A stretch of 64,000 bases of DNA, taken from contig CP126192.1 in NCBI GenBank assembly GCA_030272155.1, positions 4,560,501 to 4,624,500 on the forward strand. Reading direction: 5' to 3'. The notes beneath the pieces were generated by a model. That model was not told the DNA's origin and did not search any database. It saw only the letters and a list, made by a program, of their open reading frames with translations. This document shows, piece by piece, positions 1-64,000 of the stretch (position 1 is the first letter of the stretch; each line of letters starts with the position of its first letter). The position numbers and the translations under genes were made by a program. The DNA is from Tetradesmus obliquus. Its lineage: Eukaryota > Chlorophyta > Chlorophyceae > Sphaeropleales > Scenedesmaceae.

Positions 1-106
1 GGCGCTTGCGGAACTCTGCTGTGGCGTCAACTAGATTACCAGAACTTGCCCTCCAGGCAAGGCCAGCAGTGTTTTGGTAGACTGGTGGATAGGTCATATG
101 CTGCAT
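1..106 (-). CDS. DDE transposase, copy 0, N-terminal fragment cut by the window edge
   Basis: Only the first 35 codons are inside the window; the ATG is at 106 on the minus strand. The sequence equals 3683-3788 of copy 1 and carries the T variant at 73 (Asn12). It shows that a further unit lies to the left. Confidence 0.85.
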   Translation of the reverse strand, partial: MQHMTYPPVYQNTAGLAWRASSGNLVDATAEFRKR

Positions 107-1256
107 GTATCACGCCGAACCCTAGTTAGTACTGAACCTTGGACATGTGGCGTGTTGGTGCTCATTGTGCATGGACGGGGGCAGCACTCTGAGGCGGGCA
201 CAGTAGCGCAGCCCTGAGTTGATTGGCTACATCACATTTAAAATGCAATGCTGCGCTGCGATGCTACAGCATTAAATTGTATTTTGCCTCACTGGGTCTA
301 GTAAAGAATCTCGCGCCATATATGCAGGGATGTAGCCAAGATCCCTATGCATCTATTGGCGTGCTCAATTGATGCGCTGCATGCGTGTGTGCTCTGGAAA
401 ACGAGTTTACGTATGTCCCTCCTCGCAGTTAAAAACGGCGGGGATAGGCAGGTTTTGCTGCGGCTGCGCTGCTTCGAGTGACACATAAAAATATGGAATG
501 TGTTTGCATGCAGCAGCAGGGCTGGCTGTGTGTTGTGTGTGGCGATCCAGGGCTGTGATGCGCTTGCCATGCCAAAGTGAACTCGTGATGCTTGCCCTGC
601 TTGATTGAGCTGAGTGCCGAAAACATGTTTTCTGAGTATCGAGATTTTGGTTGTGTTGCTGTTGTGAGGCGTGCTGCAGCAGCAGCCCAGCTTGTTCACC
701 TGATGCCTGCAAATAGCTCCTGTGGCCTTGCTGTGCTGCTGCGTGCTGATGAGAGCCCTGTGCCACGGGGGGGTTTCGATGCTATTGTGTGGTGCAAGTG
801 TGGGTGTAAAACAGGCGTCACTGAGGGGTGTCACCAGCAGCAGCAGCAGGCAGCAGGTTGGCAGTGTCTGCATTGGCCCTGTTCAAGGCTTCATTGTGTG
901 CTCAAGGTAACCACGATTATACATACGAAGCTGCGTTGGATAGTATTGCGGCCGTGCGCAACAGGCTGCATGTGAACGTGTGAGATTCTTTTCTCGACCC
1001 AGTGAAGCAGCACCACTTTTGGGGCCCCGGTTTAGGGCGCAAGTTGTCAGTGTGGCACAAGCCTGTAAATTCGTGATATAATTCATGGATGCAGTTCTTC
1101 TGTATGTGCTTAACATACGTGATGCCGCTCAGCGCGACAGCCTTAATACGCACAGCTCTGCCGTGGTGAAGTTCCAGTGCAGGCAGTTTCCCTGTGGACC
1201 TCGCGATATTCGCCTCTTCGCCTGTCTGCTTCCGCCCAATTTACAATCGAAATCGA
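107..1256. promoter_or_regulatory. Divergent spacer between transposase and nuclease genes (representative)
   Basis: This stretch separates the transposase ATG (106, minus) from the nuclease ATG of the next unit (1257, plus), so it should hold both promoters. Without the 715-bp element (290-1004) it is about 440 bp. A CCAAT box on the minus strand lies at 222-226, about 116 bp upstream of the transposase ATG. A TATA-like GATATAAT lies at 1075-1082, about 175 bp before the nuclease ATG. A GGGGCCCC palindrome occurs near 1021-1028. Equivalent spacers are 3789-4938, 7471-7908, 10441-11590, 14123-15272, 17805-18954, 21487-22636, 25169-26320, 28853-29290, 31823-32972, 35505-36654, 39187-39624, 42157-42594 and 45127-45564. 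Promoter function is inferred from layout only. Confidence 0.4.
290..1004. mobile_element. 715-bp CACTG-ended non-autonomous element, copy 1
   Basis: The left end reads CACTGGGTCTAGTAAAGAAT and continues CTC. The right end, reverse-complemented, matches over 23 bp with 2 mismatches (positions 10 and 13). The exact segment is missing at the same site in five other units, where only CTG or CAG remains between the same flanks. CACTG termini resemble the CACTA/EnSpm (CMC) superfamily, but no 3-bp target duplication is visible here (left flank CCT, right flank AAG), so the superfamily is uncertain. Open frames inside, such as 298-873 on the minus strand, look like noise; no transposase is encoded. 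It sits in the divergent spacer and lengthens it from about 0.44 to 1.15 kb. Confidence 0.8.
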
Positions 1257-3026
1257 ATGAGTGGTCACGCCGGAGCATTGCCGCAGCAAGCAGCCTCCGC
1301 AATGACAACAGCGGAGCCCGGGATGTCAACACCGGTGAGCTGCTGTTGCTGCCCGGGCGCTCGTTGTGCTGCCATAACAATCAATCATGTGAGCAGTATA
1401 TTAATAAGGATTGATCAGCTGCGCGTATATCAGCAGCACCGCGGCCGTGCTCCGCAGTTTGACCATGAAGCAGCAGCTGTCTCCCTGCAGCCACAGCTTG
1501 CTGCACTACAACACCAAGGAACGCCTTGACAGCCAAACTTGCGTGCCCAAATAATCAAAATACACTTCTTCATGCTACAAATGCTTCTGCTGCTTGCAGG
1601 GCATGCTTGAACTGCAGCCAGAAAGCCAACAACCTTGCAGCAGCAGCAGTACGAGCCAGCAGTGCGGCTCTGGCTGCCAGCACCACATGGAGACCAGGAG
1701 GAAAGGCAAAGCAGCCAACAAAGGTATGCTTATACTACAGCATATATTGTGCTTCACAACTAGAATAGCAGCTGCTGTGCATCTCAGCTGTAGGTGATGG
1801 CAGCCACAGCAAGGTGCCAGGGCAGCACTTGTTGCGCGCAACTTGTGTGCACTCTGTCTACCTGAAAGGGAATGGTGCATACAGGCCAGCATTGTCAATG
1901 ACTGCCTGGTAGGTGTATGGCAAGCTGTCCACATCAGCCTGGATTGAAGCAGGCTGTACATCATAGAACAACTGCTCCAGCTTATCCTGGCACTGCTGCG
2001 GGGTCGGCTTGCCCGGCCACAAGCTGCGGCGCCATGCCTGCAGTGCCTGGCTCAGGTATGCATGCACATGCTCGACCACCTTGTGCAGATCAGGACTGAG
2101 GGGACACAGGGCAAACCTGTGGTCTTTCGACCAGATGCCGTGCTCGTCCAGCTTGGCACGCGCGTGTGCGCTGTCGTTGTCACTGGACAACAGCCAGATG
2201 GGCTCCTCTCCTGGGTTCTGCTGCGTGTACGCCTGCCACAGCTCGTGCAGCCTCTCACGCAGATCCCGGATGCAATCCTCATACTCATCTGCTGTCATGC
2301 CCTTTGCTGGCTCACCCTTTCTGGTCTGCAGGCACAGGGCAGGTTGCAGGCAGCACACCACCAGCAGCAAAACCCGTGGGCAGGCCAAAGGGGTGTTTCA
2401 GCAATGAAGCCCAGCAGAGGTGGAGGCCAGGTTTAAACCACATGCTGCTTGAGAGCCATGCAGCCTACAGCAGCAGCAAGCAGTGCTTTACATGCAGGTG
2501 CAAGAACAGCAAGCATGTCAGACTGCTGGCACTGCAAACCGTGTCACGCGGGGACGCTTGCTTCAAGTGTCATGTGTGCAGCAAGAAGGGCAGCAAGTAC
2601 GAGAAGCAGCTGTATGCTTTGCTGAACAGCAACGCAGCTGTCACCGCATACGCTGTGGAGGCAGTGGCTATGGGCAGGAAGATACAGCTGCAGATACCTA
2701 ACAGCAAGCAGGGGCTGTGGCTGAACAGGCACAGATGGGATGCAGTGCTGCTGCAGCCGGATAGCTTGCTGATTGAGGTGCAAGGAGAGCAGCACATAGA
2801 CAAGGAGGACGGCAAGCGCAACAACAGGGGTGACACACTAGCAGACAGGCAGGCCAAGGACCAGGCATTGGCAGATGCAGCGCTGGCCGACGGTTTCAGT
2901 GTGCTGTGGCTGCACCCAGGTGCTGCAGATGATGTGCGGGGCCGCGCCAGGCGCTGGGCAGCAGCTGTGCAGGTGGCGCTGGAGCATGTTGCTGCCAAGC
3001 AGCGCCCCAAGCTGTTCAAGGCCTGA
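1257..3026 (+). CDS. Zinc-finger / PD-(D/E)XK-type nuclease, copy 1 (reference copy)
   Basis: The predicted exons are 1257-1334, 1600-1723 and 2332-3026, giving 298 aa. Introns are GTGAGC...TTGCAG (phase 0) and GTATGC...CTGCAG (phase 1); all phases fit. Residues 1-80 are low complexity. An AT-hook-like PVGRPKG lies at 82-88. A Cys cluster follows: C119, C122, C124, C144, C147, C150. The C-terminal domain has RWDAVLL (D204) then LLIEVQGEQH (E216, Q218, H222) and a basic/acidic helix with K243. This is the pattern of the restriction-endonuclease fold in DUF559/Vsr-like nucleases (established family pattern; the assignment is by eye). Exon 3 lies inside the intron of the minus-strand transposase, and its TGA ends 6 nt before that gene's donor. 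The N-terminal exons are the least certain part. An unspliced reading from 2166 exists but would translate transposase antisense. Confidence 0.65.
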
Positions 3027-3788
3027 ACTCACCCGGTAATCACAGCCGTCTCTGTCTGCTGCCATGCCGCTTGTGCCAGTGAAGAATTTGATCCACACAG
3101 GACCCAGCAGGTAGTTGACGCCAATGATGTACTTCAGCTTTGCCGCGCTGTTGTTGTAGCGGGGCACAGGTGTGCGCCAGTGCCAGTCCTCTTCACCAGC
3201 ACTGAACCAGCCCATGTAGGATTCCTTGCTCAAGCAGATCACCTTCTCATCCACCCACACCACAGCAGCCTTGTCAGCTTGCAGCCGCGCCTTATTTTCT
3301 GCGCTGACGTCGATTCTGCTCTGCCTGTGTTGGTCATCCAGGTAGGCCCTGTCGCGCACAACCCCATACTTAAAGCGGGGGTCAAACTCCTTGAGGTTGT
3401 TGGTCAGGGTCTCCGGAGTGATGCCGGCGCCCGTCACGATGTTGTGCACCACCGCGCTCTCAGCAATCAGCTGCTCCGCTGAGGTGTACGGACCCTGCCT
3501 GCCGGCCAACCACCAGTTGCGGGCCTCGACATAGCAAGCAGTTACCTGCCGCTCTGTCAAAACCTTGTGGCGCCCGCTGCTGTGGGCGCAACCCTCAACC
3601 ACGCCGTCGTCACCCAGGCGTGGGCCCCATATTTCAACGTATTCACCGGGGTTGCTGGGCAGGTCGTAGTGTGCAGCTTGCAGGCGCTTGCGGAACTCTG
3701 CTGTGGCGTCAACTAGATTACCAGAACTTGCCCTCCAGGCAAGGCCAGCAGTGTTTTGGTAGACTGGTGGATAGGTCATATGCTGCAT
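1858..3788 (-). CDS. Tc1/mariner-IS630-type DDE transposase, copy 1 (reference copy)
   Basis: Exon 1 is 3788-3033 (252 codons) and exon 2 is 2325-1858, giving 407 aa. The 707-bp intron starts GTGAGT and ends TGCCTGCAG, phase 0. The first ATG follows an in-frame TGA two codons upstream. Residues about 75-150 look like a helix-turn-helix DNA-binding region. The catalytic core has WVDEK (D180), SSDNDSAH (D301) and LSPDLHKVVE (E337). These match the Tc1/IS630 signatures D, DN..H and SPDLNPIE, with 35 residues between the last two acids. The triad is only complete after splicing. Without splicing, the exon 1 frame runs into about 64 junk residues. The enzyme would cut and join transposon ends in the nucleus. 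No terminal inverted repeats or TA duplications were found around the unit, so mobility is unproven. Confidence 0.8.
2326..2331. other. Palindromic CTGCAG used as splice acceptor on both strands
   Basis: On the plus strand TCTGCAG ends nuclease intron 2 and exon 3 starts at 2332. On the minus strand CCTGCAG ends the transposase intron and exon 2 starts at 2325. The six bases are intronic in both genes and mark the exact swap between coding on one strand and coding on the other. It is repeated in all 14 units. The evidence is consensus and matching phases, without transcript data. Confidence 0.6.
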
Positions 3789-3971
3789 GTATCACGCCGA
3801 ACCCTAGTTAGTACTGAACCTTGGACATGTGGCGTGTTGGTGCTCATTGTGCATGGACGGGGGCAGCACTCTGAGGCGGGCACAGTAGCGCAGCCCTGAG
3901 TTGATTGGCTACATCACATTTAAAATGCAATGCTGCGCTGCGATGCTACAGCATTAAATTGTATTTTGCCT

Positions 3972-4686
3972 CACTGGGTCTAGTAAAGAATCTCGCGCCA
4001 TATATGCAGGGATGTAGCCAAGATCCCTATGCATCTATTGGCGTGCTCAATTGATGCGCTGCATGCGTGTGTGCTCTGGAAAACGAGTTTACGTATGTCC
4101 CTCCTCGCAGTTAAAAACGGCGGGGATAGGCAGGTTTTGCTGCGGCTGCGCTGCTTCGAGTGACACATAAAAATATGGAATGTGTTTGCATGCAGCAGCA
4201 GGGCTGGCTGTGTGTTGTGTGTGGCGATCCAGGGCTGTGATGCGCTTGCCATGCCAAAGTGAACTCGTGATGCTTGCCCTGCTTGATTGAGCTGAGTGCC
4301 GAAAACATGTTTTCTGAGTATCGAGATTTTGGTTGTGTTGCTGTTGTGAGGCGTGCTGCAGCAGCAGCCCAGCTTGTTCACCTGATGCCTGCAAATAGCT
4401 CCTGTGGCCTTGCTGTGCTGCTGCGTGCTGATGAGAGCCCTGTGCCACGGGGGGGTTTCGATGCTATTGTGTGGTGCAAGTGTGGGTGTAAAACAGGCGT
4501 CACTGAGGGGTGTCACCAGCAGCAGCAGCAGGCAGCAGGTTGGCAGTGTCTGCATTGGCCCTGTTCAAGGCTTCATTGTGTGCTCAAGGTAACCACGATT
4601 ATACATACGAAGCTGCGTTGGATAGTATTGCGGCCGTGCGCAACAGGCTGCATGTGAACGTGTGAGATTCTTTTCTCGACCCAGTG
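3972..4686. mobile_element. 715-bp CACTG-ended element, copy 2
   Basis: Same termini and position as the copy at 290-1004, between transposase copy 1 and nuclease copy 2. The flanks are TTTTGCCT and AAGCAGC. Confidence 0.8.
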
Positions 4687-4938
4687 AAGCAGCACCACTT
4701 TTGGGGCCCCGGTTTAGGGCGCAAGTTGTCAGTGTGGCACAAGCCTGTAAATTCGTGATATAATTCATGGATGCAGTTCTTCTGTATGTGCTTAACATAC
4801 GTGATGCCGCTCAGCGCGACAGCCTTAATACGCACAGCTCTGCCGTGGTGAAGTTCCAGTGCAGGCAGTTTCCCTGTGGACCTCGCGATATTCGCCTCTT
4901 CGCCTGTCTGCTTCCGCCCAATTTACAATCGAAATCGA

Positions 4939-6708
4939 ATGAGTGGTCACGCCGGAGCATTGCCGCAGCAAGCAGCCTCCGCAATGACAACAGCGGAGCC
5001 CGGGATGTCAACACCGGTGAGCTGCTGTTGCTGCCCGGGCGCTCGTTGTGCTGCCATAACAATCAATCATGTGAGCAGTATATTAATAAGGATTGATCAG
5101 CTGCGCGTATATCAGCAGCACCGCGGCCGTGCTCCGCAGTTTGACCATGAAGCAGCAGCTGTCTCCCTGCAGCCACAGCTTGCTGCACTACAACACCAAG
5201 GAACGCCTTGACAGCCAAACTTGCGTGCCCAAATAATCAAAATACACTTCTTCATGCTACAAATGCTTCTGCTGCTTGCAGGGCATGCTTGAACTGCAGC
5301 CAGAAAGCCAACAACCTTGCAGCAGCAGCAGTACGAGCCAGCAGTGCGGCTCTGGCTGCCAGCACCACATGGAGACCAGGAGGAAAGGCAAAGCAGCCAA
5401 CAAAGGTATGCTTATACTACAGCATATATTGTGCTTCACAACTAGAATAGCAGCTGCTGTGCATCTCAGCTGTAGGTGATGGCAGCCACAGCAAGGTGCC
5501 AGGGCAGCACTTGTTGCGCGCAACTTGTGTGCACTCTGTCTACCTGAAAGGGAATGGTGCATACAGGCCAGCATTGTCAATGACTGCCTGGTAGGTGTAT
5601 GGCAAGCTGTCCACATCAGCCTGGATTGAAGCAGGCTGTACATCATAGAACAACTGCTCCAGCTTATCCTGGCACTGCTGCGGGGTCGGCTTGCCCGGCC
5701 ACAAGCTGCGGCGCCATGCCTGCAGTGCCTGGCTCAGGTATGCATGCACATGCTCGACCACCTTGTGCAGATCAGGACTGAGGGGACACAGGGCAAACCT
5801 GTGGTCTTTCGACCAGATGCCGTGCTCGTCCAGCTTGGCACGCGCGTGTGCGCTGTCGTTGTCACTGGACAACAGCCAGATGGGCTCCTCTCCTGGGTTC
5901 TGCTGCGTGTACGCCTGCCACAGCTCGTGCAGCCTCTCACGCAGATCCCGGATGCAATCCTCATACTCATCTGCTGTCATGCCCTTTGCTGGCTCACCCT
6001 TTCTGGTCTGCAGGCACAGGGCAGGTTGCAGGCAGCACACCACCAGCAGCAAAACCCGTGGGCAGGCCAAAGGGGTGTTTCAGCAATGAAGCCCAGCAGA
6101 GGTGGAGGCCAGGTTTAAACCACATGCTGCTTGAGAGCCATGCAGCCTACAGCAGCAGCAAGCAGTGCTTTACATGCAGGTGCAAGAACAGCAAGCATGT
6201 CAGACTGCTGGCACTGCAAACCGTGTCACGCGGGGACGCTTGCTTCAAGTGTCATGTGTGCAGCAAGAAGGGCAGCAAGTACGAGAAGCAGCTGTATGCT
6301 TTGCTGAACAGCAACGCAGCTGTCACCGCATACGCTGTGGAGGCAGTGGCTATGGGCAGGAAGATACAGCTGCAGATACCTAACAGCAAGCAGGGGCTGT
6401 GGCTGAACAGGCACAGATGGGATGCAGTGCTGCTGCAGCCGGATAGCTTGCTGATTGAGGTGCAAGGAGAGCAGCACATAGACAAGGAGGACGGCAAGCG
6501 CAACAACAGGGGTGACACACTAGCAGACAGGCAGGCCAAGGACCAGGCATTGGCAGATGCAGCGCTGGCCGACGGTTTCAGTGTGCTGTGGCTGCACCCA
6601 GGTGCTGCAGATGATGTGCGGGGCCGCGCCAGGCGCTGGGCAGCAGCTGTGCAGGTGGCGCTGGAGCATGTTGCTGCCAAGCAGCGCCCCAAGCTGTTCA
6701 AGGCCTGA
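4939..6708 (+). CDS. Zinc-finger / PD-(D/E)XK-type nuclease, copy 2
   Basis: Exons 4939-5016, 5282-5405 and 6014-6708. Coding frames are identical to copy 1, with no lesion seen. The spacer upstream contains the 715-bp element. Confidence 0.65.
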
Positions 6709-7470
6709 ACTCACCCGGTAATCACAGCCGTCTCTGTCTGCTGCCATGCCGCTTGTGCCAGTGAAGAATTTGATCCACACAGGACCCAGCAGGTAGTTGA
6801 CGCCAATGATGTACTTCAGCTTTGCCGCGCTGTTGTTGTAGCGGGGCACAGGTGTGCGCCAGTGCCAGTCCTCTTCACCAGCACTGAACCAGCCCATGTA
6901 GGATTCCTTGCTCAAGCAGATCACCTTCTCATCCACCCACACCACAGCAGCCTTGTCAGCTTGCAGCCGCGCCTTATTTTCTGCGCTGACGTCGATTCTG
7001 CTCTGCCTGTGTTGGTCATCCAGGTAGGCCCTGTCGCGCACAACCCCATACTTAAAGCGGGGGTCAAACTCCTTGAGGTTGTTGGTCAGGGTCTCCGGAG
7101 TGATGCCGGCGCCCGTCACGATGTTGTGCACCACCGCGCTCTCAGCAATCAGCTGCTCCGCTGAGGTGTACGGACCCTGCCTGCCGGCCAACCACCAGTT
7201 GCGGGCCTCGACATAGCAAGCAGTTACCTGCCGCTCTGTCAAAACCTTGTGGCGCCCGCTGCTGTGGGCGCAACCCTCAACCACGCCGTCGTCACCCAGG
7301 CGTGGGCCCCATATTTCAACGTATTCACCGGGGTTGCTGGGCAGGTCGTAGTGTGCAGCTTGCAGGCGCTTGCGGAACTCTGCTGTGGCGTCAACTAGAT
7401 TACCAGAACTTGCCCTCCAGGCAAGGCCAGCAGTGTTTTGGTAGACTGGTGGATAGGTCATATGCTGCAT
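5540..7470 (-). CDS. Tc1/mariner-IS630-type DDE transposase, copy 2
   Basis: Exons 7470-6715 and 6007-5540. Intact frame; carries Asn12. Its upstream spacer is the first short one (element absent). Confidence 0.8.
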
Positions 7471-7653
7471 GTATCACGCCGAACCCTAGTTAGTACTGAA
7501 CCTTGGACATGTGGCGTGTTGGTGCTCATTGTGCATGGACGGGGGCAGCACTCTGAGGCGGGCACAGTAGCGCAGCCCTGAGTTGATTGGCTACATCACA
7601 TTTAAAATGCAATGCTGCGCTGCGATGCTACAGCATTAAATTGTATTTTGCCT

Positions 7654-7656
7654 CTG
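7654..7656. other. Empty site / footprint (CTG) of the 715-bp element
   Basis: The flanks TTTTGCCT and AAGCAGC are joined by CTG only. This equals the first base plus the last two bases of the element (C...TG), so it reads either as an excision footprint or as the pre-insertion allele. Confidence 0.7.
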
Positions 7657-7908
7657 AAGCAGCACCACTTTTGGGGCCCCGGTTTAGGGCGCAAGTTGTC
7701 AGTGTGGCACAAGCCTGTAAATTCGTGATATAATTCATGGATGCAGTTCTTCTGTATGTGCTTAACATACGTGATGCCGCTCAGCGCGACAGCCTTAATA
7801 CGCACAGCTCTGCCGTGGTGAAGTTCCAGTGCAGGCAGTTTCCCTGTGGACCTCGCGATATTCGCCTCTTCGCCTGTCTGCTTCCGCCCAATTTACAATC
7901 GAAATCGA

Positions 7909-9678
7909 ATGAGTGGTCACGCCGGAGCATTGCCGCAGCAAGCAGCCTCCGCAATGACAACAGCGGAGCCCGGGATGTCAACACCGGTGAGCTGCTGTTG
8001 CTGCCCGGGCGCTCGTTGTGCTGCCATAACAATCAATCATGTGAGCAGTATATTAATAAGGATTGATCAGCTGCGCGTATATCAGCAGCACCGCGGCCGT
8101 GCTCCGCAGTTTGACCATGAAGCAGCAGCTGTCTCCCTGCAGCCACAGCTTGCTGCACTACAACACCAAGGAACGCCTTGACAGCCAAACTTGCGTGCCC
8201 AAATAATCAAAATACACTTCTTCATGCTACAAATGCTTCTGCTGCTTGCAGGGCATGCTTGAACTGCAGCCAGAAAGCCAACAACCTTGCAGCAGCAGCA
8301 GTACGAGCCAGCAGTGCGGCTCTGGCTGCCAGCACCACATGGAGACCAGGAGGAAAGGCAAAGCAGCCAACAAAGGTATGCTTATACTACAGCATATATT
8401 GTGCTTCACAACTAGAATAGCAGCTGCTGTGCATCTCAGCTGTAGGTGATGGCAGCCACAGCAAGGTGCCAGGGCAGCACTTGTTGCGCGCAACTTGTGT
8501 GCACTCTGTCTACCTGAAAGGGAATGGTGCATACAGGCCAGCATTGTCAATGACTGCCTGGTAGGTGTATGGCAAGCTGTCCACATCAGCCTGGATTGAA
8601 GCAGGCTGTACATCATAGAACAACTGCTCCAGCTTATCCTGGCACTGCTGCGGGGTCGGCTTGCCCGGCCACAAGCTGCGGCGCCATGCCTGCAGTGCCT
8701 GGCTCAGGTATGCATGCACATGCTCGACCACCTTGTGCAGATCAGGACTGAGGGGACACAGGGCAAACCTGTGGTCTTTCGACCAGATGCCGTGCTCGTC
8801 CAGCTTGGCACGCGCGTGTGCGCTGTCGTTGTCACTGGACAACAGCCAGATGGGCTCCTCTCCTGGGTTCTGCTGCGTGTACGCCTGCCACAGCTCGTGC
8901 AGCCTCTCACGCAGATCCCGGATGCAATCCTCATACTCATCTGCTGTCATGCCCTTTGCTGGCTCACCCTTTCTGGTCTGCAGGCACAGGGCAGGTTGCA
9001 GGCAGCACACCACCAGCAGCAAAACCCGTGGGCAGGCCAAAGGGGTGTTTCAGCAATGAAGCCCAGCAGAGGTGGAGGCCAGGTTTAAACCACATGCTGC
9101 TTGAGAGCCATGCAGCCTACAGCAGCAGCAAGCAGTGCTTTACATGCAGGTGCAAGAACAGCAAGCATGTCAGACTGCTGGCACTGCAAACCGTGTCACG
9201 CGGGGACGCTTGCTTCAAGTGTCATGTGTGCAGCAAGAAGGGCAGCAAGTACGAGAAGCAGCTGTATGCTTTGCTGAACAGCAACGCAGCTGTCACCGCA
9301 TACGCTGTGGAGGCAGTGGCTATGGGCAGGAAGATACAGCTGCAGATACCTAACAGCAAGCAGGGGCTGTGGCTGAACAGGCACAGATGGGATGCAGTGC
9401 TGCTGCAGCCGGATAGCTTGCTGATTGAGGTGCAAGGAGAGCAGCACATAGACAAGGAGGACGGCAAGCGCAACAACAGGGGTGACACACTAGCAGACAG
9501 GCAGGCCAAGGACCAGGCATTGGCAGATGCAGCGCTGGCCGACGGTTTCAGTGTGCTGTGGCTGCACCCAGGTGCTGCAGATGATGTGCGGGGCCGCGCC
9601 AGGCGCTGGGCAGCAGCTGTGCAGGTGGCGCTGGAGCATGTTGCTGCCAAGCAGCGCCCCAAGCTGTTCAAGGCCTGA
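7909..9678 (+). CDS. Zinc-finger / PD-(D/E)XK-type nuclease, copy 3
   Basis: Exons 7909-7986, 8252-8375 and 8984-9678. Intact. It has a short upstream spacer without the 715-bp element, so its promoter context differs from copies 1 and 2. Confidence 0.65.
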
Positions 9679-10440
9679 ACTCACCCGGTAATCACAGCCG
9701 TCTCTGTCTGCTGCCATGCCGCTTGTGCCAGTGAAGAATTTGATCCACACAGGACCCAGCAGGTAGTTGACGCCAATGATGTACTTCAGCTTTGCCGCGC
9801 TGTTGTTGTAGCGGGGCACAGGTGTGCGCCAGTGCCAGTCCTCTTCACCAGCACTGAACCAGCCCATGTAGGATTCCTTGCTCAAGCAGATCACCTTCTC
9901 ATCCACCCACACCACAGCAGCCTTGTCAGCTTGCAGCCGCGCCTTATTTTCTGCGCTGACGTCGATTCTGCTCTGCCTGTGTTGGTCATCCAGGTAGGCC
10001 CTGTCGCGCACAACCCCATACTTAAAGCGGGGGTCAAACTCCTTGAGGTTGTTGGTCAGGGTCTCCGGAGTGATGCCGGCGCCCGTCACGATGTTGTGCA
10101 CCACCGCGCTCTCAGCAATCAGCTGCTCCGCTGAGGTGTACGGACCCTGCCTGCCGGCCAACCACCAGTTGCGGGCCTCGACATAGCAAGCAGTTACCTG
10201 CCGCTCTGTCAAAACCTTGTGGCGCCCGCTGCTGTGGGCGCAACCCTCAACCACGCCGTCGTCACCCAGGCGTGGGCCCCATATTTCAACGTATTCACCG
10301 GGGTTGCTGGGCAGGTCGTAGTGTGCAGCTTGCAGGCGCTTGCGGAACTCTGCTGTGGCGTCAACTAGATTACCAGAACTTGCCCTCCAGGCAAGGCCAG
10401 CAGTGTTTTGGTAGACTGGTGGATAGGTCATATGCTGCAT
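8510..10440 (-). CDS. Tc1/mariner-IS630-type DDE transposase, copy 3
   Basis: Exons 10440-9685 and 8977-8510. Intact; carries Asn12. The upstream spacer contains the 715-bp element. Confidence 0.8.
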
Positions 10441-10623
10441 GTATCACGCCGAACCCTAGTTAGTACTGAACCTTGGACATGTGGCGTGTTGGTGCTCATT
10501 GTGCATGGACGGGGGCAGCACTCTGAGGCGGGCACAGTAGCGCAGCCCTGAGTTGATTGGCTACATCACATTTAAAATGCAATGCTGCGCTGCGATGCTA
10601 CAGCATTAAATTGTATTTTGCCT

Positions 10624-11338
10624 CACTGGGTCTAGTAAAGAATCTCGCGCCATATATGCAGGGATGTAGCCAAGATCCCTATGCATCTATTGGCGTGCTC
10701 AATTGATGCGCTGCATGCGTGTGTGCTCTGGAAAACGAGTTTACGTATGTCCCTCCTCGCAGTTAAAAACGGCGGGGATAGGCAGGTTTTGCTGCGGCTG
10801 CGCTGCTTCGAGTGACACATAAAAATATGGAATGTGTTTGCATGCAGCAGCAGGGCTGGCTGTGTGTTGTGTGTGGCGATCCAGGGCTGTGATGCGCTTG
10901 CCATGCCAAAGTGAACTCGTGATGCTTGCCCTGCTTGATTGAGCTGAGTGCCGAAAACATGTTTTCTGAGTATCGAGATTTTGGTTGTGTTGCTGTTGTG
11001 AGGCGTGCTGCAGCAGCAGCCCAGCTTGTTCACCTGATGCCTGCAAATAGCTCCTGTGGCCTTGCTGTGCTGCTGCGTGCTGATGAGAGCCCTGTGCCAC
11101 GGGGGGGTTTCGATGCTATTGTGTGGTGCAAGTGTGGGTGTAAAACAGGCGTCACTGAGGGGTGTCACCAGCAGCAGCAGCAGGCAGCAGGTTGGCAGTG
11201 TCTGCATTGGCCCTGTTCAAGGCTTCATTGTGTGCTCAAGGTAACCACGATTATACATACGAAGCTGCGTTGGATAGTATTGCGGCCGTGCGCAACAGGC
11301 TGCATGTGAACGTGTGAGATTCTTTTCTCGACCCAGTG
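10624..11338. mobile_element. 715-bp CACTG-ended element, copy 3
   Basis: Same site and termini as the reference element, in the spacer between transposase copy 3 and nuclease copy 4. Confidence 0.8.
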
Positions 11339-11590
11339 AAGCAGCACCACTTTTGGGGCCCCGGTTTAGGGCGCAAGTTGTCAGTGTGGCACAAGCCTGT
11401 AAATTCGTGATATAATTCATGGATGCAGTTCTTCTGTATGTGCTTAACATACGTGATGCCGCTCAGCGCGACAGCCTTAATACGCACAGCTCTGCCGTGG
11501 TGAAGTTCCAGTGCAGGCAGTTTCCCTGTGGACCTCGCGATATTCGCCTCTTCGCCTGTCTGCTTCCGCCCAATTTACAATCGAAATCGA

Positions 11591-13360
11591 ATGAGTGGTC
11601 ACGCCGGAGCATTGCCGCAGCAAGCAGCCTCCGCAATGACAACAGCGGAGCCCGGGATGTCAACACCGGTGAGCTGCTGTTGCTGCCCGGGCGCTCGTTG
11701 TGCTGCCATAACAATCAATCATGTGAGCAGTATATTAATAAGGATTGATCAGCTGCGCGTATATCAGCAGCACCGCGGCCGTGCTCCGCAGTTTGACCAT
11801 GAAGCAGCAGCTGTCTCCCTGCAGCCACAGCTTGCTGCACTACAACACCAAGGAACGCCTTGACAGCCAAACTTGCGTGCCCAAATAATCAAAATACACT
11901 TCTTCATGCTACAAATGCTTCTGCTGCTTGCAGGGCATGCTTGAACTGCAGCCAGAAAGCCAACAACCTTGCAGCAGCAGCAGTACGAGCCAGCAGTGCG
12001 GCTCTGGCTGCCAGCACCACATGGAGACCAGGAGGAAAGGCAAAGCAGCCAACAAAGGTATGCTTATACTACAGCATATATTGTGCTTCACAACTAGAAT
12101 AGCAGCTGCTGTGCATCTCAGCTGTAGGTGATGGCAGCCACAGCAAGGTGCCAGGGCAGCACTTGTTGCGCGCAACTTGTGTGCACTCTGTCTACCTGAA
12201 AGGGAATGGTGCATACAGGCCAGCATTGTCAATGACTGCCTGGTAGGTGTATGGCAAGCTGTCCACATCAGCCTGGATTGAAGCAGGCTGTACATCATAG
12301 AACAACTGCTCCAGCTTATCCTGGCACTGCTGCGGGGTCGGCTTGCCCGGCCACAAGCTGCGGCGCCATGCCTGCAGTGCCTGGCTCAGGTATGCATGCA
12401 CATGCTCGACCACCTTGTGCAGATCAGGACTGAGGGGACACAGGGCAAACCTGTGGTCTTTCGACCAGATGCCGTGCTCGTCCAGCTTGGCACGCGCGTG
12501 TGCGCTGTCGTTGTCACTGGACAACAGCCAGATGGGCTCCTCTCCTGGGTTCTGCTGCGTGTACGCCTGCCACAGCTCGTGCAGCCTCTCACGCAGATCC
12601 CGGATGCAATCCTCATACTCATCTGCTGTCATGCCCTTTGCTGGCTCACCCTTTCTGGTCTGCAGGCACAGGGCAGGTTGCAGGCAGCACACCACCAGCA
12701 GCAAAACCCGTGGGCAGGCCAAAGGGGTGTTTCAGCAATGAAGCCCAGCAGAGGTGGAGGCCAGGTTTAAACCACATGCTGCTTGAGAGCCATGCAGCCT
12801 ACAGCAGCAGCAAGCAGTGCTTTACATGCAGGTGCAAGAACAGCAAGCATGTCAGACTGCTGGCACTGCAAACCGTGTCACGCGGGGACGCTTGCTTCAA
12901 GTGTCATGTGTGCAGCAAGAAGGGCAGCAAGTACGAGAAGCAGCTGTATGCTTTGCTGAACAGCAACGCAGCTGTCACCGCATACGCTGTGGAGGCAGTG
13001 GCTATGGGCAGGAAGATACAGCTGCAGATACCTAACAGCAAGCAGGGGCTGTGGCTGAACAGGCACAGATGGGATGCAGTGCTGCTGCAGCCGGATAGCT
13101 TGCTGATTGAGGTGCAAGGAGAGCAGCACATAGACAAGGAGGACGGCAAGCGCAACAACAGGGGTGACACACTAGCAGACAGGCAGGCCAAGGACCAGGC
13201 ATTGGCAGATGCAGCGCTGGCCGACGGTTTCAGTGTGCTGTGGCTGCACCCAGGTGCTGCAGATGATGTGCGGGGCCGCGCCAGGCGCTGGGCAGCAGCT
13301 GTGCAGGTGGCGCTGGAGCATGTTGCTGCCAAGCAGCGCCCCAAGCTGTTCAAGGCCTGA
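11591..13360 (+). CDS. Zinc-finger / PD-(D/E)XK-type nuclease, copy 4
   Basis: Exons 11591-11668, 11934-12057 and 12666-13360. No coding difference from copy 1 seen. Confidence 0.65.
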
Positions 13361-14122
13361 ACTCACCCGGTAATCACAGCCGTCTCTGTCTGCTGCCATG
13401 CCGCTTGTGCCAGTGAAGAATTTGATCCACACAGGACCCAGCAGGTAGTTGACGCCAATGATGTACTTCAGCTTTGCCGCGCTGTTGTTGTAGCGGGGCA
13501 CAGGTGTGCGCCAGTGCCAGTCCTCTTCACCAGCACTGAACCAGCCCATGTAGGATTCCTTGCTCAAGCAGATCACCTTCTCATCCACCCACACCACAGC
13601 AGCCTTGTCAGCTTGCAGCCGCGCCTTATTTTCTGCGCTGACGTCGATTCTGCTCTGCCTGTGTTGGTCATCCAGGTAGGCCCTGTCGCGCACAACCCCA
13701 TACTTAAAGCGGGGGTCAAACTCCTTGAGGTTGTTGGTCAGGGTCTCCGGAGTGATGCCGGCGCCCGTCACGATGTTGTGCACCACCGCGCTCTCAGCAA
13801 TCAGCTGCTCCGCTGAGGTGTACGGACCCTGCCTGCCGGCCAACCACCAGTTGCGGGCCTCGACATAGCAAGCAGTTACCTGCCGCTCTGTCAAAACCTT
13901 GTGGCGCCCGCTGCTGTGGGCGCAACCCTCAACCACGCCGTCGTCACCCAGGCGTGGGCCCCATATTTCAACGTATTCACCGGGGTTGCTGGGCAGGTCG
14001 TAGTGTGCAGCTTGCAGGCGCTTGCGGAACTCTGCTGTGGCGTCAACTAGATTACCAGAACTTGCCCTCCAGGCAAGGCCAGCAGTGTATTGGTAGACTG
14101 GTGGATAGGTCATATGCTGCAT
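12192..14122 (-). CDS. Tc1/mariner-IS630-type DDE transposase, copy 4
   Basis: Exons 14122-13367 and 12659-12192. It carries the A variant at 14089, giving Tyr12 instead of Asn12. It is isolated between Asn12 copies 3 and 5. Confidence 0.8.
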
Positions 14123-14305
14123 GTATCACGCCGAACCCTAGTTAGTACTGAACCTTGGACATGTGGCGTGTTGGTGCTCATTGTGCATGGACGGGGGCAG
14201 CACTCTGAGGCGGGCACAGTAGCGCAGCCCTGAGTTGATTGGCTACATCACATTTAAAATGCAATGCTGCGCTGCGATGCTACAGCATTAAATTGTATTT
14301 TGCCT

Positions 14306-15020
14306 CACTGGGTCTAGTAAAGAATCTCGCGCCATATATGCAGGGATGTAGCCAAGATCCCTATGCATCTATTGGCGTGCTCAATTGATGCGCTGCATGC
14401 GTGTGTGCTCTGGAAAACGAGTTTACGTATGTCCCTCCTCGCAGTTAAAAACGGCGGGGATAGGCAGGTTTTGCTGCGGCTGCGCTGCTTCGAGTGACAC
14501 ATAAAAATATGGAATGTGTTTGCATGCAGCAGCAGGGCTGGCTGTGTGTTGTGTGTGGCGATCCAGGGCTGTGATGCGCTTGCCATGCCAAAGTGAACTC
14601 GTGATGCTTGCCCTGCTTGATTGAGCTGAGTGCCGAAAACATGTTTTCTGAGTATCGAGATTTTGGTTGTGTTGCTGTTGTGAGGCGTGCTGCAGCAGCA
14701 GCCCAGCTTGTTCACCTGATGCCTGCAAATAGCTCCTGTGGCCTTGCTGTGCTGCTGCGTGCTGATGAGAGCCCTGTGCCACGGGGGGGTTTCGATGCTA
14801 TTGTGTGGTGCAAGTGTGGGTGTAAAACAGGCGTCACTGAGGGGTGTCACCAGCAGCAGCAGCAGGCAGCAGGTTGGCAGTGTCTGCATTGGCCCTGTTC
14901 AAGGCTTCATTGTGTGCTCAAGGTAACCACGATTATACATACGAAGCTGCGTTGGATAGTATTGCGGCCGTGCGCAACAGGCTGCATGTGAACGTGTGAG
15001 ATTCTTTTCTCGACCCAGTG
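14306..15020. mobile_element. 715-bp CACTG-ended element, copy 4
   Basis: Same site and termini as the reference element, between transposase copy 4 and nuclease copy 5. Confidence 0.8.
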
Positions 15021-15272
15021 AAGCAGCACCACTTTTGGGGCCCCGGTTTAGGGCGCAAGTTGTCAGTGTGGCACAAGCCTGTAAATTCGTGATATAATTC
15101 ATGGATGCAGTTCTTCTGTATGTGCTTAACATACGTGATGCCGCTCAGCGCGACAGCCTTAATACGCACAGCTCTGCCGTGGTGAAGTTCCAGTGCAGGC
15201 AGTTTCCCTGTGGACCTCGCGATATTCGCCTCTTCGCCTGTCTGCTTCCGCCCAATTTACAATCGAAATCGA

Positions 15273-17042
15273 ATGAGTGGTCACGCCGGAGCATTGCCGC
15301 AGCAAGCAGCCTCCGCAATGACAACAGCGGAGCCCGGGATGTCAACACCGGTGAGCTGCTGTTGCTGCCCGGGCGCTCGTTGTGCTGCCATAACAATCAA
15401 TCATGTGAGCAGTATATTAATAAGGATTGATCAGCTGCGCGTATATCAGCAGCACCGCGGCCGTGCTCCGCAGTTTGACCATGAAGCAGCAGCTGTCTCC
15501 CTGCAGCCACAGCTTGCTGCACTACAACACCAAGGAACGCCTTGACAGCCAAACTTGCGTGCCCAAATAATCAAAATACACTTCTTCATGCTACAAATGC
15601 TTCTGCTGCTTGCAGGGCATGCTTGAACTGCAGCCAGAAAGCCAACAACCTTGCAGCAGCAGCAGTACGAGCCAGCAGTGCGGCTCTGGCTGCCAGCACC
15701 ACATGGAGACCAGGAGGAAAGGCAAAGCAGCCAACAAAGGTATGCTTATACTACAGCATATATTGTGCTTCACAACTAGAATAGCAGCTGCTGTGCATCT
15801 CAGCTGTAGGTGATGGCAGCCACAGCAAGGTGCCAGGGCAGCACTTGTTGCGCGCAACTTGTGTGCACTCTGTCTACCTGAAAGGGAATGGTGCATACAG
15901 GCCAGCATTGTCAATGACTGCCTGGTAGGTGTATGGCAAGCTGTCCACATCAGCCTGGATTGAAGCAGGCTGTACATCATAGAACAACTGCTCCAGCTTA
16001 TCCTGGCACTGCTGCGGGGTCGGCTTGCCCGGCCACAAGCTGCGGCGCCATGCCTGCAGTGCCTGGCTCAGGTATGCATGCACATGCTCGACCACCTTGT
16101 GCAGATCAGGACTGAGGGGACACAGGGCAAACCTGTGGTCTTTCGACCAGATGCCGTGCTCGTCCAGCTTGGCACGCGCGTGTGCGCTGTCGTTGTCACT
16201 GGACAACAGCCAGATGGGCTCCTCTCCTGGGTTCTGCTGCGTGTACGCCTGCCACAGCTCGTGCAGCCTCTCACGCAGATCCCGGATGCAATCCTCATAC
16301 TCATCTGCTGTCATGCCCTTTGCTGGCTCACCCTTTCTGGTCTGCAGGCACAGGGCAGGTTGCAGGCAGCACACCACCAGCAGCAAAACCCGTGGGCAGG
16401 CCAAAGGGGTGTTTCAGCAATGAAGCCCAGCAGAGGTGGAGGCCAGGTTTAAACCACATGCTGCTTGAGAGCCATGCAGCCTACAGCAGCAGCAAGCAGT
16501 GCTTTACATGCAGGTGCAAGAACAGCAAGCATGTCAGACTGCTGGCACTGCAAACCGTGTCACGCGGGGACGCTTGCTTCAAGTGTCATGTGTGCAGCAA
16601 GAAGGGCAGCAAGTACGAGAAGCAGCTGTATGCTTTGCTGAACAGCAACGCAGCTGTCACCGCATACGCTGTGGAGGCAGTGGCTATGGGCAGGAAGATA
16701 CAGCTGCAGATACCTAACAGCAAGCAGGGGCTGTGGCTGAACAGGCACAGATGGGATGCAGTGCTGCTGCAGCCGGATAGCTTGCTGATTGAGGTGCAAG
16801 GAGAGCAGCACATAGACAAGGAGGACGGCAAGCGCAACAACAGGGGTGACACACTAGCAGACAGGCAGGCCAAGGACCAGGCATTGGCAGATGCAGCGCT
16901 GGCCGACGGTTTCAGTGTGCTGTGGCTGCACCCAGGTGCTGCAGATGATGTGCGGGGCCGCGCCAGGCGCTGGGCAGCAGCTGTGCAGGTGGCGCTGGAG
17001 CATGTTGCTGCCAAGCAGCGCCCCAAGCTGTTCAAGGCCTGA
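15273..17042 (+). CDS. Zinc-finger / PD-(D/E)XK-type nuclease, copy 5
   Basis: Exons 15273-15350, 15616-15739 and 16348-17042. Intact. Confidence 0.65.
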
Positions 17043-17804
17043 ACTCACCCGGTAATCACAGCCGTCTCTGTCTGCTGCCATGCCGCTTGTGCCAGTGAAG
17101 AATTTGATCCACACAGGACCCAGCAGGTAGTTGACGCCAATGATGTACTTCAGCTTTGCCGCGCTGTTGTTGTAGCGGGGCACAGGTGTGCGCCAGTGCC
17201 AGTCCTCTTCACCAGCACTGAACCAGCCCATGTAGGATTCCTTGCTCAAGCAGATCACCTTCTCATCCACCCACACCACAGCAGCCTTGTCAGCTTGCAG
17301 CCGCGCCTTATTTTCTGCGCTGACGTCGATTCTGCTCTGCCTGTGTTGGTCATCCAGGTAGGCCCTGTCGCGCACAACCCCATACTTAAAGCGGGGGTCA
17401 AACTCCTTGAGGTTGTTGGTCAGGGTCTCCGGAGTGATGCCGGCGCCCGTCACGATGTTGTGCACCACCGCGCTCTCAGCAATCAGCTGCTCCGCTGAGG
17501 TGTACGGACCCTGCCTGCCGGCCAACCACCAGTTGCGGGCCTCGACATAGCAAGCAGTTACCTGCCGCTCTGTCAAAACCTTGTGGCGCCCGCTGCTGTG
17601 GGCGCAACCCTCAACCACGCCGTCGTCACCCAGGCGTGGGCCCCATATTTCAACGTATTCACCGGGGTTGCTGGGCAGGTCGTAGTGTGCAGCTTGCAGG
17701 CGCTTGCGGAACTCTGCTGTGGCGTCAACTAGATTACCAGAACTTGCCCTCCAGGCAAGGCCAGCAGTGTTTTGGTAGACTGGTGGATAGGTCATATGCT
17801 GCAT
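15874..17804 (-). CDS. Tc1/mariner-IS630-type DDE transposase, copy 5
   Basis: Exons 17804-17049 and 16341-15874. Intact; it carries Asn12 although both neighbours carry Tyr12. Confidence 0.8.
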
Positions 17805-17987
17805 GTATCACGCCGAACCCTAGTTAGTACTGAACCTTGGACATGTGGCGTGTTGGTGCTCATTGTGCATGGACGGGGGCAGCACTCTGAGGCGGGCACA
17901 GTAGCGCAGCCCTGAGTTGATTGGCTACATCACATTTAAAATGCAATGCTGCGCTGCGATGCTACAGCATTAAATTGTATTTTGCCT

Positions 17988-18702
17988 CACTGGGTCTAGT
18001 AAAGAATCTCGCGCCATATATGCAGGGATGTAGCCAAGATCCCTATGCATCTATTGGCGTGCTCAATTGATGCGCTGCATGCGTGTGTGCTCTGGAAAAC
18101 GAGTTTACGTATGTCCCTCCTCGCAGTTAAAAACGGCGGGGATAGGCAGGTTTTGCTGCGGCTGCGCTGCTTCGAGTGACACATAAAAATATGGAATGTG
18201 TTTGCATGCAGCAGCAGGGCTGGCTGTGTGTTGTGTGTGGCGATCCAGGGCTGTGATGCGCTTGCCATGCCAAAGTGAACTCGTGATGCTTGCCCTGCTT
18301 GATTGAGCTGAGTGCCGAAAACATGTTTTCTGAGTATCGAGATTTTGGTTGTGTTGCTGTTGTGAGGCGTGCTGCAGCAGCAGCCCAGCTTGTTCACCTG
18401 ATGCCTGCAAATAGCTCCTGTGGCCTTGCTGTGCTGCTGCGTGCTGATGAGAGCCCTGTGCCACGGGGGGGTTTCGATGCTATTGTGTGGTGCAAGTGTG
18501 GGTGTAAAACAGGCGTCACTGAGGGGTGTCACCAGCAGCAGCAGCAGGCAGCAGGTTGGCAGTGTCTGCATTGGCCCTGTTCAAGGCTTCATTGTGTGCT
18601 CAAGGTAACCACGATTATACATACGAAGCTGCGTTGGATAGTATTGCGGCCGTGCGCAACAGGCTGCATGTGAACGTGTGAGATTCTTTTCTCGACCCAG
18701 TG
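17988..18702. mobile_element. 715-bp CACTG-ended element, copy 5
   Basis: Same site and termini as the reference element, between transposase copy 5 and nuclease copy 6. Confidence 0.8.
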
Positions 18703-18954
18703 AAGCAGCACCACTTTTGGGGCCCCGGTTTAGGGCGCAAGTTGTCAGTGTGGCACAAGCCTGTAAATTCGTGATATAATTCATGGATGCAGTTCTTCTG
18801 TATGTGCTTAACATACGTGATGCCGCTCAGCGCGACAGCCTTAATACGCACAGCTCTGCCGTGGTGAAGTTCCAGTGCAGGCAGTTTCCCTGTGGACCTC
18901 GCGATATTCGCCTCTTCGCCTGTCTGCTTCCGCCCAATTTACAATCGAAATCGA

Positions 18955-20724
18955 ATGAGTGGTCACGCCGGAGCATTGCCGCAGCAAGCAGCCTCCGCAA
19001 TGACAACAGCGGAGCCCGGGATGTCAACACCGGTGAGCTGCTGTTGCTGCCCGGGCGCTCGTTGTGCTGCCATAACAATCAATCATGTGAGCAGTATATT
19101 AATAAGGATTGATCAGCTGCGCGTATATCAGCAGCACCGCGGCCGTGCTCCGCAGTTTGACCATGAAGCAGCAGCTGTCTCCCTGCAGCCACAGCTTGCT
19201 GCACTACAACACCAAGGAACGCCTTGACAGCCAAACTTGCGTGCCCAAATAATCAAAATACACTTCTTCATGCTACAAATGCTTCTGCTGCTTGCAGGGC
19301 ATGCTTGAACTGCAGCCAGAAAGCCAACAACCTTGCAGCAGCAGCAGTACGAGCCAGCAGTGCGGCTCTGGCTGCCAGCACCACATGGAGACCAGGAGGA
19401 AAGGCAAAGCAGCCAACAAAGGTATGCTTATACTACAGCATATATTGTGCTTCACAACTAGAATAGCAGCTGCTGTGCATCTCAGCTGTAGGTGATGGCA
19501 GCCACAGCAAGGTGCCAGGGCAGCACTTGTTGCGCGCAACTTGTGTGCACTCTGTCTACCTGAAAGGGAATGGTGCATACAGGCCAGCATTGTCAATGAC
19601 TGCCTGGTAGGTGTATGGCAAGCTGTCCACATCAGCCTGGATTGAAGCAGGCTGTACATCATAGAACAACTGCTCCAGCTTATCCTGGCACTGCTGCGGG
19701 GTCGGCTTGCCCGGCCACAAGCTGCGGCGCCATGCCTGCAGTGCCTGGCTCAGGTATGCATGCACATGCTCGACCACCTTGTGCAGATCAGGACTGAGGG
19801 GACACAGGGCAAACCTGTGGTCTTTCGACCAGATGCCGTGCTCGTCCAGCTTGGCACGCGCGTGTGCGCTGTCGTTGTCACTGGACAACAGCCAGATGGG
19901 CTCCTCTCCTGGGTTCTGCTGCGTGTACGCCTGCCACAGCTCGTGCAGCCTCTCACGCAGATCCCGGATGCAATCCTCATACTCATCTGCTGTCATGCCC
20001 TTTGCTGGCTCACCCTTTCTGGTCTGCAGGCACAGGGCAGGTTGCAGGCAGCACACCACCAGCAGCAAAACCCGTGGGCAGGCCAAAGGGGTGTTTCAGC
20101 AATGAAGCCCAGCAGAGGTGGAGGCCAGGTTTAAACCACATGCTGCTTGAGAGCCATGCAGCCTACAGCAGCAGCAAGCAGTGCTTTACATGCAGGTGCA
20201 AGAACAGCAAGCATGTCAGACTGCTGGCACTGCAAACCGTGTCACGCGGGGACGCTTGCTTCAAGTGTCATGTGTGCAGCAAGAAGGGCAGCAAGTACGA
20301 GAAGCAGCTGTATGCTTTGCTGAACAGCAACGCAGCTGTCACCGCATACGCTGTGGAGGCAGTGGCTATGGGCAGGAAGATACAGCTGCAGATACCTAAC
20401 AGCAAGCAGGGGCTGTGGCTGAACAGGCACAGATGGGATGCAGTGCTGCTGCAGCCGGATAGCTTGCTGATTGAGGTGCAAGGAGAGCAGCACATAGACA
20501 AGGAGGACGGCAAGCGCAACAACAGGGGTGACACACTAGCAGACAGGCAGGCCAAGGACCAGGCATTGGCAGATGCAGCGCTGGCCGACGGTTTCAGTGT
20601 GCTGTGGCTGCACCCAGGTGCTGCAGATGATGTGCGGGGCCGCGCCAGGCGCTGGGCAGCAGCTGTGCAGGTGGCGCTGGAGCATGTTGCTGCCAAGCAG
20701 CGCCCCAAGCTGTTCAAGGCCTGA
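18955..20724 (+). CDS. Zinc-finger / PD-(D/E)XK-type nuclease, copy 6
   Basis: Exons 18955-19032, 19298-19421 and 20030-20724. Intact. Confidence 0.65.
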
Positions 20725-21486
20725 ACTCACCCGGTAATCACAGCCGTCTCTGTCTGCTGCCATGCCGCTTGTGCCAGTGAAGAATTTGATCCACACAGGA
20801 CCCAGCAGGTAGTTGACGCCAATGATGTACTTCAGCTTTGCCGCGCTGTTGTTGTAGCGGGGCACAGGTGTGCGCCAGTGCCAGTCCTCTTCACCAGCAC
20901 TGAACCAGCCCATGTAGGATTCCTTGCTCAAGCAGATCACCTTCTCATCCACCCACACCACAGCAGCCTTGTCAGCTTGCAGCCGCGCCTTATTTTCTGC
21001 GCTGACGTCGATTCTGCTCTGCCTGTGTTGGTCATCCAGGTAGGCCCTGTCGCGCACAACCCCATACTTAAAGCGGGGGTCAAACTCCTTGAGGTTGTTG
21101 GTCAGGGTCTCCGGAGTGATGCCGGCGCCCGTCACGATGTTGTGCACCACCGCGCTCTCAGCAATCAGCTGCTCCGCTGAGGTGTACGGACCCTGCCTGC
21201 CGGCCAACCACCAGTTGCGGGCCTCGACATAGCAAGCAGTTACCTGCCGCTCTGTCAAAACCTTGTGGCGCCCGCTGCTGTGGGCGCAACCCTCAACCAC
21301 GCCGTCGTCACCCAGGCGTGGGCCCCATATTTCAACGTATTCACCGGGGTTGCTGGGCAGGTCGTAGTGTGCAGCTTGCAGGCGCTTGCGGAACTCTGCT
21401 GTGGCGTCAACTAGATTACCAGAACTTGCCCTCCAGGCAAGGCCAGCAGTGTATTGGTAGACTGGTGGATAGGTCATATGCTGCAT
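19556..21486 (-). CDS. Tc1/mariner-IS630-type DDE transposase, copy 6
   Basis: Exons 21486-20731 and 20023-19556. Intact; carries Tyr12, as do all copies to its right. Confidence 0.8.
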
Positions 21487-21669
21487 GTATCACGCCGAAC
21501 CCTAGTTAGTACTGAACCTTGGACATGTGGCGTGTTGGTGCTCATTGTGCATGGACGGGGGCAGCACTCTGAGGCGGGCACAGTAGCGCAGCCCTGAGTT
21601 GATTGGCTACATCACATTTAAAATGCAATGCTGCGCTGCGATGCTACAGCATTAAATTGTATTTTGCCT

Positions 21670-22384
21670 CACTGGGTCTAGTAAAGAATCTCGCGCCATA
21701 TATGCAGGGATGTAGCCAAGATCCCTATGCATCTATTGGCGTGCTCAATTGATGCGCTGCATGCGTGTGTGCTCTGGAAAACGAGTTTACGTATGTCCCT
21801 CCTCGCAGTTAAAAACGGCGGGGATAGGCAGGTTTTGCTGCGGCTGCGCTGCTTCGAGTGACACATAAAAATATGGAATGTGTTTGCATGCAGCAGCAGG
21901 GCTGGCTGTGTGTTGTGTGTGGCGATCCAGGGCTGTGATGCGCTTGCCATGCCAAAGTGAACTCGTGATGCTTGCCCTGCTTGATTGAGCTGAGTGCCGA
22001 AAACATGTTTTCTGAGTATCGAGATTTTGGTTGTGTTGCTGTTGTGAGGCGTGCTGCAGCAGCAGCCCAGCTTGTTCACCTGATGCCTGCAAATAGCTCC
22101 TGTGGCCTTGCTGTGCTGCTGCGTGCTGATGAGAGCCCTGTGCCACGGGGGGGTTTCGATGCTATTGTGTGGTGCAAGTGTGGGTGTAAAACAGGCGTCA
22201 CTGAGGGGTGTCACCAGCAGCAGCAGCAGGCAGCAGGTTGGCAGTGTCTGCATTGGCCCTGTTCAAGGCTTCATTGTGTGCTCAAGGTAACCACGATTAT
22301 ACATACGAAGCTGCGTTGGATAGTATTGCGGCCGTGCGCAACAGGCTGCATGTGAACGTGTGAGATTCTTTTCTCGACCCAGTG
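21670..22384. mobile_element. 715-bp CACTG-ended element, copy 6
   Basis: Same site and termini as the reference element, between transposase copy 6 and nuclease copy 7. Confidence 0.8.
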
Positions 22385-22636
22385 AAGCAGCACCACTTTT
22401 GGGGCCCCGGTTTAGGGCGCAAGTTGTCAGTGTGGCACAAGCCTGTAAATTCGTGATATAATTCATGGATGCAGTTCTTCTGTATGTGCTTAACATACGT
22501 GATGCCGCTCAGCGCGACAGCCTTAATACGCACAGCTCTGCCGTGGTGAAGTTCCAGTGCAGGCAGTTTCCCTGTGGACCTCGCGATATTCGCCTCTTCG
22601 CCTGTCTGCTTCCGCCCAATTTACAATCGAAATCGA

Positions 22637-24406
22637 ATGAGTGGTCACGCCGGAGCATTGCCGCAGCAAGCAGCCTCCGCAATGACAACAGCGGAGCCCG
22701 GGATGTCAACACCGGTGAGCTGCTGTTGCTGCCCGGGCGCTCGTTGTGCTGCCATAACAATCAATCATGTGAGCAGTATATTAATAAGGATTGATCAGCT
22801 GCGCGTATATCAGCAGCACCGCGGCCGTGCTCCGCAGTTTGACCATGAAGCAGCAGCTGTCTCCCTGCAGCCACAGCTTGCTGCACTACAACACCAAGGA
22901 ACGCCTTGACAGCCAAACTTGCGTGCCCAAATAATCAAAATACACTTCTTCATGCTACAAATGCTTCTGCTGCTTGCAGGGCATGCTTGAACTGCAGCCA
23001 GAAAGCCAACAACCTTGCAGCAGCAGCAGTACGAGCCAGCAGTGCGGCTCTGGCTGCCAGCACCACATGGAGACCAGGAGGAAAGGCAAAGCAGCCAACA
23101 AAGGTATGCTTATACTACAGCATATATTGTGCTTCACAACTAGAATAGCAGCTGCTGTGCATCTCAGCTGTAGGTGATGGCAGCCACAGCAAGGTGCCAG
23201 GGCAGCACTTGTTGCGCGCAACTTGTGTGCACTCTGTCTACCTGAAAGGGAATGGTGCATACAGGCCAGCATTGTCAATGACTGCCTGGTAGGTGTATGG
23301 CAAGCTGTCCACATCAGCCTGGATTGAAGCAGGCTGTACATCATAGAACAACTGCTCCAGCTTATCCTGGCACTGCTGCGGGGTCGGCTTGCCCGGCCAC
23401 AAGCTGCGGCGCCATGCCTGCAGTGCCTGGCTCAGGTATGCATGCACATGCTCGACCACCTTGTGCAGATCAGGACTGAGGGGACACAGGGCAAACCTGT
23501 GGTCTTTCGACCAGATGCCGTGCTCGTCCAGCTTGGCACGCGCGTGTGCGCTGTCGTTGTCACTGGACAACAGCCAGATGGGCTCCTCTCCTGGGTTCTG
23601 CTGCGTGTACGCCTGCCACAGCTCGTGCAGCCTCTCACGCAGATCCCGGATGCAATCCTCATACTCATCTGCTGTCATGCCCTTTGCTGGCTCACCCTTT
23701 CTGGTCTGCAGGCACAGGGCAGGTTGCAGGCAGCACACCACCAGCAGCAAAACCCGTGGGCAGGCCAAAGGGGTGTTTCAGCAATGAAGCCCAGCAGAGG
23801 TGGAGGCCAGGTTTAAACCACATGCTGCTTGAGAGCCATGCAGCCTACAGCAGCAGCAAGCAGTGCTTTACATGCAGGTGCAAGAACAGCAAGCATGTCA
23901 GACTGCTGGCACTGCAAACCGTGTCACGCGGGGACGCTTGCTTCAAGTGTCATGTGTGCAGCAAGAAGGGCAGCAAGTACGAGAAGCAGCTGTATGCTTT
24001 GCTGAACAGCAACGCAGCTGTCACCGCATACGCTGTGGAGGCAGTGGCTATGGGCAGGAAGATACAGCTGCAGATACCTAACAGCAAGCAGGGGCTGTGG
24101 CTGAACAGGCACAGATGGGATGCAGTGCTGCTGCAGCCGGATAGCTTGCTGATTGAGGTGCAAGGAGAGCAGCACATAGACAAGGAGGACGGCAAGCGCA
24201 ACAACAGGGGTGACACACTAGCAGACAGGCAGGCCAAGGACCAGGCATTGGCAGATGCAGCGCTGGCCGACGGTTTCAGTGTGCTGTGGCTGCACCCAGG
24301 TGCTGCAGATGATGTGCGGGGCCGCGCCAGGCGCTGGGCAGCAGCTGTGCAGGTGGCGCTGGAGCATGTTGCTGCCAAGCAGCGCCCCAAGCTGTTCAAG
24401 GCCTGA
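22637..24406 (+). CDS. Zinc-finger / PD-(D/E)XK-type nuclease, copy 7
   Basis: Exons 22637-22714, 22980-23103 and 23712-24406. Intact. Confidence 0.65.
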
Positions 24407-25168
24407 ACTCACCCGGTAATCACAGCCGTCTCTGTCTGCTGCCATGCCGCTTGTGCCAGTGAAGAATTTGATCCACACAGGACCCAGCAGGTAGTTGACG
24501 CCAATGATGTACTTCAGCTTTGCCGCGCTGTTGTTGTAGCGGGGCACAGGTGTGCGCCAGTGCCAGTCCTCTTCACCAGCACTGAACCAGCCCATGTAGG
24601 ATTCCTTGCTCAAGCAGATCACCTTCTCATCCACCCACACCACAGCAGCCTTGTCAGCTTGCAGCCGCGCCTTATTTTCTGCGCTGACGTCGATTCTGCT
24701 CTGCCTGTGTTGGTCATCCAGGTAGGCCCTGTCGCGCACAACCCCATACTTAAAGCGGGGGTCAAACTCCTTGAGGTTGTTGGTCAGGGTCTCCGGAGTG
24801 ATGCCGGCGCCCGTCACGATGTTGTGCACCACCGCGCTCTCAGCAATCAGCTGCTCCGCTGAGGTGTACGGACCCTGCCTGCCGGCCAACCACCAGTTGC
24901 GGGCCTCGACATAGCAAGCAGTTACCTGCCGCTCTGTCAAAACCTTGTGGCGCCCGCTGCTGTGGGCGCAACCCTCAACCACGCCGTCGTCACCCAGGCG
25001 TGGGCCCCATATTTCAACGTATTCACCGGGGTTGCTGGGCAGGTCGTAGTGTGCAGCTTGCAGGCGCTTGCGGAACTCTGCTGTGGCGTCAACTAGATTA
25101 CCAGAACTTGCCCTCCAGGCAAGGCCAGCAGTGTATTGGTAGACTGGTGGATAGGTCATATGCTGCAT
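23238..25168 (-). CDS. Tc1/mariner-IS630-type DDE transposase, copy 7
   Basis: Exons 25168-24413 and 23705-23238. Intact; Tyr12. Confidence 0.8.
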
Positions 25169-25351
25169 GTATCACGCCGAACCCTAGTTAGTACTGAACC
25201 TTGGACATGTGGCGTGTTGGTGCTCATTGTGCATGGACGGGGGCAGCACTCTGAGGCGGGCACAGTAGCGCAGCCCTGAGTTGATTGGCTACATCACATT
25301 TAAAATGCAATGCTGCGCTGCGATGCTACAGCATTAAATTGTATTTTGCCT

Positions 25352-26066
25352 CACTGGGTCTAGTAAAGAATCTCGCGCCATATATGCAGGGATGTAGCCA
25401 AGATCCCTATGCATCTATTGGCGTGCTCAATTGATGCGCTGCATGCGTGTGTGCTCTGGAAAACGAGTTTACGTATGTCCCTCCTCGCAGTTAAAAACGG
25501 CGGGGATAGGCAGGTTTTGCTGCGGCTGCGCTGCTTCGAGTGACACATAAAAATATGGAATGTGTTTGCATGCAGCAGCAGGGCTGGCTGTGTGTTGTGT
25601 GTGGCGATCCAGGGCTGTGATGCGCTTGCCATGCCAAAGTGAACTCGTGATGCTTGCCCTGCTTGATTGAGCTGAGTGCCGAAAACATGTTTTCTGAGTA
25701 TCGAGATTTTGGTTGTGTTGCTGTTGTGAGGCGTGCTGCAGCAGCAGCCCAGCTTGTTCACCTGATGCCTGCAAATAGCTCCTGTGGCCTTGCTGTGCTG
25801 CTGCGTGCTGATGAGAGCCCTGTGCCACGGGGGGGTTTCGATGCTATTGTGTGGTGCAAGTGTGGGTGTAAAACAGGCGTCACTGAGGGGTGTCACCAGC
25901 AGCAGCAGCAGGCAGCAGGTTGGCAGTGTCTGCATTGGCCCTGTTCAAGGCTTCATTGTGTGCTCAAGGTGACCACGATTATACATACGAAGCTGCGTTG
26001 GATAGTATTGCGGCCGTGCGCAACAGGCTGCATGTGAACGTGTGAGATTCTTTTCTCGACCCAGTG
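25352..26066. mobile_element. 715-bp CACTG-ended element, copy 7 (variant right flank)
   Basis: The termini are the same, but the right flank is CAGTG-TG-AAGC instead of CAGTG-AAGC, making this unit 3684 bp. It also has CAAGGTGACC where the other copies read CAAGGTAACC (25968 region). The extra TG sits exactly where the (GT)857 tract starts in the last copy. Confidence 0.8.
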
Positions 26067-26320
26067 TGAAGCAGCACCACTTTTGGGGCCCCGGTTTAGG
26101 GCGCAAGTTGTCAGTGTGGCACAAGCCTGTAAATTCGTGATATAATTCATGGATGCAGTTCTTCTGTATGTGCTTAACATACGTGATGCCGCTCAGCGCG
26201 ACAGCCTTAATACGCACAGCTCTGCCGTGGTGAAGTTCCAGTGCAGGCAGTTTCCCTGTGGACCTCGCGATATTCGCCTCTTCGCCTGTCTGCTTCCGCC
26301 CAATTTACAATCGAAATCGA

Positions 26321-28090
26321 ATGAGTGGTCACGCCGGAGCATTGCCGCAGCAAGCAGCCTCCGCAATGACAACAGCGGAGCCCGGGATGTCAACACCGGT
26401 GAGCTGCTGTTGCTGCCCGGGCGCTCGTTGTGCTGCCATAACAATCAATCATGTGAGCAGTATATTAATAAGGATTGATCAGCTGCGCGTATATCAGCAG
26501 CACCGCGGCCGTGCTCCGCAGTTTGACCATGAAGCAGCAGCTGTCTCCCTGCAGCCACAGCTTGCTGCACTACAACACCAAGGAACGCCTTGACAGCCAA
26601 ACTTGCGTGCCCAAATAATCAAAATACACTTCTTCATGCTACAAATGCTTCTGCTGCTTGCAGGGCATGCTTGAACTGCAGCCAGAAAGCCAACAACCTT
26701 GCAGCAGCAGCAGTACGAGCCAGCAGTGCGGCTCTGGCTGCCAGCACCACATGGAGACCAGGAGGAAAGGCAAAGCAGCCAACAAAGGTATGCTTATACT
26801 ACAGCATATATTGTGCTTCACAACTAGAATAGCAGCTGCTGTGCATCTCAGCTGTAGGTGATGGCAGCCACAGCAAGGTGCCAGGGCAGCACTTGTTGCG
26901 CGCAACTTGTGTGCACTCTGTCTACCTGAAAGGGAATGGTGCATACAGGCCAGCATTGTCAATGACTGCCTGGTAGGTGTATGGCAAGCTGTCCACATCA
27001 GCCTGGATTGAAGCAGGCTGTACATCATAGAACAACTGCTCCAGCTTATCCTGGCACTGCTGCGGGGTCGGCTTGCCCGGCCACAAGCTGCGGCGCCATG
27101 CCTGCAGTGCCTGGCTCAGGTATGCATGCACATGCTCGACCACCTTGTGCAGATCAGGACTGAGGGGACACAGGGCAAACCTGTGGTCTTTCGACCAGAT
27201 GCCGTGCTCGTCCAGCTTGGCACGCGCGTGTGCGCTGTCGTTGTCACTGGACAACAGCCAGATGGGCTCCTCTCCTGGGTTCTGCTGCGTGTACGCCTGC
27301 CACAGCTCGTGCAGCCTCTCACGCAGATCCCGGATGCAATCCTCATACTCATCTGCTGTCATGCCCTTTGCTGGCTCACCCTTTCTGGTCTGCAGGCACA
27401 GGGCAGGTTGCAGGCAGCACACCACCAGCAGCAAAACCCGTGGGCAGGCCAAAGGGGTGTTTCAGCAATGAAGCCCAGCAGAGGTGGAGGCCAGGTTTAA
27501 ACCACATGCTGCTTGAGAGCCATGCAGCCTACAGCAGCAGCAAGCAGTGCTTTACATGCAGGTGCAAGAACAGCAAGCATGTCAGACTGCTGGCACTGCA
27601 AACCGTGTCACGCGGGGACGCTTGCTTCAAGTGTCATGTGTGCAGCAAGAAGGGCAGCAAGTACGAGAAGCAGCTGTATGCTTTGCTGAACAGCAACGCA
27701 GCTGTCACCGCATACGCTGTGGAGGCAGTGGCTATGGGCAGGAAGATACAGCTGCAGATACCTAACAGCAAGCAGGGGCTGTGGCTGAACAGGCACAGAT
27801 GGGATGCAGTGCTGCTGCAGCCGGATAGCTTGCTGATTGAGGTGCAAGGAGAGCAGCACATAGACAAGGAGGACGGCAAGCGCAACAACAGGGGTGACAC
27901 ACTAGCAGACAGGCAGGCCAAGGACCAGGCATTGGCAGATGCAGCGCTGGCCGACGGTTTCAGTGTGCTGTGGCTGCACCCAGGTGCTGCAGATGATGTG
28001 CGGGGCCGCGCCAGGCGCTGGGCAGCAGCTGTGCAGGTGGCGCTGGAGCATGTTGCTGCCAAGCAGCGCCCCAAGCTGTTCAAGGCCTGA
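26321..28090 (+). CDS. Zinc-finger / PD-(D/E)XK-type nuclease, copy 8
   Basis: Exons 26321-26398, 26664-26787 and 27396-28090. Intact; downstream of the variant element. Confidence 0.65.
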
Positions 28091-28852
28091 ACTCACCCGG
28101 TAATCACAGCCGTCTCTGTCTGCTGCCATGCCGCTTGTGCCAGTGAAGAATTTGATCCACACAGGACCCAGCAGGTAGTTGACGCCAATGATGTACTTCA
28201 GCTTTGCCGCGCTGTTGTTGTAGCGGGGCACAGGTGTGCGCCAGTGCCAGTCCTCTTCACCAGCACTGAACCAGCCCATGTAGGATTCCTTGCTCAAGCA
28301 GATCACCTTCTCATCCACCCACACCACAGCAGCCTTGTCAGCTTGCAGCCGCGCCTTATTTTCTGCGCTGACGTCGATTCTGCTCTGCCTGTGTTGGTCA
28401 TCCAGGTAGGCCCTGTCGCGCACAACCCCATACTTAAAGCGGGGGTCAAACTCCTTGAGGTTGTTGGTCAGGGTCTCCGGAGTGATGCCGGCGCCCGTCA
28501 CGATGTTGTGCACCACCGCGCTCTCAGCAATCAGCTGCTCCGCTGAGGTGTACGGACCCTGCCTGCCGGCCAACCACCAGTTGCGGGCCTCGACATAGCA
28601 AGCAGTTACCTGCCGCTCTGTCAAAACCTTGTGGCGCCCGCTGCTGTGGGCGCAACCCTCAACCACGCCGTCGTCACCCAGGCGTGGGCCCCATATTTCA
28701 ACGTATTCACCGGGGTTGCTGGGCAGGTCGTAGTGTGCAGCTTGCAGGCGCTTGCGGAACTCTGCTGTGGCGTCAACTAGATTACCAGAACTTGCCCTCC
28801 AGGCAAGGCCAGCAGTGTATTGGTAGACTGGTGGATAGGTCATATGCTGCAT
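26922..28852 (-). CDS. Tc1/mariner-IS630-type DDE transposase, copy 8
   Basis: Exons 28852-28097 and 27389-26922. Intact; Tyr12. Short upstream spacer. Confidence 0.8.
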
Positions 28853-29035
28853 GTATCACGCCGAACCCTAGTTAGTACTGAACCTTGGACATGTGGCGTG
28901 TTGGTGCTCATTGTGCATGGACGGGGGCAGCACTCTGAGGCGGGCACAGTAGCGCAGCCCTGAGTTGATTGGCTACATCACATTTAAAATGCAATGCTGC
29001 GCTGCGATGCTACAGCATTAAATTGTATTTTGCCT

Positions 29036-29038
29036 CTG
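29036..29038. other. Empty site / footprint (CTG) of the 715-bp element
   Basis: TTTTGCCT and AAGCAGC are joined by CTG, the same allele as at 7654 and 45310, but in a Tyr12 sequence background. Confidence 0.7.
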
Positions 29039-29290
29039 AAGCAGCACCACTTTTGGGGCCCCGGTTTAGGGCGCAAGTTGTCAGTGTGGCACAAGCCTGT
29101 AAATTCGTGATATAATTCATGGATGCAGTTCTTCTGTATGTGCTTAACATACGTGATGCCGCTCAGCGCGACAGCCTTAATACGCACAGCTCTGCCGTGG
29201 TGAAGTTCCAGTGCAGGCAGTTTCCCTGTGGACCTCGCGATATTCGCCTCTTCGCCTGTCTGCTTCCGCCCAATTTACAATCGAAATCGA

Positions 29291-31060
29291 ATGAGTGGTC
29301 ACGCCGGAGCATTGCCGCAGCAAGCAGCCTCCGCAATGACAACAGCGGAGCCCGGGATGTCAACACCGGTGAGCTGCTGTTGCTGCCCGGGCGCTCGTTG
29401 TGCTGCCATAACAATCAATCATGTGAGCAGTATATTAATAAGGATTGATCAGCTGCGCGTATATCAGCAGCACCGCGGCCGTGCTCCGCAGTTTGACCAT
29501 GAAGCAGCAGCTGTCTCCCTGCAGCCACAGCTTGCTGCACTACAACACCAAGGAACGCCTTGACAGCCAAACTTGCGTGCCCAAATAATCAAAATACACT
29601 TCTTCATGCTACAAATGCTTCTGCTGCTTGCAGGGCATGCTTGAACTGCAGCCAGAAAGCCAACAACCTTGCAGCAGCAGCAGTACGAGCCAGCAGTGCG
29701 GCTCTGGCTGCCAGCACCACATGGAGACCAGGAGGAAAGGCAAAGCAGCCAACAAAGGTATGCTTATACTACAGCATATATTGTGCTTCACAACTAGAAT
29801 AGCAGCTGCTGTGCATCTCAGCTGTAGGTGATGGCAGCCACAGCAAGGTGCCAGGGCAGCACTTGTTGCGCGCAACTTGTGTGCACTCTGTCTACCTGAA
29901 AGGGAATGGTGCATACAGGCCAGCATTGTCAATGACTGCCTGGTAGGTGTATGGCAAGCTGTCCACATCAGCCTGGATTGAAGCAGGCTGTACATCATAG
30001 AACAACTGCTCCAGCTTATCCTGGCACTGCTGCGGGGTCGGCTTGCCCGGCCACAAGCTGCGGCGCCATGCCTGCAGTGCCTGGCTCAGGTATGCATGCA
30101 CATGCTCGACCACCTTGTGCAGATCAGGACTGAGGGGACACAGGGCAAACCTGTGGTCTTTCGACCAGATGCCGTGCTCGTCCAGCTTGGCACGCGCGTG
30201 TGCGCTGTCGTTGTCACTGGACAACAGCCAGATGGGCTCCTCTCCTGGGTTCTGCTGCGTGTACGCCTGCCACAGCTCGTGCAGCCTCTCACGCAGATCC
30301 CGGATGCAATCCTCATACTCATCTGCTGTCATGCCCTTTGCTGGCTCACCCTTTCTGGTCTGCAGGCACAGGGCAGGTTGCAGGCAGCACACCACCAGCA
30401 GCAAAACCCGTGGGCAGGCCAAAGGGGTGTTTCAGCAATGAAGCCCAGCAGAGGTGGAGGCCAGGTTTAAACCACATGCTGCTTGAGAGCCATGCAGCCT
30501 ACAGCAGCAGCAAGCAGTGCTTTACATGCAGGTGCAAGAACAGCAAGCATGTCAGACTGCTGGCACTGCAAACCGTGTCACGCGGGGACGCTTGCTTCAA
30601 GTGTCATGTGTGCAGCAAGAAGGGCAGCAAGTACGAGAAGCAGCTGTATGCTTTGCTGAACAGCAACGCAGCTGTCACCGCATACGCTGTGGAGGCAGTG
30701 GCTATGGGCAGGAAGATACAGCTGCAGATACCTAACAGCAAGCAGGGGCTGTGGCTGAACAGGCACAGATGGGATGCAGTGCTGCTGCAGCCGGATAGCT
30801 TGCTGATTGAGGTGCAAGGAGAGCAGCACATAGACAAGGAGGACGGCAAGCGCAACAACAGGGGTGACACACTAGCAGACAGGCAGGCCAAGGACCAGGC
30901 ATTGGCAGATGCAGCGCTGGCCGACGGTTTCAGTGTGCTGTGGCTGCACCCAGGTGCTGCAGATGATGTGCGGGGCCGCGCCAGGCGCTGGGCAGCAGCT
31001 GTGCAGGTGGCGCTGGAGCATGTTGCTGCCAAGCAGCGCCCCAAGCTGTTCAAGGCCTGA
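29291..31060 (+). CDS. Zinc-finger / PD-(D/E)XK-type nuclease, copy 9
   Basis: Exons 29291-29368, 29634-29757 and 30366-31060. Intact; short upstream spacer. Confidence 0.65.
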
Positions 31061-31822
31061 ACTCACCCGGTAATCACAGCCGTCTCTGTCTGCTGCCATG
31101 CCGCTTGTGCCAGTGAAGAATTTGATCCACACAGGACCCAGCAGGTAGTTGACGCCAATGATGTACTTCAGCTTTGCCGCGCTGTTGTTGTAGCGGGGCA
31201 CAGGTGTGCGCCAGTGCCAGTCCTCTTCACCAGCACTGAACCAGCCCATGTAGGATTCCTTGCTCAAGCAGATCACCTTCTCATCCACCCACACCACAGC
31301 AGCCTTGTCAGCTTGCAGCCGCGCCTTATTTTCTGCGCTGACGTCGATTCTGCTCTGCCTGTGTTGGTCATCCAGGTAGGCCCTGTCGCGCACAACCCCA
31401 TACTTAAAGCGGGGGTCAAACTCCTTGAGGTTGTTGGTCAGGGTCTCCGGAGTGATGCCGGCGCCCGTCACGATGTTGTGCACCACCGCGCTCTCAGCAA
31501 TCAGCTGCTCCGCTGAGGTGTACGGACCCTGCCTGCCGGCCAACCACCAGTTGCGGGCCTCGACATAGCAAGCAGTTACCTGCCGCTCTGTCAAAACCTT
31601 GTGGCGCCCGCTGCTGTGGGCGCAACCCTCAACCACGCCGTCGTCACCCAGGCGTGGGCCCCATATTTCAACGTATTCACCGGGGTTGCTGGGCAGGTCG
31701 TAGTGTGCAGCTTGCAGGCGCTTGCGGAACTCTGCTGTGGCGTCAACTAGATTACCAGAACTTGCCCTCCAGGCAAGGCCAGCAGTGTATTGGTAGACTG
31801 GTGGATAGGTCATATGCTGCAT
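29892..31822 (-). CDS. Tc1/mariner-IS630-type DDE transposase, copy 9
   Basis: Exons 31822-31067 and 30359-29892. Intact; Tyr12. Confidence 0.8.
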
Positions 31823-32005
31823 GTATCACGCCGAACCCTAGTTAGTACTGAACCTTGGACATGTGGCGTGTTGGTGCTCATTGTGCATGGACGGGGGCAG
31901 CACTCTGAGGCGGGCACAGTAGCGCAGCCCTGAGTTGATTGGCTACATCACATTTAAAATGCAATGCTGCGCTGCGATGCTACAGCATTAAATTGTATTT
32001 TGCCT

Positions 32006-32720
32006 CACTGGGTCTAGTAAAGAATCTCGCGCCATATATGCAGGGATGTAGCCAAGATCCCTATGCATCTATTGGCGTGCTCAATTGATGCGCTGCATGC
32101 GTGTGTGCTCTGGAAAACGAGTTTACGTATGTCCCTCCTCGCAGTTAAAAACGGCGGGGATAGGCAGGTTTTGCTGCGGCTGCGCTGCTTCGAGTGACAC
32201 ATAAAAATATGGAATGTGTTTGCATGCAGCAGCAGGGCTGGCTGTGTGTTGTGTGTGGCGATCCAGGGCTGTGATGCGCTTGCCATGCCAAAGTGAACTC
32301 GTGATGCTTGCCCTGCTTGATTGAGCTGAGTGCCGAAAACATGTTTTCTGAGTATCGAGATTTTGGTTGTGTTGCTGTTGTGAGGCGTGCTGCAGCAGCA
32401 GCCCAGCTTGTTCACCTGATGCCTGCAAATAGCTCCTGTGGCCTTGCTGTGCTGCTGCGTGCTGATGAGAGCCCTGTGCCACGGGGGGGTTTCGATGCTA
32501 TTGTGTGGTGCAAGTGTGGGTGTAAAACAGGCGTCACTGAGGGGTGTCACCAGCAGCAGCAGCAGGCAGCAGGTTGGCAGTGTCTGCATTGGCCCTGTTC
32601 AAGGCTTCATTGTGTGCTCAAGGTAACCACGATTATACATACGAAGCTGCGTTGGATAGTATTGCGGCCGTGCGCAACAGGCTGCATGTGAACGTGTGAG
32701 ATTCTTTTCTCGACCCAGTG
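32006..32720. mobile_element. 715-bp CACTG-ended element, copy 8
   Basis: Same site and termini as the reference element, between transposase copy 9 and nuclease copy 10. Confidence 0.8.
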
Positions 32721-32972
32721 AAGCAGCACCACTTTTGGGGCCCCGGTTTAGGGCGCAAGTTGTCAGTGTGGCACAAGCCTGTAAATTCGTGATATAATTC
32801 ATGGATGCAGTTCTTCTGTATGTGCTTAACATACGTGATGCCGCTCAGCGCGACAGCCTTAATACGCACAGCTCTGCCGTGGTGAAGTTCCAGTGCAGGC
32901 AGTTTCCCTGTGGACCTCGCGATATTCGCCTCTTCGCCTGTCTGCTTCCGCCCAATTTACAATCGAAATCGA

Positions 32973-34742
32973 ATGAGTGGTCACGCCGGAGCATTGCCGC
33001 AGCAAGCAGCCTCCGCAATGACAACAGCGGAGCCCGGGATGTCAACACCGGTGAGCTGCTGTTGCTGCCCGGGCGCTCGTTGTGCTGCCATAACAATCAA
33101 TCATGTGAGCAGTATATTAATAAGGATTGATCAGCTGCGCGTATATCAGCAGCACCGCGGCCGTGCTCCGCAGTTTGACCATGAAGCAGCAGCTGTCTCC
33201 CTGCAGCCACAGCTTGCTGCACTACAACACCAAGGAACGCCTTGACAGCCAAACTTGCGTGCCCAAATAATCAAAATACACTTCTTCATGCTACAAATGC
33301 TTCTGCTGCTTGCAGGGCATGCTTGAACTGCAGCCAGAAAGCCAACAACCTTGCAGCAGCAGCAGTACGAGCCAGCAGTGCGGCTCTGGCTGCCAGCACC
33401 ACATGGAGACCAGGAGGAAAGGCAAAGCAGCCAACAAAGGTATGCTTATACTACAGCATATATTGTGCTTCACAACTAGAATAGCAGCTGCTGTGCATCT
33501 CAGCTGTAGGTGATGGCAGCCACAGCAAGGTGCCAGGGCAGCACTTGTTGCGCGCAACTTGTGTGCACTCTGTCTACCTGAAAGGGAATGGTGCATACAG
33601 GCCAGCATTGTCAATGACTGCCTGGTAGGTGTATGGCAAGCTGTCCACATCAGCCTGGATTGAAGCAGGCTGTACATCATAGAACAACTGCTCCAGCTTA
33701 TCCTGGCACTGCTGCGGGGTCGGCTTGCCCGGCCACAAGCTGCGGCGCCATGCCTGCAGTGCCTGGCTCAGGTATGCATGCACATGCTCGACCACCTTGT
33801 GCAGATCAGGACTGAGGGGACACAGGGCAAACCTGTGGTCTTTCGACCAGATGCCGTGCTCGTCCAGCTTGGCACGCGCGTGTGCGCTGTCGTTGTCACT
33901 GGACAACAGCCAGATGGGCTCCTCTCCTGGGTTCTGCTGCGTGTACGCCTGCCACAGCTCGTGCAGCCTCTCACGCAGATCCCGGATGCAATCCTCATAC
34001 TCATCTGCTGTCATGCCCTTTGCTGGCTCACCCTTTCTGGTCTGCAGGCACAGGGCAGGTTGCAGGCAGCACACCACCAGCAGCAAAACCCGTGGGCAGG
34101 CCAAAGGGGTGTTTCAGCAATGAAGCCCAGCAGAGGTGGAGGCCAGGTTTAAACCACATGCTGCTTGAGAGCCATGCAGCCTACAGCAGCAGCAAGCAGT
34201 GCTTTACATGCAGGTGCAAGAACAGCAAGCATGTCAGACTGCTGGCACTGCAAACCGTGTCACGCGGGGACGCTTGCTTCAAGTGTCATGTGTGCAGCAA
34301 GAAGGGCAGCAAGTACGAGAAGCAGCTGTATGCTTTGCTGAACAGCAACGCAGCTGTCACCGCATACGCTGTGGAGGCAGTGGCTATGGGCAGGAAGATA
34401 CAGCTGCAGATACCTAACAGCAAGCAGGGGCTGTGGCTGAACAGGCACAGATGGGATGCAGTGCTGCTGCAGCCGGATAGCTTGCTGATTGAGGTGCAAG
34501 GAGAGCAGCACATAGACAAGGAGGACGGCAAGCGCAACAACAGGGGTGACACACTAGCAGACAGGCAGGCCAAGGACCAGGCATTGGCAGATGCAGCGCT
34601 GGCCGACGGTTTCAGTGTGCTGTGGCTGCACCCAGGTGCTGCAGATGATGTGCGGGGCCGCGCCAGGCGCTGGGCAGCAGCTGTGCAGGTGGCGCTGGAG
34701 CATGTTGCTGCCAAGCAGCGCCCCAAGCTGTTCAAGGCCTGA
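32973..34742 (+). CDS. Zinc-finger / PD-(D/E)XK-type nuclease, copy 10
   Basis: Exons 32973-33050, 33316-33439 and 34048-34742. Intact. Confidence 0.65.
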
Positions 34743-35504
34743 ACTCACCCGGTAATCACAGCCGTCTCTGTCTGCTGCCATGCCGCTTGTGCCAGTGAAG
34801 AATTTGATCCACACAGGACCCAGCAGGTAGTTGACGCCAATGATGTACTTCAGCTTTGCCGCGCTGTTGTTGTAGCGGGGCACAGGTGTGCGCCAGTGCC
34901 AGTCCTCTTCACCAGCACTGAACCAGCCCATGTAGGATTCCTTGCTCAAGCAGATCACCTTCTCATCCACCCACACCACAGCAGCCTTGTCAGCTTGCAG
35001 CCGCGCCTTATTTTCTGCGCTGACGTCGATTCTGCTCTGCCTGTGTTGGTCATCCAGGTAGGCCCTGTCGCGCACAACCCCATACTTAAAGCGGGGGTCA
35101 AACTCCTTGAGGTTGTTGGTCAGGGTCTCCGGAGTGATGCCGGCGCCCGTCACGATGTTGTGCACCACCGCGCTCTCAGCAATCAGCTGCTCCGCTGAGG
35201 TGTACGGACCCTGCCTGCCGGCCAACCACCAGTTGCGGGCCTCGACATAGCAAGCAGTTACCTGCCGCTCTGTCAAAACCTTGTGGCGCCCGCTGCTGTG
35301 GGCGCAACCCTCAACCACGCCGTCGTCACCCAGGCGTGGGCCCCATATTTCAACGTATTCACCGGGGTTGCTGGGCAGGTCGTAGTGTGCAGCTTGCAGG
35401 CGCTTGCGGAACTCTGCTGTGGCGTCAACTAGATTACCAGAACTTGCCCTCCAGGCAAGGCCAGCAGTGTATTGGTAGACTGGTGGATAGGTCATATGCT
35501 GCAT
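33574..35504 (-). CDS. Tc1/mariner-IS630-type DDE transposase, copy 10
   Basis: Exons 35504-34749 and 34041-33574. Intact; Tyr12. Confidence 0.8.
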
Positions 35505-35687
35505 GTATCACGCCGAACCCTAGTTAGTACTGAACCTTGGACATGTGGCGTGTTGGTGCTCATTGTGCATGGACGGGGGCAGCACTCTGAGGCGGGCACA
35601 GTAGCGCAGCCCTGAGTTGATTGGCTACATCACATTTAAAATGCAATGCTGCGCTGCGATGCTACAGCATTAAATTGTATTTTGCCT

Positions 35688-36402
35688 CACTGGGTCTAGT
35701 AAAGAATCTCGCGCCATATATGCAGGGATGTAGCCAAGATCCCTATGCATCTATTGGCGTGCTCAATTGATGCGCTGCATGCGTGTGTGCTCTGGAAAAC
35801 GAGTTTACGTATGTCCCTCCTCGCAGTTAAAAACGGCGGGGATAGGCAGGTTTTGCTGCGGCTGCGCTGCTTCGAGTGACACATAAAAATATGGAATGTG
35901 TTTGCATGCAGCAGCAGGGCTGGCTGTGTGTTGTGTGTGGCGATCCAGGGCTGTGATGCGCTTGCCATGCCAAAGTGAACTCGTGATGCTTGCCCTGCTT
36001 GATTGAGCTGAGTGCCGAAAACATGTTTTCTGAGTATCGAGATTTTGGTTGTGTTGCTGTTGTGAGGCGTGCTGCAGCAGCAGCCCAGCTTGTTCACCTG
36101 ATGCCTGCAAATAGCTCCTGTGGCCTTGCTGTGCTGCTGCGTGCTGATGAGAGCCCTGTGCCACGGGGGGGTTTCGATGCTATTGTGTGGTGCAAGTGTG
36201 GGTGTAAAACAGGCGTCACTGAGGGGTGTCACCAGCAGCAGCAGCAGGCAGCAGGTTGGCAGTGTCTGCATTGGCCCTGTTCAAGGCTTCATTGTGTGCT
36301 CAAGGTAACCACGATTATACATACGAAGCTGCGTTGGATAGTATTGCGGCCGTGCGCAACAGGCTGCATGTGAACGTGTGAGATTCTTTTCTCGACCCAG
36401 TG
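35688..36402. mobile_element. 715-bp CACTG-ended element, copy 9
   Basis: Same site and termini as the reference element, between transposase copy 10 and nuclease copy 11. Confidence 0.8.
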
Positions 36403-36654
36403 AAGCAGCACCACTTTTGGGGCCCCGGTTTAGGGCGCAAGTTGTCAGTGTGGCACAAGCCTGTAAATTCGTGATATAATTCATGGATGCAGTTCTTCTG
36501 TATGTGCTTAACATACGTGATGCCGCTCAGCGCGACAGCCTTAATACGCACAGCTCTGCCGTGGTGAAGTTCCAGTGCAGGCAGTTTCCCTGTGGACCTC
36601 GCGATATTCGCCTCTTCGCCTGTCTGCTTCCGCCCAATTTACAATCGAAATCGA

Positions 36655-38424
36655 ATGAGTGGTCACGCCGGAGCATTGCCGCAGCAAGCAGCCTCCGCAA
36701 TGACAACAGCGGAGCCCGGGATGTCAACACCGGTGAGCTGCTGTTGCTGCCCGGGCGCTCGTTGTGCTGCCATAACAATCAATCATGTGAGCAGTATATT
36801 AATAAGGATTGATCAGCTGCGCGTATATCAGCAGCACCGCGGCCGTGCTCCGCAGTTTGACCATGAAGCAGCAGCTGTCTCCCTGCAGCCACAGCTTGCT
36901 GCACTACAACACCAAGGAACGCCTTGACAGCCAAACTTGCGTGCCCAAATAATCAAAATACACTTCTTCATGCTACAAATGCTTCTGCTGCTTGCAGGGC
37001 ATGCTTGAACTGCAGCCAGAAAGCCAACAACCTTGCAGCAGCAGCAGTACGAGCCAGCAGTGCGGCTCTGGCTGCCAGCACCACATGGAGACCAGGAGGA
37101 AAGGCAAAGCAGCCAACAAAGGTATGCTTATACTACAGCATATATTGTGCTTCACAACTAGAATAGCAGCTGCTGTGCATCTCAGCTGTAGGTGATGGCA
37201 GCCACAGCAAGGTGCCAGGGCAGCACTTGTTGCGCGCAACTTGTGTGCACTCTGTCTACCTGAAAGGGAATGGTGCATACAGGCCAGCATTGTCAATGAC
37301 TGCCTGGTAGGTGTATGGCAAGCTGTCCACATCAGCCTGGATTGAAGCAGGCTGTACATCATAGAACAACTGCTCCAGCTTATCCTGGCACTGCTGCGGG
37401 GTCGGCTTGCCCGGCCACAAGCTGCGGCGCCATGCCTGCAGTGCCTGGCTCAGGTATGCATGCACATGCTCGACCACCTTGTGCAGATCAGGACTGAGGG
37501 GACACAGGGCAAACCTGTGGTCTTTCGACCAGATGCCGTGCTCGTCCAGCTTGGCACGCGCGTGTGCGCTGTCGTTGTCACTGGACAACAGCCAGATGGG
37601 CTCCTCTCCTGGGTTCTGCTGCGTGTACGCCTGCCACAGCTCGTGCAGCCTCTCACGCAGATCCCGGATGCAATCCTCATACTCATCTGCTGTCATGCCC
37701 TTTGCTGGCTCACCCTTTCTGGTCTGCAGGCACAGGGCAGGTTGCAGGCAGCACACCACCAGCAGCAAAACCCGTGGGCAGGCCAAAGGGGTGTTTCAGC
37801 AATGAAGCCCAGCAGAGGTGGAGGCCAGGTTTAAACCACATGCTGCTTGAGAGCCATGCAGCCTACAGCAGCAGCAAGCAGTGCTTTACATGCAGGTGCA
37901 AGAACAGCAAGCATGTCAGACTGCTGGCACTGCAAACCGTGTCACGCGGGGACGCTTGCTTCAAGTGTCATGTGTGCAGCAAGAAGGGCAGCAAGTACGA
38001 GAAGCAGCTGTATGCTTTGCTGAACAGCAACGCAGCTGTCACCGCATACGCTGTGGAGGCAGTGGCTATGGGCAGGAAGATACAGCTGCAGATACCTAAC
38101 AGCAAGCAGGGGCTGTGGCTGAACAGGCACAGATGGGATGCAGTGCTGCTGCAGCCGGATAGCTTGCTGATTGAGGTGCAAGGAGAGCAGCACATAGACA
38201 AGGAGGACGGCAAGCGCAACAACAGGGGTGACACACTAGCAGACAGGCAGGCCAAGGACCAGGCATTGGCAGATGCAGCGCTGGCCGACGGTTTCAGTGT
38301 GCTGTGGCTGCACCCAGGTGCTGCAGATGATGTGCGGGGCCGCGCCAGGCGCTGGGCAGCAGCTGTGCAGGTGGCGCTGGAGCATGTTGCTGCCAAGCAG
38401 CGCCCCAAGCTGTTCAAGGCCTGA
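36655..38424 (+). CDS. Zinc-finger / PD-(D/E)XK-type nuclease, copy 11
   Basis: Exons 36655-36732, 36998-37121 and 37730-38424. Intact. Confidence 0.65.
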
Positions 38425-39186
38425 ACTCACCCGGTAATCACAGCCGTCTCTGTCTGCTGCCATGCCGCTTGTGCCAGTGAAGAATTTGATCCACACAGGA
38501 CCCAGCAGGTAGTTGACGCCAATGATGTACTTCAGCTTTGCCGCGCTGTTGTTGTAGCGGGGCACAGGTGTGCGCCAGTGCCAGTCCTCTTCACCAGCAC
38601 TGAACCAGCCCATGTAGGATTCCTTGCTCAAGCAGATCACCTTCTCATCCACCCACACCACAGCAGCCTTGTCAGCTTGCAGCCGCGCCTTATTTTCTGC
38701 GCTGACGTCGATTCTGCTCTGCCTGTGCTGGTCATCCAGGTAGGCCCTGTCGCGCACAACCCCATACTTAAAGCGGGGGTCAAACTCCTTGAGGTTGTTG
38801 GTCAGGGTCTCCGGAGTGATGCCGGCGCCCGTCACGATGTTGTGCACCACCGCGCTCTCAGCAATCAGCTGCTCCGCTGAGGTGTACGGACCCTGCCTGC
38901 CGGCCAACCACCAGTTGCGGGCCTCGACATAGCAAGCAGTTACCTGCCGCTCTGTCAAAACCTTGTGGCGCCCGCTGCTGTGGGCGCAACCCTCAACCAC
39001 GCCGTCGTCACCCAGGCGTGGGCCCCATATTTCAACGTATTCACCGGGGTTGCTGGGCAGGTCGTAGTGTGCAGCTTGCAGGCGCTTGCGGAACTCTGCT
39101 GTGGCGTCAACTAGATTACCAGAACTTGCCCTCCAGGCAAGGCCAGCAGTGTATTGGTAGACTGGTGGATAGGTCATATGCTGCAT
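37256..39186 (-). CDS. Tc1/mariner-IS630-type DDE transposase, copy 11
   Basis: Exons 39186-38431 and 37723-37256. Intact; Tyr12. It is the first copy with the silent C variant at 38728 (a Gln codon), shared by copies 11-14. Confidence 0.8.
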
Positions 39187-39369
39187 GTATCACGCCGAAC
39201 CCTAGTTAGTACTGAACCTTGGACATGTGGCGTGTTGGTGCTCATTGTGCATGGACGGGGGCAGCACTCTGAGGCGGGCACAGTAGCGCAGCCCTGAGTT
39301 GATTGGCTACATCACATTTAAAATGCAATGCTGCGCTGCGATGCTACAGCATTAAATTGTATTTTGCCT

Positions 39370-39372
39370 CAG
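39370..39372. other. Empty site / footprint (CAG) of the 715-bp element
   Basis: TTTTGCCT and AAGCAGC are joined by CAG. This equals the first two bases plus the last base of the element (CA...G), a different residue from the CTG sites. Confidence 0.7.
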
Positions 39373-39624
39373 AAGCAGCACCACTTTTGGGGCCCCGGTT
39401 TAGGGCGCAAGTTGTCAGTGTGGCACAAGCCTGTAAATTCGTGATATAATTCATGGATGCAGTTCTTCTGTATGTGCTTAACATACGTGATGCCGCTCAG
39501 CGCGACAGCCTTAATACGCACAGCTCTGCCGTGGTGAAGTTCCAGTGCAGGCAGTTTCCCTGTGGACCTCGCGATATTCGCCTCTTCGCCTGTCTGCTTC
39601 CGCCCAATTTACAATCGAAATCGA

Positions 39625-41394
39625 ATGAGTGGTCACGCCGGAGCATTGCCGCAGCAAGCAGCCTCCGCAATGACAACAGCGGAGCCCGGGATGTCAACAC
39701 CGGTGAGCTGCTGTTGCTGCCCGGGCGCTCGTTGTGCTGCCATAACAATCAATCATGTGAGCAGTATATTAATAAGGATTGATCAGCTGCGCGTATATCA
39801 GCAGCACCGCGGCCGTGCTCCGCAGTTTGACCATGAAGCAGCAGCTGTCTCCCTGCAGCCACAGCTTGCTGCACTACAACACCAAGGAACGCCTTGACAG
39901 CCAAACTTGCGTGCCCAAATAATCAAAATACACTTCTTCATGCTACAAATGCTTCTGCTGCTTGCAGGGCATGCTTGAACTGCAGCCAGAAAGCCAACAA
40001 CCTTGCAGCAGCAGCAGTACGAGCCAGCAGTGCGGCTCTGGCTGCCAGCACCACATGGAGACCAGGAGGAAAGGCAAAGCAGCCAACAAAGGTATGCTTA
40101 TACTACAGCATATATTGTGCTTCACAACTAGAATAGCAGCTGCTGTGCATCTCAGCTGTAGGTGATGGCAGCCACAGCAAGGTGCCAGGGCAGCACTTGT
40201 TGCGCGCAACTTGTGTGCACTCTGTCTACCTGAAAGGGAATGGTGCATACAGGCCAGCATTGTCAATGACTGCCTGGTAGGTGTATGGCAAGCTGTCCAC
40301 ATCAGCCTGGATTGAAGCAGGCTGTACATCATAGAACAACTGCTCCAGCTTATCCTGGCACTGCTGCGGGGTCGGCTTGCCCGGCCACAAGCTGCGGCGC
40401 CATGCCTGCAGTGCCTGGCTCAGGTATGCATGCACATGCTCGACCACCTTGTGCAGATCAGGACTGAGGGGACACAGGGCAAACCTGTGGTCTTTCGACC
40501 AGATGCCGTGCTCGTCCAGCTTGGCACGCGCGTGTGCGCTGTCGTTGTCACTGGACAACAGCCAGATGGGCTCCTCTCCTGGGTTCTGCTGCGTGTACGC
40601 CTGCCACAGCTCGTGCAGCCTCTCACGCAGATCCCGGATGCAATCCTCATACTCATCTGCTGTCATGCCCTTTGCTGGCTCACCCTTTCTGGTCTGCAGG
40701 CACAGGGCAGGTTGCAGGCAGCACACCACCAGCAGCAAAACCCGTGGGCAGGCCAAAGGGGTGTTTCAGCAATGAAGCCCAGCAGAGGTGGAGGCCAGGT
40801 TTAAACCACATGCTGCTTGAGAGCCATGCAGCCTACAGCAGCAGCAAGCAGTGCTTTACATGCAGGTGCAAGAACAGCAAGCATGTCAGACTGCTGGCAC
40901 TGCAAACCGTGTCACGCGGGGACGCTTGCTTCAAGTGTCATGTGTGCAGCAAGAAGGGCAGCAAGTACGAGAAGCAGCTGTATGCTTTGCTGAACAGCAA
41001 CGCAGCTGTCACCGCATACGCTGTGGAGGCAGTGGCTATGGGCAGGAAGATACAGCTGCAGATACCTAACAGCAAGCAGGGGCTGTGGCTGAACAGGCAC
41101 AGATGGGATGCAGTGCTGCTGCAGCCGGATAGCTTGCTGATTGAGGTGCAAGGAGAGCAGCACATAGACAAGGAGGACGGCAAGCGCAACAACAGGGGTG
41201 ACACACTAGCAGACAGGCAGGCCAAGGACCAGGCATTGGCAGATGCAGCGCTGGCCGACGGTTTCAGTGTGCTGTGGCTGCACCCAGGTGCTGCAGATGA
41301 TGTGCGGGGCCGCGCCAGGCGCTGGGCAGCAGCTGTGCAGGTGGCGCTGGAGCATGTTGCTGCCAAGCAGCGCCCCAAGCTGTTCAAGGCCTGA
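39625..41394 (+). CDS. Zinc-finger / PD-(D/E)XK-type nuclease, copy 12
   Basis: Exons 39625-39702, 39968-40091 and 40700-41394. Intact; short upstream spacer. Confidence 0.65.
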
Positions 41395-42156
41395 ACTCAC
41401 CCGGTAATCACAGCCGTCTCTGTCTGCTGCCATGCCGCTTGTGCCAGTGAAGAATTTGATCCACACAGGACCCAGCAGGTAGTTGACGCCAATGATGTAC
41501 TTCAGCTTTGCCGCGCTGTTGTTGTAGCGGGGCACAGGTGTGCGCCAGTGCCAGTCCTCTTCACCAGCACTGAACCAGCCCATGTAGGATTCCTTGCTCA
41601 AGCAGATCACCTTCTCATCCACCCACACCACAGCAGCCTTGTCAGCTTGCAGCCGCGCCTTATTTTCTGCGCTGACGTCGATTCTGCTCTGCCTGTGCTG
41701 GTCATCCAGGTAGGCCCTGTCGCGCACAACCCCATACTTAAAGCGGGGGTCAAACTCCTTGAGGTTGTTGGTCAGGGTCTCCGGAGTGATGCCGGCGCCC
41801 GTCACGATGTTGTGCACCACCGCGCTCTCAGCAATCAGCTGCTCCGCTGAGGTGTACGGACCCTGCCTGCCGGCCAACCACCAGTTGCGGGCCTCGACAT
41901 AGCAAGCAGTTACCTGCCGCTCTGTCAAAACCTTGTGGCGCCCGCTGCTGTGGGCGCAACCCTCAACCACGCCGTCGTCACCCAGGCGTGGGCCCCATAT
42001 TTCAACGTATTCACCGGGGTTGCTGGGCAGGTCGTAGTGTGCAGCTTGCAGGCGCTTGCGGAACTCTGCTGTGGCGTCAACTAGATTACCAGAACTTGCC
42101 CTCCAGGCAAGGCCAGCAGTGTATTGGTAGACTGGTGGATAGGTCATATGCTGCAT
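40226..42156 (-). CDS. Tc1/mariner-IS630-type DDE transposase, copy 12
   Basis: Exons 42156-41401 and 40693-40226. Intact; Tyr12 with the silent C variant. Confidence 0.8.
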
Positions 42157-42339
42157 GTATCACGCCGAACCCTAGTTAGTACTGAACCTTGGACATGTGG
42201 CGTGTTGGTGCTCATTGTGCATGGACGGGGGCAGCACTCTGAGGCGGGCACAGTAGCGCAGCCCTGAGTTGATTGGCTACATCACATTTAAAATGCAATG
42301 CTGCGCTGCGATGCTACAGCATTAAATTGTATTTTGCCT

Positions 42340-42342
42340 CAG
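42340..42342. other. Empty site / footprint (CAG) of the 715-bp element
   Basis: Same CAG allele as at 39370, in the adjacent unit. The two were probably duplicated together. Confidence 0.7.
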
Positions 42343-42594
42343 AAGCAGCACCACTTTTGGGGCCCCGGTTTAGGGCGCAAGTTGTCAGTGTGGCACAAGC
42401 CTGTAAATTCGTGATATAATTCATGGATGCAGTTCTTCTGTATGTGCTTAACATACGTGATGCCGCTCAGCGCGACAGCCTTAATACGCACAGCTCTGCC
42501 GTGGTGAAGTTCCAGTGCAGGCAGTTTCCCTGTGGACCTCGCGATATTCGCCTCTTCGCCTGTCTGCTTCCGCCCAATTTACAATCGAAATCGA

Positions 42595-44364
42595 ATGAGT
42601 GGTCACGCCGGAGCATTGCCGCAGCAAGCAGCCTCCGCAATGACAACAGCGGAGCCCGGGATGTCAACACCGGTGAGCTGCTGTTGCTGCCCGGGCGCTC
42701 GTTGTGCTGCCATAACAATCAATCATGTGAGCAGTATATTAATAAGGATTGATCAGCTGCGCGTATATCAGCAGCACCGCGGCCGTGCTCCGCAGTTTGA
42801 CCATGAAGCAGCAGCTGTCTCCCTGCAGCCACAGCTTGCTGCACTACAACACCAAGGAACGCCTTGACAGCCAAACTTGCGTGCCCAAATAATCAAAATA
42901 CACTTCTTCATGCTACAAATGCTTCTGCTGCTTGCAGGGCATGCTTGAACTGCAGCCAGAAAGCCAACAACCTTGCAGCAGCAGCAGTACGAGCCAGCAG
43001 TGCGGCTCTGGCTGCCAGCACCACATGGAGACCAGGAGGAAAGGCAAAGCAGCCAACAAAGGTATGCTTATACTACAGCATATATTGTGCTTCACAACTA
43101 GAATAGCAGCTGCTGTGCATCTCAGCTGTAGGTGATGGCAGCCACAGCAAGGTGCCAGGGCAGCACTTGTTGCGCGCAACTTGTGTGCACTCTGTCTACC
43201 TGAAAGGGAATGGTGCATACAGGCCAGCATTGTCAATGACTGCCTGGTAGGTGTATGGCAAGCTGTCCACATCAGCCTGGATTGAAGCAGGCTGTACATC
43301 ATAGAACAACTGCTCCAGCTTATCCTGGCACTGCTGCGGGGTCGGCTTGCCCGGCCACAAGCTGCGGCGCCATGCCTGCAGTGCCTGGCTCAGGTATGCA
43401 TGCACATGCTCGACCACCTTGTGCAGATCAGGACTGAGGGGACACAGGGCAAACCTGTGGTCTTTCGACCAGATGCCGTGCTCGTCCAGCTTGGCACGCG
43501 CGTGTGCGCTGTCGTTGTCACTGGACAACAGCCAGATGGGCTCCTCTCCTGGGTTCTGCTGCGTGTACGCCTGCCACAGCTCGTGCAGCCTCTCACGCAG
43601 ATCCCGGATGCAATCCTCATACTCATCTGCTGTCATGCCCTTTGCTGGCTCACCCTTTCTGGTCTGCAGGCACAGGGCAGGTTGCAGGCAGCACACCACC
43701 AGCAGCAAAACCCGTGGGCAGGCCAAAGGGGTGTTTCAGCAATGAAGCCCAGCAGAGGTGGAGGCCAGGTTTAAACCACATGCTGCTTGAGAGCCATGCA
43801 GCCTACAGCAGCAGCAAGCAGTGCTTTACATGCAGGTGCAAGAACAGCAAGCATGTCAGACTGCTGGCACTGCAAACCGTGTCACGCGGGGACGCTTGCT
43901 TCAAGTGTCATGTGTGCAGCAAGAAGGGCAGCAAGTACGAGAAGCAGCTGTATGCTTTGCTGAACAGCAACGCAGCTGTCACCGCATACGCTGTGGAGGC
44001 AGTGGCTATGGGCAGGAAGATACAGCTGCAGATACCTAACAGCAAGCAGGGGCTGTGGCTGAACAGGCACAGATGGGATGCAGTGCTGCTGCAGCCGGAT
44101 AGCTTGCTGATTGAGGTGCAAGGAGAGCAGCACATAGACAAGGAGGACGGCAAGCGCAACAACAGGGGTGACACACTAGCAGACAGGCAGGCCAAGGACC
44201 AGGCATTGGCAGATGCAGCGCTGGCCGACGGTTTCAGTGTGCTGTGGCTGCACCCAGGTGCTGCAGATGATGTGCGGGGCCGCGCCAGGCGCTGGGCAGC
44301 AGCTGTGCAGGTGGCGCTGGAGCATGTTGCTGCCAAGCAGCGCCCCAAGCTGTTCAAGGCCTGA
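42595..44364 (+). CDS. Zinc-finger / PD-(D/E)XK-type nuclease, copy 13
   Basis: Exons 42595-42672, 42938-43061 and 43670-44364. Intact; short upstream spacer. Confidence 0.65.
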
Positions 44365-45126
44365 ACTCACCCGGTAATCACAGCCGTCTCTGTCTGCTGC
44401 CATGCCGCTTGTGCCAGTGAAGAATTTGATCCACACAGGACCCAGCAGGTAGTTGACGCCAATGATGTACTTCAGCTTTGCCGCGCTGTTGTTGTAGCGG
44501 GGCACAGGTGTGCGCCAGTGCCAGTCCTCTTCACCAGCACTGAACCAGCCCATGTAGGATTCCTTGCTCAAGCAGATCACCTTCTCATCCACCCACACCA
44601 CAGCAGCCTTGTCAGCTTGCAGCCGCGCCTTATTTTCTGCGCTGACGTCGATTCTGCTCTGCCTGTGCTGGTCATCCAGGTAGGCCCTGTCGCGCACAAC
44701 CCCATACTTAAAGCGGGGGTCAAACTCCTTGAGGTTGTTGGTCAGGGTCTCCGGAGTGATGCCGGCGCCCGTCACGATGTTGTGCACCACCGCGCTCTCA
44801 GCAATCAGCTGCTCCGCTGAGGTGTACGGACCCTGCCTGCCGGCCAACCACCAGTTGCGGGCCTCGACATAGCAAGCAGTTACCTGCCGCTCTGTCAAAA
44901 CCTTGTGGCGCCCGCTGCTGTGGGCGCAACCCTCAACCACGCCGTCGTCACCCAGGCGTGGGCCCCATATTTCAACGTATTCACCGGGGTTGCTGGGCAG
45001 GTCGTAGTGTGCAGCTTGCAGGCGCTTGCGGAACTCTGCTGTGGCGTCAACTAGATTACCAGAACTTGCCCTCCAGGCAAGGCCAGCAGTGTATTGGTAG
45101 ACTGGTGGATAGGTCATATGCTGCAT
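43196..45126 (-). CDS. Tc1/mariner-IS630-type DDE transposase, copy 13
   Basis: Exons 45126-44371 and 43663-43196. Intact; Tyr12 with the silent C variant. Confidence 0.8.
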
Positions 45127-45309
45127 GTATCACGCCGAACCCTAGTTAGTACTGAACCTTGGACATGTGGCGTGTTGGTGCTCATTGTGCATGGACGGGG
45201 GCAGCACTCTGAGGCGGGCACAGTAGCGCAGCCCTGAGTTGATTGGCTACATCACATTTAAAATGCAATGCTGCGCTGCGATGCTACAGCATTAAATTGT
45301 ATTTTGCCT

Positions 45310-45312
45310 CTG
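45310..45312. other. Empty site / footprint (CTG) of the 715-bp element
   Basis: The CTG allele, next to two CAG-type units that share the same silent C variant. Confidence 0.7.
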
Positions 45313-45564
45313 AAGCAGCACCACTTTTGGGGCCCCGGTTTAGGGCGCAAGTTGTCAGTGTGGCACAAGCCTGTAAATTCGTGATATAATTCATGGATGC
45401 AGTTCTTCTGTATGTGCTTAACATACGTGATGCCGCTCAGCGCGACAGCCTTAATACGCACAGCTCTGCCGTGGTGAAGTTCCAGTGCAGGCAGTTTCCC
45501 TGTGGACCTCGCGATATTCGCCTCTTCGCCTGTCTGCTTCCGCCCAATTTACAATCGAAATCGA

Positions 45565-47334
45565 ATGAGTGGTCACGCCGGAGCATTGCCGCAGCAAGCA
45601 GCCTCCGCAATGACAACAGCGGAGCCCGGGATGTCAACACCGGTGAGCTGCTGTTGCTGCCCGGGCGCTCGTTGTGCTGCCATAACAATCAATCATGTGA
45701 GCAGTATATTAATAAGGATTGATCAGCTGCGCGTATATCAGCAGCACCGCGGCCGTGCTCCGCAGTTTGACCATGAAGCAGCAGCTGTCTCCCTGCAGCC
45801 ACAGCTTGCTGCACTACAACACCAAGGAACGCCTTGACAGCCAAACTTGCGTGCCCAAATAATCAAAATACACTTCTTCATGCTACAAATGCTTCTGCTG
45901 CTTGCAGGGCATGCTTGAACTGCAGCCAGAAAGCCAACAACCTTGCAGCAGCAGCAGTACGAGCCAGCAGTGCGGCTCTGGCTGCCAGCACCACATGGAG
46001 ACCAGGAGGAAAGGCAAAGCAGCCAACAAAGGTATGCTTATACTACAGCATATATTGTGCTTCACAACTAGAATAGCAGCTGCTGTGCATCTCAGCTGTA
46101 GGTGATGGCAGCCACAGCAAGGTGCCAGGGCAGCACTTGTTGCGCGCAACTTGTGTGCACTCTGTCTACCTGAAAGGGAATGGTGCATACAGGCCAGCAT
46201 TGTCAATGACTGCCTGGTAGGTGTATGGCAAGCTGTCCACATCAGCCTGGATTGAAGCAGGCTGTACATCATAGAACAACTGCTCCAGCTTATCCTGGCA
46301 CTGCTGCGGGGTCGGCTTGCCCGGCCACAAGCTGCGGCGCCATGCCTGCAGTGCCTGGCTCAGGTATGCATGCACATGCTCGACCACCTTGTGCAGATCA
46401 GGACTGAGGGGACACAGGGCAAACCTGTGGTCTTTCGACCAGATGCCGTGCTCGTCCAGCTTGGCACGCGCGTGTGCGCTGTCGTTGTCACTGGACAACA
46501 GCCAGATGGGCTCCTCTCCTGGGTTCTGCTGCGTGTACGCCTGCCACAGCTCGTGCAGCCTCTCACGCAGATCCCGGATGCAATCCTCATACTCATCTGC
46601 TGTCATGCCCTTTGCTGGCTCACCCTTTCTGGTCTGCAGGCACAGGGCAGGTTGCAGGCAGCACACCACCAGCAGCAAAACCCGTGGGCAGGCCAAAGGG
46701 GTGTTTCAGCAATGAAGCCCAGCAGAGGTGGAGGCCAGGTTTAAACCACATGCTGCTTGAGAGCCATGCAGCCTACAGCAGCAGCAAGCAGTGCTTTACA
46801 TGCAGGTGCAAGAACAGCAAGCATGTCAGACTGCTGGCACTGCAAACCGTGTCACGCGGGGACGCTTGCTTCAAGTGTCATGTGTGCAGCAAGAAGGGCA
46901 GCAAGTACGAGAAGCAGCTGTATGCTTTGCTGAACAGCAACGCAGCTGTCACCGCATACGCTGTGGAGGCAGTGGCTATGGGCAGGAAGATACAGCTGCA
47001 GATACCTAACAGCAAGCAGGGGCTGTGGCTGAACAGGCACAGATGGGATGCAGTGCTGCTGCAGCCGGATAGCTTGCTGATTGAGGTGCAAGGAGAGCAG
47101 CACATAGACAAGGAGGACGGCAAGCGCAACAACAGGGGTGACACACTAGCAGACAGGCAGGCCAAGGACCAGGCATTGGCAGATGCAGCGCTGGCCGACG
47201 GTTTCAGTGTGCTGTGGCTGCACCCAGGTGCTGCAGATGATGTGCGGGGCCGCGCCAGGCGCTGGGCAGCAGCTGTGCAGGTGGCGCTGGAGCATGTTGC
47301 TGCCAAGCAGCGCCCCAAGCTGTTCAAGGCCTGA
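45565..47334 (+). CDS. Zinc-finger / PD-(D/E)XK-type nuclease, copy 14
   Basis: Exons 45565-45642, 45908-46031 and 46640-47334. It is the last complete nuclease copy of the array. Confidence 0.65.
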
Positions 47335-48096
47335 ACTCACCCGGTAATCACAGCCGTCTCTGTCTGCTGCCATGCCGCTTGTGCCAGTGAAGAATTTGAT
47401 CCACACAGGACCCAGCAGGTAGTTGACGCCAATGATGTACTTCAGCTTTGCCGCGCTGTTGTTGTAGCGGGGCACAGGTGTGCGCCAGTGCCAGTCCTCT
47501 TCACCAGCACTGAACCAGCCCATGTAGGATTCCTTGCTCAAGCAGATCACCTTCTCATCCACCCACACCACAGCAGCCTTGTCAGCTTGCAGCCGCGCCT
47601 TATTTTCTGCGCTGACGTCGATTCTGCTCTGCCTGTGCTGGTCATCCAGGTAGGCCCTGTCGCGCACAACCCCATACTTAAAGCGGGGGTCAAACTCCTT
47701 GAGGTTGTTGGTCAGGGTCTCCGGAGTGATGCCGGCGCCCGTCACGATGTTGTGCACCACCGCGCTCTCAGCAATCAGCTGCTCCGCTGAGGTGTACGGA
47801 CCCTGCCTGCCGGCCAACCACCAGTTGCGGGCCTCGACATAGCAAGCAGTTACCTGCCGCTCTGTCAAAACCTTGTGGCGCCCGCTGCTGTGGGCGCAAC
47901 CCTCAACCACGCCGTCGTCACCCAGGCGTGGGCCCCATATTTCAACGTATTCACCGGGGTTGCTGGGCAGGTCGTAGTGTGCAGCTTGCAGGCGCTTGCG
48001 GAACTCTGCTGTGGCGTCAACTAGATTACCAGAACTTGCCCTCCAGGCAAGGCCAGCAGTGTATTGGTAGACTGGTGGATAGGTCATATGCTGCAT
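46166..48096 (-). CDS. Tc1/mariner-IS630-type DDE transposase, copy 14
   Basis: Exons 48096-47341 and 46633-46166. Intact; Tyr12 with the silent C variant. Its 5' spacer ends in the (GT)n tract instead of another unit, so it lacks a divergent nuclease partner upstream. Confidence 0.8.
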
Positions 48097-48279
48097 GTAT
48101 CACGCCGAACCCTAGTTAGTACTGAACCTTGGACATGTGGCGTGTTGGTGCTCATTGTGCATGGACGGGGGCAGCACTCTGAGGCGGGCACAGTAGCGCA
48201 GCCCTGAGTTGATTGGCTACATCACATTTAAAATGCAATGCTGCGCTGCGATGCTACAGCATTAAATTGTATTTTGCCT

Positions 48280-50978
<2,699 letters not shown>

Positions 50979-51008
50979 CACTGTCAACTGACCCCCCTTG
51001 TTTCAGCA
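50979..51008 (+). repeat. Left terminal inverted repeat of the CACTA-like element
   Basis: 30 bp; one mismatch (T versus C after the C run) to the right end at 56045-56074 in inverse orientation. Confidence 0.85.
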
Positions 51009-51540
51009 GACATTAGGCAAAATTCAGCGCCTGCACCACTGAATTCTGCTGACTGCAGTGAATTTTTCAGCTGGCCTCTGAAGTTGGCTGAAAACAATTA
51101 ATTTTTTAAGTGCACACTTTCAGCATTCCTCACTGCTGAGTATCCCTGAAATTGTCATCATCTTTAGGCCTGGCCATAGTGGCACTATGGCTGTGCCATA
51201 CCCCACACTGAAACATGGTTCACTGCTGGTCCACAGGTTGGCTGTTACACGATAACAGGAAGAACGTTCGTTTGTTAGCATATGTTAGGCTCATTGGGCA
51301 ACGACCAAATGCATCACACTCTGTTGAACCTTTCACAGCAAAGTGACTGAAGTTCAAGTGCGCATGTGCCACACACGCACATCTGCTCTAGTGCTTGCCT
51401 GCCCGCTGCCCATGTGAATGCAACAGAGTCCCTCGCACAATACACACACATGGTCCAAGCATTCAAATCAAGTTGGCACATCTGTGGCAAGTCCCATGCT
51501 GAGCAGTGACAAACACACACCAACAGTGTGGTTGCACCAT
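51009..51540. other. Left subterminal region with TTCAGC/GCTGAA motifs
   Basis: Motif-dense from 51000 to about 51150 (TTCAGC, CTGAA and GCTGAA in both orientations). There is a small perfect hairpin at 51174-51190 (7-bp stem, 3-nt loop). No gene is seen; it is probably the 3' region of the minus-strand relic. Confidence 0.5.
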
Positions 51541-51873
51541 CTAAGATGATGGAGGGCATGACTTGCACCAGCGGCCGAATGCCTCCATCACCAGCTTGCG
51601 CACACAGATGTAACCCCCCTCCTTGTCATCTGTCCAAAAGCTAAAGCGCACACGCCGCTGCATGTAGCAACACGCTGCAGCATGTGTGGTGGGGCACACT
51701 TCATATGCAATCTTGAAGCATGCCTGGTTGTTGAAGACCTAGTGCAGCCAGCCAGGGGGCACCCACACACCCTGCCCAGCCTTTTGCTCAACCAACTTGG
51801 CGTGCTTGCCCATCTTTTCCAGCACATGGTGCATCATTGTGAGACTCAGCGGAAGGGTGCCATGCTTGCTGCC
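51541..51873 (-). pseudogene. JmjC/cupin-like dioxygenase C-terminal relic with in-frame stop
   Basis: On the minus strand one frame reads WDLLMGSKHG, later VWVPPGWLH, then a TAG (51739-51741), then VFNNQACFKIAYEV and on to a stop at 51541. VPPGWxHxV followed by a hydrophobic strand is the C-terminal part of JmjC/cupin_8-type 2-oxoglutarate, Fe(II)-dependent dioxygenases; the His would be a metal ligand. The TAG sits where a Trp codon (TGG) would fit. The frame is shifted by one from the open frame that precedes it (51788-52918). Two lesions in a row suggest a dead gene fragment. Readthrough or a missed intron is possible, but no good splice sites were seen. Confidence 0.45.
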
Positions 51874-53018
51874 CATCAGCAGATCCCAAGCTTGCTGCCG
51901 TTTTGGGTCTGTCTTTGTCCCACGCCGTCACAGCCTTGCTCGACAGCAGCGCATCCAACAACATGTCCAGCAATGCACGGTCCTTGAAGACAGCAGGACT
52001 GATTAACAACCAAGTAGCAAGCGCCGATTGCTGCAGCTGCTGCATTTGGTCTGACGGCAAGCCGGTATGCAGCAACCACGCAACCGTCACAGCAGCAGCA
52101 GGGTCTACATGGCCCCCCGTTCGGCTGCCTGCAGCCCCTACCAGAAACAACACGCCTGTTGTGAGCTTGCACGCCAGCATGCTGCCAACTGCAGCCACAC
52201 CAAACCTAGCAGCGATGACCCATGCTGTGATGAACAGCGCTGCAGCCACGTTGCTGACCATGTAACCAACCTTCTGTGCTGCACCCCAAATGAGGCTCTC
52301 TTTCCACTGTCCGACTTTGACCATTTCAGAAGGATTGCTGACATTGCTGCTGTCCTGCGTTTTGGCTGGTGCAGCCTTGGTATCCTGTTCATGGCCAGCA
52401 ACCTCCTTATGGGCGCCTGATGGCAGGTCTATCACAATGCTAGCCTGCAGGCGCTGCAGATATGCAGCAGCAACAGTGGCTGCGTGCGAGCTCTGCGCTA
52501 GCTGCTGCATGTTCCTCAATGCTTCGGCTATAGTGTAGCCTTGCTGCGTCTGCTGCTGCAGCATCGCCGCTGCCTCTGCCACAACATCTGCATGCTTGCC
52601 TGCAATTGCTGCCAAGGCCTCCTGTTCCTCACTAGGCTGGTGCTCAGCACTGTTCAGCAAAAGCAGCACCTCCTGTTGCGCTGCGTTGATGCCAAACCTG
52701 GGTGCTGTTCGGCTGCTTGTTGCACTGCTGCTGTCCTCGCTGTGTGGCTCCTCTCCTGCTGTGGCGCTGCTGTAGCGGCTGCTGTCCTCAGGATTGAACT
52801 GAGGATATGGGGCTGAAAGCGCCAACCGGTACTGCTGCTGCTGCTGCTGCTGCTGCAGCAACGTCTGCCGCAGATACGCTGCCGGGTGTGTTGCCAAACA
52901 TGACCTGCGGGTATCCAACAGCTCCTGCTGCTGCTGCTGCCGCGGCTGCTGGTGTGGACGCAGTCTGCGCTATGCCAGCAGCAGCAAAAAACTGTTGCTG
53001 CGTTGGCGTGGCCCACAA
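51788..53018 (-). CDS. Unknown Gln/Ala-rich protein, probably decayed
   Basis: An open frame of 376 codons runs 52918-51788. A second overlapping frame starts at the ATG at 53018 and merges with it only if a frame change occurs in the CAG/GCA repeat near 52830-52860, so the true start is unclear. The product has a poly-Gln run, an acidic Ser-rich stretch, a helical Gln/Ala-rich middle (MLQQQTQQG, YLQRLQAS) and hydrophobic segments around residues 210-260 (VSNVAAALFITAWVIAARFG, GVLFLVGAAG) that could be membrane helices. No family was recognised. The frame probably continued into the JmjC-like relic downstream before a frameshift. It lies inside the CACTA-like element, so it may be captured host sequence. 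Confidence 0.4.
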
Positions 53019-53028
53019 TGTTGCAGCT

Positions 53029-53050
53029 ACTGTTTTACTGCATGATGGCG
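53029..53050 (+). repeat. 22-bp direct repeat, left copy
   Basis: A 22-base match ending in GCATGATGGCG also occurs at 53327-53348, 298 bp away. This copy lies just upstream of the minus-strand ATG at 53018. Confidence 0.85.
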
Positions 53051-53326
53051 TTATTCAGCGCAAGGAACTGACGTGCAAGAGACCTGGTGCCTGAGAGCAA
53101 TTGATCGCAAGGCATGCCGGGAGGTCATACACCACAGTACTATGCTCAAAAGCCCTCAAGTAATCAATATAAAATTACATAAAACTTTTGCAGCACAATA
53201 TGCGGTGCTTGGAGGCTTGGGGCTCAATAAACACCCGTTGCTCTCAGTCGCTCTCAAGACATTTGAACTTGCCTGTCTTGACCAGTGGCCGCAAGCGTCA
53301 GCCTGACTGCAGGCTTCAACTTTGAA

Positions 53327-53348
53327 ACTGTTTTACTGCATGATGGCG
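53327..53348 (+). repeat. 22-bp direct repeat, right copy, spanning the plus-strand start codon
   Basis: Identical to 53029-53050; it contains the tandem ATGATG start at 53340 of the plus-strand gene. The duplicated segment between the copies acts as the divergent spacer of the two internal genes. Confidence 0.85.
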
Positions 53349-55296
53349 CTTGACAGCGAGATTGAAAGCGAGCCAGAAACTGATAAGAGGCAGCGATGTG
53401 TACTCGCGAAGGACTGCACAAAGACGCCTAACCCAGACATTCGTAATGGCAGGAACTGTGGCGTATACAAGGTCAACTGTGATGGCTGCCTCAAGCCGGC
53501 CTGCCACCCGGACTGCCTGGCAGTGCACAAGGAGCGCGGCTGGTGCAAAGGGCCACCAAATGAGGAGAAGGAAAAGAAGAAGAGGCGCCACCTGCGGGCT
53601 AGGCGAAAGGTGGGTTAGCAGAGGGCAGTTGGAAGCACCAGCAGTTGGAAACATCAAGTTGCCACATGTGGCCCTGTACAGGGGATATCACCGATCGCGA
53701 GCCATGACCAGTGGTTTGTGTCGACTGAATGCAGGCCAAGCATGGCTCTTTGAACAGTGAGCCTTGCCACAGTGATCACCTGGGCACCACAGCAGCAGCA
53801 GCAGCATGGCCACTGCACTCACAGCAGCACATGTTCAGCACTGCTGACTTGTGGCACACCACAACAGCAGCAGCAGCAGCAGCCGCAGCAGGAGCTGTGG
53901 GGCCACAGCAGTTCATGGAGCGCAGTGCATGCATCTGTTTGGTTTAGACGTTCAAAAATTAAGCTAAGCAAACATGCACGCATGCAGGCTCTGGCGCAAG
54001 CAGCACGGCATCAACCTGGGCAACCCCCCCGCTGCAGCAGCGGAGGCGGCCCTGCCTGCTGCTGCAGACGGTGCAGCGGCTGCCGCTGCAGTACCTGCAG
54101 CGCTGGACGGTGCAGCTGAGCCAGATGACAACATGCACGGTAAGTGTTGGGGTGCATATGTTGTTGGAATCAGCTGCATTTCAGGCCTTGACGAGCAGCG
54201 CTGACGGTCAACAGTAGAAGGTGTTGATGTAGGATTGCTGTTGCCCTGATGCCACAGGAATCAGTCCCAAGAATCACATGATACATCAACCACACTGCCC
54301 GTCAAGTCAGCACATAACACACACACACACACACATTTCAATCAATGTCTGTTGCTGAATGTTTTGCAGATGACGCCGTTGCAGGACCAGCAGAATGGCG
54401 GTGCCCGGCGCTGCATGACAAGAGCTTCAAGCAGGCATACCTGGAGGGCTTTGCTATGAGCCCTCCCGCGCCTAGCGGGGAGACGCAGCCTCGCAAGAAG
54501 CGCCACACGGCTGCAGCATCTAGTGGCACCAGCCTGCGGGCGGTGCTGCTGTGCACAGGCAACCTGGTGGACAGCAGCGGCGAGTACATCGATCCAGTGG
54601 TGCTGGGCGGGGGAGAAGTGGATGTGACAGCGCTGGTGGGTTGCAGCGCTCAAAAGAAGAAGTCTGCACTCAGCTGTTGATGCATGTGTGGCAAGTTGCA
54701 TGCCATCTGATAGAGGGTGCAGCCCTGAATGCAAGCTGCAAGCATTCGGTAGTAGCAAGAGATGACGGGTGCGTGTAAAAAGGTCAGGAAACACAAATGT
54801 TGCTGGTATCCGATGTTATGACAAGTTCAGTTGTCATCATAATGCTTTGCACTGACTTTGTGCGCCCTCTTGCCACCTTGCACTGCACGTTGCTTTGCAG
54901 GAGACCCAGGGCCTGACCCCGCTGCAGCTGCAGACCAGCGAGGAGGAGGCCTTTGACGTGTCAGCGATTGTCCAGGTCACCATCACCCACGTGTTCATGC
55001 CAGAGTTCAGGAGCAAGGTGGACGGCAAGGACGGCTACCTGGACAAGCCGCTGCTGTTTGGTGGGCTGAGGGACCGGCCAACCGGTGTGCCCACAGACAG
55101 GGGCGAGGTGCTGAACCTAGATGGAGGGGAGCTGCAGGTGGTGAGCTGGCCGCTGGCAGGTGTTTTCTTTGTGGACCCGTACACAGAGGAGAGCGCAACA
55201 TACGCACGCAGGCATATGCATCGTATGCATCGTATACAAACATGTGATGTTCTTGTGGCTGATCATGTGTTATGTGTTGTCTCTGTGAGGCCATGA
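53340..55296 (+). CDS. Unknown four-exon gene with N-terminal Cys-rich (zinc-finger-like) domain
   Basis: Proposed exons are 53340-53609, 54001-54139 (or from 54004), 54370-54635 and 54901-55296, about 356 aa; phases agree at every junction (0, 1, 0). Exon 2 ends with a strong GTAAGT donor; exons 3 and 4 follow TTTTGCAG and CTTTGCAG acceptors. Residues about 17-65 hold Cys clusters ending in VNCDGCLKPACHPDCLAVHK, similar in spacing to the Cys/His zinc ribbon at the C-terminus of piggyBac transposases; a basic KKKRRHLRARRK tail follows. The middle is Ala-rich, then comes a globular part (LRAVLLCTGNLVDSSGEYID; DVSAIVQVTITHVFMPEFRS). I do not recognise the family. The join of exon 1 to exon 2 is the weakest, and the 3' end after VFFVDPYTEE may be wrong. 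It lies wholly inside the CACTA-like element. Confidence 0.45.
54316..54334. repeat. Short (CA)n microsatellite
   Basis: About nine CA repeats in the intron between exons 2 and 3 of the plus-strand unknown gene. Confidence 0.9.
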
Positions 55297-55470
55297 GCTC
55301 CTTGTTGTGAGCCGCACACCATGTCAGCTCGATCACTGAAGTGTAGTCTGCTAGCAGCGCTGGCTGATGTCGCGGCTGCGCACTCACATCGCTTCATCAC
55401 ATGCAGCACGATCAGCGCATGTGCATGCGCACATGCTGAGCAGGACTAGTACTGCTGCAAAATATGAGCT

Positions 55471-55525
<55 letters not shown>
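55471..55525. repeat. (GAT)18 microsatellite
   Basis: About 55 bp of uninterrupted TGA/GAT repeat between the plus-strand unknown gene and the right subterminal region. Confidence 0.95.
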
Positions 55526-55679
55526 AAAGATGTGCACTTGGTGTGCACATGCACCATTTGTGCGCACGGCATGCATGCCATATGGTGCAATGGGTGTTGT
55601 ACAGTAATTGGAGCAGGTGTTTGCAGCGGTAAAGTCACCCAGATCCCAAGCAGCACCTGCATGGCAAGCCCCTGATCAC

Positions 55680-56044
55680 CCCCGCTGCCCCGTATTTGCT
55701 GAAAAAATTGTGCGCAGAATTCGGCAGGGAAAGACAGTGAATAATCCAGTCCCAGTGAAGATTTCCACCATTATCAGCGGCAGAAAGAGGTAAATTATTA
55801 CTCGATATAACTCGATTATCAACGATCTTTCAGTGCTGAAATACGCCGCTGAATTATCGCGCGCTTTTACTCGCGGTGAATTTTTCAGCAGCAGGCAGTG
55901 AATATTGCTCAAAAACACTGAAAGCACACTGAAAAGGCTACGCTGTTCAGCAAATTCAGCGTTTTCAGCAACATTAAGCAACATTAAGTGCACAGATTCA
56001 GCACTGAATACTGCTGGATTCACCAGCTGCCAGTGGCTGAAAGT
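55680..56044. other. Right subterminal region of the CACTA-like element
   Basis: Contains many GCTGAA, TTCAGC and CACTGAA motifs in both orientations, densest from 55870 to 56044. There are short A/T-rich blocks (TTATTACTCGATATAACTCG) and no supported gene. The density mirrors 51000-51150 at the other end. Confidence 0.55.
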
Positions 56045-56074
56045 TGCTGAAACAGGGGGGGTCAGTTGACAGTG
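56045..56074 (-). repeat. Right terminal inverted repeat of the CACTA-like element
   Basis: Inverse of 50979-51008 with one mismatch; followed by the CGT target-site copy at 56075-56077. Confidence 0.85.
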
Positions 56075-56077
56075 CGT

Positions 56078-57368
56078 CTTGTGTGGGTGTCGTAATGCTG
56101 CCTGTAAAGTGCAGCGATGGTGCGGCTGATGCCAAGTTTTTTGTCTTGCTGTCAGGTCAGACATATGAAGTGCGACGTCTAGCAGGAGTAGCGGCTGTTA
56201 CTGGGCTGTTGGGGGTGTCAGTTTGACGGGGGGCAAGAACATCATGCTGAATTGCCCCGGAGGTCGAGCTGAATGTCCGAACCAAATTATACTTTATCAA
56301 ACAACCTTTCGAGGCCACCTTGTAGTCTTTCAAAGGAGCTTCAGGCATTCGATGGTCAAACGGCTATCCTCGTCGCACACCGAGTGTCCAAGGTAACCGC
56401 CTGTCCTCATTAATATTAGTTTCTGGCATCTGCAACGAAAGGGCAGCTCACATGGCCGACAGAGTTCAGCAGTACGGCAGGGCACAGCAAAATCCATTTT
56501 GCATAAGTTATGGTGTTGTATGCTTTAGAGTGCTGCTGGCTCAACTTTGAACAAACAAGCATAGTGCAGTACTGTTGCATGCACCAGCAACCTGCATGAC
56601 CTACAACCTGCAACCTATGTTGACAGCTAGGCCCATCAGAATAACATCCAGTAAATGGCAGCAGCAGGCCCCCGTGAGACAGCAACCTGTCATTGCACAC
56701 CCTTCAACAGTGTTGTTCTGCCCCATAACCTGCAGGCCATGCTGGATGCTGAGTGTACAGAGAAACTTGTGATGCATTGGATGTATGCGTAGCTCACCAA
56801 CCTTAACGGGACTCAAAGCAGGTCCCATCACACCTGCTCCACAACACCGTGTATGAGCTGCCACGAAGCAGCCACGGAGCTGCCACAGAGCAGCGATGGA
56901 AAGCATACGGTTGCCAACACAACATCAGCCGATACAGGCAAAAGTGTAGAAACCAGCTGCAGCACACCAACGGGGTGCGGGGGCATTCAACTGCTCTGCT
57001 GTTGATGTCTGGATCTGGGGTCCAGATGCTGGGCACCTCCTGTGTAGGGTGCTGGACGTGTACTGCTAGTGAGGCACTGCCTCCCTTCCCTGGCAAGTAG
57101 GCTCCCCCAATTGTGATGAGGTGACGAGCCAGTGGGATTCAGTCCCTTTTGGTAACCAAAAAAGTTTAGTGTAAACCACTGCCAACCCAATCGTGAGGTT
57201 ATGGTGCTCCCTACTGCTGGCTGCCTGTCAGCACGTGCCATCACCAAGATTGGCAAGCTGTAAATGGTGTCACATAGTACCTGCTGGTTGTTGCAGAAGC
57301 CTGCAACCGCAGCAGCTCTTGCTGCTGCTACTACGGCTTGTGCCGCTGCAGCCGCAGCAGCAAGAGCT
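56078..57368. other. About 1.3 kb without a recognisable gene
   Basis: It holds the second copy of the 29-bp microsatellite-edge motif (56087-56115) and a 15-bp palindrome TTTTGGTAACCAAAA at 57147-57161. Short open frames here show no domain or codon pattern I can support. Its right end should contain the 3' UTR of the minus-strand co-chaperone gene. Confidence 0.5.
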
Positions 57369-58593
57369 TCATCCCATCAACGCCTGGTATGCTGCGCTGA
57401 CAGCTTTGAACAGCTCCTCTGCTGCAGCCCTGTCAGCCTGGCTGGCGCCTGGCGCCTGCTTGTCGGGGTGCAGCCGTGCAGCCAGCTGCTTATAGGCGCG
57501 CCGCACCTCCTCCCTGCTGGCCCCGCTGCTCAGCCCAAGCACCTGGTACAGCTCCTGCTGCCCCGCTGCCCTGTCGCTGGCGCTGCCCTTGCCACCTAAG
57601 CTGCATGGCGCTCCGCGTGTGATGCGGCTGTAGCGCCGCGGTGGCGGCGGCGCGGCCTGCACGGCGGCTCGTCGCTGCTGTGAGCACGCTGCTGCTGCTG
57701 TCTGCAGCGCCTCCCTGAGGCCTGGGTAGTGCGGCGCCAGGCTGCTGAGCTGCCTCAGGTCCAGGAAGCTGGCCTGGTGGCTGCCTGACGCTGCATGCGC
57801 CGCTGCGCGCTGCCACAGGGCGTCGGCGCAGTCGGGCTGCAGCTGCAGTGCTGAGTCAAGTGCCTGCGCGGGTTGCACCAGGCAGCCGAGTGCGCAGATG
57901 GAGGGTGGGAGCACAAGGATTCTGACAGAGTGGGCGGGTAACCGCACCAAGCAGCGCCACGTCAACACTAAGCATTCAGTTCATTGTAAGCTGCAGTGTG
58001 CACAAGGTGATGGTTCACCATGGCACCTGACTCATTCCACGGTACGCAGCTGCGTCAGCTGCCACACGTATGCTTGCACAGGGGGGACGCGGTAAAGACA
58101 CATGGACCCCTGTGGCCCCTACCTGGATGGCATGCTCGTGGTCCTGCAGCTGCGATGAGGTGGTTGCCTGCAGCAGCAGCACCCGGGCCGCAAGGCCTGG
58201 CGCGCAGCTGGTGGCTGGCTGTATGCTGGCCAGGCACGCTGCTGCCTGCTCCCTGGCAGTGTGCCAGGCGCCAGCTGTCAGGGCTGCCTCAGCAGCATAC
58301 AGCAGCGGCGCGACGCTTGTGAGCTGCTGCTGCAGCACCTGCTGCTGACTAAGCATATGGTCTCTGCAGAACTTCCCAATGTTGTTGAGGTGATGTTCTG
58401 CTGCAACCAGGTCACCTTGCTTGAATGCAAGCTGTGCCAGCAGCAGACTGGCCTCCTGGTTGCTGGTGCTGGTGCTGGTGCTGGTGCTGGTACTGCTACT
58501 GCTGCTGGCTGTTGCATGTGCTGACAGAAGTGCTGCTGCATCGTCTAGTCTGTTGCATTCCAGAAGAAACTTTGCTTGTTCAAACGGCTCCAT
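57369..58593 (-). CDS. TPR and J-domain co-chaperone (DnaJ family)
   Basis: Exon 1 is 58593-58123 (157 codons) and exon 2 is 57863-57369 (164 codons plus stop), giving 321 aa. The 259-bp intron starts GTAGGG and ends GCGCAG, phase 0. Splicing rebuilds a complete TPR motif across the junction (HEHAIQ joined to ALDSALQLQP). TPR-like helices fill residues 1-215, broken by a Ser/Thr repeat near 30-45 encoded by a microsatellite-like run. A C-terminal J domain spans about 261-321 with the HPD tripeptide at 289-291 (ARLHPDKQ), needed to stimulate Hsp70 ATPase (established). The architecture resembles DNAJC7/DNAJC3-type co-chaperones but is shorter. There is no signal peptide, so it is likely cytosolic. 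The start is the first ATG after an in-frame stop. It is divergent from the exportin gene. Confidence 0.8.
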
Positions 58594-59002
58594 GGTTGCA
58601 TTGGCGACGCCAGCAGCGTTGTGGAAGCCATATGCAGCTCCATTGCTTCCTTGTCAGACAACCTCGGATGGTCAAAATTCGGGGCCTTGGTTGCAGAGTC
58701 TTGACCCGCAGTCCCGCACCATACATCAACAGGAAAAACGTGATCACTAGCGTCCTAGCTGAGCTACCTGATGGTGGTGCGTATGTATTGCCATGTGTCA
58801 GTACAGCTTGTTATATGCCCTGGCCTCCCACACCAGCGTTGATTACGATAGCAGAACGAAAAGGAGAAGTTTCACGACACGATTGCTGCGCATAAAATAA
58901 GGATTGGAGTTCAGCCAGCGAACGTGCTCTGCTATTCAACCTGGTTGGCGCCCCAATTTGTCTGCGATGCTCTGATTTCAAACCTGATCGCATCGAGCAG
59001 AC
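58594..59002. promoter_or_regulatory. Divergent spacer of the co-chaperone and exportin-4 genes
   Basis: The spacer is 409 bp between the two start codons and must contain both 5' UTRs and promoters. No clear TATA box or CpG-rich core was identified. Confidence 0.4.
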
Positions 59003-60062
59003 ATGGCGTCGGTGGAGGATTGCAGGTCTGCTGTGGAACGCGCTTGCGTGGAATTTCAGGTGAGTAGGGAGGGGTCACCAGCTGGTTGCAGCAGTAGCAG
59101 CAGCAGCAGCAGTGCCAAGCAGCAGCAAGGAGAGCACAGCGACACATAAACCAAGTGCAAAGTCCCAGACGATATCGTGTACATATCCCTTTTTTATCGG
59201 ATTTTGCGCAGGGCTACTGTGCAGGGGTGCTTCATGTGTGCTCATCAAGTGGTGCAGTGACATGCTGCTCATGCTTCAATCAGTTGTTGTACCAGGTCTA
59301 GCTGCTGCTGATCATACCTCAGCACCGTGCATGCTCTGCTTGTACAGCTTTCACAGCAGAGTGTGTGGACGCTGCTTTTAGAACCCCACATGTCCCAAAC
59401 ACTGCCAGCAGCTGCCTCTCCCACCGTGCCACGCCGTGCATTTGCATTACCTGCCCATCTGCCCCTGCCCTCTGCCCCTGCCCACTGCCCCTGCCTCTTA
59501 CCCCGCTGCATGCTGAGAGCAGAACCCTGCCACGCAAGCGCAAGCGGAGCAGGTGCTGCTGCAGTTCCGTTGCAGCCCCGGCTCCCTGCCGGCCTGCAGG
59601 CACATCCTGGAGGCGTCAGGCAGCGCAGAGGCGCGCTTCCACGCAGCATGCACGCTGCGCGAGGCGCTGCTGCGCGAGTGGGCCACGCACACAGAAGAGG
59701 AGCGCGGCAGCCTGCGCAGCTACCTGCTGCAGTACGTGCTGCACCACGCGGGGGAGCCTCAGCTGCAGGTGGTGCGGGCCATCCTGCAGGGCACGCTGGC
59801 GGTGATGCTCAAGCGCAGCTGGCTGGACACGCCGCCTGAGGCACGCGCGGCCTTCTTCCAGGTCGGTGCAGCGTGGGGTGGCAGTGCCGCTGGCAGCTGC
59901 GCCAGGTGCAGCAACAAACGTATTATTGCCTGTGCTCAACAGCAGCGCACGCCAACTGACACAGATACATCACATTGGCGTGTTCACCACAGTCGCTGCC
60001 CAAATTTTCAACAGCAGGGCCCCCTATTGAGACCAGCAGCTCAAGTACATCGTGCTCTTGTC

Positions 60063-60093
<31 letters not shown>

Positions 60094-63000
60094 AGGAGTT
60101 GGACGCATCGGCCAAGGCTGCGGGCAGCCCCGCAGCTGCCGTGGTGTCGCTGCAGGTGATGGAGGCAGTGGTCAGCGAGTTCAGCCTGGTCACCGCCTCG
60201 GCGCTGGGCCTGTCATGGGAGTTCCACGAGACCTGCAGGAACCAGCTGGAGGTGAGGCTGCGAGGCATGTGCCACAGCAGCCACATGCCATGTGGCAGCT
60301 AGCAGCGTACATTGCAGCAGCATGACGTGCAGCAGCATGATGACGTGCAGCAGCATGACGGGCAGCAACATGACGCGCAGCAGCTGCTTCCAAGCCCGGC
60401 AGTGACTGCAGCTCACTGCAGCAGCAGTGCTGTGGCGCTACACCTGTGATGAACAGCACATGCAGCCGGCAACACCTGATGCATCATGTAGATGAGGTGC
60501 TGCTCGCACCAAGCGTTATTGGTGCACCTTTCACCCGTGCTCAAAATGGCGCAGGTCCAGTTGTCTGCGCTTGTTGTGTATGTGCCTGCAGGACCAGTTT
60601 CTACGGCAGATCTTTGAGCATGCATTGCGCAGCGCGCAGCAGGCAGCAGCGGAGGTGGCTGCAGCAGGCCCAGCAGGCGCTGCGAGTGCGCCCGCTGCTG
60701 CCGCGTGCACCGCGTCCATACAGCTGATGGCTGCCGTGCTGGCCTGGGACTTCAAGGCCACGCACAGCAGCTTCGTGTCTGCCTCGTCAGCGCTGAGGGG
60801 CGCGGCCATCACAGTGAGCAGCATGGCTGGCTGCAGCAGTCGCTGTAACGCAGCGGTCAGAGGCCATGCAGCAGCAGCAACAGCGCCAGGCATTGGCATC
60901 CAAATGTATTGGCTAATGCGTGCATGCGCCCTTCGTTGCATCCTCCGCATGGCGTCACCATGCCTTTGCACACTCTCTAGCTGCTCCTTCTGTACCCTGT
61001 CATGCCTGTGCAGAACCCGCAGGGCGGTCGCAAAGGGCTGCCGGACACCACGCAGGTCAAGCCTGGCGCACAGTGGGCAGACCTGCTGCTGCCTGCTGCC
61101 ACCACAGAGTGGCTGCTGCCGCTGATGGCAGTGCTGCAGGGCCCCGCTGCAGGCAGCCAGCTAGCACAGGCAGCACGGCAGCTGGTGGTGGCCTTCTGCT
61201 GCCTTGCAGGAGACGTGTTCCCCAAGCAGCCGGTCAGCGCAGCAGCAGCAACCGGTGCAGCGCCCGTGCCAGCAGCCCCTGTGACGGTGGCTCACGTGGC
61301 GCAGATGCTGCGGCTGGTGCTGCCGTGGTGCATGCCAGCGCAGCAGGCGCTGCAGGCGGCGCTGTCAGGCGATGAGGGCCAGCTGGTGGACGCCTGCAGG
61401 GCGCTGGCAGCACTCTGCATGGGACACAAGGTGGCAGTGCTTGAGGCAGCAAGCGCAGCACTGCAGCAGGGCACACAGCAGCAGCAGGTCAGCCTGTTCT
61501 CAGCGCTTGAGGAGCTCACGCGCAGCTTCCTGGTGGCTGGCGGGGTGTCTGCTGCAGCAGCGCCGGAGCCGTGGCTGCCTGACTGCACCGAGATGCTGCT
61601 GGAGTGCTGGAGCGGGCTGCTCACGCTGCAGTGCGGCTACGCCATGACAGCAGCGCCGCTGCCTCCGCAGGCGGTGGAGTGTGCTACGCGCCTGGGCGCA
61701 ACCGTGGTGGAAGCAGCCCTGGCTGATGCGGCTGCTGGTGCACATGAGGTGCGTGGTGGATGCAGCCTTGGCTGGGCTTGTGCTGGCTCCTGCTCCCCAC
61801 ACTCCCAACAGCACAGGCAGAGCAGGGGCTGTTTCTTGTGGCTCTGCTCATGTGTGGCAGTCGGTGATATGCTGCTGCATCTAGTTCTGCCAGCTCAGGC
61901 CGTGGTGTGGCGGACACATTGCCTCACCTCACGCTGCATGTGCTTGGAATGTCTTGCCTGCCTTATGAGCCGGCTTGACTGCCTGCTTGCCGCCTGCCTG
62001 GCTCCTGTTGCTGCTTGCAGGACGCTGACGATGACGAGGAGTCAGGCGCAGGCGCGGTGCACCAGGAGGAGTGGATGGTGCGCGTGGCCATGCTGCTGCG
62101 CGCCCAGCCCGCCGCCTCCTTCAGCCAGCTGAGGGAGCTGCTGGCGGCCAAGCAGCAGGCGCTGGCGCACGCCGCCAGCACAGCAGGCGACGCCAGTGAG
62201 CTGCTGGAGCAGCTGTACTGGCTGGCACGCATGGCTGCTCACGCGCTGGCTGACACAGGCGTGGGGGAGGTGCCCCTGCCTCCTGAGGCAGTGCTGCTGG
62301 CAGTCGGGGACAGCAGCCTCACCGCGGCTGCAGCAGCGGGTGCAGCGCCGCCTCAACAGCAGCAGCTGCAGCAGCAGCAGGCAGCTGCAGGCGCAGCTGC
62401 AGTGGAGCGGCTGTCGCGGGCGCTGCTGGAGCTGACCGCGCTGTGCCTGCAGCAGGCTGCTGCGGCTGTGGTGAGCTCGCGCCTGATGGAGGGTGCTGTG
62501 TGGGGTGCTGCGCGCTGGGCTGACACCTACCTGTTCCCTGAGGAGGAGGAGCCGCTGCCTGAGGCGCTGGAGGCGGCCTTTGGCGATGCAGCGGGGGCGC
62601 ACATCCTGGACATGCTGCTGCACGTGGCGCAGCACTGCCTGGCAGCCTTCCCTGGGGAGGCGGAGCTGCACAGACAGGTGCGAGGCGGCTGCTGCGCAGG
62701 CAGCCTGCGGCCCTACCTTGCTTGCCGCACACCAACACACACATGGTTGCAGCACCGATTCCGAATAAGCACTTCTATCAGCCCGGCACTGTTGTGCTGA
62801 GGTCCGTGCTGCTGCGCAGAATGATGACCTCAGCTGCTGCTGCTGCTGGTGCTGCTGCACCATGGTGTGTGCCGTGCAGGTGTGCCACACGCTGCTGCCC
62901 ACGCTGGTGCACCGCAAGCCGCTGTGCAGGCGCGTCGTTGCCATGCCCAGCTGGCAGGCGCTGGCTGCGGCCTTTGCGCGGCGCGATGCAGCGCTGACCA

Positions 63001-64000
63001 CACAGCTGTCGCAGAAGTTCCAGCGCGCGCTGTGCAGGAGCCTGTGCCTTGCTGCATCAGGGTTTTTGGATGAGGCGCAGGCGCAGCAGTACGTGTCACA
63101 CCTGCTGCTGCAGACCGTGAACGATGTCGCAGCGCTGGCTCAGCAGCAGCAGCTCGCCGCCATGGCGCAGCGGGCAGACGTGCAGCTGCAGGTGGGGTTC
63201 TGCGGCGTATCACTAAGCTCCGCTGGCTCCTGCTGCTCAGGATACGCTCACAACGCTCACAAAGCTGTGCCCGAATGCTGCCCGCGGCTTGCACTCAGGT
63301 CTCATCAGCTGTACAGAGTGCCTTCCAAAGTAATTGCTATGCTGCAACAGCTTGGCTGCACAACACTGCCTGCGCTGCTGCAGGTGTGCTGCATGCTGGA
63401 GGTGCTGCGCGGCGCTGCTGCGGGCGCGCTGCCCGCCACCTGCCCCGCGCTGCTGGGCCTGTTCAGTGGGCTGCTGGGGCCGCTGCTGGCGCTGCACGCG
63501 GCCTTCAAGCACGTTGCTCCCGTGGTGGCGCTGCTGCTGAAGCTGGCGGACGATATAGTGGAGAACGTTGGCGTGTACATTGAGGCGCCGCAGCAGCGGG
63601 AGCAGCTGCTCAACTGGACGCTGCAGCTGCTGATGCAGTACAGGGACAGCAACCTGTGGCAGGTGCGACCAGGCGGCCATGGGCGCAGCCTCGCCTCATG
63701 CAATAGAGAAGCTGTTAGTCTCGGTGCATTGGTAGAGGTGCTCTCTGATTGTACTTTCAAGCACCTGCCTTTGCTTGCCTTGATGGCTATGAGCTTTCAT
63801 GCTTCACCCTCCTGCAAGTATCTGCCTACTGTTTAGCAACCAGCTGTCATCATAATAAATCACAGCTGCTCATGGTTACTGCTGCAGGTGTCTCTCCAAA
63901 CAGCCAAGTCCCTCAAGGAGGACCGCGCAGCAGAGCAGTGCAGGGACTTACGTGCAGTGCTCAACCTGCTCATACACATCACGCAATCGGACTTCTCAGC
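59003..64000 (+). CDS. XPO4: Exportin-4 (nuclear transport receptor), 5' part, cut by the window edge
   Basis: Exportin-4 is a RanGTP-dependent importin-beta superfamily receptor that exports eIF5A and other cargo from the nucleus in animals (established). Nine exons are visible: 59003-59059, 59523-59861, 60096-60251, 60592-60813, 61014-61748, 62021-62677, 62880-63191, 63384-63662 and 63888-64000. Every junction is phase 0 with GT...CAG ends. This gives 956 codons so far; family members are about 1150 aa, so the C-terminus lies outside. Recognition rests on colinear matches through the N-terminal half: CRHILEASGSAEARFHAACT, VMLKRSWLDTPPEA, LGLSWEFHETCRNQLE followed by DQFLRQIFEHAL and VLAWDF, and a late helical block (LLKLADDIVENVGVYIEAPQ). 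Ala/Gln insertions (for example around 62330-62400) are typical of this genome. The acceptor of exon 2 could be 3 bp further left. Confidence 0.9.
60067..60095. repeat. (CTG)n tract forming the polypyrimidine/acceptor region of exportin-4 intron 3
   Basis: About nine CTG triplets end in CTGCAG directly before exon 3 (60096). Unspliced, the frame stays open as poly-Leu, so loss of splicing here would insert Leu residues without an immediate stop. Confidence 0.8.

Follow-up and report, generated by a model that had tools for sequence, protein, structure and literature searches.

Interlocked transposase and nuclease genes as cargo of a probable composite-like transposon in the green alga Tetradesmus obliquus

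How do two genes on opposite strands come to lie within each other's introns, and what kind of DNA carries such a pair? A sequence-only reading of a locus in the green alga Tetradesmus obliquus (contig CP126192.1, positions 4,560,501 to 4,624,500; this whole stretch of 64,000 nt is called the window) had described a transposase gene and a nuclease gene interlocked exon-in-intron. We find that the pair belongs to one unit of a larger tandem array and is the probable cargo of a composite-like transposon (Table 1). A complete element reads DR–core–DR, in which the DR is a direct repeat of about 715 nt, with inverted ends CACTGGG…CCCAGTG in the family found in the window (family A). Array units measure 3682 nt with a DR or 2970 nt without one (one measures 3684 nt), and the 712-nt step between the two lengths reflects replacement of the 715-nt DR by a 3-nt remnant. 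Units of the window array are 99.9–100% identical to one another, and its 14 cores show 0 to 2 base differences from the first core over 2967 nt. About 850 nt of the core lies outside the exons of both genes, too little for a reverse transcriptase, which disfavours an LTR retrotransposon. The array has no readable pair of target-site duplications (TSDs) because its left end is truncated; its right end lies directly at an uninterrupted (GT)857 microsatellite, which possibly belongs to the insertion target. Beyond the array, frames at 51788–63836 resemble ordinary host genes, including one from 59517 on that by eye resembles an exportin, and the array thus seems adjacent to normal genes.

Table 1. 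Features of the family A array and of its first complete unit, numbered from the first letter of the window
Feature	Position	Strand	Remark
Family A tandem array, 14 cores in window	1–48994	+	ends exactly at DR end ...GACCCAGTG; continues leftward beyond window
DR, first of 10 complete in window	290–1004	+	715 nt; own inverted ends CACTGGGTC...GACCCAGTG
Core of first complete unit	1005–3971	+	between two DRs
Nuclease exon 1	1257–1334	+	proposed; without confirmation by homology
Nuclease exon 2	1600–1723	+	donor G/GTATGC
Nuclease intron 2	1724–2331	+	contains transposase exon 2 antisense
Transposase exon 2	2325–1858	minus	catalytic D301 and E337, then stop
Palindromic CTGCAG	2326–2331	both	proposed acceptor for each gene
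Nuclease exon 3	2332–3026	+	cysteines (zinc-finger-like) and E...D...ExxGEQH...D; stop TGA 3024–3026
Transposase intron	3032–2326	minus	GTGAGT...CTGCAG, phase 0; contains nuclease exon 3 antisense
Transposase donor GTGAGT	3032–3027	minus	
Transposase exon 1	3788–3033	minus	252 codons; first catalytic D is residue 180
Next DR	3972–4686	+	5' side of unit 1 transposase gene; inverted ends
DR excision footprint CTG	7654–7656	+	core–core junction
Extra TG	26067–26068	+	2-nt duplication at DR/core border before core 8
DR excision footprint CTG	29036–29038	+	core–core junction
DR excision footprint CAG	39370–39372	+	core–core junction
DR excision footprint CAG	42340–42342	+	core–core junction
DR excision footprint CTG	45310–45312	+	core–core junction
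Last DR of array	48280–48994	+	
(GT)857 microsatellite, uninterrupted	48995–50708	+	1714 nt; adjoins DR end directly

The coordinates first proposed for the two antisense genes prove correct in the sequence, and the intron phases are consistent. Nuclease exon 3 fills the intron of the transposase gene, which comprises 407 codons over two exons, and transposase exon 2 in turn sits within nuclease intron 2; the assertion that no coding base is common to both strands likewise holds. The nuclease stop codon, which had been placed close to the transposase donor, directly adjoins the complement of the GTGAGT hexamer. Removal of the transposase intron can be inferred because the three catalytic residues are divided between the two exons, the first catalytic D being separated from D301 and E337, and with the intron retained the frame would stop at 2838. 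When translations are compared by eye, the donor of nuclease exon 2 keeps its phase in families A–C, and family D agrees less clearly. Transcription of the two genes is convergent, and the proposed start codons lie at distances of 252 nt and 183 nt from a DR; because of these short distances the DRs may serve as their promoters, and a core without an adjoining DR might be silent on its DR-less side. From this layout both proteins may be made, as first proposed, and the opposite pre-mRNAs might pair into dsRNA.

Searching the alga's own genome (one genome of 104.66 Mb in 17 contigs; match counts are lower bounds) returned at least 125 nuclease-exon matches for families A–D, fragments counted, and at least 147 for families E and F, with transposase exons beside the matches. 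In all six families examined an antisense nuclease exon lies between transposase exons 2 and 1 (exon 2 of family F was identified by eye only), and the interlock persists where identity to family A falls to 22% for the E transposase and to 19% for the F nuclease. A search for homologues with the same layout had been named as a check on the interlock, and both frames are kept in 6/6 families, with some single copies broken. The family C transposase looks broken by a frame change in exon 1 and, in one copy, a stop in exon 2. In family D, two single copies seem defective, one in each gene: L030 in its transposase frame and L031 in its nuclease. Broken copies (the C and L030 transposases and the L031 nuclease) were excluded from the protein rows concerned, and the transposase alignment consists of four rows, A, B, D and E, with F outside it.

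Comparison of families A and B gave dN/dS values of 0.265/0.595 = 0.45 for nuclease exon 3, 0.460/0.883 = 0.52 for transposase exon 1 and 0.435/0.997 = 0.44 for transposase exon 2. In the same pair of families the coding frames are free of stops and each antisense frame contains stops in both. These ratios, the stop counts and the conservation of the layout rule out chance antisense frames, and, judged from the A–B comparison (dN/dS about 0.5), both interlocked genes are real and under purifying selection. DRs of A and B share 68% identity and the non-coding first 600 nt of their cores 39–49%, so the DR too may be under constraint, with recent exchange as an alternative.

Splice signals divide the interlock into constant and variable parts. 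The donor hexamer GTGAGT is present in 6/6 families, with the nuclease stop directly beside it in A, B and D and at a distance of 3 nt in C, 11 nt in E and 8 nt in F. The palindromic CTGCAG had been proposed as a single acceptor used by both genes. This stands for A and B, where the motif is predicted from sequence to serve both acceptors, and fails for C and D, which have two separate acceptors with 16–17 nt between the exons; in E and F CTGCAG occupies the same place, adjoining the transposase exon, and a nuclease splice there is outside the model. At a minimum, the interlock is a compaction of long standing. That it is nothing else, convergent genes having grown by drift into mutual introns without a regulatory role, is a fairly probable account and one compatible with the transposon reading: the element is short, C and D lack the shared acceptor and still have the layout intact, and the genes of the animal transposon KolobokP (Kojima and Bao 2022, PMC9587614) are likewise on opposite strands in the portion of that paper on which we draw. 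Against drift, all six families have both the layout and GTGAGT, whereas a purely neutral arrangement might have disappeared from some of them.

We compared the transposase with known enzymes through a profile of the four exon-joined sequences. Below E 1, its PDB matches are all SETMAR and Mos1 chains, with a best E of 2.6e-6. The alignment sets D180, D301 and E337 opposite mariner positions that we take to be the catalytic residues, and all three are invariant in 4/4 rows with DD35E spacing. The NCBIfam IS630 model matches three of the four transposases (best E 1.2e-8), member 1 scoring 18.6 bits, far short of the curated cut-off, 100 bits, and Pfam DDE_3 matches one of the four (E 1.3e-6). 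Pfam searches of the four left member 1 (family A) without any family and returned neither CACTA/EnSpm nor Kolobok types. By its catalytic domain the protein thus appears to belong to the IS630/Tc1/mariner superfamily.

Insertion sites point to a mobile element. Our TSD reading covered 11 insertions; the C6 array, the family A copies on C16, the arrays of E and F, and fragments L026–L028, L031 and L036–L038 lie outside it. In A, B, E and F together, 8/9 of the insertions read carry duplications of 3 bp: at solo DRs of family A on C4 (GAG), C15 (CCT) and C10 (CAC), at a family B DR–core–DR monomer on C8 (TAG) and a family E monomer (GTA), and as one pair around the whole of a 16-core family A array on C10 (TTG), a 61-core family B array of about 222 kb on C17 (CAG) and a 16-core family B array on C3 (GAT). 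The ninth, a family F monomer, has no exact duplication (AGA/ATA), and the single insertions read in C and D have 4-bp duplications (CTTT and AGAG). For the family B insertion on C8, a neighbouring paralogous repeat carries the unoccupied site. Array core counts come from the own-genome search and array edges from fetched sequence; 40/133 and 40/135 DR candidates were scored, and because this is a part of the candidates the number of solo DRs is a lower bound. At G000:C10:5211950-5217000 (L052), a solo DR (TSD CAC) precedes a tandem repeat of 1355 nt in which 588 nt of DR is joined to CCCTAAA telomere-like repeats. The family E array at G000:C13:1.053-1.266 Mb holds at least 51 nuclease copies, of which four listed ones are inverted (1148737, 1227571, 1231878 and 1236185); the arrays of A and B run head-to-tail.

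The same sites bear on a plainer account, in which the arrays are passive satellites or segmental tandem duplications that carry open frames by chance. Unit identities of 99.9–100% would suit it, and unequal exchange alone can enlarge arrays. Yet monomers and solo DRs with TSDs occur on other chromosomes, one with an empty site, both genes show purifying selection, and the same anatomy recurs in six divergent families; the duplications together with the excision footprints described below largely refute this account, to which we give next to no credence. We regard the element instead as very probably a composite-like DNA transposon with an IS630/Tc1/mariner transposase, a reading drawn from sequence comparison.

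The type of transposon needs separate weighing, as Tc1/mariner elements are known for TA target duplications. TA is the TSD at 0/8 of the 3-bp sites and the TA dinucleotide is missing from 6/8, and these non-TA duplications, unusual for such a transposase, would count against a mariner-type reading. CACTR ends and 3-bp duplications are hallmarks of CACTA/EnSpm elements, and an element of this type, with the mariner likeness of its transposase reduced to remote DDE similarity, would account for the CACTG...CAGTG ends and 3-bp TSDs of families A and B. Across families the resemblance is uneven: C shares the CACTGGG ends of A and B but has a 4-bp duplication, E (CACTAGG/CAGTGGG) is alike on the CACTA side, and D (CAGTAGG) and F (CAGCTGGG) begin otherwise. 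EnSpm is missing from the Pfam matches of the four transposases, and the matches obtained, in which the catalytic residues are collinear, are to IS630, DDE_3 and Mos1/SETMAR; this makes a CACTA/EnSpm-type element very unlikely and argues for the IS630/Tc1/mariner assignment.

Excision of the DR has left traces inside the arrays. Within the window, five of 13 junctions between cores lack a DR, three reading GCCT-CTG-AAGC and two GCCT-CAG-AAGC. In other families DR-less junctions read CTG twice in B (L051, L058), CAG in C (L029), one CTG and one CAG in E (L033) and CAG in F (L056), so that C(A/T)G is present at 11/11 such junctions read, five in the window, two each in B and E and one each in C and F; unit spacings on C17 and C6 point to more, outside the 11. 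Since copies of a junction spread within arrays, the 11 should not be counted as separate events; two kinds of footprint each for A and E, and one or more in each of B, C and F, suggest at least seven independent excisions. Excision by Tc1/mariner transposases proceeds through a staggered cut and leaves behind a few of the element's terminal bases as a short footprint. Given CA…TG ends, the overhangs from a cut staggered by 2 nt could meet with one A:A mismatch, which repair would turn into CAG or CTG. The extra TG before core 8 would fit a 2-nt stagger as well. The reverse order of events, insertion of the DR into a pre-existing core, is disfavoured by the two footprint types and by the inner core/DR borders, at which A, C, D, E and F have no duplication of 3 bp (B has AGT/AGT), a lack that is also a point against the composite-like reading. 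In A, E and F short inverted repeats formed by the core's own ends lie at the DR borders (for example GCCTT/AAGGC in E), so that the inverted ends of the DR continue outward into core sequence.

A single scheme could link these structures. Since each DR carries a left and a right transposon end, the transposase can in principle mobilise either the whole element or a DR alone. Pairing of the left end of the first DR with the right end of the second would move the whole element. Pairing of the two ends of one DR would release that DR, giving both solo DRs and DR-less core–core junctions, and solo DRs would then arise through transposition and not through DR–DR recombination. Arrays would grow in place by recombination between DRs, which is probable because they stay within one target duplication, and breaks made by a homing-type nuclease probably stimulate this recombination. 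Ordinary unequal exchange without a nuclease would, however, give an identical picture.

What the antisense gene encodes therefore matters to the scheme. Its main exon has conserved cysteines and, in families A–D, the pattern E…D…ExxGEQH…D, the E of ExxG being Q in E and F. A PHROGs search with six members, at E up to 1, gave matches of four to phrog_4538 (unknown function, best 2.2e-7), of four to the homing endonuclease phrog_9084 (best 3.8e-4) and of two to phrog_559, labelled HNH endonuclease (best 1.7e-4); a zinc-finger family matched 2/6, and unrelated labels such as head closure 2/6. Pfam DUF559 reached E 0.22 in one of five members and had no match in the own-genome search, and no firm match to the nuclease was obtained in the PDB. 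No relatives were found in viral contigs; searches with the nuclease alone gave none in bacterial or archaeal genomes, nor, with A and D as queries, in phage records. A single-sequence structure model of nuclease exon 3, at pLDDT 40.8, was too poor for use. From these matches we assign the product, with moderate confidence, to the homing-type nucleases, a PD-(D/E)XK or VSR-like fold and active site being one candidate.

A different role is conceivable, in which the nuclease joins the transposase in the cut itself instead of promoting array growth as a homing enzyme. TnsA acts in this way with TnsB in Tn7 cutting, the two algal genes are kept together in 6/6 families, the nuclease shows E, D, ExxGxxH, an active-site pattern of restriction-like type, and non-TA duplications suggest an unusual transposition chemistry. 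Against such a partnership, the functionally labelled nuclease matches are all phage endonucleases, one of them homing, and the footprints are of a kind that a mariner-type transposase makes alone; KolobokP, in the account available to us, joins a different transposase to a different homing nuclease. We consider joint cutting unlikely, if well worth keeping in view, and retain the homing-type reading.

No earlier report of the algal element was found in open-licence full-text literature, with Repbase outside the scope of that search, and the closest known system is KolobokP, which the element is like without being a member. In the sections of the KolobokP paper on which this comparison draws (PMC9587614), long terminal direct repeats (LTDRs) with short inverted ends surround an internal region (INT) that encodes a DDE transposase and, on the complementary strand, a homing nuclease; solo LTDRs, repeat excision and multimers (LTDR-INT)n-LTDR with target duplications at their extreme ends are described, and a model is proposed in which nuclease-made breaks drive array growth. 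The LTDR-INT-LTDR plan, the solo repeats and the multimers within one TSD are all matched by the algal element, whose arrays, reaching 61 cores, can be set against the multimers described there. By contrast, the KolobokP transposase is of Kolobok type with a 4-bp TTAA duplication, whereas the algal enzyme matches IS630/mariner and the algal duplications are mostly of 3 bp. The KolobokP nuclease is described as His-Me (I-PpoI-like), and the algal one, which shows E...D...ExxGxxH and is classed by weak profile matches, one of them labelled HNH, may be of another type. KolobokP excision deletes 1–5 flanking bases on one side, whereas algal excision leaves C(A/T)G, and the exon-in-intron interlock is a feature of the algal element that we did not see in these parts of the KolobokP description. 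Because the transposase and the target duplication differ, the likeness is apparently convergent.

This looks like an independent origin of a composite-like architecture that, in the literature as far as it is covered here, we otherwise found described only for KolobokP, and it makes the question of why direct repeats are combined with a homing nuclease a comparative one. One speculative synthesis, which we hold as less than an even prospect, is that composite transposons pairing a transposase with a homing nuclease evolved at least twice, from Kolobok in animals and from IS630/mariner in this alga. The transposase would found new sites, the nuclease would multiply arrays by cutting DRs with subsequent unequal repair, the interlocked introns would prevent loss or duplication of either gene singly, and the opposite pre-mRNAs would limit each other. 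On the composite-like transposon reading by itself, long satellite-like arrays in an algal genome would be explained as a transposon multiplying in place, and the pair offers a conserved, experimentally accessible example of two genes within each other's introns.

Other known systems share single parts of this plan. Bacterial composite transposons and IS26-type pseudo-composites, as treated in the same partial source (PMC9587614), likewise have two end-bearing units around an interior, and unlike them the algal element has its genes in the interior and not in the repeats. The IS630/Tc1/mariner elements Mos1 and Hsmar1/SETMAR are alike in transposase profile, collinear catalytic residues and a short excision footprint. 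The TA duplication is theirs and is absent from the algal element, where an IS630/mariner-type transposase appears to be associated with non-TA duplications; to their plan the algal element adds long direct repeats, a second, nuclease gene and an intron that contains an antisense gene.
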